Made by a program: the position numbers and the translations under genes | Source: Nitrosospira sp. NpAV | GTDB taxonomy: Bacteria > Pseudomonadota > Gammaproteobacteria > Burkholderiales > Nitrosomonadaceae | Length of the DNA stretch: 64,000 nt | Assembly (NCBI RefSeq): GCF_000832065.1 | Contig: NZ_JXQM01000001.1 | Coordinates: forward strand, 248,001-312,000 | Direction of reading: 5' to 3' | Notes under the pieces: generated by a model | Database searches by the model: none | Told to the model about the DNA's origin: nothing | The model's input: only the letters and a program-made list of their open reading frames with translations | Shown here: positions 1 through 64,000 of the stretch, one piece after another | Position numbering within the stretch: position 1 is the first letter of the stretch | How the letters are laid out: each line of letters opens with the position of its first letter

Positions 1-1
1 A

Positions 2-352
2 AAGCGGGTCGACGAGAATGAATTGAAAAATGTCTCCGGCGATATGTTGTCCGCCTCGCTGGTCGGGCTATCGCTTTCCATCCCGCTGATGATGGCTACC
101 TGGTTTGCGCCTCTGCTGGTGATATTCAATGGCATGCCCGCGGTGGATGCGATGCGGCTAAGCTTTTTTGCTTGCCTGAAAAACATTATAGCGTTCCAGA
201 TTTATGGCATTACGCTAGTGGCGCTGACGATACTCGCCTCGATACCCTATGGTCTGGGATTATTCGTATTGGTGCCGACCCTGTTTGCCTCGATTTACGC
301 AAGCTACAGGGATATCTTCGTGGATACAGCCGAATCAGCCGAATCAGCTTGA
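2..352 (+). CDS. BPSS1780-like multi-pass membrane protein, 3' part only
   Basis: The reading frame is open from the first base of the window, so the gene begins upstream; a TTG at 23 is not needed as a start. The visible part is hydrophobic, with about three membrane segments and a tail resembling the BPSS1780-type inner-membrane proteins of Betaproteobacteria (the YASYRDIF ending followed by a short polar tail). No catalytic residues are visible and the function of that family is unknown. The gene converges on uvrD, with 8 bases between the two stop codons. Confidence 0.6.
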   Translation, partial: KRVDENELKNVSGDMLSASLVGLSLSIPLMMATWFAPLLVIFNGMPAVDAMRLSFFACLKNIIAFQIYGITLVALTILASIPYGLGLFVLVPTLFASIYASYRDIFVDTAESAESA

Positions 353-360
353 GCGGTGAA

Positions 361-2598
361 TTACGCAGGGGTCAGCTTGGCATATTCCAGCAATAACCAC
401 TTCGTGCCGGTACGGCCGAATCTGACCTCAACGCGGGCGTCCGCTCCGTGACCTTCACAATTGACTATCACCCCCGTGCCGAACTTGGCGTGAATCACGT
501 TCTGTCCTATGCGCCATTGGGATGCCGCGGTATCCCGAATATTCGATGCGCGAGCTTGAGCACCATAATCAGTTTCCTGGATAACCCGGCCTGGACCTTG
601 CCTCCTTGTCCCCCATTCCTCGTTCATGAGCGATGTCTTCTGCACTGGCTGAAGCCACTTGAGCAAGCTATCCGGAACTTCGTGCAGGAAACGTGAGGGA
701 ATATTGTAGCGGGTCTGGCCATGCAACATGCGGCTTTGAGCAAAACTCAGATACAACCGCCGTCGGGCCCGGGTCAACGCTACATACATTAAACGTCTTT
801 CCTCTTCCACGCCTCCTGCTTCGTTGCGACTGTTGTCGTGGGGAAATAAACCCTCCTCCAGTCCGCTCAGAAAAACGCTGTGAAATTCCAATCCCTTGGC
901 TGAATGCACCGTCATCAACTGCAGCGCATCCTGGCCGCCACCGGCCTGATGCTCACCCGCTTCCAGCGATGCATGGCTTAGAAATGCCGTGAGACTATCA
1001 TCTTCGGCTTCATGCACAAAGCTGGTGGCGGCATTGATCAATTCATTCAGGTTTTCCAGGCGATCCGCCCCCTCGCGTTCAGCACGATAATGCGCCACTA
1101 GTCCGCTACGCTCCAGCATATGTTCGACGACTTCCGGTAACGGCAATTTTTCGCAAACTTGATGCATCGATTCGATCAATACGGCAAACCCCTCGACCCC
1201 CTTCTTTGGCTTATCCAACCATGGATTGCCGTCAAGCCTGCCCGTGGCTGGGACGGAAACTGCTCCACTTCTGTATTTTGACAGCATTGCCGCCCATAAA
1301 CTTCCTCCCTGCCGCTTGGCCTCGTCCTGCAACTGCTCCAGGCTGCGCATACCAATACCTCGCACGGGGAAGTTGATGACCCTGAGCAACGCGTTGTCGT
1401 CTTCGGGATTTGCTATCAGGCGCAAATATGCCAAGGCATGCTTGATTTCCTGACGTTCGAAGAAACGCATGCCGCCATATACCCGGTAAGCCAATGAAGC
1501 ATTGAACAAGGCGTGCTCCAGTACGCGCGATTGTGCGTTGGAACGATAAAGCAATGCTATTTGGGACAGTGCCACGCCCTCGGCACGAAGCGATTTTACT
1601 TCGTCCACGATGAAAGAAGCCTCATCGAAATCGGTCGGGGCGTTATACACGCGCAGCGGTTCGCCATGGCCTTCCGAAGTCCACAGATTCTTGCCAAGAC
1701 GACTGCTATTGTTGCGTATCAGCGTATTGGCCGCATTTAGAATATTGCCGTGAGAGCGATAGTTCTGCTCCAGCTTGATGATTTTAGAGATGTGAAAATC
1801 TCTCTCGAAATCCTTCATATTGCCGGTGTTCGCACCACGGAACGCATAAATGCTCTGATCATCGTCGCCAACCGCAAACACCGCGGCCCGGTTGCCGGCG
1901 AGCAGTTTTAGCCATCGATACTGCAAGCGATTGGTATCCTGAAATTCATCCACCAGGATATGGGTAAAGCGGCCACGATAGTGCTCGCGCAGATGTTCGC
2001 TGCGAGTCAGCAACTCATAACTTCGAAACAGTAGCTCAGCAAAATCCACCACGCCTTCCTTGTTGCACTGCTGCTCGTAATACAGGTAAAACTCAGTCAT
2101 CTTGCGCGTGAAATCGTCACGGATTTCGACCTGTGATGCTCGAATCCCTTCTTCCTTCGCGTTATTGATGAACCATTGCACCTGGCGTGACGGGAATTTT
2201 TCGTCGTCCGCGCCGAGAGCCTTCAACATACGTTTGATCACCGCCAACTGATCGGCGGAATCCAGAATCTGGAAGGCCTGCGGCAACCCCGCATCCTGAT
2301 GGTGGGCACGCAGCATGCGGTTGCATAGACCGTGAAAGGTACCCACCCACATGCCACGCGTATTGACCGGCAGCATGGAGGAGATCCGGGAAAGCATTTC
2401 CTTGGCTGCCTTATTTGTGAAGGTAACAGCCAACAGGCCATGGGGACTGACTAGACCGGACTGGATCAAATACGCAATACGTGTGGTGAGTACCCGCGTC
2501 TTGCCACTGCCCGCGCCTGCCAGCACTAGCGCTGACTGATGTGGCAGGGTAACGGCTTCAAGTTGTTCGGGATTCAGTTCCGACAGTAGGGAAGACAT
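361..2598 (-). CDS. uvrD: DNA helicase II (UvrD/Rep superfamily 1A)
   Basis: ATP-dependent 3'-5' helicase that removes the incised oligonucleotide in nucleotide excision repair and acts in mismatch repair. The 745-residue protein has Walker A GAGSGKT at residues 28-34, Walker B DEFQDT at 217-222, the GDDDQSIYAFRG motif III and a late QLMTVHSAKGLEF motif V. The C-terminus (about residues 690-745) reads like the Tudor-like domain of UvrD/PcrA, with WRIGQNVIHAKFGTG and a KWLLLEYAKL ending, which favours UvrD over Rep. Length is close to the roughly 720 residues of the E. coli protein. The gene stands alone, with 133 bases to the next gene upstream. The family is certain and the UvrD assignment is strong. 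Confidence 0.93.
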   Translation of the reverse strand: MSSLLSELNPEQLEAVTLPHQSALVLAGAGSGKTRVLTTRIAYLIQSGLVSPHGLLAVTFTNKAAKEMLSRISSMLPVNTRGMWVGTFHGLCNRMLRAHHQDAGLPQAFQILDSADQLAVIKRMLKALGADDEKFPSRQVQWFINNAKEEGIRASQVEIRDDFTRKMTEFYLYYEQQCNKEGVVDFAELLFRSYELLTRSEHLREHYRGRFTHILVDEFQDTNRLQYRWLKLLAGNRAAVFAVGDDDQSIYAFRGANTGNMKDFERDFHISKIIKLEQNYRSHGNILNAANTLIRNNSSRLGKNLWTSEGHGEPLRVYNAPTDFDEASFIVDEVKSLRAEGVALSQIALLYRSNAQSRVLEHALFNASLAYRVYGGMRFFERQEIKHALAYLRLIANPEDDNALLRVINFPVRGIGMRSLEQLQDEAKRQGGSLWAAMLSKYRSGAVSVPATGRLDGNPWLDKPKKGVEGFAVLIESMHQVCEKLPLPEVVEHMLERSGLVAHYRAEREGADRLENLNELINAATSFVHEAEDDSLTAFLSHASLEAGEHQAGGGQDALQLMTVHSAKGLEFHSVFLSGLEEGLFPHDNSRNEAGGVEEERRLMYVALTRARRRLYLSFAQSRMLHGQTRYNIPSRFLHEVPDSLLKWLQPVQKTSLMNEEWGTRRQGPGRVIQETDYGAQARASNIRDTAASQWRIGQNVIHAKFGTGVIVNCEGHGADARVEVRFGRTGTKWLLLEYAKLTPA

Positions 2599-2731
2599 GA
2601 GGAGAAAACTGTTTCCGGGAAGTATCGCCGGAATTATTTGGACGAGGAGAAAATAGTTGAACGGGCAATCCGCATTGCAGATTACCCGCTAATTCAAATT
2701 CAAAAAGTACCTTTTGGCAGCGCCTATCCGG

Positions 2732-3604
2732 CTATATGCTCCGGCTTTTCGCGACGAGATCCAGAATCAGTGGCGTTAATATCAATTCTATGGACAGTCC
2801 CATTTTTCCTCCCGGCACGACGATGGTATTGGGACGCGACATGAACGAGTTATTGATCATGGCAAGAAGGTAAGGAAAGTCGACGTGCTTGGGATCACGG
2901 AAGCGAATCACGACAAAGCTTTCATCCAGGGTCGGAATATCACGTGCGATAAAAGGGTTGGACGTATCAACCGTCGGTACTCGCTGAAAATTGATATGGG
3001 TACGCGAAAACTGCGGCGTGATGTAATGCACATAATCGTGCATGCGGCGGAGAATGGTATGGGTCACCGCCTCCGCCGAATAGCCACGCGCGTTCATGTC
3101 ACGATGGATTTTCTGGATCCATTCCAGATTGACGATAGGCACGACACCCACCAGTAAATCCACATACTTTGCCGCATCGGCGGTATCGCTCTTGACTCCC
3201 CCATGCAAGCCTTCATAAAACAGCATATCGGAACCAGGCTGTATCGCCTTCCAGGGGGTAAATGTGCCGGCCTTCTGCTGATAGGGCGCGGCCTCTTCGT
3301 CATTGTGCAAATACAGGCGTGTCTTGCCACCTCCGCTCTCGCCATATTCCTTGAATAGCGCTTCCAGTTTCTCGAACTCATTGGCCTCGGGACCGAAATG
3401 ACTGATGGGATGACCACCGTCTTTCTCCGATTCCGCGACGGCTTCCCTCATCGCATCACGATCATAACGATGAAAACTGTCGCCCTCTACCACCGCAGCA
3501 GTCAGTTTCTCGCGGCGAAAAATATGCTCGAAACTATTCTTGACTGTCGATGTACCGGCACCTGACGATCCCGTAACAGCGATAACAGGGTGTTTTTGTG
3601 ACAT
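2732..3604 (-). CDS. prkB: Phosphoribulokinase (Calvin cycle)
   Basis: Phosphorylates ribulose 5-phosphate to ribulose 1,5-bisphosphate, the CO2 acceptor for RuBisCO. The 290-residue protein has the P-loop GSSGAGTS at residues 12-19 and matches the short octameric proteobacterial class I enzyme (FYEGLHGG, the basic INFQRVPTVDTSNPF segment). I start it at the ATG at 3604 because GAGGAG lies 9 bases upstream of it; a start at 3625 would put that ribosome site inside the gene. No other Calvin-cycle gene is adjacent, so it is a detached cbb gene here. Its presence is the main sign of autotrophy in the window. It is sometimes named cbbP. Confidence 0.92.
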   Translation of the reverse strand: MSQKHPVIAVTGSSGAGTSTVKNSFEHIFRREKLTAAVVEGDSFHRYDRDAMREAVAESEKDGGHPISHFGPEANEFEKLEALFKEYGESGGGKTRLYLHNDEEAAPYQQKAGTFTPWKAIQPGSDMLFYEGLHGGVKSDTADAAKYVDLLVGVVPIVNLEWIQKIHRDMNARGYSAEAVTHTILRRMHDYVHYITPQFSRTHINFQRVPTVDTSNPFIARDIPTLDESFVVIRFRDPKHVDFPYLLAMINNSFMSRPNTIVVPGGKMGLSIELILTPLILDLVAKSRSI

Positions 3605-4180
3605 ACAAACGCTCTCCTCAGACAATAAGATAATAGGATGTTACGGTATTCTTCACGCCGGTAATTTGCGGACATCAGCAAACGTTTTTACGGCATTGTT
3701 CTTTTAACCCCGGAGGTTTCATAAATTCGCGCGATGATTGCACAGGATTTTGTTTTATAGGGGAGTTTTGTGAAAGAGCGGCGTAGTTATTCAACGTCCG
3801 GCTGAACACAATTTCCATACGAAACAAAAGATCGGTGAGGACGCGTGGATTTATGAAATATTCGGGTTAACATGATACCTGTTTTCCTAAAAATTTTGGT
3901 GGGAATAGATAAAGATTCGCGCCTTCGAATCGCTGTAATGGTGGGCACTGATGTATACGCTCACAGAAAAAGTGTCTGGGCTGATGACTCGGGATTCCAG
4001 ATAAAATGTGCCACGTTCCGCAATGAGTACTGCGGATACAAGATCGAATCGCCGCGCGACCAGACTCGATCCGGCATAGCTTATTTTATTTCTGAACCCG
4101 CTTGCCGAAGGCCGGTTTGACATTCGACCTGGTCTGACATAGAATTCGCGGCTTTATTGAAATAAGCAAAGGCGGATGTT
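3605..4180. other. Divergent intergenic region between phosphoribulokinase and rplM
   Basis: 576 bases without a convincing gene. Short open frames at 3872-4123 on both strands have no ribosome site and no recognisable product. The right end carries the rplM promoter (separate entry). The left end must carry the phosphoribulokinase promoter, but I found no good -35/-10 pair and no clear CbbR-type dyad. Confidence 0.6.
4117..4145 (+). promoter_or_regulatory. Sigma-70 promoter of rplM-rpsI
   Basis: A consensus -35 box TTGACA (4117-4122) and a TAGAAT -10 box (4140-4145) are separated by exactly 17 bases, 35 bases before the GTG of rplM. This is the strongest promoter-like match I found in the window and suits a highly expressed ribosomal-protein operon. 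Read directly from sequence; the transcription start (about 4152) is inferred. Confidence 0.8.
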
Positions 4181-4615
4181 GTGAAAACCTTTTCGGCCAA
4201 ACCCCATGAAGTAATCCACGACTGGTTCGTGATCGACGCGGCGGACAAGGTGCTGGGCCGCCTCGCTGCAGAAATTGCCCGTCGTCTGCGGGGCAAGCAT
4301 AAGCCCATCTTCACGCCTCATGTGGATACCGGCGATTTTATCGTAGTGATCAATGTCGATAAGCTGCGCATCACCGGAAACAAGATGGAAGACAAAACTT
4401 ATTATCGTCATACCGGCTACCCCGGCGGTATTTACGAAACCAGTTTCGCTAAAATGCATGCGCGATTCCCCGGACGGCCTCTGGAAAAAGCGGTCAAAGG
4501 TATGCTGCCAAAGGGTCCGCTCGGTTATGCCATGTTAAAGAAACTTAAAATCTATGCCGGTGCCACGCATCCGCACGCGGCGCAGCAACCGCGACAACTC
4601 GAAATCAGGGCTTGA
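4181..4615 (+). CDS. rplM: 50S ribosomal protein L13 (uL13)
   Basis: Early-assembly protein of the large ribosomal subunit. The 144-residue product has the family landmarks [13 protein letters not shown] near the start, [11 protein letters not shown] in the middle and [20 protein letters not shown] near the end; E. coli L13 has 142 residues. It starts at a GTG with a weak AAGG upstream. It forms a bicistronic operon with rpsI, 4 bases downstream, the standard bacterial arrangement. Confidence 0.97.
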
Positions 4616-4619
4616 GATT

Positions 4620-5012
4620 ATGGGCACAACGTATAACTATGGGACCGGTCGTCGCAAAAGTGCGGTGGCGCGGGTATTCATCAAACCTGGCAGGGGATTG
4701 ATCACGGTCAATGACAGACCGGTCGATGAATTCTTTTCCCGTGAAACGGGCCGCATGGTGGTTCGTCAGCCGCTCGAGTTAACCGGGAATCTTACGAGCT
4801 TCGACATCGTGGTCAACATCCATGGGGGCGGCGAATCAGGGCAGGCTGGCGCGGTGCGTCATGGCATTACCCGCGCCTTGATTGACTTTGACGCCACACT
4901 CAAGCCCATATTGAGCAATGCTGGTCTGGTAACGCGCGACGCGCGTGAAGTGGAACGGAAGAAAGTGGGGCTGCGTAAAGCGCGTCGGCGTAAACAATTT
5001 TCCAAACGATAA
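4620..5012 (+). CDS. rpsI: 30S ribosomal protein S9 (uS9)
   Basis: Small-subunit head protein whose C-terminal tail reaches the P-site tRNA. Starting at the ATG at 4620 gives 130 residues, the usual length; a longer frame opening at 4554 overlaps rplM and should be ignored. Family landmarks are [14 protein letters not shown] at the N-terminus, [15 protein letters not shown] in the middle and the basic tail ending in KQFSKR. It is co-transcribed with rplM and followed 22 bases later by a strong terminator. Confidence 0.97.
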
Positions 5013-5034
5013 GTTTTTTTACATATCCCATCCT

Positions 5035-5065
5035 AAAAAGCCGCCTTGTTTCTGGCGGCTTTTTT
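5035..5065 (+). terminator. Rho-independent terminator of rplM-rpsI
   Basis: An 11-bp perfect stem (AAAAAGCCGCC at 5035-5045, GGCGGCTTTTT at 5054-5064) encloses an 8-base loop, and the descending arm ends in a run of T. It lies just after rpsI. Confidence 0.9.
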
Positions 5066-5429
5066 ACTTGTTGCTTATAATTCTGAATCCGTGGGTTGCA
5101 AACTGACCGCCAGCACCCACGTAGGCTCGGAGGGCACCCAATGTGCATTTCCGGGCCAGCCTAAATCCGTAGTTGGATTGGCAGGTCGCCAAGGAACAGA
5201 TAGGATCGTTGATCTACCGGTTGTGTTTCTAAGTACTCGGCTAATCGAACCAATTAAACAATGACACCTCTAAAAAATGCAAGATCTGGGACAAGTCCTC
5301 TTGTTCAATCCATAACCGGGGGCATGGGCAGGATTGTTGATATGGAAAGCTGGATATGCAACATCGCATTGGCATTTGTGGAGACTCGGATGGAGAGTCC
5401 TGTTCTACGCATAAAAACCTGGAGATTTT
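5066..5429 (+). other. Intergenic region before argC
   Basis: About 360 bases after the rpsI terminator with no convincing gene. One imperfect hairpin is visible (GTGGGTTGC at 5091-5099 against GCACCCAC at 5113-5120) without a T-run. No ARG-box-like dyad or clear promoter for argC was recognised. Confidence 0.5.
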
Positions 5430-6458
5430 ATGCTTAAAGTTGGTATTGTAGGCGGGACCGGTTATACCGGCGTGGAGTTGCTGCGAATTTTGTCGCAACA
5501 CCCCGAGGTAAGCATACAGGCCATCACCTCGCGCAAAGAGGCCGGGATGGCCGTCGCCGAGTTGTTTACAAGCCTGCGTGGACGGATACCGCTAAAATTT
5601 TGTGATCCTGCCGAAGCGGAGCTGGATAAATGCGCGGTTGTGTTCTTTGCGACGCCAAACGGCATTGCCATGCAACAGGTCAGGTCGCTACTTGATGCGG
5701 GGGTACGGGTGATAGATCTCGCCGCTGATTTTCGTATCAAGGACATAACGGTATGGGAAAAATGGTATGGGATGACGCATGCTTGTCCTGATCTGGTGGA
5801 GGAAGCGGTTTATGGCCTACCCGAAATCAATCGTGAGCGAATCAGAAGCGCGCGGCTCATAGCAAATCCTGGCTGTTATCCCACTGCGGTGCAGCTCGGA
5901 TTTCTGCCCTTGATCGAGGCTGGTATTGTAGACTTGGAGCACCTTGTTGCCGATGCCAAGTCCGGCGTCTCCGGCGCGGGACGCAATGCGGAAATACACA
6001 CATTATTTGCCGAAGCCTCTGACAATTTCAAAGCCTATGGTGTGCCCGGACACCGGCACCTGCCTGAAATCAAACAAGGATTGTCTCATGTGGCGGGAAG
6101 ACCGGTAGGATTGACATTCGTCCCGCACCTCACTCCCATGATCCGGGGCATTCACGCTACGCTATATGGCAGACTTAACAAGGATGCCGATTTACAGGCT
6201 ATATACGAAAAACGCTATGCCGATGAACCATTTGTCGATGTGCTTCCGGCAGGCGCGCATCCCGAAACCCGTTCAGTGCGCGGCTCCAATTACTGTCGTA
6301 TCGCCGTCCATCGTCCACAGGGGGGTAATACCGCGGTGATACTCTCGGTAACGGATAATCTCGTCAAGGGCGCTGCGGGACAGGCTGTACAGAACATGAA
6401 CCTGATGCTCGGTTTTCCGGAAACCCTTGGTATCGATTATGCCCCGTTGCTGCCTTAG
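5430..6458 (+). CDS. argC: N-acetyl-gamma-glutamyl-phosphate reductase
   Basis: NADPH-dependent third step of arginine biosynthesis: reduces N-acetyl-glutamyl 5-phosphate to the semialdehyde. The 342-residue protein has the dinucleotide-binding GGTGYTG at residues 8-14, the catalytic cysteine C149 in NPGCYPT, and the conserved [11 protein letters not shown] and [12 protein letters not shown] segments. Length fits the non-fused type 1 ArgC family. GGAGA lies 5-9 bases before the ATG. No other arg gene is adjacent, so it appears monocistronic. Confidence 0.95.
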
Positions 6459-6677
6459 CCGCCTCATCGGCTTGCAGGGCCGGAGCAGAAAAATGGCCGG
6501 GGGAAAGCAAGTTCTGACGTTTCTTAAGGCCAGCAATCGTTATTCTATTGATCGAGAAATTGACGAAATATTGGCAGGCTGGATGCTTTCGCAATCCATT
6601 TCCTTCAAGACCCGCAGGCTGCCGATATTCTTCCAAACCTCAGTGTCTCGCTATCATAACAGCGTAAACTGAAGGCC

Positions 6678-7418
6678 ATGATCAAAACGCCTAAAAGAAG
6701 GTCTGGCATTTTTGCGCCGCGCGTAGCGATACGTCCGCAAAGGCCGGAATACCTGCGCTGGCTGGCTATCGGACTCCTTACCGCGCTCGCATTGGCTCTA
6801 GCCTGGGGTATGTACGAGGCGGGGCATCAGTTTACGGGCTCTGATAAAAATGAGCCAGGCCATGAGTTGGATCGGTTATCTCGGTTAAACAATCGCTTGC
6901 AACAGGATAATGACGAGCTACGCATGAAGGTGGCCGGACTTGAGCACCAATTGCAGATGGACACCGCCGCGCGTGAAGACATTACCAAGCATGTTAAAGC
7001 CCTGGAAGATGAAAATATTCGCTTGAAGGAAGATGTCGCATTTTTCCAGAATCTTGGGTCGGTCACCGGAAAAACCGAACAACGCGTTTCGATTAGTCAT
7101 TTAAAGCTGGCGCGCGGCCAGTTGCCCGGAGAATATCGTTACAGCCTACTACTGGTCCAGGGCGGGCAGCGCTCCAAAGATTTTCAGGGTAGTCTGGAAT
7201 TTGTTGTCAATTTCCGGCAGAATGGTGAAAAAATGGTCACACCTCTTGCCAGCGAAAGTCCATCAAATACATTTGACGTTAACTTCAAGTTCTACCAGCG
7301 AGTGGAGAGAAGCTTCCGCCTGCCGCCAGATGCCTTAGTGGAGAGCATGCAGGTAAAGGTATTTGAAAAAGGCGTGACGCAGGCGAGGCTAACGCAGACC
7401 GTTAACCTATCCTTGTAA
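6678..7418 (+). CDS. DUF6776-like membrane-anchored coiled-coil protein
   Basis: A 246-residue protein with a basic N-terminus, one transmembrane helix at about residues 29-46, a long heptad-rich coiled coil at about 58-125 (LNNRLQQDNDELRMKVAGLE), and a periplasmic beta-rich C-terminal domain. This matches the uncharacterised DUF6776 family that sits beside bactofilin genes in Betaproteobacteria. It ends 10 bases before the bactofilin start, so the two are an operon. The layout suggests a membrane partner or anchor for the cytoskeletal polymer; that role is inference from context. Confidence 0.7.
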   Translation: MIKTPKRRSGIFAPRVAIRPQRPEYLRWLAIGLLTALALALAWGMYEAGHQFTGSDKNEPGHELDRLSRLNNRLQQDNDELRMKVAGLEHQLQMDTAAREDITKHVKALEDENIRLKEDVAFFQNLGSVTGKTEQRVSISHLKLARGQLPGEYRYSLLLVQGGQRSKDFQGSLEFVVNFRQNGEKMVTPLASESPSNTFDVNFKFYQRVERSFRLPPDALVESMQVKVFEKGVTQARLTQTVNLSL

Positions 7419-7428
7419 AGGAGAAAAA

Positions 7429-7842
7429 ATGTTTGGAAAGAAAACATCCGCGCCCCAAAATCAGATTGACTCGCTTATTGGTGCAGGAACCCATATCGAG
7501 GGCAATGTCAATTTCAGCGGAGGGCTGCGCGTAGACGGTCATATAACGGGCAACATTACCGCGACTGGCGACAGGCCCAGCACTCTCGTGCTGAGCGATC
7601 AGGCGATCATTGAGGGGAAAATTCAGGTTTCTCACGCGGTTATTAATGGCACCGTAACTGGTGCCATATACGGAAGCGAGTATGTGGAATTGCAGCCTAA
7701 AGCCAGGATCTTTGGCGATGTACACTATAAAAGCATGGAGATACAGCTTGGCGCAGCGGTTGACGGCATGCTTCATCATCTGGATAAAACGCAACCCGAC
7801 AATAACGTAGTGGCGTTGATACCCGCTGCCCATGCTGATTGA
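7429..7842 (+). CDS. Bactofilin (polymer-forming cytoskeletal protein)
   Basis: Bactofilins form nucleotide-independent filaments that localise wall enzymes and polar structures. The 137-residue protein is a single right-handed beta-helix domain (DUF583/PF04519), seen as short repeated turns such as GAGTHIEGNVNFSGGLRVDGHITGNI and VINGTVTGAIYGSEYVEL, with short disordered ends. A strong AAAGGAG lies upstream of the ATG. It pairs with the preceding coiled-coil membrane protein. Its stop codon overlaps the -35 box of the erpA promoter. Confidence 0.9.
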   Translation: MFGKKTSAPQNQIDSLIGAGTHIEGNVNFSGGLRVDGHITGNITATGDRPSTLVLSDQAIIEGKIQVSHAVINGTVTGAIYGSEYVELQPKARIFGDVHYKSMEIQLGAAVDGMLHHLDKTQPDNNVVALIPAAHAD

Positions 7843-7867
7843 CGTTTATTCGACAGCAGAGCATAAT
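7839..7867 (+). promoter_or_regulatory. Candidate sigma-70 promoter of erpA
   Basis: TTGACG (7839-7844) and CATAAT (7862-7867) are 17 bases apart, 39 bases before the erpA ATG. Both boxes are one base off consensus. The -35 box overlaps the bactofilin stop codon, so erpA probably has its own promoter. I did not recognise an IscR or Fur site. Confidence 0.65.
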
Positions 7868-7905
7868 TTTGTCCCCCTAATAAATTTATATGCGGGAAAT
7901 TCAAT

Positions 7906-8274
7906 ATGAATGCTGCAACCGCGGAAAATTTAGCCTCTGAAATGCAAGCCTCATTGATCTTTACCGATAGCGCGGCAAGAAAAGTCAGAGAGTTGATTGA
8001 AGAAGAAGGGAATAATGATCTCAACCTCAGGGTATTTGTTGCGGGTGGAGGTTGCTCCGGTTTTAAATACGGCTTCACTTTTGACGAACTGATAAGTGAA
8101 GACGATACGGTAATGGAAAAGAACGGCGTAAAGCTGCTGGTTGACGCTATGAGCTTTCAGTACCTGGCCGGGTCGGAAATCGACTATCAGGAAAATGCCG
8201 AGGGCGCCCAATTTGTCATCAAGAATCCCGGCGCTTCGAGCACATGCGGTTGCGGATCTTCATTTTCCGTCTAA
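7906..8274 (+). CDS. erpA: Iron-sulfur cluster insertion protein ErpA (A-type carrier)
   Basis: A-type carrier that transfers Fe-S clusters to apo-proteins, including IspG in E. coli. The 122-residue protein has the three ligand cysteines in their canonical places: C50 in VAGGGCSGF and C114/C116 in the STCGCGSSF tail. The roughly 12-residue N-terminal lead before the core is longer than in E. coli (114 residues). It stands apart from any isc or suf cluster, as erpA commonly does. GCGGGAA precedes the ATG. Confidence 0.93.
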
Positions 8275-8314
8275 CCCGAATCCGGCAGTTTGGATGGGTT
8301 GTATGGTTTTATTT

Positions 8315-8344
8315 AAAAAGCGGGAGCCATGGCTTCCGCTTTTT
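8315..8344. terminator. Bidirectional terminator between erpA and anmK
   Basis: A near-perfect palindrome: AAAAAGCGG then GAGCC, a 2-base centre, GGCTT then CCGCTTTTT. It has A-runs on the left and T-runs on the right, so it can end transcription of erpA (plus) and anmK (minus), which converge here. Confidence 0.85.
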
Positions 8345-8390
8345 ATTTGCAGGAAAAATACCGATGACGTCGCGGAAATAAAACATGCGT

Positions 8391-9509
8391 TCAACATGGA
8401 TAGATCGCACCCAGCAACCGGGCGCCCCGAGCGCCGGTAACTGAGGGAAGGCTGGCGGGAACGCCCAGGAGAACTTGCCGCGCCAGCCAGGCAAAAGCAA
8501 AGGCTTCCAGCCAGTCGGCATCAATGCCAAACCTGTCCGTCAATTCCACCTTCCTGCCTGGCAACGCTGTTCGTAATCGTGCAACAAGCTGGGCATTACG
8601 CGCGCCACCGCCACATAAATAGATTTCCTCAGCCTTTGGAAAGTGAGTAAGCACCGCGTCGGCAATTCCAGCCACAGTCAGTTGTAGTAAAGTTGACTGT
8701 ACGTCCACCGGCTCCTCAGCTCCCGATAAGCAGCTTTCCAGCCAGTCTAGATTGAATACTTCCCTACCGGTGCTTTTTGGCGGGGGAATGGAGAAAAACG
8801 GAAGTGCCAGGAGCTTCTCAAGCAACTGCGGGATTATTTTGCCGGATCCAGCCCATGCTCCGTTTTCATCATATGATCGGCCGGTATGACGCAAGCACCA
8901 CGCATCCATCATTATATTGCCGGGACCGCAATCGAATCCGGCAACCTCGCCGGTCGGCACAAGGCTGGTCAAATTGGATATTCCACCGATATTGGCAATG
9001 ACACGGTGAACTCGTGGATCTTTGAACAAGACTTGGTGAAATGCCGGAACCAGAGGAGCGCCCTGCCCCCCCGCCGCGATGTCACGACTCCTGAAATCGG
9101 CCACTACAGTGATACCCGTGAGTTCAACCAGCAAGGCGGCGTTGCATAGCTGAATGGTGTAGCCCCTGCCCGATTCAGGACTGTGACGCACGGTCTGGCC
9201 ATGGCAGCCGATGGCAGCTACCTCCTGAGGCTTTATGCCGCATTTATCCAGCAAGCCGGCCACAGCCCCTGCATAATGACGGGCCAGTTCATTGCCAAGC
9301 ATGGCCGCGCGATGCAGCTCATCATAATCCGAATGATTCAGATCCAGCAAACGGCTGCGAAGATCTTCGCCGTAAGCGAGATAAAACGTATATAGCAGAG
9401 AGGGGGGGGAGGGACCAAAATCAGCGAGCACCGCATCAACGCCGTCCAGACTGGTGCCGGACATAATGCCGATATAGTAAGTGGTTTCCAAATCCGTTCG
9501 CCTGCGCAC
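8391..9509 (-). CDS. anmK: Anhydro-N-acetylmuramic acid kinase
   Basis: Phosphorylates and hydrates 1,6-anhydro-MurNAc released by lytic transglycosylases, recycling wall sugars to MurNAc-6-phosphate. The 372-residue ASKHA-fold kinase has the family N-terminal signature GIMSGTSLDGVD (residues 14-25), the ADFRSRDIAAGGQGAPLVP block and a late CGGGARN motif. The start shown is a GTG; a TTG six codons later is an alternative. It lies 56 bases downstream of an M23 endopeptidase gene on the same strand, a pairing common in Betaproteobacteria and consistent with a wall-turnover operon. Confidence 0.93.
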   Translation of the reverse strand: MRRRTDLETTYYIGIMSGTSLDGVDAVLADFGPSPPSLLYTFYLAYGEDLRSRLLDLNHSDYDELHRAAMLGNELARHYAGAVAGLLDKCGIKPQEVAAIGCHGQTVRHSPESGRGYTIQLCNAALLVELTGITVVADFRSRDIAAGGQGAPLVPAFHQVLFKDPRVHRVIANIGGISNLTSLVPTGEVAGFDCGPGNIMMDAWCLRHTGRSYDENGAWAGSGKIIPQLLEKLLALPFFSIPPPKSTGREVFNLDWLESCLSGAEEPVDVQSTLLQLTVAGIADAVLTHFPKAEEIYLCGGGARNAQLVARLRTALPGRKVELTDRFGIDADWLEAFAFAWLARQVLLGVPASLPSVTGARGARLLGAIYPC

Positions 9510-9565
9510 CCTGTTATCTTCTGCCTCAGGGAGAGGGTAGAAGTAGGTGAGAAATAAAGGGTTGG

Positions 9566-10891
9566 CTAGTCCAGAAAGGCCAGGCTGGTGCCGCGCAGCA
9601 TATCCAATCGAGCCATCAGCGGCTTCGTGTATTCATAGAATGCCGGCATATGCCTGGGTGAGACGGGATTAGCGGTGGGCATGGCTATTCGTGTGGGATC
9701 ACGTTGAACGCCGTTGAAGCGAAATTCATAATGCAAATGAGGGCCGGTAGCCATCCCGGTTGCACCCACATGACCAATGACATCACCCTGGGTGACACGC
9801 TGTCCCGAGCGCAAGCCTTTGGCAAAGGTCGATAGATGACCGTAAACGGTCGAGTACTGCCCATGGTGTTGCAGGATAACGACATTACCATAACCGCCCT
9901 GCCAGCCGGCAAACAGCACCGTCCCATCCGCGGCAGCCTTCACTCTCGTTCCGGTGGGTGCGGCGTAGTCAATGCCGCTATGAGCGCGCCATGTCTTCAG
10001 GATAGGGTGGAAACGTGCGCTGGAAAATCCCGAGCTGATGCGGGAAAACTCCAGTGGCGAACGCAAGAAGGCTTTTCGCAGATTTTTTCCATCGGGTGTG
10101 TAATAACCACTTTCACCGTTATCCGCCTGGAAATAGACTGCCCGATGAGGCGTCCCCTGATTAATGAACTCCACCGACAGTACCCGCCCGGGCCTGGCGG
10201 GTTCGCCATTACCATAAAGGGAGTCGTAAACTACTGTAAAGCGATCGCCCTTACGCAAATCCCGATGAAAATCAATGTCAGATGCCAGAATATCGACAAT
10301 CTGCGTAGCAACGCTTTCAGGCACACCCGCGCCATCGACGGCTGCGAACAATGAACTGTTTATCACACCGGATTTCATCTGAATGTGTGTCTCCAGTTTA
10401 ACCGGCTGTTCACTTACCTTGAAAGCGCCATCAATCTTTTCCATTACCAATTGCTCGCTGCCACCGGGAAAATAGCGCAGTAGCAGCAATTCACCCGCCG
10501 CAGTAGTCTGCACATGGATGATTTTGCCGGGTACCAATTGATGCGTGGCTTTGATATTCCTCGAATCGCGAAGGAAGCCGGCTGCATCCTGATTATTCAC
10601 TTCGAGTCGAGACAGCAGGGTCGCGATTGTGTCGCCGGCCTGGATCCGTTCCTGACGCCAGAACGTCATATTTACATCGGCAGGCGGAAGGATTTCGGGG
10701 ATTTCGGGGAGCTCGAGACCACGGATTACTTCCTCGACCGGGAGATCCTCCGGCGAGGTATCTGGCGCAATACCAAAGGCAGCCACCATTCCAAATAACG
10801 GAAAACTGGATAACAGAATTAGCCAGCGTAGTCGTTTTTTTGTCAGAGTAAGCGGTTTATGCGCTAAAATGTTGGTTTCGTTGCCCGGCAT
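9566..10891 (-). CDS. M23-family peptidoglycan DD-endopeptidase (MepM-like)
   Basis: Predicted zinc endopeptidase that cuts peptidoglycan cross-links. The 441-residue protein has an N-terminal membrane anchor or signal (about 22-41), a LysM/OapA-like linker (about 80-130), an N-terminal M23-associated domain, and a C-terminal LytM domain with zinc ligands H304 and D308 (HSGIDYAAP) and H387 (GPHLHYEF). The domain order matches MepM (YebA) of E. coli. All catalytic residues are present, so it is probably active and not an EnvC-type degenerate activator. It is divergent from the histidine kinase downstream on the plus strand and shares a 262-base control region with it. Confidence 0.88.
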   Translation of the reverse strand: MPGNETNILAHKPLTLTKKRLRWLILLSSFPLFGMVAAFGIAPDTSPEDLPVEEVIRGLELPEIPEILPPADVNMTFWRQERIQAGDTIATLLSRLEVNNQDAAGFLRDSRNIKATHQLVPGKIIHVQTTAAGELLLLRYFPGGSEQLVMEKIDGAFKVSEQPVKLETHIQMKSGVINSSLFAAVDGAGVPESVATQIVDILASDIDFHRDLRKGDRFTVVYDSLYGNGEPARPGRVLSVEFINQGTPHRAVYFQADNGESGYYTPDGKNLRKAFLRSPLEFSRISSGFSSARFHPILKTWRAHSGIDYAAPTGTRVKAAADGTVLFAGWQGGYGNVVILQHHGQYSTVYGHLSTFAKGLRSGQRVTQGDVIGHVGATGMATGPHLHYEFRFNGVQRDPTRIAMPTANPVSPRHMPAFYEYTKPLMARLDMLRGTSLAFLD

Positions 10892-11016
10892 GCTTGCCTC
10901 ACTTTTGAGAGTGTGAAGTTTAACATAAAAATTGCTTCCTATATCGACGGTAGGGTCAATATGTCACATACGGGAGAGAAGATGATCTGCTTGCTTGCAG
11001 CCGGGCCGAGCATGGG

Positions 11017-11060
11017 TGCCGAAAGGCGGGAATACGTCGCGAATATTCGCCCTTTCGGCA
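11017..11060 (+). promoter_or_regulatory. Long inverted repeat upstream of the histidine kinase
   Basis: TGCCGAAAGG (11017-11026) and CCTTTCGGCA (11051-11060) are perfect 10-bp arms. The inner part also pairs partly (CGGGAATA against TATTCG). There is no T-run after it, so it looks like a leader hairpin or operator and not a terminator. It lies about 95 bases before the kinase start. Confidence 0.5.
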
Positions 11061-11153
11061 TAAATCAGACTCTTCGGACTCTGTCTCGCTGGTTCAGCAA
11101 TACAAACCATTTAGTCTCTCTGAACGTTTTATTGCCCTCAAGGAGAGCGCTTG

Positions 11154-12344
11154 ATGTCCACGGAAGACTTGACGCTTGATCTTTTGGCGTACCACGCCTT
11201 CCCGCTTCTGGCATCCGCCCTAAGGTCGCGGAAGGATGCCGTCCTTCAGGCATGGGAAGCCGCCGTGGTCCAGACACTTCCTGCCGCCGATGCGCTCACT
11301 CTTCAGAACCTTCGCAACTCGGTACCTTTGATTCTGCAAGAGATTGCAGACGCATTCGCTTCGGAAGAGCCGCTCACCACGCGTGAGCTCATAGAAGGCA
11401 GCAAAATGCATGGTGAGTCCCGTTTTCAAGGAAATTACAATATGCATGAGCTGGTCGTCGAGTACCGGCTGCTGCGCCGGATCATCATCGAGCAAGTCAC
11501 CGAAGCAATGGATGAATTGCTGGATATGCGCAGTAATATTGCGCTGAACATGGCCGTGGACACTGCACTGCAAAGCGGAGTCGTCAGGTTTATCGAGCAC
11601 CTGCAACAGCAAAATAGAACCACCACCGAGGTTCAGGCCAAGTATCTTTCATTTCTTTCGCATGATCTCCGGAACCACCTTCACCACGCGATGCTTCATG
11701 TGCAGTTGCTCGCTGGCAGGCTTACTCAAGTGCCGGAGCTCGCGGATAGCGTCGCGGATCTGGAATCCGTCAAGCGCGCGATACTCCAGACGACCGCCGG
11801 GATGGATCGGCTTCTACAGTCGGAGCAGTTGCGGAGAGAACCTGTCCATCATACGGCGGAAACCGTGGATTTGAATTCGCTGCTCTCTGAAGTTGCCAGC
11901 CAGTTTGCGTATGAAACCAAATCCAAAGGAATAGAGCTGGATTTGGACGTGCCCGATGGAGCGCAGGTCATCAGTGACGAGGGGCTGCTGACGCTTGTAT
12001 TGCAGAATCTGCTGGGTAATGCGGTGAAATATAGTTCAGGAGGCAGAGTAAAAGTGTTGGCCCGAAATAACTCGGATAAGGAAGACATCGATTGGGTACT
12101 GAGCGTTAGTGATCAGGGGCCGGGAATTGCACCGGAAAACCTGAGTCATTTGTTTGATGCCTTCCGCCGGGGTGACACGTATGGTCAGCCAGGCATAGGC
12201 TTGGGACTCGCCATCGCCTCGGAAGCGACCCGGCTTTTGGGCGGGAAACTGGAAATCGAATCCGAGCTCGGGGCTGGTTCCACGTTCCGGTTAATGCTCC
12301 CCAAGAAGGAAGGATCAGCATCAAAGCGTGAGTCAGGTCAATAA
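11154..12344 (+). CDS. Sensor histidine kinase with RsbRD-like N-terminal domain, no adjacent response regulator
   Basis: A 396-residue soluble kinase: no transmembrane segment is visible. Residues about 15-150 are all-helical and resemble the RsbRD N-terminal sensor domain; residues about 160-225 are the dimerisation/phosphoacceptor domain with H170 in FLSHDLRNHL; the HATPase follows with N-box NLLGNAVKYS, G1 DQGPGIA and G2 GIGLGLAIA. I prefer the ATG at 11154 over a TTG at 11151 because AAGGAG then has an 8-base spacing. No receiver-domain gene lies next to it, so the signal and output are unknown. The cytoplasmic sensor suggests an internal or stress signal. Confidence 0.85.
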   Translation: MSTEDLTLDLLAYHAFPLLASALRSRKDAVLQAWEAAVVQTLPAADALTLQNLRNSVPLILQEIADAFASEEPLTTRELIEGSKMHGESRFQGNYNMHELVVEYRLLRRIIIEQVTEAMDELLDMRSNIALNMAVDTALQSGVVRFIEHLQQQNRTTTEVQAKYLSFLSHDLRNHLHHAMLHVQLLAGRLTQVPELADSVADLESVKRAILQTTAGMDRLLQSEQLRREPVHHTAETVDLNSLLSEVASQFAYETKSKGIELDLDVPDGAQVISDEGLLTLVLQNLLGNAVKYSSGGRVKVLARNNSDKEDIDWVLSVSDQGPGIAPENLSHLFDAFRRGDTYGQPGIGLGLAIASEATRLLGGKLEIESELGAGSTFRLMLPKKEGSASKRESGQ

Positions 12345-12535
12345 ACCGTGAAGCCAACGTTGTCTTACCATTTCGACCACCCCACGCAGCTGGTTCGCTC
12401 GTTTCGCTCTTGTTTGACCATCGTTAAGCCATAAGCTTACCCTGACAAGAATCAACAATTAAGGCCCAAAATGGGTTCTCCTGCCCACCTTGAGTGAATT
12501 GCGCCCCTTCGTTCCCATAGAATCTGACAACATGA

Positions 12536-14050
12536 TTGATTGAAGTGTCAAAAAATACGCTCCGCTCGCAATTAGCCCTCTCTTTTCTACTCGGCGCAAT
12601 GACTGTTCTCGGTTTTGCGCCGTTTTATCTTTTTCCAGTTCCGGTTTTCACGCTCGCACTGCTATGCCATTTCTGGCGCTTAAGCACAACACCCCTGCGC
12701 TCGGCCTTGCTGGGCTTCACCTTCGGTATGGGCTTGTTCAGCGCGGGTGTAACCTGGATTTATGTCAGCCTGCATGATTTCGGTGCAATGCCAATGCCGG
12801 CCGCGGTGCTTGCGCTGGTCGTTCTGTGCGCCTATCTCGCCTTATTCCCGGCATTGACAGGCTGGATATTGAGGAAGTTACGCATTAGCGCGCCCATCGT
12901 CTGGTCGTTGAGCGCAGGTGCGTTATGGGGACTCTCCGACTGGCTGCGCAGCGTATTGTTCACGGGTTTTCCATGGCTGACGCTGGGCTATTCGCAAGCA
13001 CCGGCCAGCCCGTTGGGAGGCTATGCCCCGGTGATAGGCGTCTACGGCGTATCGCTGATACTCGTTCTAAGCGCGGCGCTGGCATGTCTATTTCTTGAAA
13101 AGCGATTCCGGGAATGGCGTTATCTGCTGCCTCTTCTGGCAATCTGGATCATCGGTGCCGGCTTGCAGCAGATCCGCTGGACTGAACCGCAAGGCGAACC
13201 GGTCACAGTGAGTCTGCTGCAGGGAAATATCTCGCAAGATTTGAAATGGCGAGAGGACCAACTCATTACTTCGATGGACACCTACGCCAGACTCGTGCTG
13301 GAAAGCAGCAGCCGCTTGATTATCACGCCTGAAATTTCGGTACCGCTATACCGCGACGAGGTACCGTCGAGTTATCTGGCGCAACTCGCTACCCATGCCA
13401 AACAGAATAATGGCGATGTTCTTGTCGGCATGGTCGAGGCCCCCGGCGGACGCAGCGAATACTACAACACCATGTTCAGCTTTGGCACATCCCCCGATCA
13501 GAGCTACCGCAAATACCATCTGGTACCGTTTGGCGAATTCATTCCATTGAAATCTGTATTTGGCTGGGTCATCGATGTGCTGAAAATCCCGTTATCAGAT
13601 TTTTCGCGCGGAGGGCTTGACCAGCAGCCCATGAATCTAGCCGGGCAGCGGGTTGCCGTGAATATTTGCTACGAAGATGTCTTTGGGGAGGAAATAATCA
13701 AGCAATTGCCTCAAGCCACCCTCCTCGCCAACGTCAGCAATGACGCCTGGTTTGGCCGGTCCATCGGCCCGCGGCAACACCTTCAGATTTCGCAAATGCG
13801 TGCAATGGAAACGGGACGTTACATGCTGCGCGCCACCAATACCGGCGTTACCGCCATTATCAACGAACGCGGCATCGTATTGCAGGAAGCGGAAGTATTC
13901 ACCACAACCGCTCTGCACGGCATGGCGCAAGGATACACGGGTGCGACGCCTTATATCCGGTTCGGCAATCATCTGTTATTCGTCCTCGCCGGTGTGTTGC
14001 TGACTGCCAGTTTGTTGCCGATTTTTCGCGGCGGACACAAAAACCTGTAA
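12536..14050 (+). CDS. lnt: Apolipoprotein N-acyltransferase
   Basis: Inner-membrane enzyme that adds the third acyl chain to the N-terminal cysteine of lipoproteins. The 504-residue protein has about six to seven membrane helices (residues 10-210), a periplasmic nitrilase domain (about 222-470) and a final helix. The nitrilase triad is intact: E266 (ITPEIS), K326 (YRKYHLVPFGE) and C378 (NICYEDVFGE). The start is a TTG with no strong ribosome site; a GTG at 12545 is possible. In many Proteobacteria lnt is followed by glyQS, as here. Confidence 0.94.
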   Translation: MIEVSKNTLRSQLALSFLLGAMTVLGFAPFYLFPVPVFTLALLCHFWRLSTTPLRSALLGFTFGMGLFSAGVTWIYVSLHDFGAMPMPAAVLALVVLCAYLALFPALTGWILRKLRISAPIVWSLSAGALWGLSDWLRSVLFTGFPWLTLGYSQAPASPLGGYAPVIGVYGVSLILVLSAALACLFLEKRFREWRYLLPLLAIWIIGAGLQQIRWTEPQGEPVTVSLLQGNISQDLKWREDQLITSMDTYARLVLESSSRLIITPEISVPLYRDEVPSSYLAQLATHAKQNNGDVLVGMVEAPGGRSEYYNTMFSFGTSPDQSYRKYHLVPFGEFIPLKSVFGWVIDVLKIPLSDFSRGGLDQQPMNLAGQRVAVNICYEDVFGEEIIKQLPQATLLANVSNDAWFGRSIGPRQHLQISQMRAMETGRYMLRATNTGVTAIINERGIVLQEAEVFTTTALHGMAQGYTGATPYIRFGNHLLFVLAGVLLTASLLPIFRGGHKNL

Positions 14051-14103
14051 AATCCCGGCGTTGATAGACATTAGTCATCGCCGCAATTTGCTCAAGCGTC
14101 CTC

Positions 14104-15009
14104 ATGCTCACATTCCAGGAAATCATTCTCACTCTGCAGCATTATTGGGACAAACAGGGTTGCGCCCTGCTCCAGCCCTATGACATGGAGGTCGGCGCCG
14201 GCACTTCGCACACCGCCACCTTTCTGCGCGCCCTCGGCCCGGAACCCTGGAAAGCCGCCTATGTGCAACCTGCACGCCGGCCCAAGGATGGGCGTTATGG
14301 CGAAAATCCAAATCGTCTGCAGCATTACTACCAGTTCCAGGCCGTGTTGAAACCCGCACCCCCTGATATTCTGGAACTATACCTTGGTTCGCTGGAAGAA
14401 CTCGGTTTTGATTTGAAGCAAAATGACATTCGCTTTGTCGAGGATGATTGGGAAAATCCAACGCTCGGTGCATGGGGTTTGGGATGGGAAGTATGGTTGA
14501 ACGGAATGGAGGTAACGCAGTTTACCTATTTTCAGCAAGTCGGCGGATTGAACTGCAAGCCGATTACGGGCGAGATCACGTATGGCCTGGAACGGCTCGC
14601 CATGTACTTGCAAGGTGTGGAAAACGTGTTCGATCTGACATGGACGACGGGTCTGTCCTACCGCGACGTATACCATCAGAATGAAGTCGAGCAATCGACC
14701 TACAATTTCGAGCATAGCAATATAGATTTTTTGCTGAATGCCTTTGCCTGCCACGAAACGCAAGCCCGGTATCTGGTGGAACATGGGCTGGCGCTGCCAG
14801 CGTATGAACAGGTGCTGAAAACCGCGCATACCTTCAATCTCCTGGATGCACGCGGTACCATTTCCGTTACGGAACGTGCAGCCTATATCGGGCGAATTCG
14901 CGATCTCGCGCGTAGCGTCGCGCAAGCCTATTACGAGAGCCGCAAACGGTTGGGTTTTCCCATGGCGCCCCGCGAGTGGGTCGAGCATATGACGGAGAAG
15001 ACCGCTTGA
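14104..15009 (+). CDS. glyQ: Glycyl-tRNA synthetase alpha subunit
   Basis: Catalytic subunit of the alpha2-beta2 bacterial GlyRS, which activates glycine. The 301-residue protein is full length, with [18 protein letters not shown] at the start, the class II core around [17 protein letters not shown], and [15 protein letters not shown] near residue 160. Its stop codon overlaps the start of glyS, so the two subunits are translationally coupled. Confidence 0.97.
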
Positions 15010-17129
15010 GTAACGCAACCAGAAATCTGCTGATTGAGTTGCTCGTTGAGGAACTACCACCCAAATCACTCAAGAGACTGGGTGACAGCTTTGCGGAGGC
15101 GATGACTGCAAGCCTTAAAGCCCGGGGCTTAGCGGGGAATGATATTGCCATTACGGCTTTCGCCTCGCCGCGTCGATTCGCGGTACACATTAAAAACGTG
15201 GCTGCGCAGGCGCCTGACAAATCCGCTTCACTAAAATTGATGCCGGTCTCAGTGGGCCTGGACGTTAACGGGCAGGCCACACCCGCACTACTCAAGAAAA
15301 TAAGGGGTCTCTGCGGCGATGCGGCGCATACGCCGATACCCCAGCTTAAACGAGCGTTGGACGGCAAGGTGGAAAGCCTGTTCTTCGACAGCATAGTAAA
15401 GGGCGTGACGCTGGTGGAGGGCTTACAGCAGGCACTTGATGAAACCCTCCTCAAGTTGCCAATTACCAAAATGATGACCTATCAACTGGCCGACGGCTGG
15501 AGCAGCGTGAATTTTGTGCGCCCCGCGCACGGTTTGGTCGCTCTGCACGGCACGGATATCATACCCGTCAGCGTTCTTGGTTTAACCGCAGGACGAGAGA
15601 CACAGGGACATCGCTTTGAAGCGAAGGTCAAGACGATAATCCTGAAGGATGCCGATAATTATGAGGTGCAACTGACAAACGAAGGTGCGGTTATCGCCAG
15701 TTTTCCGGTGCGGCGTGACGAAATCATTAGGCAGCTTAAGGCCATCTCGGCTGAGACAGGCCTGCAACCAGTCGAAGACGAGGCCCTCCTGGATGAAGTA
15801 ACTGCGCTGGTCGAATGGCCAAATGTTCTGGCGGGAAAATTTGACCCGGCATTCCTGGAAATACCGCAAGAGTGCCTGATTCTGACCATGAAAGCGAATC
15901 AGAAATATTTCCCGCTTCTGAATGCAAACGGAAGGCTCTCCCACCAATTCCTGATCGTTTCGAACATCCGTCCTGTTGACACCAGTCAGGTAGTCGCCGG
16001 CAACGAGCGCGTGCTGCGCTCACGACTGGCCGATGCAAAATTCTTTTTCGACCAGGATAAAAAAAAGACATTGTATTCGCGTGTTGCTGGGTTAAGCAAA
16101 GTGGTTTATCACAACAAGCTCGGTACGCAGGCGGAACGCGTGGAGCGGATTTGGGCAATCGCACAGGCGATTGGTCTGCGATTGGGCGGTAACGAGCTGG
16201 CGGCGCAAGCGGGCGAGGCAGCGAATTTGTCCAAGGCGGACTTGCTCACGGATATGGTAGGCGAGTTTCCCGAGCTGCAAGGTATCATGGGCCGCTATTA
16301 TGCCCAGCACGACGGGTTGGCGGATGATATCGCATTCGCTATCGAAGACCATTACAAGCCACGATTTGCAGGCGATGAATTGCCACGTAATATGACCGGA
16401 CTCTGCGTGGCATTGGCGGATAAGCTGGAAACGCTGGTTGGCATGTTTGGCATTGGACAGATTCCGACCGGGGAAAAGGACCCCTTTGCGTTACGCCGTC
16501 ACGCCTTGGGCGTGACTCGCATGCTGATGGAAAAGAAGCTCGAAATCTCTCTGGAAGAAATAATAGACATTTCAAGCGAAGTGTTCTCTAACCGGATTAA
16601 TTTCGGCGATGCCGAATCTTATCAGCTGCATAATTTCATTTATGAAAGAATGTCCGGCCAACTGCGCGAACACGGGTATTCATCGCAACAGATTGAAGCG
16701 GTTATGGCCAAACGGCCACAGTTTTTGAACGATATTCACCAGCGCCTTGCCGCCGTGCGTGCTTTTTCCGCTTTGCCCGAAGCTGGAAGCCTCGCGGCTG
16801 CGAATAAACGGGTGAGCAATATTTTGAAGAAAGTAGAAGGCGAAGTGAGCGATACGATAAATGTCGATCTGTTGCGAGAGCCTGCCGAGCAGGCATTGCA
16901 TGCCGTACTCAATGCGGTAATGCCAAAAGCGGATAGTGCTTTCAGGCTGGGAGAATTCAGCCTGGCTTTGCAAGAGCTTGCGGTGTTGAGAACACCGGTG
17001 GATACCTTCTTCGACAACGTGATGGTCAATACGGAGGATACCGTCTTGCGCGCCAATCGTCTTGCCCTGCTGGCCCGGTTGCAACAGGAAATGAATCGTG
17101 TAGCCGATATTTCCAGGCTGGCGACTTGA
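15006..17129 (+). CDS. glyS: Glycyl-tRNA synthetase beta subunit
   Basis: Beta subunit of the heterotetrameric GlyRS, needed for tRNA(Gly) recognition and activity. I start it at the TTG at 15006, which overlaps the glyQ stop (TTGA) and has GGAGA about 9 bases upstream; this gives 707 residues starting [19 protein letters not shown]. The open frame reaches back to 14976 inside glyQ, but that extension is not conserved-looking. Landmarks are [11 protein letters not shown], an HD-like [17 protein letters not shown] segment and a C-terminal DALR-type anticodon region. E. coli GlyS has 689 residues. Confidence 0.95.
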
Positions 17130-17144
17130 TATGGGCCACCTATC

Positions 17145-17678
17145 GTGAAACTGGTCATTCTCGATCGCGACGGCGTCATCAATTATGACAGCGACGCCTT
17201 CATCAAAACGCCGGACGAATGGAAGCCGATTCCCGGCAGCCTGGAAGCGATTGCACGCCTCACCCAGGCAGGCTATCGGGTCGTGGTCGCCACCAACCAG
17301 GCCGGCATCGGCCGGGGGCTGCTGGACATGGCGGCACTCAACGCGATCAATGACAAAATGTGGAAAGCTGCAAACCAAGCGGGCGGACGCATTGATGCGA
17401 TGTTCTTCTGCCCCCATGCTACCGCGGATAATTGCGATTGCCGCAAGCCCGCGACCGGAATGTTCAAGGAAATTTCGCAGCGTTTCGGTCTGGAGTTGAA
17501 TGATGTGCCCGCCATAGGTGATTCATTGCGTGATTTGCAAGCTGCGGCGGCGATCGGTGCGATTCCGGTTCTGGTGCTGACCGGTAAAGGAAAGAAAACG
17601 AAAGCGGGAGGCGGACTGCCGAAAAACACGCGGATATTTCCTGACCTCGCGGCAGCTGTCGACGCGCTGACGGAATGA
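17145..17678 (+). CDS. gmhB: D-glycero-beta-D-manno-heptose-1,7-bisphosphate 7-phosphatase
   Basis: HAD-family phosphatase in the ADP-heptose pathway for the LPS inner core. The 177-residue protein has the nucleophile pair D7/D9 in LDRDGVIN, the ATNQAGIGRG motif II, a zinc-binding cluster in FFCPHATADNCDCRKP, and the GDSLRDLQAA motif near 120. It starts at a GTG 15 bases after glyS and ends in an ATGA overlap with the acyltransferase gene, consistent with one transcript. Confidence 0.93.
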   Translation: MKLVILDRDGVINYDSDAFIKTPDEWKPIPGSLEAIARLTQAGYRVVVATNQAGIGRGLLDMAALNAINDKMWKAANQAGGRIDAMFFCPHATADNCDCRKPATGMFKEISQRFGLELNDVPAIGDSLRDLQAAAAIGAIPVLVLTGKGKKTKAGGGLPKNTRIFPDLAAAVDALTE

Positions 17679-18445
17679 ATATGATCCTGCCGATGCTGCG
17701 TTCAATGCTATATAGTCTATTGCAGATCGTCATTACTCCATTTTATTTCCTGATTGTATTCGCCGCCTTTCCGCTATCGCCCATCAGCCGCTATCGCATC
17801 ACTTCCGGCTGGGCGCATCTGATGCTGTTTCTGCTGCGCATCGTCTGTGGCATACGGTATCGCGTTATCGGTGCGGAGCATATTCCGCAAACACCCAGCA
17901 TCATCCTGTCCAAACATCAATCGGCATGGGAAACCCTCGCGTTTCAGCAGATCTTTCCGCCCCAGGTGTGGGTCCTTAAAAAAGAACTGCTGCGCGTTCC
18001 ATTTTTCGGGTGGGGATTGGCAATGAACAGTCCCATCGCAATCGATCGCAGTTCGGGAAAGGCGGCGCTGAAACAAATCGTCGAGCAAGGGAAGGACCGG
18101 TTGAAGCAAGGTTTCTGGATCGTGGTTTTCCCTGAGGGCACGCGCATTGCGCCGGGGAAAAAAGGCAAATACCACATTGGCGGCGCATGGCTCGCCACCC
18201 ATACCAGCGCACCGGTCGTTCCAGTCGCGCACAATGCGGGAGAATTCTGGGGCAGGAATGCTTTTATCAAGCATCCTGGCATGATTACAGTGAGCATCGG
18301 CGTGCCGATAGATCCCACAGGCATGGAACCCGGCGATCTCAATGCCATAGTGGAAACCTGGATCGAAGCGGAGATGATTCATATCGGCGACCGGAATCAG
18401 GAAGTATATGACGAAAGCAAAGTTATCCCGGTCTCCGAAGGATAA
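17675..18445 (+). CDS. Lysophospholipid (1-acyl-glycerol-3-phosphate) acyltransferase, PlsC-like
   Basis: Membrane enzyme that would acylate lysophosphatidic acid in phospholipid synthesis. The 256-residue protein has one or two N-terminal membrane helices, motif I SKHQSAWET (H81), motif III FPEGTRIAPGK and a late PVVPVAHNAG motif. Motif I is HX4E (E86) instead of the textbook HX4D; I recall similar variants in betaproteobacterial PlsC-like proteins. The start codon overlaps the gmhB stop (ATGA), and the stop lies inside the next gene. Confidence 0.85.
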   Translation: MNMILPMLRSMLYSLLQIVITPFYFLIVFAAFPLSPISRYRITSGWAHLMLFLLRIVCGIRYRVIGAEHIPQTPSIILSKHQSAWETLAFQQIFPPQVWVLKKELLRVPFFGWGLAMNSPIAIDRSSGKAALKQIVEQGKDRLKQGFWIVVFPEGTRIAPGKKGKYHIGGAWLATHTSAPVVPVAHNAGEFWGRNAFIKHPGMITVSIGVPIDPTGMEPGDLNAIVETWIEAEMIHIGDRNQEVYDESKVIPVSEG

Positions 18446-19169
18446 GCAAGCGGCGTTCGCGGGAGAAATCCGCCGTGTCAGCCTGAACGGCAAGGAAGTC
18501 GCTTATACGCTCAAGCGCTGCAAACGTAGAACGATCGGTATGAAAATAGATAGCCGGGGTCTAACTGTTCGTGCTCCGTCGAGAGAGTCATTGCATTGGA
18601 TCGAATCGGTATTGCAAAACAAGGCTGACTGGGTAGTGGAGAAACTCGACGAATGGAAAACAAGAGAGTCGAGCGAACCGGTATGGGAGGAAGGGGCCAT
18701 TTTCCCGTTGCTGGGCGAACCCTGGCAGTTGTCGACGACAACTACCGGAATTGCACAAATGACTCGGGCAAAGGTAAGGACTGGAGTCGAAGATAGGCAG
18801 ATGCAATTGCCGCTGCCATCCGTACTGACCTCCCGTCAAATTGAAAAAATTGTGATGGACTGGTATCACCATAACGCACTGACCTGCTTCAGCGAACGAA
18901 TCGCGCTATATGCGGATAAGCTCGGTGTTGCGCTACCGCAGCTGCGCCTGTCTCGCGCCCGAACCCAGTGGGGCAGTTGCAACGCACGTGGAGTTATCCA
19001 TCTCAACTGGCGATTGATACAAATGCCGCTCAAGCTGGTGGATTATGTGGTTGCACATGAATTGTCGCACCTCATCGAAATGAATCACTCGTCCGCCTTC
19101 TGGCAAACGGTGGGACGTATCTATCCGGATTATGGCGCGGCGCGAAAGGAATTGAAGAGGCTTGGATGA
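18408..19169 (+). CDS. YgjP-like (DUF45) zinc metallopeptidase
   Basis: A 253-residue protein of the YgjP/UPF0758-neighbour DUF45 family (M48-like). The zinc site is HELSH at residues 217-221 with H227 as a likely third ligand in EMNHSSAFW, preceded by the family signature TQWGSC (residues 186-191). The start overlaps the acyltransferase gene by 38 bases, with AGGAAG upstream. The physiological substrate is unknown; relatives are annotated as metal-dependent hydrolases. Confidence 0.85.
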   Translation: MTKAKLSRSPKDKQAAFAGEIRRVSLNGKEVAYTLKRCKRRTIGMKIDSRGLTVRAPSRESLHWIESVLQNKADWVVEKLDEWKTRESSEPVWEEGAIFPLLGEPWQLSTTTTGIAQMTRAKVRTGVEDRQMQLPLPSVLTSRQIEKIVMDWYHHNALTCFSERIALYADKLGVALPQLRLSRARTQWGSCNARGVIHLNWRLIQMPLKLVDYVVAHELSHLIEMNHSSAFWQTVGRIYPDYGAARKELKRLG

Positions 19170-19193
19170 GCAGCATCCGATATGCTGCTCATC
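19165..19193 (+). terminator. Hairpin overlapping the stop of the YgjP-like gene
   Basis: A perfect 12-bp stem (GATGAGCAGCAT, 19165-19176, against 19182-19193) with a 5-base loop. The stop codon lies inside the left arm. Only a weak T-stretch follows, so termination efficiency is uncertain. Confidence 0.55.
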
Positions 19194-19335
19194 TTGTACA
19201 GGTATGATTCGTGGATACCGCTCGATAAAAAAAAGTGACGGACAACAAGATCCAGAAACTACTTCATTAGGTTCGCTTCGTTAGGTTCAACTGTTCAAGG
19301 AGTTTGGCGACGCAGACTTCCAGGCACTAAAAAAT

Positions 19336-19360
19336 ACAGAGGGGCAGCTCGCCCCTCTGT
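19336..19360 (-). terminator. Terminator of the first PEP-CTERM gene
   Basis: Perfect 10-bp arms ACAGAGGGGC and GCCCCTCTGT around AGCTC. An A-rich run just left of it (19329-19334) reads as a T-run on the minus strand, directly downstream of the PEP-CTERM gene that ends at 19376. Confidence 0.8.
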
Positions 19361-19375
19361 GTCTCAGGACCGGTT

Positions 19376-20053
19376 CTATACAAGGACCTTGCGACGGCGT
19401 GCCATAAAGCCCATCAAACCCAAGCCAGCCATGAGCATGGCATAGGTTCCAGGTTCGGGGACAGGAGAAGATATATTGATAAAACTCTCACTGCCGCCAC
19501 CAGTCGCGAACTGTTGTACATGCAAACCGATGCGCAAGTCGCCGGTTTCGCCATTGTTTGGAAGTGCGAGCGCGCTGATAACATCGCTGTATGTCTGACC
19601 GCCCATTAAGTTGAAATCAATGGCAAGCCATTCATCCTGGCTAACACCGTTGTGCGAGACGGGTGCATTGGAATCCGCCAGAAAGCCGGCGGTTGTCACA
19701 AATGCGGGGCTGATGGAGTCGCCGCCGGGAAGATTAGGCGGACTGGCCCCTTGCGAGAAATTCACTCCCGATGAATATGTAATGGATGCAATCCCTAGAA
19801 GCGTACCGTCGTCGAAGTAGACATCGGTCAGGGAAGAAGTGGAATTATTGGTAAAATTGAATCTTACCTGACTGCTGCCAAGATCTATCACTTCAACCTT
19901 CAGGTTTGCTTCCCCATCCACCTCGGCTCCCGTGTTGTTATGGGTGATATTTGCAAAACTATAAGATGTCGATGCCGCCGCGTATCCGAGTGGCTGATAA
20001 ACCGATATTGCGAGGGCAAACAGCAAGCCCGGCAATGGTCTTAAGTAACTCAT
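19376..20053 (-). CDS. PEP-CTERM sorting-domain protein
   Basis: An exported 225-residue protein: N-terminal signal peptide (about residues 1-26, cut near YAAA), an extracytoplasmic beta-rich, Ser/Asn-rich body, and the C-terminal tripartite signal SPVPEPGTYAMLMAGLGLMG followed by a MARRRK basic cluster. PEP-CTERM proteins are processed by an exosortase (EpsH/Xrt) and are tied to exopolysaccharide. I start at the ATG at 20053, 7 bases after GGGAGG. The body matches no domain I know. It is the first unit of a tandem cassette with the gene at 20577-21113. Confidence 0.85.
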   Translation of the reverse strand: MSYLRPLPGLLFALAISVYQPLGYAAASTSYSFANITHNNTGAEVDGEANLKVEVIDLGSSQVRFNFTNNSTSSLTDVYFDDGTLLGIASITYSSGVNFSQGASPPNLPGGDSISPAFVTTAGFLADSNAPVSHNGVSQDEWLAIDFNLMGGQTYSDVISALALPNNGETGDLRIGLHVQQFATGGGSESFINISSPVPEPGTYAMLMAGLGLMGFMARRRKVLV

Positions 20054-20105
20054 GAATGACCCTCCCAAGAATTTGGATTCGAAGATTTATGTTGTAAAGA
20101 AATGC

Positions 20106-20292
20106 GTACCAGCATTCTGGCTATCTGCGCACACACGGGCTTCAGCAGTCCTTGCGCTGCAACAGATCCTGGATTTTCCGGCCCCGGCTCATGACAGGTG
20201 TGGCTTTACGGTACGTCAAAAGCTTAACGGGGGAAAATGACAGCAGGTACTTCTTTAGAATTCATAAGCATGAGCTTTTAGGTGCATGCCTG
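20106..20292 (-). repeat. PEP-CTERM upstream element, copy A
   Basis: A block of about 185 bases starting 53 bases upstream of the first PEP-CTERM start codon and clearly homologous to copy B at 21168-21352. Two stretches are identical: the CCTGGATTTTCCGGCCCCGG region (20168-20187) and TGTGGCTTTACGGTACGTC (20200-20218). Position relative to the gene is conserved, so a promoter or leader role is likely. Confidence 0.8.
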
Positions 20293-20530
20293 GATTCTAC
20301 CGAGTACAGGACGAAATATTTTTGGGGTCGATCCGGCAGGCTTGAGAGAGGAGGTATTGGAGACGCAGTAAATAAACAAGACCTATGCTCTTGACCATAC
20401 AAACGTAAGCGGTATCGCTAGACTGCTTTGTATCGAAAACAGAAGTTGGTGCTGCCCGATAGAAGCGGCTGATCTCAATCCAGTGGGTAACCAAGTGCCA
20501 GGAAAAAACTCTCGAGCACAAAAACGAAAA

Positions 20531-20560
20531 GCTACAGAGGAGCATCCGCCTCTCTGTAGC
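20531..20560 (-). terminator. Terminator of the second PEP-CTERM gene
   Basis: GCTACAGAG (20531-20539) pairs with CTCTGTAGC (20552-20560), with further partial pairing inside. A-rich sequence to the left supplies the T-run on the minus strand. It shares the TACAGAGG core with the terminator at 19336-19360. Confidence 0.75.
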
Positions 20561-20576
20561 TTAAGGTAAGGCCCGT

Positions 20577-21113
20577 TTAAGAAATCTTGCGACGACGCGC
20601 CATGAAGCCCATCAGCCCCAAGCCGGCCATGAACATGGTGTAGGTTTCAGGTTCAGGTACCGGCATAGCCTGGAGAACACCGCCGTAGCTGCCGCCAAAG
20701 CTACCCGTAACATCGCCTGCCACGATAAATTTGTAACCCAGGGCGGCAGGCAAGGTGGCGAAAACAGAAAGCGTGTTGTCCGCAGGGTTAGTCTGGTTAT
20801 CAATATCAAAAGTCGTAACACCGGTTGCATCGGTAAACTTGATTGACATATTTGATAGTTCAAACTCGGGTCCGGGAAAGAGCGGGATATCCAGATTGAT
20901 CGTGACAGCCGTACCGACCGTAACAGACTGAGGCGCTATATCAAAAACATACGTGTCAACAAATGACGAGCCGTAGGCTATCGCCGAGAAGGTGTTACCG
21001 ATGGTGTACGTTTGACCGCTCAAATTTCCCAAGTAACCCGGCCCCACGGCGGATGCAGAGCTTATATACCCCGCCAGCATGAGTCCCAATAATGATACTT
21101 TCATATGATTCAT
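20577..21113 (-). CDS. PEP-CTERM sorting-domain protein
   Basis: An exported 178-residue protein with a signal peptide (cut near SASA-VG, residue 23), a beta-rich body of about 125 residues without cysteines, and the sorting signal PVPEPETYTMFMAGLGLMGF plus MARRRK. An FVDTYVFDI segment and the strand pattern recall FxDxY-type PEP-CTERM proteins, but that family call is tentative. AGAGGA lies 10 bases before the ATG. Upstream element and terminator match those of the neighbouring PEP-CTERM gene; the protein bodies have diverged. Confidence 0.85.
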   Translation of the reverse strand: MNHMKVSLLGLMLAGYISSASAVGPGYLGNLSGQTYTIGNTFSAIAYGSSFVDTYVFDIAPQSVTVGTAVTINLDIPLFPGPEFELSNMSIKFTDATGVTTFDIDNQTNPADNTLSVFATLPAALGYKFIVAGDVTGSFGGSYGGVLQAMPVPEPETYTMFMAGLGLMGFMARRRKIS

Positions 21114-21167
21114 TTTAATAAATCCTCTAATAAAATAAGTTAATTTTCCATTTTTTTAATAAATGAT

Positions 21168-21352
21168 GTACTGGCATTCCGGCTATCTGCGTGCAGATGG
21201 GCTTCAGGCCTTGCGGCTTTGGCAGATCCTGGATTTTCCGGCCCCGGCTCACAGCGGGTGTGGCTTTACGGTACGTCGGAAGCTTAACGTGGGCAAATGA
21301 CAGAAAATACTTTGCCACGATTTATATGCATGAGCTATTAAGCGCATGCCAT
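21168..21352 (-). repeat. PEP-CTERM upstream element, copy B
   Basis: Second copy of the element described at 20106-20292, starting 55 bases upstream of the second PEP-CTERM start. It includes a small dyad ATCTGC-GT-GCAGAT (21184-21197) that is not preserved in copy A. I did not find a clear sigma-54 GG-N10-GC pair. The rest of the 21114-21524 gap holds nothing recognisable. Confidence 0.8.
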
Positions 21353-21524
21353 GGAGGAAAACACTTCTCAGTGCAAGGTAAATGAAGCCATTGCGGCGCG
21401 CAATGACGCTGTCAATCATTTGAATAAAATTCTCTCTGTGATGGCCGGCTGACTTATGGAGACTTATTCAGAGATTCTTAACCTTTATGTTAGTATTTCG
21501 TATCCATCATTCCGGTATCGTTCC

Positions 21525-21659
21525 ATGCATAAATTCTGCATCGCTTCACTGCTGCTCCTGCTGCTCAATGGCTGCGGCCTGAAGGGGGATCTCTATCTTC
21601 CGCAAGAACAACCTCCGCGATCATCGCAGCAATCCCAGGACGAAGTGAAAAAGAAGTGA
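21525..21659 (+). CDS. lptM: LPS-assembly lipoprotein LptM (YifL)
   Basis: A 44-residue lipoprotein beginning MHKFCIASLLLLLLNGCGLK. The lipobox is LNGC and the GCGLKGDLYLP sequence is the hallmark of LptM/YifL, which helps LptD oxidative maturation in E. coli. The open frame extends upstream to 21456, but the signal peptide sets the start at the ATG at 21525. It overlaps lysA (GTGA), the usual neighbour of this gene in Proteobacteria. Without the lipobox context it would be easy to miss. Confidence 0.85.
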   Translation: MHKFCIASLLLLLLNGCGLKGDLYLPQEQPPRSSQQSQDEVKKK

Positions 21660-22909
21660 GTGGTTTCCCTTCATTTGATTATCGCGATGGCGAGCTGTAC
21701 GGCGAATCGGTTCAACTGAGTCACATTGCCCAGGAATTCGGTACACCCTGTTATGTGTATTCGCGCGCGGCGCTCGTTGCCGCTTACAAGAAATTCGACG
21801 CCGCTTTTGCGGGACGCGACCACTTGGTGTGCTACGCGGTCAAGGCCAATTCCAATCTGGCCATTCTCAATTTATTTGCCCGTCTCGGCAGCGGCTTCGA
21901 TATTGTCTCCGGGGGCGAACTCCAGCGGGTGCTGAAAGCGGGCGGTGATCCGCAAAAAGTGGTGTTTTCGGGAGTGGGTAAACAGCCGGACGAAATGCGT
22001 GCGGCGCTTACCGCCGGAATACTCTGTTTCAACGTGGAGTCGGAAGCGGAGTTGACCGTACTGAACCAGGTGGCGGGTACATTGAATAAAACCGCGCCGG
22101 TAAGCCTGCGGGTCAACCCCGATGTGGACGCCAGGACCCACCCTTATATTTCCACCGGCCTCAAGGAAAACAAGTTTGGCGTGCCCTTCGACGAAGCGGA
22201 AAAGCTTTATGCCTCCGCAAGAAAATTTGCCCACTTGCGCATCAGCGGACTGGACTGCCATATCGGCTCACAATTGACCGAACTCGATCCCTTTGTCGAA
22301 GCGTGCGGGAAAATACTTGACTTGTTGACTCGCCTCGAAACCCAGGGACTGACTATCGATCATCTGGACTTGGGCGGTGGTTTGGGAATTCGTTATTCGG
22401 GAGAAAATCCGCCAGCGGCGCAGGATTATATCACTGCATTATGCAGCGCAATCGGCCGGCGCAGCCAGCGTATCCTGATTGAGCCCGGCCGCGCGCTGGT
22501 AGGAAATGCGGGTGTATTGCTTACACGTGTCGAGTATCTCAAGCATACCCCCCACCGGGATTTCGCGATCGTGGATGCGGCCATGAATGATCTGATGCGC
22601 CCGGCACTGTACGACGCCTACCATGAGATCCTGCCGGTTATTGCAAATGGCGGCGGCGACAAGATTTATCAGGTGGTCGGCCCCGTTTGTGAAACTGGCG
22701 ATTTTCTGGGGCATGACCGGAAGCTGGCATTGACGCAGGGCGACCTGCTCGCCATCATGTCCGCCGGCGCTTATGGCATGAGCATGAGTTCAAATTACAA
22801 TACCCGTCCCCGCGCCGCCGAGGTCATGGTGGACGGCGGCCGTATTCATCTTATCCGCCAACGCGAATCCTTGGAACAGCTGATCGCTGGCGAGAAAATT
22901 CTGCCCTGA
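21656..22909 (+). CDS. lysA: Diaminopimelate decarboxylase
   Basis: PLP enzyme for the last step of lysine synthesis. The 417-residue fold-III decarboxylase has the PLP lysine K63 in CYAVKANSN, the GLDCHIGSQL histidine, GGGLGIRY, EPGRALVGNAG and the active-site cysteine in GPVCETGD. It starts at a GTG overlapping the lptM stop. It converges on mgtE with 25 bases between stop codons. Confidence 0.96.
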   Translation: MSGFPSFDYRDGELYGESVQLSHIAQEFGTPCYVYSRAALVAAYKKFDAAFAGRDHLVCYAVKANSNLAILNLFARLGSGFDIVSGGELQRVLKAGGDPQKVVFSGVGKQPDEMRAALTAGILCFNVESEAELTVLNQVAGTLNKTAPVSLRVNPDVDARTHPYISTGLKENKFGVPFDEAEKLYASARKFAHLRISGLDCHIGSQLTELDPFVEACGKILDLLTRLETQGLTIDHLDLGGGLGIRYSGENPPAAQDYITALCSAIGRRSQRILIEPGRALVGNAGVLLTRVEYLKHTPHRDFAIVDAAMNDLMRPALYDAYHEILPVIANGGGDKIYQVVGPVCETGDFLGHDRKLALTQGDLLAIMSAGAYGMSMSSNYNTRPRAAEVMVDGGRIHLIRQRESLEQLIAGEKILP

Positions 22910-22934
22910 GTGAAACTTCTGCGGTGGATTCCGG

Positions 22935-24377
22935 CTAAACCAGAAAAAGAGTTGCGAGACCGAGGAAAATAAAAAAACCCCCGCTGTCGGTGACGGCGGT
23001 AATCATCACGCTGGAGCCCGCTGCCGGGTCACGGCCCATTCTATGTAGAGTCAATGGAATCAGCACACCCAGTAGCGCCGCCAACAGCAGATTCAACATC
23101 ATCGCCAGCGTCATCACCAGACCCAGAGAGACGCTGCCGTAGATAAAAAATGCGAATAATCCGACTACGCTACCCCATACCAGGCCGTTCACCGCACTCA
23201 CGCCAATTTCCTTGACAAACAGGTTACGTGCACTACCGGCATTGAGTTGGCCCAAAGCGAGTGCGCGCACGATCATCGTAATTGTCTGATTGCCGGAATT
23301 ACCGCCAACACCGGCAATAATTGGCATCAGAGCAGCCAGTGCCACCAATTTCTCGATTGAATCTTCAAACACGCCAATCACGCGCGATGCAACAAATGCG
23401 GTAATCAGATTGACAGCCAGCCAAGTCCAGCGATTCTTCACGCTTTTCCATACGGGTGCGAACAAATCCTCTTCTTCCCGCAAACCCGCCACATTCAGCG
23501 CTTCGCTTTCCGCCTGTTCACGAATAAAATCCATCACTGCGTTAACGGTAACACGCCCCACCAGCTTGTTTTCCGCATTGACCACCGAAGCGGAAACAAG
23601 ATCATAGCGCTCGAAGGCTTGTGCCGCGTGATGTGCATCGTCGTTAGGGTGGAGCTTCACCATCTCTGTGGTCATCACCGCCCCCACCGTGGTATCGGGA
23701 TCACTGACCAGCAACCGGTTGACCGGCAATACGCCTTTAAGATGTTCGTTCCGGTCCACCACGAACAATTGGTCGGTATGATCAGGCAGCTCGTCCAAAC
23801 GGCGCAGATAGCGCAGCACGACTTCCATGGTGACATCCTCCCGGATAGTCACCACGTCGAAATCCATCAGTGCGCCCACCGCATCTTCCGGATAGGACAT
23901 GGCAGCGCGTAACTGCTCACGTTCCTCCATCGGCAACGACTGAAACACATCTTCCAAAACATCGCGGGGCAAATCCGGGGCAAGGTCGGCGATCTCGTCG
24001 GCATCCAGCTGTCCTGTCGCCGCCAGCATTTCATCGCTGTCCATCGTGGCAATGAGCGTTTCGCGAACCGCGTCCGAAACTTCCAGAAGAATTTCGCCAT
24101 CGCGCTCCGCCTTGACCAGCTCCCAGATCATCAAACGATCTTCAAGCGGCATGGCTTCCAGAATATGCGCGACGTCCGCGGGGTGGAGCCTGTCAAGCAG
24201 GTTTTGCAGTTCCGCCAGATTCTGTTTATGCACCAGGGCTTCGACCAGTTCCTGACGCGGCATTTGCTGTGTATGTACGAGACCTTCCACCAGCTTATGT
24301 TTGCGCAATAAATGCGTCAGGCGCCGCAAGTTCTCTTGCAGATCTTCGGTCTCCCTGAGATTGTTTGCCTTGGACAT
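22935..24377 (-). CDS. mgtE: Magnesium transporter MgtE
   Basis: Mg2+-gated magnesium channel/transporter. The 480-residue protein has the cytoplasmic MgtE N domain (about 25-140, superhelical), a CBS pair (about 145-275, with VGAVMTTEMVKLHPND), a connecting plug helix, and five C-terminal membrane segments (about 310-480) with the pore-associated GVGGNSGNQTITM and DSGGFFIFLGLA motifs. Length and order are standard. The gene is monocistronic, with repeats in its upstream gap. Confidence 0.94.
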   Translation of the reverse strand: MSKANNLRETEDLQENLRRLTHLLRKHKLVEGLVHTQQMPRQELVEALVHKQNLAELQNLLDRLHPADVAHILEAMPLEDRLMIWELVKAERDGEILLEVSDAVRETLIATMDSDEMLAATGQLDADEIADLAPDLPRDVLEDVFQSLPMEEREQLRAAMSYPEDAVGALMDFDVVTIREDVTMEVVLRYLRRLDELPDHTDQLFVVDRNEHLKGVLPVNRLLVSDPDTTVGAVMTTEMVKLHPNDDAHHAAQAFERYDLVSASVVNAENKLVGRVTVNAVMDFIREQAESEALNVAGLREEEDLFAPVWKSVKNRWTWLAVNLITAFVASRVIGVFEDSIEKLVALAALMPIIAGVGGNSGNQTITMIVRALALGQLNAGSARNLFVKEIGVSAVNGLVWGSVVGLFAFFIYGSVSLGLVMTLAMMLNLLLAALLGVLIPLTLHRMGRDPAAGSSVMITAVTDSGGFFIFLGLATLFLV

Positions 24378-24446
24378 GGGTGGTCACTCTGGTGGCGCGA
24401 TGGGAACATCGCTGCAATTTAACGTTCTTATCCTGCTCTAAATCCG

Positions 24447-24530
24447 AATCCGGCGATAAAACTGACCATTCTTCAGTTTAACACTATGATTCTATTTATA
24501 AAAACAACTCTTCCCTTTTATGCTGAGGTT
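24447..24530 (+). repeat. Dispersed intergenic repeat, copy 1
   Basis: Begins AATCCGGCGAT and contains the core CTTCAGTTTAACACTATGAT. It aligns with the copies at 39963-40050 and 27597-27675. It lies upstream of mgtE. Confidence 0.55.
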
Positions 24531-24682
24531 CACGGAAGACTGAATTCAGGTTGAAGCTATCATCTACCCGTTTTTCTGACACGCTACACGATTGGCATGA
24601 CGGGATGATCTGTTTGTAGGAAAAATCAGAAGACGCGGGGCGGATATTATGACAGGGAGGAGAGTGAACGCAAAGTATGATC

Positions 24683-24775
24683 CTAAATCCGGTGGTGGAG
24701 CGTTCATTTAATAGATCAGTGTTATGCTTAATAACAATATTTCATATTATTTGACGCTTACCCTCCGGATGAGGA
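24683..24775 (+). repeat. Dispersed intergenic repeat, copy 2
   Basis: Begins CTAAATCCGGTGGTGGAG and contains TTAATAGATCAGTGTTATGC. Closest to the copy at 26501-26577. Between the two repeats and on to mtgA (24776-24878) I see only one small hairpin (24776-24793) and no gene. Confidence 0.55.
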
Positions 24776-24878
24776 GCGGAACAACCATTCCGCACCATTG
24801 CGCCTTGCCTTGCCTCTAAAAAACCGCATACCTTACCTCCGCCGGATGTAGGATGGCTCATCTCGGGGTAAGAAATCA

Positions 24879-25577
24879 TCAGGGAATTTGCGTGGATGCC
24901 ATACGGCTAAGGATGATATCCGTTTTTCTCGACAACCACGGCGTATTGCGATTCCGATCGTAGAAACGTGGATTAGGAATCATGGCGGCGAGGCGAGCGG
25001 CTTGTTCCGCGGTGACAGAGGAAGCTGAAATACCGTAATAGTAACGGATCGCGGCCTCCGCACCGAATACGCCATTTCCCCATTCAATGACATTCAAGTA
25101 AATCTCGAGGATACGCCGCTTGGACATCACGTTTTCCAGCATCAGCGTAATGACAGCTTCCTGAAGCTTGCGCCATGGCGTTTTTTCGCTGGAAAGAAAT
25201 AGATTTTTCGCAAGCTGCTGACTAATAGTAGAGCCACCCGCAGCCCACCTGCCGGTCTTCAGGTTCTTTTCATAAGCCTTCTGGATGGCTTCAAAATCAA
25301 AACCCTCATGCTCCAGGAATTTGCCATCCTCGGCGGCGATAATCGCACGCTTGAGATGAGGGGAAATTCGCTCGTAAGGCATCCATTGAGTGTGTAATGC
25401 CGGTGTGACACCCTTATGACGCAATGCATCCAATTGATTCCGCATGAACGCGCTGGTGGAAGGATTGTAGGAGTTCCAATAAACAACATGGCCGAGAATC
25501 CATAATTGATAGGCAAGCACCACGCCGACAAGCAGCAGGAAAGCACGCCAGAAACAACGCTTGATAAATTTTCGCAT
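24879..25577 (-). CDS. mtgA: Monofunctional peptidoglycan glycosyltransferase
   Basis: Polymerises lipid II into glycan strands without a transpeptidase domain. The 232-residue GT51 protein has an N-terminal membrane anchor (about 8-33), catalytic E83 in AAEDGKFLEHEGFD, GGSTISQQLAKNLFLS, and the KRRILEIYLNVIEWG motif. All match the family. It follows aroE and tonB on the same strand, the common betaproteobacterial order. Confidence 0.95.
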   Translation of the reverse strand: MRKFIKRCFWRAFLLLVGVVLAYQLWILGHVVYWNSYNPSTSAFMRNQLDALRHKGVTPALHTQWMPYERISPHLKRAIIAAEDGKFLEHEGFDFEAIQKAYEKNLKTGRWAAGGSTISQQLAKNLFLSSEKTPWRKLQEAVITLMLENVMSKRRILEIYLNVIEWGNGVFGAEAAIRYYYGISASSVTAEQAARLAAMIPNPRFYDRNRNTPWLSRKTDIILSRMASTQIP

Positions 25578-25677
25578 GCGCTGGCTATGATACTGTTAAA
25601 TTTTCAGGCATATGATCTTGGGGGAAAGCCGAATGATTCCCCCGCCTTGCCAGCAATAGGCTCAATGAAGAAATTAT

Positions 25678-26493
25678 TTAGAGATTCCTTAGCCCTCTAA
25701 TTACCTGATCTGTTTTTGGCCTTACCCCACGCCATAGGAAAAATGATTCTGCCGCTTGCTCCACCAGCATACCGATACCATCCGCCAGACTTGATGCGCC
25801 TTGTTGCTTCGCAAATTGCAGAAAAGGAATGCATCCATCGCCATACATCATGTCATAGGCCAGCGATTCGGCAGCGAAGATGCCAGGAGGCAGCGGCGGC
25901 AGGTTGCCCTGCAGGCTGGCGGAAGTGGCATTAATGACGAGATCAAATTTTTCTCCGCGAATATCCGCATAGTCGCCGGATACGATATTTTCGTACCGAG
26001 AAAATTGTTGCTGTAACGCATGCGCTTTTTGTTTAGTCCGATTGATGATTGTCAGAATGCTTGGTTTGTGTTCCAGTAGCGGCAGCATTACACCCCGGGC
26101 CGCGCCGCCGGCGCCCATCAGCAGCATGCGCTTACCGGTAAGGGAAAACCCCAGATTGGTTCTGATGTCGCGTACCAACCCAGCGCCGTCAGTGTTGTCG
26201 CCAAGAATCTCGTCCGAGCTGAATACGAAGGTGTTTACTGCCTGTGCGGCACCCGCCCGTTCAGTCAAACGGCTGGAAATCTCGCAGGCCTCCAGTTTAA
26301 ATGGAACCGTCACGTTCATGCCTTTACCGCCGCGTTCCCGGAAAGCCGCAACCGTTGCGGCGAACGCATCCACGGGTGCAAGTATCGCTTCATATCGCAT
26401 GTCCTGCCCCGTCTGCCGTGCAAATTCGGCATGAATCCAGGGCGATTTGCTATGAGCAATGGGACTGCCGATGACGGCATAAGAATCAGTCAT
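25678..26493 (-). CDS. aroE: Shikimate dehydrogenase
   Basis: NADPH-dependent reduction of 3-dehydroshikimate to shikimate, in aromatic amino-acid synthesis. The 271-residue protein has the shikimate-binding SKS (15-17), the catalytic pair K66 (NVTVPFK) and D102 (GDNTDG), and the nucleotide-binding GAGGAARGV at about 127-135. Length and residues are those of canonical AroE and not YdiB. Confidence 0.95.
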   Translation of the reverse strand: MTDSYAVIGSPIAHSKSPWIHAEFARQTGQDMRYEAILAPVDAFAATVAAFRERGGKGMNVTVPFKLEACEISSRLTERAGAAQAVNTFVFSSDEILGDNTDGAGLVRDIRTNLGFSLTGKRMLLMGAGGAARGVMLPLLEHKPSILTIINRTKQKAHALQQQFSRYENIVSGDYADIRGEKFDLVINATSASLQGNLPPLPPGIFAAESLAYDMMYGDGCIPFLQFAKQQGASSLADGIGMLVEQAAESFFLWRGVRPKTDQVIRGLRNL

Positions 26494-26500
26494 GAGTCCT

Positions 26501-26577
26501 GAATCGGGGTTGCCTTAATAGATCAATGCCATGATTAATAATAAATATTTATTATTACGCAATCTCACATTTATGAG
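26501..26577 (+). repeat. Dispersed intergenic repeat, copy 3
   Basis: Begins GAATCGGGGTTG and contains TTAATAGATCAATGCCATGA, nearly the same core as the copy at 24683-24775. It starts 8 bases upstream of the aroE start codon. Confidence 0.5.
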
Positions 26578-26663
26578 ACCGCCAGGGGGCAAATTGCACT
26601 TTATTCGCCTGCTGGATTTAAGAGATAGCGCAACGATGCCGAACAGTGGAACGGCTTCGGATC

Positions 26664-27587
26664 TTATTGACTTGTCAATCCATCCGAACGGGTAAATGAC
26701 CAGATACGGGTAATATGCAGGATATCCGTATCCCGGCTGACGTCGGGCGGGAAAGGGGCAAATCCATTCTGACCCGCCAGCTTGACAATGCGTATTGCCG
26801 CCTCGTCCAGAATTTTCTCTCCCGACGAGCGATTTATTTCAAGCGACTCCAGACTGCCGTCCGACTTGATACCAACAGTGAGTTGCAAGTTTCCATAGAG
26901 TTTTTCCCGCCTTGCCGCTTCAGGATAATTCATGTTGCCAATCCGCTCCACCTTGAGACGCCAATCTTCGATGTAACGGGCAAAGCGGTATTCCTGCGTG
27001 CGAGCACCGACAAATCTGCGTTTTGGGCGACGCTGATAGGCTTCGTAATCCCGGGCGGTCTGGGCCTCCAGGCGCGCGATCTCGAGACTACGTTGAACCA
27101 GGTCGCTACCCTTCAGACCGGCGAGCCCCGAGCGATTTTGTTCAGACTGTTCCGAAGGAAGATCTGCTTGATACGCGTCCTGATCATGATTGCCCTCCGT
27201 CGGTTTTTCCGTTTCCTGTTCAAGTTGTTCCATGTTTTCCGAAGCCGTGGCGGTATCCGTAGCGTCGTTATGTTCCGGCGATAAGGGAGGCGGCGATTTG
27301 GCGTGGCGGCTGTTGCCGGCGTTACCTCCACTGTTCAGGTTAGCCCGCGCCAGAGTACTCTCATTACGCGGTTTCGATACGGATTTGCCGTTGACCAACA
27401 CCACTTCCAGCGGCGCAGCGGTCTTGCCGATCTCCGGATAAGGGAGCTTGAAGCTAATCCCGAATAAAACAATCGCATGCAAAATCACCGAGATCAATAT
27501 CGTCACATTCAGGCGTGACGAAGACCTTAACAGCCAACCGTGGAATGAGGCTGAATTAAAATCCGATATATTTGGAGTGACGCTCAA
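26664..27587 (-). CDS. TonB-like energy transducer
   Basis: Transfers proton-motive energy from ExbB/ExbD to outer-membrane transporters. The 307-residue protein has an N-terminal membrane helix (about 26-46), a long polar, acidic low-complexity linker (about 70-165), a helical segment with RRPKRRFVGART, and a C-terminal TonB domain (NYPEAARREKLYGNLQLTVGI, then ITRIWSF at the end). The linker is Glu/Gln-rich where classical TonB has Pro-Lys repeats. The start is a TTG and is uncertain. ExbBD genes are not adjacent. Confidence 0.85.
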   Translation of the reverse strand: MSVTPNISDFNSASFHGWLLRSSSRLNVTILISVILHAIVLFGISFKLPYPEIGKTAAPLEVVLVNGKSVSKPRNESTLARANLNSGGNAGNSRHAKSPPPLSPEHNDATDTATASENMEQLEQETEKPTEGNHDQDAYQADLPSEQSEQNRSGLAGLKGSDLVQRSLEIARLEAQTARDYEAYQRRPKRRFVGARTQEYRFARYIEDWRLKVERIGNMNYPEAARREKLYGNLQLTVGIKSDGSLESLEINRSSGEKILDEAAIRIVKLAGQNGFAPFPPDVSRDTDILHITRIWSFTRSDGLTSQ

Positions 27588-27596
27588 TTTAACCAG

Positions 27597-27675
27597 AACC
27601 CGGTAATTGATCGCTCATTCTTCAGTATAGTAATCTGATTCATAAAAGATTTTTTGCCACTTAATTCTCACCTCT
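27597..27675 (+). repeat. Dispersed intergenic repeat, copy 4, with an inverted remnant
   Basis: Contains CTTCAGTATAGTAATCTGAT and TTTTTTGCCACTTAATTCTC, matching the copy at 39963-40050 segment by segment. Immediately after it (27690-27704) a CCGGATTTAAGTTTA stretch is the reverse complement of the repeat's AAATCCGG head. It lies upstream of tonB. Confidence 0.5.
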
Positions 27676-27797
27676 GGGGCAAACCCGCTACCGGATTTAA
27701 GTTTAGTAATGCGTAAAAAATTACCGATATATATTCAAGGGACGGTATCCATTGTAAAACAACAATGAGATACGCGTCATATGCGTTCACGCTCGAT

Positions 27798-29654
27798 CTA
27801 TGCATCCAATTTACGCAGGAATCTTGCGTGGAAAGTGAGTTCGAGCAAATCAATCTGGGAAACCTCCACTTCAATAGCCGTCTCCGGCGGCACTTCCGGT
27901 AAGGAGGGTATCCGTGCTACCAAAGGGAGATGATCCATTTTCACCAGATTCTCCTTAAGTACCTGCGCTCCCGTTGTACTGACATTCTCCTGCAATAGCC
28001 AGCGCAAACACCAGTAGCGCTCCATTCTCCGCTGAAAATCTCCGTAGACTTCATAGGCGGCTTCGAAATCCCGCATGGATATCCGCAGACTTTCATTGTC
28101 CCGGGTATAAGGCGGCGTCTCCTTCCTCAGCAGTGCCACCAGTTGCCGTTGATTGATGAAATCCACATAACGGCGCATCGGCGAACTGATCCAGGCATAC
28201 TGCGAAACGCCTAACCCCTGATGTGGCGCAGGAGATGTACTTATCCTGACCTTGCCGCCACTCTGGCTGCGATAGATGCCAGTGACGCCGCTATCGGCGA
28301 GTTGTTTGCCCCACTCCGTATTAACATAAATCATCAGCTCAGACACCACCTTATCGATAGGCGAACCCCGCCGGCGCTCGCTGATAGTGATGCGATCATC
28401 CGTAACATTGAAGCTGTAATCGATTTTCTCATTGTTACTGTCGCTGGCCTTACCCCGAACCGCCTCCATCTTGCAGGCAAATTTCCATAGCGTCAGCAAC
28501 GCCACGCCAAAAGGATGATCAAGACTTCCCGCCGCAAGCGTGTGTTCGTTAAAATGCTCTTCCAGCGCGTCGTGTCTGAGATTGGCGGCAATCCTTACGC
28601 GCTCGATGCGGCTGTTTATGGCGATGACGGTGAAATCGTCCGCCACATCAATATACATTGAAAGCGCTGGGCATAATCGTTCTTCGCCCAATGTATAGTG
28701 GTGAATCACCGCTTCCGGCAACATGGTAATTTTGCTGCCCGGAAGATAAACGGTAGAAAGACGCTGTGCCGCCGCTGTATCCAGCGGGGAGCCTGGCGCT
28801 ATGCCCAATGTGGGAGCGGCAATATGGATGCCGATGCGGAAGCTGCCCAGAGTCAGCGGCGTGACCGAAAAGGCATCGTCAATTTCTGTAGTGGCTGCAT
28901 CATCTATGCTGAAAGCAGCCGCATCCGCTATGGGTAAATCCTGCGGATCGTGAAATTCGCCGCCTGCCCCAAGCCCACCGAAGCCTGTGCCTTCAGGAAA
29001 ATGCTCCAGCAGGAACCGGTTAACATGATAGTCATGCGTGGAGGGTATCGCGCCACATTTTTCCAGCAACTTGGGAATGCTTAGCTTCGTCTCGGCGCAA
29101 ACGACATCAAGCGCTTTCCATTCAACGGTATTCTTATCAGGGCGGTAGAGGAGATTGAACAGCGACGGTCTAAATTCTTCCGGCAGGATAAATGTATTCA
29201 GCAACTGCACATAACGGGCCTGCTGTTCCGCTTGCAGGCGCTTTTTTTCTTGGCTGGCAAGCGCGGCCTCAAGCGCTTTCGATGGTGCCGCTTTATAGCG
29301 TCCCCGGCCTTTTTTGTAAAAATACATCGGTGCACTGTGCAGCCGGATCAGCACCGCCGCTGCTTCCTCGGGGCTGGCTAAGTGACCGAAATAATCCGCG
29401 GCGAGGGCATCGCTGGCGAACTCGGCCTCGCTCTCGCAGCACTCCCAGAGAAAATTGGGATCGAGATCCTCCGCTGTTTTTTGCGCGAGATCCATGAATT
29501 CAGACAGAGAGGGTACGTCAAATCGCAGCAACACCGAAGCCGCCTTTATTTTTGCACGCTTGCCGTGAGGCGCCTCCACTTGAAGCGAAGTCGTATTATC
29601 AGCAAGGACTGTGCCTACTTTAAAGGTACCTTCCTCTTCGTAAAAAACATTCAT
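27798..29654 (-). CDS. RNB-domain (RNase II/R-type) ribonuclease
   Basis: Predicted 3'-5' exoribonuclease. The 618-residue protein is shorter than RNase R (about 800) and similar in size to RNase II. It has an N-terminal region without a clear cold-shock domain, the RNB catalytic domain (about 240-530) with the aspartate cluster FSIDDAATTEIDDAF, and a late SPMRRYVDFINQRQL motif; the C-terminal S1 domain looks short. This variant sits upstream of tonB-aroE-mtgA in many Betaproteobacteria. I give no gene symbol because it is neither clearly rnb nor rnr. Confidence 0.88.
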   Translation of the reverse strand: MNVFYEEEGTFKVGTVLADNTTSLQVEAPHGKRAKIKAASVLLRFDVPSLSEFMDLAQKTAEDLDPNFLWECCESEAEFASDALAADYFGHLASPEEAAAVLIRLHSAPMYFYKKGRGRYKAAPSKALEAALASQEKKRLQAEQQARYVQLLNTFILPEEFRPSLFNLLYRPDKNTVEWKALDVVCAETKLSIPKLLEKCGAIPSTHDYHVNRFLLEHFPEGTGFGGLGAGGEFHDPQDLPIADAAAFSIDDAATTEIDDAFSVTPLTLGSFRIGIHIAAPTLGIAPGSPLDTAAAQRLSTVYLPGSKITMLPEAVIHHYTLGEERLCPALSMYIDVADDFTVIAINSRIERVRIAANLRHDALEEHFNEHTLAAGSLDHPFGVALLTLWKFACKMEAVRGKASDSNNEKIDYSFNVTDDRITISERRRGSPIDKVVSELMIYVNTEWGKQLADSGVTGIYRSQSGGKVRISTSPAPHQGLGVSQYAWISSPMRRYVDFINQRQLVALLRKETPPYTRDNESLRISMRDFEAAYEVYGDFQRRMERYWCLRWLLQENVSTTGAQVLKENLVKMDHLPLVARIPSLPEVPPETAIEVEVSQIDLLELTFHARFLRKLDA

Positions 29655-30002
29655 AAAATGGTTCTTGGCGGAGGATTAATTATTGAATTATAACCTGAAA
29701 CGCGCTTGCAACGAGACCAGCCAACAGACGTGTCCGCCCCAATTCTGATTGCTTAATCCACTATCGCAGAACACGGCATTATGCGCGGTTTTCTTACGGT
29801 GATCCCGCACATTAATGTTAGCGCCCAGGTAGATGCATCCGTAGAAAAACCTTTTCACCCAAGCGTTGCACTCAATTCAATCCAGATCATCCTTGGGGCG
29901 CGAGATGATGGCGAGGGGGGTGGCGAGACGGTTTTGGTCGAGTTAGTCTATAGCTCCAGGCAAGCGGCGAGAAGGCCGTAAACTGACCACCCGTATGCGT
30001 AG
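29655..30002. other. Intergenic region, nothing recognised
   Basis: About 350 bases between divergent genes. Short open frames here have no ribosome site or recognisable product. The control sites of the downstream operon begin at 30003. Confidence 0.5.
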
Positions 30003-30020
30003 ATTCGGGGTGCCCCGAAT
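30003..30020. promoter_or_regulatory. Perfect 18-bp palindrome upstream of the di-haem/P450 operon
   Basis: ATTCGGGG-TG-CCCCGAAT is an exact dyad with a 2-base centre, too tight for an RNA hairpin loop without fraying, so a dimeric-regulator operator is the better reading. Its centre is about 64 bases upstream of the inferred transcription start, a usual place for an activator. Confidence 0.5.
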
Positions 30021-30063
30021 TATCTGTTAAGCTCATCCATAGAGATATTTTTCAGGAATCGAC

Positions 30064-30069
30064 TATAAT
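30064..30069 (+). promoter_or_regulatory. -10 box of the di-haem/P450 operon
   Basis: A consensus TATAAT 44 bases before the GTG start. No acceptable -35 box lies 16-18 bases upstream, which suggests an activator-dependent promoter. Confidence 0.5.
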
Positions 30070-30112
30070 ATTTTCATAAGTAACTGCATTCTCGCCATAA
30101 AGGGGAAACACT

Positions 30113-32260
30113 GTGGACCAATTTTCCATCGCGTTAGAAAAACGACGTACGTTTTCTATTCCTGGATTAATTCTTGTGATCGCCCTCCTGCCAGCCTGCG
30201 CGGCACTTGACACTGATCCGGACAGAGGCGCAACAACAGTAAAACAGGATGTTTTTGGAGACAGCTTTACAGCGATAAAGTATCTCGATCAAGGATGGGC
30301 GCCCGCCGATAGTCTTTGGTTCTACACCATTACGCAGGGATCCGACATGATGCCCTACGACTTCTTCCTGGCGCTGGAGCAGGTTGGCAAACCCGAGCCG
30401 TTTCGCGCTAACGAGAACATGAATCGCTATCGCTATCTGCCGCAGAAAGCCACTTCCAGTAACCCGGATGGGTTGCCGGTCGGATTTGTCAAGGATGACT
30501 ATAAGGGTAAAGAGTATCTTGGTTTGACTTGCTCCGCCTGCCATACCGGACAGATAAACTATAAGGGTAAGGGGATACGAATCGATGGTGGCCCGGCAAG
30601 CGCCGATATGGAAACTTTCATGGCCGACATTGTACGTGCCTTGATAGCAACCCTCGAAAAGGAGGAAGTTCGCAGCCGGTTTGTGAAAAATGTACTGTCC
30701 CGCGGTAATTACAAGACTGAGGCGGAGGTACTCGCAGACCTAAAAAAATATCGCGAGCGGCTCGCCAGCTATATTACGATCAACTACAGCAGTCTCCATT
30801 ACGGCTACGCGCGACTGGATGCGTTCGGGCGCATTTACAACAGAGTTCTGGAGCATGTCATCAATGTCAAGGAGCTCCAGGAATTATTGCGTGACCCCAG
30901 GATAATGGGAAGCCACGCGATGACAGACGAACAGATAAGATCGATAACAAATGATACAGGGAATGTCCTGAGCGGCGCTGAAAGAGACAATATCGTCGAA
31001 AATATCGTGAGGACTTTAAACGAGAACAATGGCTGGGAAGCACTCGGGCGTTTACGCAAGAAACTGTTTAACCCACCTGACGCACCGGTAAGCTACCCAT
31101 TCTTATGGGACACTCCTCAGCATGACTATGTTCAATGGAATGGCCTCACGGAAAATGCAGGACTTAAGGCAATTGCACGCAATACAGGGGAAGCGATAGG
31201 CGTATTCGGCACACTTGACTGGACGGAAAATAAAGGATTCTCGCTATCCGCCTTCATCAATGGACAAGGTTTGTATGGTCGTCATATCAGCTATTATTCT
31301 TCCGTTAATGTCCAGAATCTGCGCCTTATCGAAGCGCGTCTATTGAGTCTTCAATCTCCACTATGGCCGGAGGATATCCTTCCACCCATTGACGAGACCC
31401 GCCTTGCGAATGGGAGATCCCTGTTCAATAAGCATTGCGTGAGCTGCCATGCAAGAATCCAGCGCGACGATCCTGATCGCCGCGTGGTGGCGCATATGTC
31501 GAGGGCGAGCGATGTGGGTACGGACACCCAGATGGCCAAAAATAGCGTAAGTTACCAAGGCTTCTCAGGCATTCTGCGGAATCAGTATGTCGGCATGAGT
31601 GTGGGTGATGTCTTGCTGGATCGGCGGGCACCGGTTGCGGCCTTGCTGACCCGAGCGACTATTGGGGTTGTCGCCACTCCCGATCAGGACAAATGGTTTT
31701 TACCTCGCTGGATCGACTGGATTTCCAATTTGGCAGCAGGATTCCGCCATAATGAGATCAAACCATCGATCAAACACGGTGATTACGATCCAGACACCAC
31801 GGCCGATCCAGTCGCATCTTTAAAATCCTATAAGGCGCGGCCGCTCAACGGTATCTGGGCAACCGCGCCTTATCTGCATAATGGCTCCGTGCCAACACTC
31901 TATGATTTATTGTTACCCAAAAGACGTCCTGGAGATCCGCAAGACGGAGAATATCGGCCTGACGAGTTTGAAGTCGGCTCACGCGAATTCGACCCCGTTA
32001 AGGTAGGCTTAAAAAGCAGTGGATATGGTGGTTTCATTTTCAAGACGGACATCAGGGGAAATAGCAACGCCGGACACGATTACGGCGTCAGACGCACGGT
32101 GGACGAGTCTGATGGGCCTGTGGATCAGAAGATCAAGGACCAGTGCATGGATGAGACAATCAAAGATGAACTTGTGGATAAATCCATCAGAGGTAATTGC
32201 CTTTATCCCATGTCCAAAGAAGAGCGCCTCGATTTGCTCGAATACCTGAAGACGCTATGA
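30113..32260 (+). CDS. Di-haem c-type cytochrome, RoxA/CcpA-MauG-like
   Basis: A 715-residue exported cytochrome. The N-terminus has a hydrophobic signal with a possible lipobox (IALLPAC, C29). Two haem-c sites are present: CSACH at 140-144 and CVSCH at 442-446, the second starting a bacterial di-haem peroxidase-like domain with a TAPYLHNGSVPTLYDLL segment. Spacing and size recall RoxA, the extracellular rubber oxygenase, and related di-haem peroxidases, but I cannot assign a substrate. It starts at a GTG and is followed 69 bases later by a P450 gene on the same strand. Its function with the P450 is inference from adjacency. Confidence 0.8.
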   Translation: MDQFSIALEKRRTFSIPGLILVIALLPACAALDTDPDRGATTVKQDVFGDSFTAIKYLDQGWAPADSLWFYTITQGSDMMPYDFFLALEQVGKPEPFRANENMNRYRYLPQKATSSNPDGLPVGFVKDDYKGKEYLGLTCSACHTGQINYKGKGIRIDGGPASADMETFMADIVRALIATLEKEEVRSRFVKNVLSRGNYKTEAEVLADLKKYRERLASYITINYSSLHYGYARLDAFGRIYNRVLEHVINVKELQELLRDPRIMGSHAMTDEQIRSITNDTGNVLSGAERDNIVENIVRTLNENNGWEALGRLRKKLFNPPDAPVSYPFLWDTPQHDYVQWNGLTENAGLKAIARNTGEAIGVFGTLDWTENKGFSLSAFINGQGLYGRHISYYSSVNVQNLRLIEARLLSLQSPLWPEDILPPIDETRLANGRSLFNKHCVSCHARIQRDDPDRRVVAHMSRASDVGTDTQMAKNSVSYQGFSGILRNQYVGMSVGDVLLDRRAPVAALLTRATIGVVATPDQDKWFLPRWIDWISNLAAGFRHNEIKPSIKHGDYDPDTTADPVASLKSYKARPLNGIWATAPYLHNGSVPTLYDLLLPKRRPGDPQDGEYRPDEFEVGSREFDPVKVGLKSSGYGGFIFKTDIRGNSNAGHDYGVRRTVDESDGPVDQKIKDQCMDETIKDELVDKSIRGNCLYPMSKEERLDLLEYLKTL

Positions 32261-32329
32261 TCGACTCCGCGACTCCTGATCAGCACAATTTTTGATATCC
32301 ATCACCTACAAACCGCAAGGGAGCTACCG

Positions 32330-33604
32330 ATGAGTACAAACTACCTGGAGCAGTATGATGCAGCTGCCGATGCAGACAAAGCCCCATTGGCGCGCCGCTG
32401 GATCGATACCGAGCCGTTGCCGTTTTTCAAAGAGCTGCGTGAAAAACGACCTATCCTGATAACGCCCAAATTCACCCTGGTCACACGTTTCGATGATGTC
32501 AGGGAAGTACTGAGCATGCCGAAGGTATTCACGGTTAAGCCCTATGTCCCGAAAATGGCCGATTACCTGATGATGCATGACGATGATGCCCTGCATACGC
32601 GCGAGAAATCGCTGATGCAATGCATGTTGAATCGCGACGATCTACCCGCCGTGCGCGAAATGGTGGCGAATGTTTCCAAGGAAATACTCGACACCGCCAA
32701 TGGCAACATTGAGCTGGTCAACAATTATTGCCGTATGGTGCCAGCCACGCTGGTGCGGGAATATTTTGGGCTAACCGGAGCGAAAAGGCGTGATTTGATC
32801 GAGTGGTCTTACTGGAACCAATGGGACACCTTCCACAATCAGCCTTTCGATCTGCTGCCTCCGGAAAAATCCCAGCAGATTATTGATCGCCATAATGAAA
32901 CTTCCAAAGCGCTCGGCATGTTCATCGTTGAACTTATCGCCCGCCGCCTGCTGCAGGTAAAAGCGGAGGAAATAACCCTCTCAACCCTCGTGCGGCTGGA
33001 CGATGATATCGTGACCAGAATGTTGCGCACGGATTACCCCAAACAACTGGATTTCGACATCAAACGGCTGGGACTGAATGCCGGCGGTCTTTTGATTGGC
33101 GCAATCGAAACTACCGCACAAGCGGTTGCCCAGATCATCCAGTATCTGATGGAACGGCCGGAATGGCTTGCGAAGGCCAAGACCGCTGCGCTAAAGGACA
33201 CTCCCACCGAGTTCGATGGCATCGTTTGGGAGGCTCTGCGCTTTGTGCCGATCACCCCCTATTTGTTTCGTACGACCGCAAGTGACTACACCGCGGCGAA
33301 GGGTACCGGTCATGCCACTGTTCTGCGTGCGGGCACTCATGTTTTGCCGGTTACCTTATCGGCGATGTTCGATGAACGCGCGTTCGAATCGCCGGATGAA
33401 TTTATTCCTCAACGCAATTGGTACAATTATTTCCATTTTGGTTTCGGCAGCCATGAATGCCTGGGACGCTATGTCGGAATGGTCATGATCCCAGAGATGG
33501 TGCGCCAGGTCTTGACCCGGCAGAGTATCAAGGCAAATGCCCCTATCGATTACAAGTCCGGTCCTTTCCCGGAGCAGTACGACCTTTCCTGGAGTTTGCA
33601 ATAA
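32330..33604 (+). CDS. Cytochrome P450
   Basis: A 424-residue soluble bacterial P450. The haem-thiolate cysteine is C377 in FGFGSHECLGR, the K-helix ExxR is EALR (301-304), and the I-helix oxygen-activation motif is GAIETT (257-262), with Glu where many P450s have Asp. No N-terminal anchor is visible, so it should be cytoplasmic and use separate ferredoxin or flavodoxin partners, none of which is adjacent. AAGGGAG precedes the ATG. It probably shares a transcript with the di-haem cytochrome. The substrate is unknown. Confidence 0.9.
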   Translation: MSTNYLEQYDAAADADKAPLARRWIDTEPLPFFKELREKRPILITPKFTLVTRFDDVREVLSMPKVFTVKPYVPKMADYLMMHDDDALHTREKSLMQCMLNRDDLPAVREMVANVSKEILDTANGNIELVNNYCRMVPATLVREYFGLTGAKRRDLIEWSYWNQWDTFHNQPFDLLPPEKSQQIIDRHNETSKALGMFIVELIARRLLQVKAEEITLSTLVRLDDDIVTRMLRTDYPKQLDFDIKRLGLNAGGLLIGAIETTAQAVAQIIQYLMERPEWLAKAKTAALKDTPTEFDGIVWEALRFVPITPYLFRTTASDYTAAKGTGHATVLRAGTHVLPVTLSAMFDERAFESPDEFIPQRNWYNYFHFGFGSHECLGRYVGMVMIPEMVRQVLTRQSIKANAPIDYKSGPFPEQYDLSWSLQ

Positions 33605-33690
33605 AGTTACTCCCTGAATAAGCTTTCCATGGAATTCATCGGAAAAATTGGAGAGCTCTTCAGGGCTCCCCCCGAGTATTGTGTGCGTTG

Positions 33691-34344
33691 TTATTTGGCA
33701 CCCGCCTCCTGAAGAAGTTTTACTACGTCCTCGCGACGATACTTCGACGCCAGCATCAGCGCTGTAACACCATTTCCTGCTTTGGCATTCACATCTGCCT
33801 TGGCGGCGAGCAGTGCCTGTATCACTCCCGCATGGCCCATTTGCGAGGCCAGCATCAACGCGGTTGCGCCATTGTCCAGCCGGGCATTCACATCAGCCCC
33901 GGCGGCAAGCAGCATTTGTACTATCTGACGCTGTCCCTCCTGCGAAGCCTGCATCAACACCGTGACGCCATCGCCCCTCCTTACATTCACATCAGCTTTA
34001 GCAACAAGCAACTCCCGCGCGACCTCCCTGTGCCCTTTCTGCACCGCCTGCATCAATGCGGTGGTGCCGTTGCTTGTCTTCGCGTTTATGTCCGCCCTGG
34101 CTTCTATCAACACTTGCACCACTTCTTCGTAACCATTCTGCGATGCTACTATCAATGCGGTAGCGCCATTATCCGCCTTGGCGTTCACATCGGCTTTAGC
34201 CGCAAGCAGCGCCTTGACACGGGAAAGATTACCCTTTTCAGCGGCAGTGACGAGCTCGCTATCGCCCATGCTTGCCCATGTGCTCGCTGAGGTGCAGAAT
34301 AAGAGCATGCTTAAAATATGCCTATATTTCCGCAACGCGATCAT
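33691..34344 (-). CDS. Exported ankyrin-repeat protein
   Basis: A 217-residue protein with a signal peptide (residues about 1-26, cut near TWAS-MGD) and about six ankyrin repeats of 33 residues filling the rest (repeating ADVNAKxxNGxTALMxASQxG). A frame opening at 34665 is longer, but the ATG at 34344 has AAAGGAG 7 bases upstream and begins the signal peptide, so I use it. Ankyrin repeats bind proteins; small periplasmic members are sometimes linked to catalase or oxidative-stress functions. No partner is identified here. Confidence 0.85.
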   Translation of the reverse strand: MIALRKYRHILSMLLFCTSASTWASMGDSELVTAAEKGNLSRVKALLAAKADVNAKADNGATALIVASQNGYEEVVQVLIEARADINAKTSNGTTALMQAVQKGHREVARELLVAKADVNVRRGDGVTVLMQASQEGQRQIVQMLLAAGADVNARLDNGATALMLASQMGHAGVIQALLAAKADVNAKAGNGVTALMLASKYRREDVVKLLQEAGAK

Positions 34345-34701
34345 TTCAATTCTCCTTTCCATAACATAATCGATCCCGGTTCTAATAAAAATGGCAACTG
34401 CGTTAATTTCGTCGCGGTTCCCGCACGTATACATATGTAAATACGCCGCTTTTAACGCGAACCATCTCAGATTACGTTGATCAAAACTTAAGTTCAAGCG
34501 GTAATACGCAAAAGTCTGCCGGACTTGACGAATCGAAGCGAGAAATTGACTGGTTAAGACAAATTCCGACGATAAAGACCAATAGTTGTAGTTGCTCCAT
34601 TGGCTACAGCTTTTTGTGAGCCCAAAGCGGGGAAATCCCGCGCGAGACTTCTCTGATCCATTCACTTTGAAAGTTATTTGCTGCCGTTTTCAGGAGATTC
34701 G
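34345..34701. other. Divergent intergenic region, nothing recognised
   Basis: 357 bases between the ankyrin gene (minus) and the DUF3617 gene (plus). It must hold both promoters, but I found no convincing boxes or dyads. Confidence 0.5.
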
Positions 34702-35226
34702 ATGCGAAAAATGCTTTTACCGCTATTCCTGCTGTCCGTAGCTCCCGCAACGGGAGGCGCAGCCGAAAACAACATACGTCCGGGATTGTGGGAGGTCACG
34801 ACAACGTCGATGTTGCTGGCTCTGGTGCCTCAGATTCCGCCTGACCAAATGCAACAATTGACAAATCTGGCCAAGCAATACGGATTGGAGATGCCCCAGG
34901 TCCAAAATGGAGCCGCAACGTCCAGGGTTTGCATCACCCAACAAATGGCGGATGAGAAAATTCCATCCTACTTTCATCAAAATCAAATGGGATGCAGTGT
35001 TAAAAACGCGATCCGGACAGAAAACAGCTACACGATGGATCTCGTCTGCACAAATCCTCAATTAAAAGGCAGTGGGAGAGCCGAGGGCACATTTACGACT
35101 CCCGAAAGTTTCTCCGGATGGACAATATTCAAGGGTACCGTACAAGATCGTCCCGTCAATGAGCACGCGGATACAAGCGGCCGATGGATCAATGCAAGCT
35201 GCGAAACAGTGAAGCCATCACGATGA
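34702..35226 (+). CDS. DUF3617-family secreted protein
   Basis: A 174-residue protein with a signal peptide (MRKMLLPLFLLSVAPATGGA) and the DUF3617 opening RPGLWEVTTTS, plus paired cysteines (RVCITQQ, GCSVKN, LVCTNPQ, ASCETV) that could form two disulfides, as is typical of this periplasmic family. The function is unknown. I use the ATG at 34702, which has AGGAG 5 bases upstream. It converges on mpl. Confidence 0.85.
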   Translation: MRKMLLPLFLLSVAPATGGAAENNIRPGLWEVTTTSMLLALVPQIPPDQMQQLTNLAKQYGLEMPQVQNGAATSRVCITQQMADEKIPSYFHQNQMGCSVKNAIRTENSYTMDLVCTNPQLKGSGRAEGTFTTPESFSGWTIFKGTVQDRPVNEHADTSGRWINASCETVKPSR

Positions 35227-35276
35227 TTTCTATCCGTAACTGTCACTTCGCGCCCCCTTGCCATACCGCCAAGACA

Positions 35277-36641
35277 TCATCGCTGTTGATTCTTGATGGT
35301 TTCACCTATCGCCTTGAGCAACTTTTCATGGATACCGCCGAAACCGCCGTTACTCATGATGAGAACATGGTCGCCGGAATGAACTGCACCCGCGACGGCT
35401 GCGATTAGCCGCTCCAGATTGTCATGGCTTACCGCCCGGTTGCCCATGCCGCTCAGTGCCGCTTGCGCGTTCCATCCCAGGTTGGCGGTATAGCAAAACA
35501 CCAGATCAGCCACCGCAAGGCTATCCGCGAGGCTGTCTTTCCATATGCCCATTTTCATGGTGTTGGAACGGGGCTCAAGCACGGCGATGATGCGTGTTCC
35601 ACGTACCGTGTCGCGTAGGCCCTCAAGGGTGGTCCGGATGGCGGTAGGATGATGGGCAAAATCGTCATATACCGTAATGCCATTGATTTCACCACGTACT
35701 TCCATGCGGCGTTTCACATTTTTGAACTGTGTCAGTGCGGCGATAGCCATGTTTACCGGCACGCCGGCATGACGAGCTGCGGCCAGCGCAGCCAATGCAT
35801 TCATGCGGTTATGTTCCCCCAGCAACTCCCAATACAATGTCCCCTGAGCCTCACCCATGAAATGAATCGCAACCCCGCCGTCGACCAGCATCCCCGCCTG
35901 CCAGCCATCGGCCACGCCTAACCGTTCTACCGGCGTCCAGCATCCCTTGGTCAATACACGCTCCAGACTGTTCTCCTTCCCGTTGCTGACGATAAGGCCA
36001 TTACCGGGAATTACGCGTACGAAATGGTGAAACTGTTGCTCGATTGCTGCAAGGTCCGCAAATATATCGGCGTGATCGAACTCCAAGTTATTGAGAATCG
36101 CGGTTCTGGGGCGGAAGTGAACAAACTTGGAACGCTTGTCGAAAAAGGCGGTGTCATATTCATCCGCTTCGATGACAAAGAAAGGCGAACCGCCAAGTCT
36201 GGCCGACAACCCAAAGTTCCGCGGTATGCCTCCAATCAGGAATCCTGGCTCCATCCCGGCATATTCGAGTATCCAAGCCAGCATCGAACTGGTCGTAGTC
36301 TTGCCATGGGTCCCTGCTACTGCCAGAACCCATTTGTCGCGCAATATATTTTCAGATAACCATTGGGGGCCGGAAATATAGGGAAGGCTGCGGTTGAGGA
36401 TTTCCTCAATGAGTGGGTTGCCGCGGGCTACCACATTACCGATGACGAACAAATCGGGATTCAGCCTGGTTTGTTCCGGAGAGAATCCTTCTATCAGCGC
36501 TATCCCCTGAGACTCCAATTGCGTACTCATGGGTGGATAAACGCCTTCGTCGCAGCCGCTCACCTTGTGACCCGCTTCGCGTGCGATCGCCGCGATCCCG
36601 CCCATGAACGTGCCGCAGATGCCGAGAATATGGATATGCAA
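35277..36641 (-). CDS. mpl: UDP-MurNAc:L-Ala-gamma-D-Glu-meso-DAP ligase
   Basis: Recycles the murein tripeptide by joining it to UDP-MurNAc. The 454-residue Mur ligase has the N-terminal ILGICGTFMGGIA fold, the ATP-binding GTHGKTTT at 110-117, and the HHPTAIRTTLEGLR and EPRSNTMKMG motifs that mark Mpl apart from MurC. The start is a TTG with GGGAG upstream. With anmK, mtgA and the transglycosylase in this window it supports active wall recycling. Confidence 0.94.
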   Translation of the reverse strand: MHIHILGICGTFMGGIAAIAREAGHKVSGCDEGVYPPMSTQLESQGIALIEGFSPEQTRLNPDLFVIGNVVARGNPLIEEILNRSLPYISGPQWLSENILRDKWVLAVAGTHGKTTTSSMLAWILEYAGMEPGFLIGGIPRNFGLSARLGGSPFFVIEADEYDTAFFDKRSKFVHFRPRTAILNNLEFDHADIFADLAAIEQQFHHFVRVIPGNGLIVSNGKENSLERVLTKGCWTPVERLGVADGWQAGMLVDGGVAIHFMGEAQGTLYWELLGEHNRMNALAALAAARHAGVPVNMAIAALTQFKNVKRRMEVRGEINGITVYDDFAHHPTAIRTTLEGLRDTVRGTRIIAVLEPRSNTMKMGIWKDSLADSLAVADLVFCYTANLGWNAQAALSGMGNRAVSHDNLERLIAAVAGAVHSGDHVLIMSNGGFGGIHEKLLKAIGETIKNQQR

Positions 36642-37040
36642 AGCTCAACTCCCGAATATGAATGAATTATGGCAGCTATGGCGCCAAGCTAAATTGCGGT
36701 TTTTACCAACTATTGCACCGGAACCGGCCAGTGGGCCAAATTGGAGCGCGATGCGGGAAACGAACCTGCTCAGAGATTCCCTGGCGCCTATACGCAAGCA
36801 TGCGATAGGTTGTGCTCCATTTTTTGTTACACTTACGGTTTTTGCCGCCCTGCGTTCATGCATCATCAAGGCCAGCTAAGCAATGGGGCCTAATGCGAAG
36901 CTTCCTCGATTCTCATAACCCGATCCCGACCTCACTAGGCAGCGTGTTGTCGCGCCCCTCATACTATGATGCGAGATTTATAAATCCGGAAATGGTAACT
37001 CATCCGTGTCAAGATGCCATTTCAGGATGAACATTCACAC
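36642..37040. other. Divergent intergenic region between mpl and lptD
   Basis: 399 bases. A 91-residue plus-strand frame (36604-36879) overlaps the mpl start and has no recognisable product. No clear promoter pair was found for lptD. Confidence 0.5.
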
Positions 37041-39896
37041 ATGAAATCGCGTTTTTCCCGCTCCATCCGCTGGTCTGCCTGTTTATTCTGCCTTGTATTC
37101 AATGCACTTGCCGACACGCCGTCATCCGTATCGAAAGACAAGAGCAAGCAAGCGGACCCTGCCGCCCAGGCGGAGAAGGATAACAAACCCGTATTCATCG
37201 ATGCGGAGCGCATACAAGGTCATCATGAATATGAAATCGAAGCGAGGGGCGAGACTGAGTTGCGCCGCGGCCCTGTCGTCTCAGCCGATCAAAATAATGT
37301 CCCCGTCAAACAGCCCGGCAGTGCACCAGACAGCGCACCATTGAAGCCGCAGCAGAACTATACACTATCGCCGGTTACAAAGGACGGGCCCACTTCGGGA
37401 CTGCCTGTCACCGCAGCGGAAAACAAGGACGACACGCCTGTATTGGCCGGAATCGAGCACCTGCCGGGGCATCTTGAACGGGAGGGCGAGGCCCAGCTGC
37501 GGAGTGGTGCCCAAGGCAGCCAAACCGGAGCTGCACCTACCTTCCCATCCACGCCGGCACCTCCATTGAAGGATGAAAACAGGCTGGCAATGCCGGGCAT
37601 AGGAGTGGAACCAAGTAAAAATAAACCCATAATCATCGGAACTGAGCAAATCTGGGGACATCTTGAACAGGAAGGCGATACCCGGCTGCGTCTCGGCGGC
37701 GCGGTGGCGCCGGGCGATGAGCCGCGATTGGTGACGCTGAAAGATGGAGATAAATTACCTGTCCCAACCACCAAGCCGGAACAGAAAAAAGCCCGGCCTG
37801 TGTTTGTCTCGGCGGATCGCCTGGAGGGCCACACTGGAAAGGAGATGGATGCAATTGGAAGGGCCGAACTGTTTAACGGAGACCAGTTTATCTCGGCGGA
37901 TCGAATGAAATACCACCAGGATACGGATATAGCGGAGGCGCAGGGCGGTGTGCGTGTGGAACAACGGGGAGATATATTGGAGGGTTCGCAACTCAAATTC
38001 AATCTGGCGGACAAAACCGGGCAACTGAGTGAACCCAGTTATCGTTTAAAAGATGCGAGCAGCCGAGGCAAGGCCAATATGCTGCTGTTTGAAGGTGAGA
38101 ACCAATATCGGCTTCGGCAGGCGACTTATACAACATGTCCGGCTGGAGATGATGATTGGTATCTGCAAGTCGACGACGCTGAAATCGACAACGCAAAGAA
38201 AGAGGGCACCGCCCGAAAAGTGAAGCTGACATTCAAGGATACCCCAATCCTGTATACGCCCTGGATGAACTTCTCATTCAGCGGCAAGCGCAAGACGGGG
38301 CTTCTGGCCCCCCTGTATGGTTACAATGTCCGGACTGGTATAGAACTTACGGTCCCGTTTTACTGGAACATCGCACCCAACGTTGATGCAACGATTTCTA
38401 CACGTGCGATGTCGCGGCGTGGTGTCGCGTTGAACAGCGAGTTCCGCTATCTGGGAACCAATTTAAATGGCAACCTGATTGCCGAGGTATTGCCAAGCGA
38501 CCTGGACACCAAGGAAACCCGCTATCGGGTGGCGTTTGGGCATAATCAGACCTTTGGTAAACATTGGTTCAGCCGCCTGGACTACAACCGGGTATCCGAC
38601 GACACTTACTTCCGCGATCTCGGTAATACCATGAACCTGACTTCCCGAACCAATCTGTTGCAGCAGGGTCTGGTCGCCTACAATCGCAATCTGGGAGACA
38701 ACGGCACCCTGAATGTCACTTCACTCGTACAGCAATTTCAGACTATCCAGGATCCGTTGAATCCGGTTGTGGCTCCTTACAAGCGACTACCGCAGGTCAC
38801 GCTTACCGCCAATAAAGCCGATGTTCTCGGCTTGGATTTCAATCTTGTCAGCAGCTGGACGAATTTTTCGCATCCTACTCTGGTAAGCGGCCAACGTGCC
38901 ACCTTCTTTCCCAGCGTAAGCTACCCTATGCGCAGCGCATTTGGCTATATCACGCCAAAGGTTGGCCTCCACCACACGACGTATAATCTGGAGTCCCCTG
39001 TCTCACCCTCGGGACCACAGGATACAAATCTCTCTCGTACCCTGCCCCTGTTCAGCGTGGATAGCAGCGTTGTGTTTGATCGCAAAACGGAGCTGCGTGG
39101 AGAGCGGTTCACTCAGACCCTTGAGCCACGGCTCTTTTATGTTTATGTGCCGTTCCGTGACCAAAATTTTCTGCCCAACTTCGACTCCGCCAAGACGGAT
39201 TTCAGTTTTGCCCAGATCTTAACCGAAAATCGCTTTAGTGGCAGCGACCGTATCAACGACGCAAATCAGCTGACCTTCGCGCTCACATCCCGTCTGATAG
39301 AGGCGGATACCGGTAAAGAGCGTTTGCGGCTCGCCGTGGGTCATCAAGTAAGCTTTATAGATCGCCGCATCACTCTGGATGCGCCCTCGACAATCAACAG
39401 AAGACCGGATTTTATCGCCGCGATCACGGGATTTATCACACCCACGATAAGCACCGATACCAGCGTGCAATTTGACCACACCCGACTGATGGCTGATGTG
39501 GTGCGCTCAGGTTTGAGCTACCGCCCCGAGCCCGGCAGGGTGATAAATTTTGGCTACCGGTTCACTCGCGATGTGTTGCACCAGGTCGATGCGTCGTCGC
39601 AGTGGCGATGGTCGGAAAGATGGCAGACTGTGGCACGGCTGAATTACTCGTTAGAAGATCAGAAGATTCTGGAAGGGCTGGCGGGACTTGAGTATAATGC
39701 CTGCTGCTGGTCGTTGCGGTTCGTGGTCCAGCATCTGACTCTTGCCACACAGAGAACAACCACTGCGGCATTCTTGCAACTTGAGTTGAATGGCCTGATG
39801 CAGATCGGATCAAACCCGCTACAGGTATTGCAGCGTAGTATCCCTGGATACACCAGGACCGGCAGCCAGGGGAGCGGCACAGTGGAGGGTCCATAG
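37041..39896 (+). CDS. lptD: LPS-assembly outer-membrane protein LptD
   Basis: Outer-membrane beta-barrel that with LptE inserts LPS into the outer leaflet. From the ATG at 37041 the product has 951 residues with a signal peptide (cut near ALA-DT, about residue 25). The OstA/LptA-like periplasmic domain occupies about 250-350, and the barrel fills the rest, with conserved YTTCPAGDDDWYLQ and, near the end, YNACCW. The protein is far longer than E. coli LptD (784) because of an N-terminal extension of about 200 residues containing repeated xADRLxGHxxxE-like motifs. In-frame upstream codons to 37014 exist but add only a non-signal lead. First gene of lptD-surA-pdxA-rsmA. Confidence 0.93.
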   Translation: MKSRFSRSIRWSACLFCLVFNALADTPSSVSKDKSKQADPAAQAEKDNKPVFIDAERIQGHHEYEIEARGETELRRGPVVSADQNNVPVKQPGSAPDSAPLKPQQNYTLSPVTKDGPTSGLPVTAAENKDDTPVLAGIEHLPGHLEREGEAQLRSGAQGSQTGAAPTFPSTPAPPLKDENRLAMPGIGVEPSKNKPIIIGTEQIWGHLEQEGDTRLRLGGAVAPGDEPRLVTLKDGDKLPVPTTKPEQKKARPVFVSADRLEGHTGKEMDAIGRAELFNGDQFISADRMKYHQDTDIAEAQGGVRVEQRGDILEGSQLKFNLADKTGQLSEPSYRLKDASSRGKANMLLFEGENQYRLRQATYTTCPAGDDDWYLQVDDAEIDNAKKEGTARKVKLTFKDTPILYTPWMNFSFSGKRKTGLLAPLYGYNVRTGIELTVPFYWNIAPNVDATISTRAMSRRGVALNSEFRYLGTNLNGNLIAEVLPSDLDTKETRYRVAFGHNQTFGKHWFSRLDYNRVSDDTYFRDLGNTMNLTSRTNLLQQGLVAYNRNLGDNGTLNVTSLVQQFQTIQDPLNPVVAPYKRLPQVTLTANKADVLGLDFNLVSSWTNFSHPTLVSGQRATFFPSVSYPMRSAFGYITPKVGLHHTTYNLESPVSPSGPQDTNLSRTLPLFSVDSSVVFDRKTELRGERFTQTLEPRLFYVYVPFRDQNFLPNFDSAKTDFSFAQILTENRFSGSDRINDANQLTFALTSRLIEADTGKERLRLAVGHQVSFIDRRITLDAPSTINRRPDFIAAITGFITPTISTDTSVQFDHTRLMADVVRSGLSYRPEPGRVINFGYRFTRDVLHQVDASSQWRWSERWQTVARLNYSLEDQKILEGLAGLEYNACCWSLRFVVQHLTLATQRTTTAAFLQLELNGLMQIGSNPLQVLQRSIPGYTRTGSQGSGTVEGP
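37191..37883 (+). repeat. Degenerate intragenic repeats in the lptD N-terminal extension
   Basis: Four copies of an OstA-like motif at about 37191-37271, 37440-37508, 37629-37700 and 37800-37883, spaced by low-complexity Pro/Lys/Asp linkers. Copies 2 and 3 are closest, sharing GG-CATCTTGAAC-GGA-GGCGA at the DNA level. Copy 4 leads into the true OstA domain. Confidence 0.7.
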
Positions 39897-39962
39897 GTCC
39901 GTATTATAAATTGCGAAGGCTTGCGGGATCGCCAGGATTTCCCCGCTCTGCAATCAGTGAAC

Positions 39963-40050
39963 CTAAATCCGGCAGTGGGCTGCTTATCTCCAGTTTAGCG
40001 CTATGATCTACAAAGGCTTCTTGCGCCACTTGACCTTCACCTTCATGGTG
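39963..40050 (+). repeat. Dispersed intergenic repeat, copy 5
   Basis: Begins CTAAATCCGGCAGTGGGC and contains CTCCAGTTTAGCGCTATGAT and TTCTTGCGCCACTTGACC. It lies between lptD and surA, ending about 30 bases before the surA start. Confidence 0.55.
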
Positions 40051-40081
40051 AGTACGCTACAACCACCAGATTTTGGTTGAT

Positions 40082-41413
40082 ATGCTTATTCGCATGGGCA
40101 CGAAATTTTTGTTACGTCCCCCTGTTTTGCTGGCTATGCTCGCAGCCGGAATCGCTATTGCTCAACAGCCCGCCCATTCCAGCGGTATTCAAACTATAGA
40201 CCATATCGTCGCGGTTGTGAACGAGAATGTTATTACACGTCACGAACTGGATGAGATGCTTAAAGTCGCCGTTAAACAAATGCAAAAACAGGGGATGCAG
40301 GCACCCTCGCCAGCGGTAATGGAGAAGCAGATGCTGGAGCGCATCATCGTCAATCGCGTACAGCTACAACTTGCGAAAGAAACGGGCCTGACCGTCAGCG
40401 ATACCGAACTCGACCAGACTATCCGCCGCATCGCCCAGGAGAATAAATTGTCTTTGTCGGAGTTCCACAGCGCGCTCGAGCAGGATGGGATCAGCTTCAA
40501 CAAATTCCGTGACGAGATTCGTGACGAAATTATCTTGGTACGGCTGAAAGAACGCGAGGTAAACAACCGGATAAGTGTAACTGAAGGCGAGGTGGATAAT
40601 TTCTTGCATACGCAGGAAAACTCGGGGGATGGCAACTACGAATACCAGATTGCACACATTCTGATCCAATTGCCGGAACAGCCGGATGCCATAAAAATCG
40701 AGGCCATGCGGCAGCGAGCAGATGCTGCCATGACTCAATTAAAAAATGGTGCCGAGTTTGCCAAGGTTGCGGCCGAATTCTCCGATGCCGCCGACGCCGC
40801 GCAAGGTGGCTTGCTGGACTGGCGTCCCGCCGGCCAGCTGACAAAGAGGTTCGCCGAATACATCACGCCAATGAAACCCGGCGAGTTATCTTCCATCATT
40901 CAAAGCCCCAACGGCTTTCATATCCTCAAGCTGGTCGGCCGGCGCAATCAAAACGAAGCCGTAACAATGGTGGATCAGACTCATGCCCGCCATATTCTGA
41001 TAAAAATCAATGAACTTACGTCTGAAGGCGATGCCCGGCGCCGCATAACCGACTTGAAAGAACGTCTGGACAACGGTGGCAAATTTGACGAACTGGCAAA
41101 ACTGCACTCTGAAGATGCCAGTGCCGCATCAGGAGGTGATCTGGGCTGGGTTTCGCCCGGCGATACCGTGCCGGAATTCGAGCACGCCATGAGCGCACTT
41201 AAGGATGGCGAAATCAGCGGACCGATACAGTCCCCATTCGGCTGGCACCTGATTCAGGTAATGGAACGCCGTTCCCAGGACATGAGCAAGGAACGGCAAC
41301 GGCAAACGGCCCGCCAGGCGATCCGTGCACGTAAAGCTGACGCGGCCTTCCAGGACTGGGTGCAACGATTGCGTGATCGGGCTTACGTCGAATACCGGCT
41401 GGAGGAAGGTTAG
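40082..41413 (+). CDS. surA: Periplasmic chaperone/peptidyl-prolyl isomerase SurA
   Basis: Escorts outer-membrane proteins, including LptD, to the BAM complex. The 443-residue protein has a signal peptide (cut near AIA-QQ), the SurA N domain beginning DHIVAVVNENVITRHELDEML, and two parvulin domains opening at YEYQIAHILIQLP and THARHILIKI. The start is uncertain: the ATG at 40082, an in-frame TTG at 40073 and an ATG at 40094 are all poor in ribosome sites. It follows lptD as in E. coli. Confidence 0.93.
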   Translation: MLIRMGTKFLLRPPVLLAMLAAGIAIAQQPAHSSGIQTIDHIVAVVNENVITRHELDEMLKVAVKQMQKQGMQAPSPAVMEKQMLERIIVNRVQLQLAKETGLTVSDTELDQTIRRIAQENKLSLSEFHSALEQDGISFNKFRDEIRDEIILVRLKEREVNNRISVTEGEVDNFLHTQENSGDGNYEYQIAHILIQLPEQPDAIKIEAMRQRADAAMTQLKNGAEFAKVAAEFSDAADAAQGGLLDWRPAGQLTKRFAEYITPMKPGELSSIIQSPNGFHILKLVGRRNQNEAVTMVDQTHARHILIKINELTSEGDARRRITDLKERLDNGGKFDELAKLHSEDASAASGGDLGWVSPGDTVPEFEHAMSALKDGEISGPIQSPFGWHLIQVMERRSQDMSKERQRQTARQAIRARKADAAFQDWVQRLRDRAYVEYRLEEG

Positions 41414-41482
41414 TATCGAGACGCTGCGATCGGTCTCGCGCGACATCGCGAATGCAAGAAGCGGCTTTCTTCCGGTGGCCTC

Positions 41483-42481
41483 ATGACTTCTCCTGGATTC
41501 CCTGCAATCCCGATATTGGCCGTCACCGCAGGCGAACCTGCCGGGATCGGCCCTGATTTGTGCGTGCAGATCGCTCAGCAGGATCTGCCATGGAGGCTGG
41601 TTGTCATCGCCGACCGTGAATTGCTGCGGGAACGAGCGCGATTATTACGGCTTCCGCTCGAAATAGCGGACTACTCCCCAGTTGCTGAGATCGAACATAA
41701 TACCGGCAGCTTGCATGTACTGCATGTGCCGCTGGCCGAATCGGCTATTCCGGGGAAGCTTGATCCAGCCAATGCGCGCTATGTTCTGCACACGCTGGAA
41801 CGCGCTGTTGATGGATGCATGAAGCGTGAATTCGATGCCATGGTCACCGCACCGGTTCATAAAGGCATCATTAACGACGCCGGCATCATCTTTACCGGTC
41901 ATACGGAATTCCTGTCCCAACTCACAAACAGTCCGGTAGTCATGATGCTGGTCGGCGGCGGAATGCGGGTAACGCTTGCCACCACCCATCTACCGCTGAA
42001 AGATGTTGCGGCGGCTATCACCCGCGAAATGCTGGAGCAGAAGCTGCGGATTATTCATCACGACCTGATTGCGCGCTTCGCCATCGCGCGTCCCCGCATC
42101 GCCGTGGCGGGATTAAATCCCCATGCCGGAGAATCCGGCCATCTCGGCAGGGAAGAAATAGATATCATCATCCCTTCGCTGGAAAAACTGCGCGGCGAAG
42201 GCATCGATCTAATTGGCCCGCTGCCCGCCGATACCCTGTTCAATCCCTCATGCCTGAAGCATTACGACTGTATTTTTGCCATGTATCATGATCAGGGACT
42301 GCCTGTGCTGAAACATGCCAGTTTTGGCGCAGGCGTGAACATTACATTGGGATTGCCTATTATTCGTACATCGGTGGATCATGGCACCGCCCTGGATTTG
42401 GCGGCAACCGGCCGAGCCGATCCCGGCAGTTTGCTGGCGGCAATCGACATAGCGGCGACACTGGCCTGCCACCGGAAATAG
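41483..42481 (+). CDS. pdxA: 4-hydroxythreonine-4-phosphate dehydrogenase
   Basis: NAD-dependent oxidation step in the DXP-dependent pyridoxal phosphate pathway. The 332-residue protein has the N-terminal TAGEPAGIGPDL motif, metal-ligand histidines in IFTGHTEFL, the AVAGLNPHAGESG block and the C-terminal MYHDQGLPVLK and RTSVDHGTALDLA motifs. Position between surA and rsmA is the conserved order. Confidence 0.95.
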   Translation: MTSPGFPAIPILAVTAGEPAGIGPDLCVQIAQQDLPWRLVVIADRELLRERARLLRLPLEIADYSPVAEIEHNTGSLHVLHVPLAESAIPGKLDPANARYVLHTLERAVDGCMKREFDAMVTAPVHKGIINDAGIIFTGHTEFLSQLTNSPVVMMLVGGGMRVTLATTHLPLKDVAAAITREMLEQKLRIIHHDLIARFAIARPRIAVAGLNPHAGESGHLGREEIDIIIPSLEKLRGEGIDLIGPLPADTLFNPSCLKHYDCIFAMYHDQGLPVLKHASFGAGVNITLGLPIIRTSVDHGTALDLAATGRADPGSLLAAIDIAATLACHRK

Positions 42482-42554
42482 TTCAAAAAAGATTGGCGCC
42501 TTACCACAAATTAACTCACCGGATTTCCGCGACACCGGTTGACGGATTGGACTC

Positions 42555-43337
42555 ATGCAACACATTCCCCGTAAGCGTTTCGGCCAGAATTTTCTGATTG
42601 ATTCCAAGATCGTAGCGGATATCGTTGACGCCATTCATCCGGGCAGGGACGACCTTCTGGTGGAAATCGGGCCCGGTCTGGGGGCTCTGACGCGACCCTT
42701 GCTGCAATCGCTCGATCACCTGCATGCGGTGGAAATCGATCGTAATATTGTCGAACGCTTGCATCGCGAATTTTCGGAACGGTACCTGACAATACATTCG
42801 GCCGATGCCCTGGAATTCGATTTTCAGGCACTAGGAAAAAATCTTCGGGTGGTAGGTAACCTGCCCTACAATATTTCCACACCCATCCTGTTCCATTTGG
42901 CTCAATTTGCGGACAGTATCCGGGATATGCATTTCATGCTGCAAAAGGAGGTGGTGGCACGTATGGTAGCTCAACCTTCCACTTCGGATTACGGGCGGCT
43001 TTCGGTCATGCTGCAATACCGCTTTGAAATGGAACGGCTCTTCGTGGTCTCGCCGGATTGTTTCCGGCCTGCGCCAAAAGTGGAGTCGGCGATTGTGCGC
43101 ATGATTCCGCGCAGGCAACCGTTAATTGAGGCAGACAAGGAGAATGTATTTGCCGGAATCGTCTCCGCCGCATTCTCGCAACGGCGTAAGACCCTGCGCA
43201 ATACATTGCACGGGTATCTCAAACCGGAGGACTATACGGCGCTGGAAATCGACCCGGGCAAGCGGGCGGAGAACTTGTCGGTGGCGCAGTTTGCCACGAT
43301 TGCGGATTACTTAGGTGAGCAGCAGCTTCCTCCATGA
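42555..43337 (+). CDS. rsmA: 16S rRNA (adenine1518/1519-N6)-dimethyltransferase
   Basis: Dimethylates two adjacent adenines in helix 45 of 16S rRNA, a late assembly step. The 260-residue protein has the N-terminal KRFGQNFL motif, SAM-binding VEIGPGLGALT (36-46) and the catalytic NLPYNIS motif (102-108). Last gene of the lptD-surA-pdxA-rsmA group; the apaGH genes that follow in E. coli are not here. Confidence 0.95.
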   Translation: MQHIPRKRFGQNFLIDSKIVADIVDAIHPGRDDLLVEIGPGLGALTRPLLQSLDHLHAVEIDRNIVERLHREFSERYLTIHSADALEFDFQALGKNLRVVGNLPYNISTPILFHLAQFADSIRDMHFMLQKEVVARMVAQPSTSDYGRLSVMLQYRFEMERLFVVSPDCFRPAPKVESAIVRMIPRRQPLIEADKENVFAGIVSAAFSQRRKTLRNTLHGYLKPEDYTALEIDPGKRAENLSVAQFATIADYLGEQQLPP

Positions 43338-43377
43338 TACAGGTTCCGGCTTACGGAAAGCCGAGGGCAGCCGTATC

Positions 43378-43782
43378 TCATTTTTTCTTCAATACGGTTA
43401 CCTTGTCGACTCGATCATTCTCGTCATAACTAACGTCGAATGCCATCTCCTCTCCTTGAAAAACCAATTCGGTAGGCGTACCCACCACTTCCCACAAACC
43501 AAGCGTAAAAAAGTCGGCAACACCATGAAAAACAGCCCTGCCGGTTTTTGCTGCCGTACTGTAACCTTGCTTGAACGTAAAGATCTCGCGTCTTTTGCCG
43601 TCCTTCGTTTCGCTTACGGATGGCAGACCATACTCGGCCAGGAGCATATCTCTGGGTGTTCCTACCGAGAACAGCTCCAGGTTCTTGCTGGCTGGCTGGT
43701 TAGCCGCCATAAAGACAGAGCATCCCGACATCATAAGCAGCGCCCAGGCATAAATAAAGGTTACCAGTACCCTGTGCAGCAT
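43378..43782 (-). CDS. BamE/SmpA-like outer-membrane lipoprotein
   Basis: A 134-residue lipoprotein with a signal ending in the lipobox LMMSGC (C20) and a small domain containing VGTPRDMLLAEYGLPS, the kind of helix-turn seen in BamE/OmlA folds. The ATG at 43782 has GAGAGG 8 bases upstream; the open frame reaches 43929 but without a signal. It is not BamE itself by any sequence signature I can see, so I give no symbol. Monocistronic. Confidence 0.75.
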   Translation of the reverse strand: MLHRVLVTFIYAWALLMMSGCSVFMAANQPASKNLELFSVGTPRDMLLAEYGLPSVSETKDGKRREIFTFKQGYSTAAKTGRAVFHGVADFFTLGLWEVVGTPTELVFQGEEMAFDVSYDENDRVDKVTVLKKK

Positions 43783-44166
43783 GATGTTAGCCTCTCTTAT
43801 CCGTAAATGAATGTGCAATGGCCTCCTGACGCGGCCTGGATTTTTTACTAACCGTTGAAATAATAGGGTCTCATACTCAAATTGAAACAATATTACCCCA
43901 TACTTGAATCCGGCAGAAATTTTCATCAAACATCGAAGGCTGGGCCGTTGGCGCTCGTATCAATGGAGCGGAACCTTCGGGCAGGAAAACGACTGGCGAC
44001 GCGGGACGATAATTGCGGATCACTTGAGCAAACAGCAGTTTCTGCCGTTAAGTCAATACAATCTCATAAATAGTCAGTTTGGCCGCTCCGCGACGATAGG
44101 TATAATTTCCCTGAATCAAATGAGAAAAAGCAAGAGAACGAAATCCTCTTTCCACCAGGCAGGATC
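43783..44166. other. Divergent intergenic region, mostly featureless
   Basis: 384 bases. It contains the transglycosylase promoter (separate entry) and a short GAATCCGGCAG stretch (43905-43915) matching the head of the dispersed repeats; no gene was recognised. Confidence 0.45.
44079..44106 (+). promoter_or_regulatory. Candidate promoter of the lytic transglycosylase gene
   Basis: A consensus TATAAT (44101-44106) with TTGGCC (44079-44084) 16 bases upstream, 60 bases before the ATG. The -35 box is only a fair match. Confidence 0.5.
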
Positions 44167-44817
44167 ATGAATTTTTTTTCGCCACGCTCATTCATAATGA
44201 CGGCCTTACTGGCATATGGTCTGGCCGCCCAGCCGGCCAACGCCACTATCTACTGGTTTACCGACGAGAACGGGGTCGCGCATTTCAGCAATGTACCCAC
44301 GGATAAACGCTATGTTCCATTTGCGGCGGCTCACGACGCCGTGGCCAGGAAAACAATTCCCGGCACCCGTGACAGGCGGTCCGGCAAGCTGGCCAGGGTT
44401 CAATATGGCGCCATCATCGAGCAGATCGCCAGGACTTACGCATTGGAAAGTGCGCTGGTGCATGCCGTGGTTTCCGCGGAATCGGCTTACAATGCCACGG
44501 CAGTGTCGAAAAAAGGTGCGGCAGGTCTGATGCAACTCATGCCGGATACTGCGCGGCGATATGGCGCCACCGACAGTTTTGATCCGGTGCAGAATCTTCA
44601 CGCCGGTAGCCGATATCTGAGCGACTTGCTGAAAATGTTCAACGGCAATGTAAGCTTGGCGCTGGCTGCTTACAATGCGGGGGAGAACAATGTCGTCAAA
44701 TATGGAAATCAGATTCCGCCGTTTCAAGAAACCCGGATGTATGTACCGAAAGTACTGGATCTCTACCGCAAATATCAGGTCAGTCTGAAGGTGCCTCCCG
44801 TACGGCGAGGAATCTAA
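44167..44817 (+). CDS. Lytic transglycosylase (SLT domain) with DUF4124
   Basis: Cleaves peptidoglycan glycan strands, releasing anhydro-muropeptides. The 216-residue protein has a signal peptide (cut near ANA-TIYW, residue 26), a short DUF4124 domain (IYWFTDENGVAHFSNVP) and a C-terminal SLT domain with catalytic E105 in SAESAYN, GAAGLMQLMPDTARRYG and LALAAYNAGENNV. All catalytic motifs are intact. Its product would feed AnmK and Mpl, both encoded in this window. Confidence 0.92.
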   Translation: MNFFSPRSFIMTALLAYGLAAQPANATIYWFTDENGVAHFSNVPTDKRYVPFAAAHDAVARKTIPGTRDRRSGKLARVQYGAIIEQIARTYALESALVHAVVSAESAYNATAVSKKGAAGLMQLMPDTARRYGATDSFDPVQNLHAGSRYLSDLLKMFNGNVSLALAAYNAGENNVVKYGNQIPPFQETRMYVPKVLDLYRKYQVSLKVPPVRRGI

Positions 44818-44933
44818 AGTACGGGAAATTAACGGCGAGGCTGCGAGAAGCAATCAAGGATAGCCGGCTTTGGCCAGCGAATAACCGGGAATAAAGGTTT
44901 ACGGCTCAGGGAGCCCATCGCTCGGGATTAGCC

Positions 44934-46751
44934 TCATTTCTTCGGCATATACAGATCAGTAATCGACCCTTCCGCAATTTCTGCGGCAAAAAACACGGTT
45001 TCGGATAAGGTCGGATGCGGGTGGATGGTAAGTCCAATATCTTCCATATCCGTCCCCATTTCCAGGCCAAGCACCGTTTCGGCAATCAGTTCGCCGGCAT
45101 TCACGCCAACAATGCCCGCACCGAGAATGCGGCGAGTCTTTTTGTCCAACAGCAGTTTAGTCAACCCTTCGTCGCGCGCCATGGCGATCGCGCGGCCGCT
45201 CGCCGCCCAGGGAAACACCGCCCTTTCGTATTCGACGCCTTGCTTGCCGGCTTCGGTTTCGGTGAGGCCCATCCAGGCGATTTCCGGGTCGGTGTAGGCG
45301 ACTGATGGAATCGCGCGAGCATCGAATACCGCTTCCTTGGTGTGTTCCCCGCCCGCAATGATTTCCGCTGCGAGCTTGCCCTCATGCGATGCTTTGTGCG
45401 CCAGCATGGGCTCGCCGCAAATATCGCCGATAGCGAAAATATGCGGCACGTTGGTGCGCAACTGCTTGTTTACCGGGATATAGCCGCGTTCATCCACAGT
45501 AACCCCGGCACTTCCCGCGCCAATATCGCGGCCGTTGGGGCGGCGCCCCACTGCCATCAGAATGCGATCGTAGATTTGCGGTTCGGGTGCCGGGTTGGTA
45601 TCCGATGCACTTTCAAATGTAACTCTCAAACCATTCTCTTGCGCCTCGATCCGTGTGACCTGGGTTTTCAGGTAAATGGCTTCGTAGCGCTTCTGTATGC
45701 GCCGGTGCAGCGGCTTGACAAGATCCGCATCCGCGCCGGGGATCAATTGATCCATCAACTCCACCACGCTGATTTTGCTACCCAGCGCGTCATAAACTGT
45801 CGCCATTTCCAGGCCGATGATACCCCCGCCAATAATGAGCATGCGCTTGGGAATATCTTCCAGTTTCAGCGCACCGGTCGAATCCATGAGGCGGAGGTCA
45901 TCATAGGGAAAGCCTTGAATGCGTGCCACGCTTGAGCCGGCAGCGATGATGCAATGCTCGAAAGATACGGTTTTCCGGCCATCGGATGTCTCCACCTCAA
46001 TCATATTCGGCGAGATGAGCTTTCCCGTTCCTTGTACTACTCGCACCTTGCGCTGCTTCGCCAATCCAGTCAGCCCTTTGGTAAGTTTGCCAACAACAGA
46101 TTCTTTCCAGGTCCGCAGCTTATTGAGTTCTATGGCGGGCTTGCCGAAAGCGATCCCCTGGCGCTCCGTTTCTTCCGCCTCGGTGATGACCTTCGCCACG
46201 TGCAGGAGTGCCTTGGAGGGAATGCAGCCGACATTGAGGCATACACCGCCGAGTGCGGGATAGCGCTCGATCAAAATAACTTTCCTGCCGAGATCGGCGG
46301 CGCGGAACGCAGCGGTGTAGCCGCCCGGCCCCGCGCCCAGTACCACTACATCGGCATGAATATCGCCCTGTGGAATATCGGGAGACGGCTTGGCGGGCAC
46401 AGGTGCGGAAGCCACCCCGGCAGGCGAATCATGAACCGATGCAGACGACGAAACGGGCGCTTCAATTGGCTTGGCCGGCGAAGCTGGCTCAGCCGTTTTA
46501 GCCGATTCAGTTGCCGTTTCCAGCACCACTATGGTCGTCCCCTCCGAAACCTTATCGCCGATCTTGACCTTCATTTCCTTCACAACGCCCGCTTGAGGTG
46601 CCGGAATTTCCATCGTCGCCTTGTCGGTTTCCAGCGTGATAAGCGACATTTCCTTTTCCACCGTATCGCCCGGCTTCACCAGCAGTTCGATAACGGGAAC
46701 ATCCGTGAAGTCTCCGATATCGGGGATTTTGATTTCGATCAACTGAGTCAT
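44934..46751 (-). CDS. lpdA: Dihydrolipoyl dehydrogenase with N-terminal lipoyl domain
   Basis: E3 component of 2-oxoacid dehydrogenase complexes: reoxidises dihydrolipoamide with NAD+. The 605-residue protein has an N-terminal lipoyl domain (1-80, lipoylated K44 in ETDKATMEIP), an Ala/Pro linker (about 82-130), an FAD domain (VVVLGAGPGGYTAA, about 135), the redox disulfide C171/C176 in GGVCLNVGCIPSK and a C-terminal HPHPTLSE motif. The lipoyl-E3 fusion is typical of pyruvate dehydrogenase in Betaproteobacteria, but aceE and aceF are not adjacent. Confidence 0.95.
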   Translation of the reverse strand: MTQLIEIKIPDIGDFTDVPVIELLVKPGDTVEKEMSLITLETDKATMEIPAPQAGVVKEMKVKIGDKVSEGTTIVVLETATESAKTAEPASPAKPIEAPVSSSASVHDSPAGVASAPVPAKPSPDIPQGDIHADVVVLGAGPGGYTAAFRAADLGRKVILIERYPALGGVCLNVGCIPSKALLHVAKVITEAEETERQGIAFGKPAIELNKLRTWKESVVGKLTKGLTGLAKQRKVRVVQGTGKLISPNMIEVETSDGRKTVSFEHCIIAAGSSVARIQGFPYDDLRLMDSTGALKLEDIPKRMLIIGGGIIGLEMATVYDALGSKISVVELMDQLIPGADADLVKPLHRRIQKRYEAIYLKTQVTRIEAQENGLRVTFESASDTNPAPEPQIYDRILMAVGRRPNGRDIGAGSAGVTVDERGYIPVNKQLRTNVPHIFAIGDICGEPMLAHKASHEGKLAAEIIAGGEHTKEAVFDARAIPSVAYTDPEIAWMGLTETEAGKQGVEYERAVFPWAASGRAIAMARDEGLTKLLLDKKTRRILGAGIVGVNAGELIAETVLGLEMGTDMEDIGLTIHPHPTLSETVFFAAEIAEGSITDLYMPKK

Positions 46752-46829
46752 GACAAACTTTATAAAAGGAACCGAGCTTTCTTAGTCTCTCGTAGCGCTC
46801 TTTGTTGGAAATATTTATGCCTGATCTGT

Positions 46830-48095
46830 TTATTGCCTGATGTGTCCGTCACCCAGCACAATGAACTTCTGACTGGTCAATCCTTCCAGTCCCACCGGAC
46901 CCCGTGCATGAATCTTGTCGGTGGAGATACCGATTTCCGCACCGAGACCATACTCGAACCCGTCGGCGAAGCGGGTGGATGCGTTCACCATCACCGAACT
47001 GGAATCCACTTCACGCAGGAAACGGCGGGCACGGCTGTAATCCTCGGTAATGATTGAATCGGTATGCTGCGAGCCGTAAACGGCAATGTGCTCCATGGCC
47101 TGATCCAGGCCGCTTACCACTCGCACGCTCAGAATCGGCGCGAGATACTCTGTATGCCAATCTTCTTCCACTGCTTCATTCATTTGCGCGACGATGGCGC
47201 GCGCAGCCGCATCGCCGCGCAGCTCCACACCCTTGTCCAGATAGATTTTGCACAAAGGAGGAAGCACCTCCCTGGCGATGGCTTCATGCACCAGCAGCGT
47301 CTCCATGGTGTTGCAGGTGCCGTAGCGCTGCGTCTTGGCATTGTCGGCAACACGAATCGCCTTATCCAGATCGGCTCCGTCGTCTATATAAACGTGGCAT
47401 ACACCGTGCAGATGCTTGATGACCGGAACGCGCGCTTCATCCGAAATACGCTCGATCAACCCCTTGCCGCCACGGGGCACAATCACGTCGACGAACTCTT
47501 TCATGGTGATGAGTTCTCCCACGGCGGCCCGGTCGGTGGTTTCGATCACCTGGATGGCGGTCTGGGGCAGCCCGGCAGCTTCCAATCCTTCCCTTACGCA
47601 TGCCGCGATGGCCTGGTTACTATGAATCGCTTCCGATCCGCCGCGCAGTATGGCCGCGTTACCCGCCTTGAGGCATAAGCCCGCGGCGTCGGCCGTCACA
47701 TTAGGACGCGCTTCGTAAATGATGCCAACCACCCCAAGGGGTACGCGCATTTTCCCTACCTGTATGCCGGCGGGGCGAAAACTCAGATCGCTGATTTCCC
47801 CGATCGGGTCGGCCAGGGCGGCGATTTGCAACAACCCTTCCGCCATGCCGGCAATACCTTTCGGGGTGAGTGTCAGGCGGTCAATCAGGGCCGCATCCAG
47901 CCCTCTGACTTTCGCGCTTTCCACATCCTCGGCGTTCGCGGCCAGCAATCGTTGTTCATCGCGTTTGATGGCCCCCGCCATCATGGTGAGCGCCCGGTTT
48001 TTGGTCGCTGTCTCAGCCCTGGCAATCAGGCGCGATGCGCTACGGGCTTCGCGCCCTATTGATTGCATATAAGTTTTTATGTCTATGATATCCAT
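46830..48095 (-). CDS. proA: Glutamate-5-semialdehyde dehydrogenase (gamma-glutamyl phosphate reductase)
   Basis: Second step of proline synthesis, NADPH-dependent reduction of glutamyl 5-phosphate. The 421-residue protein has the [16 protein letters not shown] block, the catalytic cysteine C261 in [13 protein letters not shown] and the C-terminal [14 protein letters not shown] start it at the ATG at 48095; an in-frame TTG at 48116 is possible. It is last in leuS-lptE-holA-proA, with 59 bases to holA. Confidence 0.95.
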
Positions 48096-48154
48096 ATCCC
48101 GTTTCCCATTAGACAATGAATTAAGTCAGTCGTGACTTATCTAGGCCGGCATAA

Positions 48155-49177
48155 TTAATGAACGCTGTGCCGCTTGCCGGCCAAGAAACGTAACCCCAGT
48201 TGCAGCAACTCATCCCACGCATCGCCTTGCGCAACGCCTTTACTGATCCGGTCTATTTTCGCGGTATGCAACAAGGCCTGTACCAACTGCTCCGCACTGA
48301 TGCGGTTGATCGCGCTTTCCACCACCCTCTGTTGATCTCCCCATACCCTGGCTTGATTCATCAGTTGCATGAGTGGTTTGCCTGAATCCCGCCCTTTACG
48401 AATGGTTATCAGCGAGCGGATCTGTCCGGCGAGTGTAGCGACAACAAACGGCAATGCCGTACCCTCGCCCTGCAAGCCTTCCAATATCCGGGTATACCGG
48501 ACGGTATCTGCCGCCATCATCGCATTTGACAGTTTGAAAACGTCGTAACGCGCCACGTCCAGCACTGCATCCTTCACCTGATCGAAAGACAATATTCCAG
48601 TCGGGTAGAGCAGCGCAAGCTTCTTGAGCTCTTGGTGGGCGGCAAGCAGGTTGCCCTCCACTTTGTCTGCGAGAAATTGCAATGTCTCGGGTGCGGCACT
48701 TTGCTCCTGCATTTCAAGCCGCTGACCAATCCATGCGGGCAAACGGCTACGCTCCACCGGAAAAACCGGAATCATCACGCTCGCTTTTTCGAGCGCCTGA
48801 AACCATTTAGCCGCCGAACCCTGCTTGTCAATTTTGGGTAAGGTGACAAGCGTGATGGTATCAGGCGGGAGTAACCGGCAATACGCTTCTATCGCCCCGC
48901 CGCCCTGCATTCCTGGTTTACCGGATGGAATACGTATTTCTATTATACGTCGTTCCCCGAACAGTGAAAGATTACTGCTGCTCTGCCGCACTTCAGCCCA
49001 ATTGAAGTGATGGTCTACCGTGAAAACCTCCCGCTGGCTATAGCCAGCCTGACGCGCGCTGGCGCGAATTAAATCGGCCGCCTCGATGGCCAGCAGCAAC
49101 TCGTCGCCGAATACCGTGTAGAGCGGCGCAAGCTGTTTCTGAAGATGCCGGGAAAGCTGCTCGGAACCAATACGCAT
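48155..49177 (-). CDS. holA: DNA polymerase III subunit delta
   Basis: Clamp-loader delta subunit that opens the beta clamp. The 340-residue protein has the N-terminal LYTVFGDELLLAIEAADLIR, the beta-binding LSLFGERRIIEIRIPSG segment and the three-domain AAA+-like layout without a functional P-loop, all expected of HolA. It sits between lptE and proA, the common order. Confidence 0.92.
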   Translation of the reverse strand: MRIGSEQLSRHLQKQLAPLYTVFGDELLLAIEAADLIRASARQAGYSQREVFTVDHHFNWAEVRQSSSNLSLFGERRIIEIRIPSGKPGMQGGGAIEAYCRLLPPDTITLVTLPKIDKQGSAAKWFQALEKASVMIPVFPVERSRLPAWIGQRLEMQEQSAAPETLQFLADKVEGNLLAAHQELKKLALLYPTGILSFDQVKDAVLDVARYDVFKLSNAMMAADTVRYTRILEGLQGEGTALPFVVATLAGQIRSLITIRKGRDSGKPLMQLMNQARVWGDQQRVVESAINRISAEQLVQALLHTAKIDRISKGVAQGDAWDELLQLGLRFLAGKRHSVH

Positions 49178-49231
49178 GACTTAAGCTATTATCCTAGATC
49201 CGTGGCTGATGATTGAACCGCGGCGCCCGAT

Positions 49232-49729
49232 TCAAGATGACTTGGCGGGTACCGTTTTTACCGCTTCCAGCCGCCGCAGGATTTGCTCCGCGGAGTCACT
49301 TTGCATTTCTCTTACGAGCATCGCCTCCTCTCCCTCTTTCGCCACGACCTGCGCGTCCGTGAAGGGGATGATGCGACGCAGGGCAATTTCATTGGTGGGA
49401 ATCAGGTCTACTCCTTTGGCGTCGTAGAGGCGAAAAGAAACCCGGTAACGCAATTCGAACTCGCGCACCCTTCCGCCTCCCGATACTGACATGATTTGTT
49501 TGTCATTCACTACACTGATAATATCCAGCGTAGCTTGCGCGTCTTTTGCCTTCTCAACCACACGCGTAGTGGTACCGGCCTGGATAAGGCGCTTGACATC
49601 GATGCCAATGGGATGCCCCACAGGAAAGGAAATATAAATCGTCTGAAACGGTAGAGAGGCTTGGCCGCGTAGCTGAAAACCACATGCCGAAAGCATGAAA
49701 CATAATATGGCCAACAAAATATTCTTCAT
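49232..49729 (-). CDS. lptE: LPS-assembly lipoprotein LptE
   Basis: Plugs the LptD barrel and is required for LPS insertion. The 165-residue lipoprotein has a signal ending in the lipobox LSACGFQLRG, where GFQLRG is the LptE hallmark, and the alpha/beta fold with FELRYRVSFRLYDAKG. The ATG at 49729 has GGAGG 8 bases upstream; codons further up lack a signal peptide. Starts 27 bases after leuS stops. Confidence 0.92.
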   Translation of the reverse strand: MKNILLAILCFMLSACGFQLRGQASLPFQTIYISFPVGHPIGIDVKRLIQAGTTTRVVEKAKDAQATLDIISVVNDKQIMSVSGGGRVREFELRYRVSFRLYDAKGVDLIPTNEIALRRIIPFTDAQVVAKEGEEAMLVREMQSDSAEQILRRLEAVKTVPAKSS

Positions 49730-49755
49730 GGCTGAACCTCCAAGTGTGGGACTTC

Positions 49756-52368
<2,613 letters not shown>

Positions 52369-52435
52369 TCATAAAGCCCGGATTATACCGCGAACGGAAT
52401 CCGCGATGCTTCGCTTACCGGGAACAGTTCCGCCT

Positions 52436-53806
52436 TTAGCGAATTACGATAGTTAATCTGAAATCGCCTCGCAGCAGGTTGAGAACGAGGACATCTTCGC
52501 TCGCCTGCAGAGTCGCAAGAAATTCCTGTACCGAGCGTACTTTCCTGCGATTCACGCCGACGATGATGTCGCCGGGCCTTAACCCATGCAGCCATGCGGG
52601 ACTGTTTGCGTCCACTTTGGTCACCAGCACGCCTTCCATTTTCCCGCGAGGTGACGCCCCTCCCTTGAGATTCGCCACCGTTGCGCCTGCGAGCTGAGGC
52701 ACGGTTTCCGCCTCGGTACCGGGAACATCGAGTGGCTTGGCGATCTTTACCTTTGCGGTCAGAGGCTTGCCATCTCTTATCAACTTGAGGTCTACGGTTT
52801 CTCCAATCGGCATCATTCCTACTTTGTTGCGCAAATCGATGGCATTGCGCACCGCGCGCCCGTTGATCGCCGTTACAACGTCACGCGGCCTCAATCCTCC
52901 CTTTTCCGCAGGCGAGCCGGAGTCAATCGAGCTGATGATGGCGCCTTCGGTGGATGCCAATCCCAGAGATGATGCAAGATCGTAGGTGATATCTTCGCCG
53001 TTCGCGCCCAGCCGGCCGCGGCGCACTTCACCAAAGCGTACGATCTGATCCAGCACCGATTTGACCATCGCGCTTGGCACCGCGAAACCGATGCCGACAT
53101 TGGCGCCGGAGGGGCCGATAATGGCGGTGTTGATACCAATCAACTCTCCTTTGAGATTTACCAATGCACCGCCGGAGTTACCCGGATTGATGGATGCATC
53201 GGTTTGTATAAAATCTTCGTACCCTTCGATATCAAGCCCGCTTCTGCCCAATGCGCTGACGATGCCGGAGGTGACGGTCTGCCCCAGACCGAACGGATTG
53301 CCGATAGCAACTACAAAATCCCCTACATTAAGCAAATCGGAATCACCGAGGCTCAAAGCCCGCAAATTCTTTGCTTCAATTTTAAGTAAGGCAATATCGG
53401 TGCCGGGATCCGTTCCCACCAGCTTCGCCTGAAACTGTCGCCTGTCCTTGAGCGTGACAAGAACGTGCTGAGCGTCCTTGACCACATGAAAATTGGTAAT
53501 GACATACCCTTTGGCCGCATCCACGATCACCCCCGATCCGGCGCTGCGTTCAGGACGGGCCGCCTGATCGGGAAGTTCAAAAAAACGGCGAAAAAACGGA
53601 TCGCGGAACAATGGATTGTCTTCAATGGCGGAACGGGTCTGGACCGATATGTTGACCACCGCCGGAGTCACGTCCTGAAGCAGTGGAGCGAGCGAAGGAA
53701 TGCCGCTCTTGTTGTCGAACGGCAGGGCCGGGCAGGCAGGCGACGCCATCGTTAGGAGGGCAAGGAAAACCGTTGGAAAGAAAACAGATCTGAACGACAT
53801 TTTCAT
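52436..53806 (-). CDS. Do-family (DegQ/MucD-like) periplasmic serine protease
   Basis: Periplasmic quality-control protease. The 456-residue protein has a signal peptide (cut near SPACPA-LP), a trypsin-like domain with the triad H107 (ITNFHVV), D137 (GTDIALL) and S211 (NPGNSGGAL), then two PDZ domains (about 265-350 and 375-456). The LA loop is short, as in DegQ/MucD and unlike DegP. The second PDZ ends at the C-terminus with LLRGDFRLTIVIR. Confidence 0.92.
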   Translation of the reverse strand: MKMSFRSVFFPTVFLALLTMASPACPALPFDNKSGIPSLAPLLQDVTPAVVNISVQTRSAIEDNPLFRDPFFRRFFELPDQAARPERSAGSGVIVDAAKGYVITNFHVVKDAQHVLVTLKDRRQFQAKLVGTDPGTDIALLKIEAKNLRALSLGDSDLLNVGDFVVAIGNPFGLGQTVTSGIVSALGRSGLDIEGYEDFIQTDASINPGNSGGALVNLKGELIGINTAIIGPSGANVGIGFAVPSAMVKSVLDQIVRFGEVRRGRLGANGEDITYDLASSLGLASTEGAIISSIDSGSPAEKGGLRPRDVVTAINGRAVRNAIDLRNKVGMMPIGETVDLKLIRDGKPLTAKVKIAKPLDVPGTEAETVPQLAGATVANLKGGASPRGKMEGVLVTKVDANSPAWLHGLRPGDIIVGVNRRKVRSVQEFLATLQASEDVLVLNLLRGDFRLTIVIR

Positions 53807-53831
53807 CGATATGCCGGGAGATTTCGGTCAG

Positions 53832-54737
53832 TCAAGTTGAAGTGTTGGAACCTCGGTCTTTATTCAAACTCAGGATTTCTGCCACCGTTGGCTCGAATGT
53901 TTCCGGGTCGAACGCCTTATCGCCATCGGCGAGAGGTTCGTTTCCCGTTTTGAGTCCGCGAAAGTCATAGAGCGCCGGATCGGCCAGATGCGAAGGCTGC
54001 ACGTTCTGTAACGCTGTAAACATCGTCTCCAGCCTGCCAGGAAATTTCTTATCCCATTGTTGCATCATTTCTTTCACCGCCTGCCGCTGAAGATTTTTTT
54101 GAGAACCGCACAGATTACAAGGAATGATCGGGAAATCCGCAACCTCGGCGTAGGCTTCCAGGTCTTTCTCCTTGCAGTAGGCGAGCGGACGAATCACGAT
54201 ATGCCGCCCATCGTCACTCACCAGCTTCGGCGGCATGGTCTTCAACTTGCCACCGTAAAAGAGATTGAGAAACAGGGTCTCCAGAATATCGTCGCGATGA
54301 TGCCCCAGTGCGATTTTCGTCGCACCCAGTTCGCCGGCGACGCGGTACAACACCCCCCGACGCAAACGCGAGCACAGACTGCAAGTTGTTTTACCCTCGG
54401 CAATGACACGTTTCACCACGCTATAGGTATCCTGTTCGACGATCCGGAAAGGCATATCAATGCTGGTAAGGTATCCCGGCAATACATGCTCGGGGAAACC
54501 GGGCTGCTTCTGGTCCAGATTCACCGCAATCAATTCGAATGGCAACGGCGCATGGGCTTGTAAGCTGCGCAGGATATCGAGCAATGCGTAGCTGTCCTTG
54601 CCACCCGAAAGGCACACCATCACCCGGTCTCCCGCCTCGATCATATTGAAATCGGCGATGGCCGCGCCGACAAGGCGCCTCAGCCGCTTATGCAGCTTAT
54701 TAATATTATGTTGTTCTTTTCTGGACACAATTTCCAT
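53832..54737 (-). CDS. ttcA: tRNA 2-thiocytidine(32) synthetase
   Basis: Adds sulfur to C32 of tRNAs using ATP and a [4Fe-4S] cluster. The 301-residue protein has the PP-loop SGGKDS at 44-49, C119/C122 in [12 protein letters not shown] and a further cysteine pair in [12 protein letters not shown], all as in TtcA. Monocistronic, 25 bases upstream of the protease gene. Confidence 0.95.
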
Positions 54738-55278
54738 TTTTTTCCATTGCTCTAAAAACAGTGATTTGCCGAACAGAGTAGATGCCGTAAGGCCCGGACA
54801 GCCAGTGGCACGCTACTTTCTGAACCCACCCGCCGCTAGATTTTAAGGAAAATCCCCGGGATAGCAACAGTTTGTTTGCTCATCCTGCGCCAAGCCGTTA
54901 GCAGAGCCTATTGACGCGGAGCAGGGCGCAAAAGCCCGCCGGCACCCGCGAAGGCTGGTGTACAAACCGGGTTCAGCGCTATTCATCAAACGCCATTATT
55001 CATGCCGCTTATGATCACTTTCGAGCCGGTGAAATATCTGTGCTGGCGACGACATGACTAAAAGTCGATACGTTACATTTTTTTGTTCTTTGTGGATTTC
55101 TTTATTCGTGTTTATCCTCTGAACAGGAATTATGCGAATCGTTTCGCCAATAAATATTCAGGTTATGAAATCAACTCATTTCCTCATGCGAATATGTTGT
55201 TTTCATTTATAAAAATTTCCCCCTAGGATGCGAGTGCAGTTCGGTTACTTCGTCAATTGAAAATCAAGGAGTGTTTTA
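54738..55278. other. Divergent intergenic region, AT-rich right half
   Basis: 541 bases between ttcA (minus) and a PEP-CTERM gene (plus). No gene, terminator or convincing promoter was recognised, and the upstream element of the 20-21 kb PEP-CTERM genes is not present here. Confidence 0.5.
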
Positions 55279-56085
55279 ATGAAATCCAACAAGATCAAAT
55301 ATCTCGCGGCCGTGGTGGCGCTAGCCACTTCAGGTTCCGCTTTTGCCGCATATACGGGTACAACGGGGAATAGCTCGGTATTGTTCAATGCGTACGAATC
55401 CGTGAGCGGCTATACCTTTGCATGGGATACCGGTTTGCGCAAGGATGATATCAATTCATCCTTCGCGGGAATCTCTCACAACCTGGCCGCCGACGCAAAT
55501 TGGAACAACTTTCTCTCCGTTGTGGGCGCATCCCATGTGGCGGATATCAAATGGAATCTGATAGCGGCGGATACCAATTCCGGTTCGATAGACGGGGATC
55601 CCATCAGCTTCCTGACGACGGGACCCGCTGACGGCGTTCCCAACGGCACGCGCAATGCCCAACTGAATTCCTGGGTTGGCAATGTAAATTCGTATATAAC
55701 CGCCGCAAGCGCGATAGGCGCGAACGGAGGCCAAGGCGCCATAGACGCTCCCGGGTTTGTGGGGGGAGATACTTACCTGCATCTGAAAGACGGCTCCGCC
55801 GACTATGCATCCTATGAGATTGCGCATGGTCCCAATTGGAATACCAAGGCTACATTCGATACGACTGCGGGATTAGGACAGACCCTGAGTTTTTATGAAA
55901 TCACAAAAAACGGCACCTCCAATACCGCTATCGTGAATGCAGCGTTGCTGGGTACGGTGACACTGAGCAGCGCCGGGGAACTTACCGTTTCTCCAGTCCC
56001 GGAAGCTGAAACCTGGGCGATGCTTCTGGCCGGTCTGGCTCTAGTCGGCACTGTCGCCCGACGCCGTTCCAACGCTCTATCGTAG
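55279..56085 (+). CDS. PEP-CTERM-type secreted protein with a VPEAET sorting signal
   Basis: A 268-residue exported protein: signal peptide (cut near AFA-AY, residue 23), an Asn/Ser/Gly-rich body with no cysteines, and a C-terminal signal SPVPEAETWAMLLAGLALVG followed by a VARRR cluster. The PEP motif is replaced by PEA, a variant seen in this family. AAGGAG precedes the ATG. The body matches no domain I know. It opens the exoprotein region. Confidence 0.82.
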   Translation: MKSNKIKYLAAVVALATSGSAFAAYTGTTGNSSVLFNAYESVSGYTFAWDTGLRKDDINSSFAGISHNLAADANWNNFLSVVGASHVADIKWNLIAADTNSGSIDGDPISFLTTGPADGVPNGTRNAQLNSWVGNVNSYITAASAIGANGGQGAIDAPGFVGGDTYLHLKDGSADYASYEIAHGPNWNTKATFDTTAGLGQTLSFYEITKNGTSNTAIVNAALLGTVTLSSAGELTVSPVPEAETWAMLLAGLALVGTVARRRSNALS

Positions 56086-56179
56086 CGGCCTGTCGGACTT
56101 AAAGAAACACTGCCTCTTCAATTCTTCGAGTCCGATGGGCTGCTGTATTTAAAAACTCACTCCCGGTTTTTTGTACAAA

Positions 56180-56217
56180 GCTCCGGCACACTTTTGCCGG
56201 GCTGGGAGCGGCTTTTT
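56180..56217 (+). terminator. Probable terminator after the PEP-CTERM variant gene
   Basis: GCTCC/GGAGC outer pairing (56180-56184, 56205-56209) with an inner GGCA/TGCC stem, then a CTTTTT run (56212-56217). The stem has a bulge, so it is moderate. Confidence 0.55.
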
Positions 56218-56271
56218 GCCTGAATACCCACAAAATATTCGGCATTAACTTATTTTAAAAGGATACTGGAA

Positions 56272-57603
56272 ATGAAACAGAAACTGAAGCTTTTTGCTTC
56301 TTCGCTCGCACTGGCTTTTGCCGGTCAGGCATATGCGGTGGGGCCCACCGTCACGCCGGATCTAATTCTCTACACAGGCGGCGGCGCGGAACAAAACAAT
56401 GTGTTTGAAACCATCGCCAAGTCGTTGTTCACTCCGGGCACCATAGACTACTACACTGATCAGGCGGACAACTCCAAGGGCAGGTCGTTCCGCGCAGTAT
56501 ACGGCAAGCTTGCCGCCGCCGCGGGTTCCCTCCCGGCCGGTTCGAACGTACTGATCGTCTACCGCTCGCTGGGAGGCGTGTTTGCCAATGGTATCGGCCC
56601 GCTGGTTCGCGGCCAGACCCTGCCTTACTTCCGGGTTATCGGCAACGCCACGCTTATCAGCGCGGGCGGCAATCCTTCCTACCGGATTACCAATACCGGC
56701 CTGACGGATCCCAAGGCGCCGGATATCGGTCTGGCGAACGAAGAGCTGGCGCTTTTCACCGGATTGAACCTGCCTTCGGGTGTCGCACCGGTGACTGCAG
56801 CTGAATTGAGCCATGTTACGTCCCAGCCGCTTTATGCCGTGGTAAACGGCATTGCCGTCACCAACAATCTGGCGGCGCAGCGCCCGAATGGTTTCAGCAA
56901 GGCCGAAATCGCCGCTATTCTCTCGGGCGGTATCCAGGATTGGAGCCAGTTGAGGAATGCGGCGGATACCGGGAACCTGCCAGCGGGTCCCGTGGTGGTG
57001 ATCGACCGGAACTTCGGTTCCGGTGCCAAAGCCGCCGCCAACCAGTATTTCCTGAATAACCCCGGCGGCCTTGCATTTGGAGGAACAGTCGATCCCATCA
57101 ACCTGTCGGGCGACTTGGGCGATCCGGTGAATTATAACGAATACACCGTGCGCACCGAACCCAGCGCGGGCAACGTACCCAGCGTTCTGGACGGCGTATT
57201 CGCCAAGGGCAAACGCGCAATCGGCATCCTCGGCCTGGAAAATATTCCGACCGGAGCCAGTAATTGGCAATTCACCAGCATTGATGGCGCAAGCGTTGGC
57301 ACCACCACCTTCAACAAGGCACAGGCAATCAGCGGGCGGTACGACTACTTCTACCAGGCTTCCGTCAATACGCGCAAGAACGCGGTGAATGGTCAGCGTT
57401 ATCACCAAAATGGCACTCCCTGGGGCAGCGTAATCACCGCCTTCATCAACAAGGCGCTGGATCCGACCGTGATCACCACCGTTCCCGGCACGATCCTTGA
57501 TCCCATCACGTTCCCTGAAACGGGGAATGCCGCACTGGATGCCTTCCGCGCCAAAGGCACCCGCTTCGGCAACTCGACTGCTCCACTGCAACTGGTGGAG
57601 TAA
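56272..57603 (+). CDS. Secreted PstS-like (periplasmic-binding-fold) protein of unknown role
   Basis: A 443-residue protein with a signal peptide (cut near AYA-VG, residue 22). Its body resembles phosphate-binding-type solute-binding proteins: a glycine-rich start, a FSKAEIAAILSGGIQDWSQL segment like the PstS hinge region, and a later DRNFGSGAKAAANQYF stretch. No phosphate transporter genes are near. It has no sorting signal at the C-terminus. AAGGA precedes the ATG. It lies directly before the giant exoprotein, so an accessory role in that system is possible; this is inference. Confidence 0.65.
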   Translation: MKQKLKLFASSLALAFAGQAYAVGPTVTPDLILYTGGGAEQNNVFETIAKSLFTPGTIDYYTDQADNSKGRSFRAVYGKLAAAAGSLPAGSNVLIVYRSLGGVFANGIGPLVRGQTLPYFRVIGNATLISAGGNPSYRITNTGLTDPKAPDIGLANEELALFTGLNLPSGVAPVTAAELSHVTSQPLYAVVNGIAVTNNLAAQRPNGFSKAEIAAILSGGIQDWSQLRNAADTGNLPAGPVVVIDRNFGSGAKAAANQYFLNNPGGLAFGGTVDPINLSGDLGDPVNYNEYTVRTEPSAGNVPSVLDGVFAKGKRAIGILGLENIPTGASNWQFTSIDGASVGTTTFNKAQAISGRYDYFYQASVNTRKNAVNGQRYHQNGTPWGSVITAFINKALDPTVITTVPGTILDPITFPETGNAALDAFRAKGTRFGNSTAPLQLVE

Positions 57604-57616
57604 GGAGGTCGCCACC

Positions 57617-57704
57617 GGGCTCCGTGTCCTGCGGGGTTCTGGTTGGAGCCCTGCGTCCTGTGGGGTCTTGGTTTGAGTCCCCACATCCTGTGGGGACTCA
57701 TTAG
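57617..57704 (+). repeat. Three tandem hairpin-type units of about 29 bp
   Basis: Units at about 57617-57644, 57646-57673 and 57675-57704 share the GTCCTG-GGGG core. The third is a perfect hairpin, the first two imperfect. Confidence 0.6.
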
Positions 57705-57709
57705 TTTTT
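57675..57709 (+). terminator. Terminator of the PstS-like gene
   Basis: A perfect 10-bp stem (GAGTCCCCAC, 57675-57684, against GTGGGGACTC, 57690-57699) with a 5-base loop, followed by ATTAG and a TTTTT run (57705-57709). It is the last of three related units. Confidence 0.75.
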
Positions 57710-57849
57710 GATCAGGTAGATGATTCCTGCCGAATACATTCACCTGCCTGACGAGCAACAGGTTTAGGAAGGATCTTTTGGAGAAATTTTTTATTTTATT
57801 TGTGATAGTCCAGCACTGGAATCCTAATAAAGATTAAGGCTTTCATAGC

Positions 57850-60800
57850 GTGAAACCATCGGTACATAATTCAGCCAAACGTTGCCGTCCCAAGCGCTTG
57901 CGCCAGGGATTGAATAACAGCTTCAGATTGCTGTGGGCAGCCAGCGCGGTGATGCAGGCATGGTCGAACGTGGCTTACGCCATCGATCCGGCTTCATTGC
58001 CGACGCCCTGCGCGGGTGGTGCATGCGGCGCAGGCGGTGATCTGCCTTTCGTGGGCCACGGGCAGATAGGGCATGGCGGCATGCCCGATATCAATGGCAA
58101 CACCATGACAGTGCACCAGTTAAGCGAACAGGCCATTCTCAACTGGAAGGATTTTAATATTGGCGCCGGCAAGGCGGTGGTTTTTGACCAGCCCGGCGTC
58201 ACCGCGTCTACCCTTAACCGCGTGTGGGGGCCAGATGTAAGTACGATTGCCGGACAACTAAGAGCAAATGGTCAGGTTTACCTGATCAACCAGAACGGCG
58301 TTCTCTTTGCCGACGGGGCGCAGGTCGATGTCGGCGGTTTGGTCGCGTCAACCCTCAATATCAAGGATGCAACTTATCTTGGAGGATTGCTCACGGGCAA
58401 CACAGGTGTAATAGATAATACATTCCCGGCGGTATTTGAAAGCGGAACCGGTTTCACCGGCAATGTCGAAATCAAGCCGGGCGCCGTTCTTGCTACCGCC
58501 AACGGCGGGCGCATCATGCTGCTGGCACCCACGGTCACCAATCAGGGAAAGATCACGACGCCGGACGGGCAGGCCATATTAGGCGCTGGAAAAACCGTCT
58601 ATCTGGCCGCCAGCAGCGACCCGGCGCTGCGTGGGCTGCTCATCGAGGTAGATGCGGGCGGGCTCACCCATTCAACCGCCAGCAACCAGGGAACAATTAC
58701 GGCGGAACGCGGCAACATCACCTTGGCGGGGCTGCTGGTAAATCAATCCGGCCGCCTGACCGCGACGACTTCAGTGAATGCCAATGGGTCCATCCAACTG
58801 TCCGCCGGAGACGTTTCGCGGCGAAATCCTCTAGATAACAGTCTTTCCGCCGGATTTGTCAATGTCGCGGAAAATGGCAGCAACAAACTATTGCCCAATC
58901 AGGGTGGCACTTTAACCTTGTCCCATGGCAGCGTCACCGAGATCATCGCCGATGCCACTGACACAAAAACCGTCAACGATACTCAGGTTTTCCTATCCTC
59001 AGCAGTGTCATTAGTCGGCAAAAAGATAGCCTTGCAGGGGAACGCCTCCATTATCGCGCCGGGTGGCAATATAAGCGCATTGGCGGCAGATAATCCTTAC
59101 GACCGAGTACGCGATCGCAATAACGCCAAGCCGGTGCCCATCGAGCCCGACGGCAGCCGCATCTACCTCGACACGGCCAGCCGCATTGATGCTTCCGGAT
59201 TGCAAGGCGTGCAGCTCTCCGCCGAACGCAATCTGGTTCAAGTGGAGTTGCGCTCGAACGAGTTGCAGGATGCCCCTTTGCAACGCAACGGCTTCCTGAA
59301 AGGCAAAACGGTCACGGTCGATCTGCGCAAAGGCACCCCGCTGGCGGATATCACTCCGTTCCGTAATAATCTGGGGCGCGGGATTTCCGAGAAACTGACG
59401 CAGGCCGGCAGTATCTCGCTGGATTCGGGCGGTGACGTGATCACCAGAAGCGGCTCCATCCTCGATATCTCCGGCGGAACCATCCAGTATCAACAGGGAC
59501 TTGATCGCACCACGACCCTGCTGGGTAGCGATGGGAGGATCTACAATATCGCCGACGCGCCCCTCGACATCAACTACATCGGCTTTGCCGACGGATATAC
59601 CCTCACGTCGGGCAAGTGGGGCACCACCACGATCGTGGCGACGCCCCGCCCGGTATTGCAGGGATATGCGGAAGGACAATCTGCGGGGACGATCTCCGTA
59701 AGCACGCCCTGGGCGGCGCTGCAAGGAGCGTTGCGGGCGCATGCAACCCCAGGCCTGTTGCAGCGAATGGAGGCCGACCTGCCCAAGGGTGGCACGCTGG
59801 TGATTGGCGAAGCCAGCCAGGAAGTAAACGGAGGGGAAACCCCGGATTTCCGCGCCAGGAACATTGTACTAAGCCAGTCGGCTCCCGGCCTGCCGCAGGG
59901 ATTCGATTCCGGTACCCCGGCGCCACCGGAATCCCGGCAAAGTCTGCAGCTATCGGCTGATTTGATAAAACAGGGCGGTTTCTCCAGCCTGCATTTGTTC
60001 AGCAACGACACGATCACACTCCCTGCTGCCACGGATTTGCGGCTTTCGCCCGGCGGAGCCTTTTCTGCGCTGGCAACCTCGGACATTAATGTAGCCGGCA
60101 ACATCAATATCCTTTCAGGCGAAGTCAGTCTGAAAAGCCGGGAAGGCAGCATTCAACTCGCAGCCGGCACGCAAATCGATGTGCGCGGCGGTTGGATCAA
60201 CAATTCTCCGCTTATCTATGCCACCGCCGATAATGCGCCCCTCTTGCTCGACGGCGGAAAGGTGGCTTTGACCGCCCTTAAGAATGTAGTGGTCGGCGCC
60301 GACAGCCAGATCGATGTGTCCGGCGGCGGATGGGTGGATAGCAATAACAAGCTGACTGCAGGAAAGGGCGGAAGCATCCAGTTGAATTCGACAAGCGTTG
60401 ATAATGCCGGCAATATGCTGGGCACGGTTGAAATGCGGGGAAGACTGCTGGGCTATGGATTGTTCGATGGCGACACGCTCGCCGTCACTGCCCTCACGGT
60501 CAGGATAGGCGGAGCGCCTTCAGGCAATAGCGGGGAATACTGGGTCGATCCGGCCGCCTTCCGCCAAGGCGGCTTTGCGTCGTACAGCCTGACTGGAGTC
60601 AACCACCTGGAGATTGTAGCCGGCACGCAGATCCGCCCGCAAATGCAGAACTGGATACCGGACGCAAGCTACCTGATCAGGCCCACCGGAACCGATATTT
60701 CAGCTTTCAGCCGCATTGGTATGCTGGACGAGTTGTTCCGCAGCCCGGTAAGCCTGACATTGGCATCGACCAGCGCCCTGAGCCGACTGGGACTGGGCAA

Positions 60801-63800
60801 CCTGACCATGGGGGCGGGAGCCTACATTATCACCGACCCGGGTGCGTCGGTATCGCTCTCCGCACGCGAGAACCTGCAGGTTCTCGGCACCATCGATGCG
60901 CCGGCGGGCCATATCGACCTGAGTGTCGCACGTGGGCTGATTATCGGCAGCGATGACGACAATACGGAAGGCTTCGTAAGCAATCAGCATCTACGGATAG
61001 GCAGTAGCGCAAGATTGCAGGCAAGCAGCGTGGCACAGATCCGCAGGGATAGCGCGGACGGCCTGCGCAAGGGCAGGATGCTGGATGCAGGCAGCGTGGT
61101 GTTGAGCGCGAATAAAGGCGATCTGATTCTGGAGTCCGGATCATTGATCGATGTTTCCGGAGCCAGGGGCGAGATAGATCAGTTCACCACCACGGGCGTG
61201 CAAACCATCGCCATTGCCGGGACGGGAGGCGAAATCAGCCTGCAGGCACGAGAGGGCATAGCCATCAACGGTGGTTTGCTTGGTAGAGCAGCATCTGTCC
61301 CGGGCGCTGCCGCAGGCAGATTGTCCATCGGACTGGATTCGTATGACCGAACCGTCAATCCGAATGTATCGCTTGGCGGGGGGGCGGGAATTTATCCGAC
61401 GCAAGACCGGATCCTGACCCTTACCTCGGATTCGGCCGCAAGCCTGCCGGCCTCCCCAGCCAATGGGACCGCCCGGATCAGTGCACAGCAACTCCAGGCC
61501 GGCGGCTTCGATCAGATCGAACTTAGAAGCACGGATGTGATCGCAGTGGATGGCAGTGTGGATCTCGGTGCGAGGCGCGGCCTGGTGCTGGATGCGCCTG
61601 TGCTGAGGGGTAACCCGGGCGCATCCGCCAATCTGCACGCGGCATATGTGGCATTGGGAAATGTCAATGGTAAAAACCAGCCTGGAGCGGCAGATACATT
61701 GCCGGTGCGCGACCCGGCAATCGGCAATGCGACCCTGACGGTCAGCGCCAAACTGGTGGATATCCGCGGCAAAAGCATACTCGACGGATTTTCCACCGCA
61801 CGCTATCACAGCAATGGTGATATCCGGTTTTCCTACAGTGTGACCGATGCAACCACCAATTTTACAGGTTCGCTCAAAACCGCCGGTGACCTGATGTTTC
61901 AGGCGGCTCAGCTTTACCCCGTAACCCGCGCGGACTTCACCCTCAATCCGGAGGGCGCTTATGCGCCCGGTGCGGTAACCTTCTTATCCAACGGTGGCAG
62001 CCTGGCAGACACGCCACTGTCAGCGGGCGGCAAGCTTACGGTCAACGCCACCACCATCAACCAGGCCGGGGTAGTGCGCGCACCGCTGGGGCAGATCGCT
62101 TTCAATGCAACCGGCGGCGTCACGCTGCAGGACGGCAGCGTCACCTCGGTCTCCGGCGATGGCAAGCTAATCCCTTTCGGCAGCGTGCAGAATGGAAAAT
62201 CCTGGGTGTACCAGGTCGATCCGGCCACATCGAACCTCATTTCATCACCGTTAGCGAAGCAAATATCCTTGAATGCGCCCGCCGTGACAATCGCAAGTGG
62301 CGCAAGGGCTGATCTTTCCGGCGGTGGTGACCTGTATGCGTACGAATTCGTGGCGGGACCGGGCGGTTCGCAGGACGTGCTGGATGGCCGTTATACCGCG
62401 GCCATTCTCCCCGCCTTCAGTTCAACCAAATCACCATCGGTATTTGCCCCGCTCGACCATCAGTATCAGATCGGCTCCGGGGTGAACGTCGGTGACACGG
62501 TCTATCTGAGCGGCGTGCCCGGCCTGGCAGCAGGCTATTATGTGCTGCTTCCGGCCCGCTACGCCCTGCTGCCGGGCGCGTACGCGATTTCCGCCGCCAA
62601 GGGGATACGGGATATGCCGCTCCCTGCGCTTACCGCCGCGCTCGGGTATCAGGATCTTCCCCTGGGCACCGTATTCGCACAGATAGATAGTTCCAGCATC
62701 GTGGCCGGGCGCACCGCTGTTGCGGGCACGGATATTGCCGACAGCCGCACCTCCCTGTTTCACGTCACGCCCGGCAACGTGGTACGAACTCAATCGCAAT
62801 ATAATGACAGTTTCTCGAACCAGTTTTTCTCTGAAACGGCGGTTTCCGGCGGAACGGCCATTCCGAAAATCGCTGCAGACGCCGGACAGCTCCAGCTTGC
62901 GGCCACCGATGCACTATTACTGAATGGCGCCATCGGTTTCAACGCGGCCACCTTCGTCGTTGGCAAGGATGCAAAGGGTAACGCCATTGTGCGCGATGGC
63001 CGGGGTGGCGAAGTATCGGTGGAAGCCCCCTCCATCAGTCTGGTCGATAGTCTGGGTCCGGACGACGGCACGTTGCAGTTGAAGACTTCGGGACTCAACA
63101 GCCTGGGCGCCCAGAGTCTGCTCATAGGCGGGAGACGCACAGCCTCTTCTTCAGGCGATCAGCTCACAGTGGGCGCCGAGCGGGTCGAACTGCGAAATAG
63201 CGCAGCGGCTACCCTGCTTGCGCCGGAAATCATTCTGGCGGCAAAGCAGCAAGTCGTCGCAAGGTCCGGCAGCTCCATTCGCAGCCAGGGAGCACTGGAT
63301 AACAGCGCCAGCGCGCTACAGGTGAACGGAGATGGTGCCCTGCTCCGCGTCGCGGAGGCGCCTCAGCCCAACTTCAACCGTGCGATCGCAGATCCCTCAA
63401 CAAACTTGCTGGGCACTTTGATCATGGAGGATCAGGCAAGAATCGCGAGTACCGGCAGCGTTATCCTGGATGCCGCGGCGGATAGCCGGATTGCGCCTTC
63501 CGCCCGCATCGACGCCCACGCCATCTCGCTCTCGTCGAGCAGGGTTAGTATGGGCGATGCGCCCGCCGGTACGCCGGTGACTGGTCTCAACCTCACCTCC
63601 TCACTGCTGGCTAGCCTTAGCGAACTCACTGAATTGACCGTGCGCAGCTACAGCACCATTGATTTGCATGGCTCCCTGGTCCTGGGAAATATCGATGTGA
63701 ATGGCAAGCCGCGTCTCGACAGTCTTCATCTCGATGGCTGGGGGCTGGTGGGTCATGGCGCCGGTAACAAATTATTGCAGGCGGCTTCCATCAATCTGAC

Positions 63801-64000
63801 CAACCTCAATCAGGCGGCTTGTGCCACGGCGTGCGCGGGCGACGGCACAGGCAGCCTGACCGTTCTTGCGCTCAATAGTGATGCGCCCAACTCCGGCCGT
63901 CTGTTCATTGGTGAAGGCGAAAAACACATCGATGGCTTCTCCTCCGTACATCTCCAGGCGCGGAAGGATATTGCAGCAGCCGGTGATGGCAAGCTCGATC
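57850..64000 (+). CDS. Giant filamentous-haemagglutinin-type exoprotein, 5' part (runs off the window)
   Basis: The frame opens at a GTG at 57850; I translated its first 175 or so codons and spot-checked the frame at intervals to base 64000, finding it consistent throughout, which gives about 2050 residues without the end. The N-terminus is a long basic lead (MKPSVHNSAKRCRPKRLRQG) with a signal peptide ending near AYA (residue 44), followed by a TPS secretion domain (about 45-180) with QAILNWKDFNIG and LINQNGVLFADGAQVDVGG, the FHA/HpmA-type NxNG motif. The remainder is beta-helical repeats rich in Gly, Ala, Leu and Asp. The partner TpsB transporter is not in this window and may lie downstream. 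The role could be adhesion or biofilm; that is inference. Confidence 0.85.
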   Translation, partial: MKPSVHNSAKRCRPKRLRQGLNNSFRLLWAASAVMQAWSNVAYAIDPASLPTPCAGGACGAGGDLPFVGHGQIGHGGMPDINGNTMTVHQLSEQAILNWKDFNIGAGKAVVFDQPGVTASTLNRVWGPDVSTIAGQLRANGQVYLINQNGVLFADGAQVDVGGLVASTLNIKDATYLGGLLTGNTGVIDNTFPAVFESGTGFTGNVEIKPGAVLATANGGRIMLLAPTVTNQGKITTPDGQAILGAGKTVYLAASSDPALRGLLIEVDAGGLTHSTASNQGTITAERGNITLAGLLVNQSGRLTATTSVNANGSIQLSAGDVSRRNPLDNSLSAGFVNVAENGSNKLLPNQGGTLTLSHGSVTEIIADATDTKTVNDTQVFLSSAVSLVGKKIALQGNASIIAPGGNISALAADNPYDRVRDRNNAKPVPIEPDGSRIYLDTASRIDASGLQGVQLSAERNLVQVELRSNELQDAPLQRNGFLKGKTVTVDLRKGTPLADITPFRNNLGRGISEKLTQAGSISLDSGGDVITRSGSILDISGGTIQYQQGLDRTTTLLGSDGRIYNIADAPLDINYIGFADGYTLTSGKWGTTTIVATPRPVLQGYAEGQSAGTISVSTPWAALQGALRAHATPGLLQRMEADLPKGGTLVIGEASQEVNGGETPDFRARNIVLSQSAPGLPQGFDSGTPAPPESRQSLQLSADLIKQGGFSSLHLFSNDTITLPAATDLRLSPGGAFSALATSDINVAGNINILSGEVSLKSREGSIQLAAGTQIDVRGGWINNSPLIYATADNAPLLLDGGKVALTALKNVVVGADSQIDVSGGGWVDSNNKLTAGKGGSIQLNSTSVDNAGNMLGTVEMRGRLLGYGLFDGDTLAVTALTVRIGGAPSGNSGEYWVDPAAFRQGGFASYSLTGVNHLEIVAGTQIRPQMQNWIPDASYLIRPTGTDISAFSRIGMLDELFRSPVSLTLASTSALSRLGLGNLTMGAGAYIITDPGASVSLSARENLQVLGTIDAPAGHIDLSVARGLIIGSDDDNTEGFVSNQHLRIGSSARLQASSVAQIRRDSADGLRKGRMLDAGSVVLSANKGDLILESGSLIDVSGARGEIDQFTTTGVQTIAIAGTGGEISLQAREGIAINGGLLGRAASVPGAAAGRLSIGLDSYDRTVNPNVSLGGGAGIYPTQDRILTLTSDSAASLPASPANGTARISAQQLQAGGFDQIELRSTDVIAVDGSVDLGARRGLVLDAPVLRGNPGASANLHAAYVALGNVNGKNQPGAADTLPVRDPAIGNATLTVSAKLVDIRGKSILDGFSTARYHSNGDIRFSYSVTDATTNFTGSLKTAGDLMFQAAQLYPVTRADFTLNPEGAYAPGAVTFLSNGGSLADTPLSAGGKLTVNATTINQAGVVRAPLGQIAFNATGGVTLQDGSVTSVSGDGKLIPFGSVQNGKSWVYQVDPATSNLISSPLAKQISLNAPAVTIASGARADLSGGGDLYAYEFVAGPGGSQDVLDGRYTAAILPAFSSTKSPSVFAPLDHQYQIGSGVNVGDTVYLSGVPGLAAGYYVLLPARYALLPGAYAISAAKGIRDMPLPALTAALGYQDLPLGTVFAQIDSSSIVAGRTAVAGTDIADSRTSLFHVTPGNVVRTQSQYNDSFSNQFFSETAVSGGTAIPKIAADAGQLQLAATDALLLNGAIGFNAATFVVGKDAKGNAIVRDGRGGEVSVEAPSISLVDSLGPDDGTLQLKTSGLNSLGAQSLLIGGRRTASSSGDQLTVGAERVELRNSAAATLLAPEIILAAKQQVVARSGSSIRSQGALDNSASALQVNGDGALLRVAEAPQPNFNRAIADPSTNLLGTLIMEDQARIASTGSVILDAAADSRIAPSARIDAHAISLSSSRVSMGDAPAGTPVTGLNLTSSLLASLSELTELTVRSYSTIDLHGSLVLGNIDVNGKPRLDSLHLDGWGLVGHGAGNKLLQAASINLTNLNQAACATACAGDGTGSLTVLALNSDAPNSGRLFIGEGEKHIDGFSSVHLQARKDIAAAGDGKLD

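Follow-up and report, generated by a model that had tools for sequence, protein, structure and literature searches.

A c-di-GMP-I riboswitch aptamer with a swapped base pair is predicted upstream of tandem PEP-CTERM genes in Nitrosospira sp. NpAV

In a 64,000-nucleotide stretch of the Nitrosospira sp. NpAV genome (the window; positions are counted from its first letter), two neighboring minus-strand genes encode PEP-CTERM proteins, and the single-gene unit around each very probably carries a promoter followed by a c-di-GMP-I (GEMM-I) riboswitch aptamer. Aptamer identity, ligand-contact residues, position and gene class come directly from the computation, and from these we infer that both copies bind c-di-GMP in the cell. 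Judged by sequence, both copies belong to a c-di-GMP-I subtype with a compensatory swap beside the ligand pocket, from G21-C46 to C21-G46. This one base-pair change appears to mark c-di-GMP-I riboswitches upstream of substrates of exosortase, an enzyme associated with the cell's sugar coat.

Two PEP-CTERM units share their leader

Gene A (20577..21113, minus strand) encodes a 178-residue PEP-CTERM protein of the FxDxF family (NF038126, 88.3 bits against a cut-off of 50; PF07589, 39.2 bits). Gene B (19376..20053, minus strand) encodes one of 225 residues (PF07589, 40.6 bits), which has an orthologue in Nitrosospira sp. 56-18 (locus L095; 70% identity by BLASTP). The PEP-CTERM motif is present in both proteins. 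The initial annotation held that the protein bodies differ greatly, and indeed significant BLASTP alignment between them is limited to 38 C-terminal residues, of which 26 are identical. It also described a matching block upstream of both genes, which we recover as a repeat of 183-185 bp whose parts are 75-80% identical; it ends 52-54 nt 5' of each start codon. Pairwise matching places copy A of this block at 21168-21350 and copy B at 20106-20290 (both minus strand), and the two align without gaps over one stretch of 128 nt and another of 40 nt, with 83% identity in both. Within the repeat, 73 bp of shared promoter region precede the aptamer (113-115 nt).

We compared copies A and B segment by segment, taking the highest of 50 shuffles as the baseline (second figure in each bracket). 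Identity is highest in the aptamer (80%; 52%); the promoter part aligns without gaps (75%; 59%). The spacer between aptamer and start codon is at chance level (49%; 51%), and the first 90 nt of the coding sequence (48%; 52%), its body (37%; 46%) and the 60 bp beyond either end of the units (41%; 54% and 42%; 45%) are within the shuffled range. The leader is conserved between the units and the body of the coding sequence is not; since spacer, coding start and body, and outside DNA all fall within the shuffled range, the conserved block, which stops near the 3' end of the aptamer, ends where the folded RNA element ends. The earlier claim that non-coding flanks are kept above coding sequence thus holds for leader against body, but not for the PEP-CTERM coding end, whose conservation matches that of the leader (78%; 52%). 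Related terminator hairpins had also been proposed: the hairpin scan shows a terminator-like hairpin 3' of gene A (20536..20553, minus strand) and a stronger, intrinsic-terminator-like one 3' of gene B (19336..19360, minus strand), but the stretch from stop codon to hairpin is only moderately conserved (60%; 55%).

The copies are adjacent, in the same orientation, and have leader, sorting-signal end and terminator stretch in common, as would be expected if the leaders were alike only through recent duplication of a cassette and replacement of its body, with no selection on the leader. We consider this unlikely: the spacer is at chance level and the aptamer well above it, and the L095 locus retains the element upstream of the gene B orthologue, with 79% identity to copy A over 193 columns and 89% to copy B over 54; the orthologous gene itself has 75% identity over 532. 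Duplication is moreover compatible with function, and therefore explains the origin of the element rather than its role.

The leader matches the c-di-GMP-I aptamer

In cmscan, the aptamers of copy A (21165..21277, minus strand) and copy B (20103..20217, minus strand) cover the full length of the c-di-GMP-I-GGC model RF03167, with 33.7 bits (E 2e-5) and 32.8 bits (E 3.5e-5). These scores are below the gathering score of that model (59), as are those against RF01051 (32.7 and 30.0 bits; gathering score 35). A gathering-level Rfam scan of the 64-kb window listed zero RNA families, and annotation at Rfam cut-offs would therefore miss both aptamers; such a cut-off is a curation threshold, not a property of the RNA. 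To avoid circularity, we built a covariance model (R2) from 16 related aptamers, without the two window copies, L095 and L213. Over the 64 kb, R2 ranks copies A and B as the top two matches (42.9 bits, E 5.6e-13 and 36.9 bits, E 7.2e-11; these E-values are rough), and the next match has E 0.38.

The ligand-contact residues G20, A47 and C92 (Vc2 numbering) are present in both copies, at 21264, 21237 and 21174 in copy A and at 20204, 20177 and 20112 in copy B; C21 and G46 are at 21263 and 21238, and at 20203 and 20178. The interhelical C44-G83 pair is present as well (21240/21183 in A, 20180/20121 in B). The roles of the contact residues and the importance of C44-G83 are described in excerpts of PMC4744006 and PMC3764141. 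Both copies align over the whole models, including helices P1, P2 and P3 and the dinucleotide bulge of P3, with one P2 mismatch each. By eye, P1 changes from GUAC/GUAC in copies A and B to GUGC/GCAC in L095. The P2 loop, which in this riboswitch class docks into P3, is GUGA in copy A (21249-21252, in the GNRA position), AUGA in copy B (20189-20192, GNRA lost) and GCGA in L095.

Relative to RF01051 as represented by Vc2 and Vc1 of Vibrio cholerae, the window copies have the same junction layout, contact residues, C44-G83 pair and leader position. They differ in having C21-G46 instead of G21-C46, a P3 arm about 30 nt longer (also in L095), no GNRA loop in copy B, and scores below the cut-off. 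Among Rfam models, RF03167 gives the window copies, L019, L213 and L093 their highest scores, and the UAU variant RF03168 does so for L095. To judge from the printed consensus, the letters GGC would stand for positions 20, 47 and 92; the RF03167 consensus has G at position 47, whereas the window copies have A47, a departure from the GGC variant.

Scanning the whole genome with RF03167 and RF01051, and disregarding rows with E above 1, we found four c-di-GMP-I aptamers with E below 0.001: copies A and B, a third swapped aptamer (L019) 93 nt upstream of a 289-residue PEP-CTERM gene, and one (L020) upstream of a gene named subtilisin-like by eye. The prediction that most matches of the element would lie upstream of PEP-CTERM genes is thus confirmed at the RNA level, for three of these four.

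Across 27 swapped aptamers, 92.6% of 486 cells are paired (shuffled mean 88.4), 28 cells are altered on both sides (9.2 shuffled) and covariation is 0.347 (0.266 shuffled), in an alignment that has one sub-group one base out of register in P3. Further pair types show no excess in this set (21 versus 20.9 shuffled), and pairs 21-46 and 22-45 are invariant within it. Minimum-energy folds of the leaders are no better than shuffles (z -0.43 and -0.35). Imposing the aptamer pairs costs 11-14 kcal/mol and leaves access to the start site unchanged in copies A, B and L095; access becomes slightly lower in L131 and goes from 0.25 to 0.64 in L213. Energy folding of the leaders revealed no recognizable expression platform.

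A swapped pair appears to mark aptamers upstream of exosortase substrates

We assembled a family set of 147 aptamers: 142 among the matches listed (125 genomes), the four of this genome and L095. Six listed rows were excluded as tandem partners of another match, and one partner, L158, was kept. Within this set, among the matches listed, pair 21-46 is G-C in 116 aptamers, C-G in 29 and C-C, unregistered by the script, in 2; pair 22-45 is formed in all 29 C-G aptamers. G20 occurs in all 147, in a script register that favors G at this position, and A47 and C92 in 145 each.

Among the matches listed, 28 of the 29 swapped family loci are upstream of a gene with the PEP-CTERM signal, as scored by a profile built from 53 further PEP-CTERM tails of this genome; the remaining locus, L232, is upstream of an RTX-like gene truncated where the contig stops. 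The 118 other family loci comprise 87 with a complete gene, 29 with a cut gene and 2 without a gene, and the signal is found in one of the 87 complete genes (L065). In the rest of the order, all of the 65 RF01051 loci considered (25 given, 40 picked for spread) are G-C, with the signal in 0 of 47 complete genes. Regular-expression matches at L261 and L264 were rejected as false, and the L261 gene runs to the end of the locus and was not taken as complete. The gene-picking script may take the wrong frame, and the signal test was rerun with each of the three downstream frames read as far as 3 kb: among the matches listed, the signal is present at 28/29 swapped family loci, 2/118 other family loci and 0/65 order loci. 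The only non-swapped loci with the signal in this test are L065 and L209, the latter with its signal 1.6-2.3 kb away.

The training set of another model, R1, held nothing but aptamer sequence, although it consisted of swapped aptamers, nearly all of which are upstream of PEP-CTERM genes. We classified 31 and 28 given loci from its matches; the others repeat family matches already counted, and duplicates were counted once (L326 is L232, L319 is L092 and L333 is L093). With R1 we gained 15 swapped loci in the rest of the order, 9 beyond the order but within the class, and seven more in the family. By eye, complete genes at these loci end in PEP-CTERM or VPxPA-CTERM in 10 of 10 cases in the order and 7 of 8 in other orders, the sole exception being a gene resembling a polysaccharide-export protein (L373). 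Cut genes at swapped loci encode LEPRxLLS-type proteins (L316, L319) or are protease-like (L320, L321, L336, L374). Unswapped R1 loci (8 in the order round, 19 in the other-orders round) have no sorting signal in the chosen gene where this is complete. Among the matches listed, and including L091, there are 61 swapped loci with 54 complete genes, 53 of which carry an exosortase sorting signal (PEP-CTERM or VPxPA-CTERM).

The 53 sorting-signal proteins form 8 unrelated body families (of 30, 14, 2, 2, 2, 1, 1 and 1 members), and genes A and B represent two of them; the window pair stood out because its genes have the same switch and sorting signal with different cargo. Common descent of riboswitch and gene inside each family explains the association in part. 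With 30 of the proteins in one family and 14 in another, we considered a single-family artifact, and rejected it: there are 8 families, and the contrast holds at the level of clusters, where the signal is present in 8/9 swapped versus 1/34 other clusters (Fisher P 5e-7), or in 8/12 versus 1/39 (P 6e-6) when four other swapped gene types are counted against the association.

We tentatively suggest, as a possibility and short of an expectation, that aptamers with C21-G46 make up a riboswitch subclass of their own, devoted for the most part to exosortase substrates throughout the class Gammaproteobacteria (GTDB definition). In such a subclass, the changed pair would adjust affinity or kinetics, and matrix proteins would then respond to another c-di-GMP level than do proteases and regulators controlled by G21-C46 switches in the same cell. 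The riboswitch reading itself, if true, would give an RNA link between the exosortase/PEP-CTERM system and the biofilm second messenger, beside the known sigma-54 route. With the swap as a sequence rule, such regulons could be searched for, members under present Rfam cut-offs included, and the swap offers a clean test case for the tuning of a riboswitch to a gene class by a pair next to the ligand pocket.

Two further loci, L213 (301-393) and L091, have a GUAC-type P1 as in the window copies (by eye) and lie upstream of related PEP-CTERM proteins of one cluster; P3 is enlarged in L213, and the L091 protein has a PhoX match. By sequence, they may be nearer to the window aptamers than any other locus except L095.

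Promoter region and sigma-54

The promoter parts lie at 21278..21350 (copy A) and 20218..20290 (copy B), both on the minus strand. Scored with a hand-written sigma-54 matrix, copy A has a weak -24/-12-like site (TGGCAAAGTATTTTCT; 21302..21317, minus strand; 10.1 bits) 44 nt 5' of the aptamer start. It keeps the GG and has TTTC at -12, short of the full -24 GG/-12 GC consensus. Copy B has no match (4.0 bits); by eye, its aligned sequence from 20242 keeps the -12 half only. The original observation that there is no sigma-54 pair is therefore correct for copy B, but has to be qualified for copy A. In L095, a site of 12.8 bits is found at the same distance from the aptamer as in copy A, and the site in the window looks degenerate.

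Sites of at least 12 bits precede 39 of 115 G-C-type aptamers, mostly about 31 nt upstream (0.17% in shuffles), and sites of at least 10 bits precede 6 of 29 swapped aptamers, at -41 to -44 (0.5% in shuffles). Upstream of the PEP-CTERM genes of this genome, 9 of 60 have a site of at least 13 bits (0.8% in shuffles). A predicted sigma-54 promoter followed by a c-di-GMP riboswitch is a recurring arrangement in the family. Loci L148, L149, L154, L164 and L167 are examples in which a strong sigma-54-like promoter lies at a distance from the aptamer that hardly varies.

The 3.45-Mb genome has 60 PEP-CTERM matches with PF07589 (58 over the cut-off), and a genome scan with the DNA and RNA models found a riboswitch copy at 3 of them and none at 57. 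Of the roles first proposed for the upstream element, those of shared promoter and structured leader are both supported, the latter now identified as a c-di-GMP-I aptamer, but an operator of the exosortase regulon does not agree with 57 of 60 matches having no copy.

Excerpts of Haft 2006 report a sigma-54 motif and long upstream regions for PEP-CTERM genes, with the motif at 99 of 167 proteobacterial ones (PMC1569441), and pepA is described as RpoN-dependent in an excerpt of PMC9850573. The ligand of the c-di-GMP-I class became known from 2008, after Haft 2006, according to an excerpt of PMC7266159. As far as the excerpts go, the sigma-54/PrsR-PrsK element resembles the window copies in joining PEP-CTERM genes to long conserved non-coding upstream DNA, and differs in that control is protein-based, at transcription, and in its full consensus, which the window copies lack. 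The block could thus be only a shared promoter or operator, a Haft-type sigma-54 and PrsR cassette kept by recent duplication, with the aptamer a decayed relic: the promoter part is also 75% identical, copy A and L095 have sigma-54-like sites at -44, such sites are enriched before PEP-CTERM genes, and copy B has lost its GNRA loop. We regard this as improbable, given that the aptamer is better kept than the promoter, that A, B and L095 all retain the contact residues, that copy B is without a sigma-54 match, and that the same subtype is found upstream of other, unrelated sorting-signal genes outside the family.

Predicted mechanism and relation to published systems

With a promoter and riboswitch aptamer as the preferred reading, each transcription unit would consist of the conserved promoter, the c-di-GMP-I aptamer, a short spacer that is not conserved and contains the ribosome-binding site, the PEP-CTERM gene and the terminator. 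The transcript would begin shortly 5' of P1, at about 21280-21300 for copy A and 20220-20240 for copy B. Diguanylate cyclases (the genome has 19 GGDEF matches) would raise c-di-GMP, and the ligand would dock in the three-way junction and stabilize it. Docking would change the output, most likely to more matrix or surface protein, which would then be sorted by exosortase, of which the genome encodes 2. In copies A and B, the stretch from aptamer to gene shows no terminator-like hairpin, and for this reason an expression platform acting on translation initiation or through Rho seems likelier than intrinsic termination.

Adjacency of PEP-CTERM genes and c-di-GMP riboswitches has already been published: excerpts of PMC12530212 place c-di-GMP riboswitches of Methylophaga nitratireducenticrescens GP59 beside four sorting-signal genes (three PEP-CTERM and one VPLPA-CTERM) and report higher transcript levels in biofilm for 10 of 11 riboswitches, including three of these four. 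By analogy with these levels, and from the biology, the window switches are probably ON switches. According to the same excerpts, GP59 shares with our loci the riboswitch type beside exosortase-type genes; it differs in being one gammaproteobacterium, with its riboswitches found by annotation, and the likeness drawn here is one of riboswitch type and gene class. In the excerpted open-licence literature, the riboswitch-PEP-CTERM association appears in PMC12530212 only, and PMC10599522 mentions both, apart. Excerpts of that literature, whose scope takes in few subscription papers, yielded no description of the C21-G46 subtype.

Two swapped-type aptamers upstream of PEP-CTERM genes, L364 (genome G047) and L367 (genome G057), have A at position 20. 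We take this change in GEMM-I to be typical of c-AMP-GMP binders, and L364 and L367 are possible cGAMP-type switches in the family, judged by sequence. These relatives, and the rare c-di-GMP-I variants that sense c-AMP-GMP (PMC7266159, in excerpt), raise the alternative that the window aptamers sense another cyclic dinucleotide, such as c-AMP-GMP; with the c-di-GMP set of G20, A47 and C92 in both copies, this is very unlikely.

Distribution of the element

At the DNA level, an exact pattern scan of genome contigs gave a single locus, L095, and a search of 399 genomes of the order, by a method that is too insensitive, gave matches in 4 of them, including this genome. A mobile or palindromic repeat, an earlier alternative that two similar non-coding copies might suggest and that scattered matches would have indicated, has a negligible probability, as the element occurs in only two places in 3.45 Mb and the next match is of 23 bases (E 0.05).

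Several of the PEP-CTERM matches of this genome lie in small clusters (contigs C107, C85 and C2). At five loci (L073, L078, L080, L085, L089), a single leader carries a pair of c-di-GMP-I aptamers spaced by about 240 nt. One conserved family of large proteins repeatedly has c-di-GMP-I riboswitches upstream of its genes in other families of the order (a cluster of 28; L244, L248, L252, L257, L270 and others).
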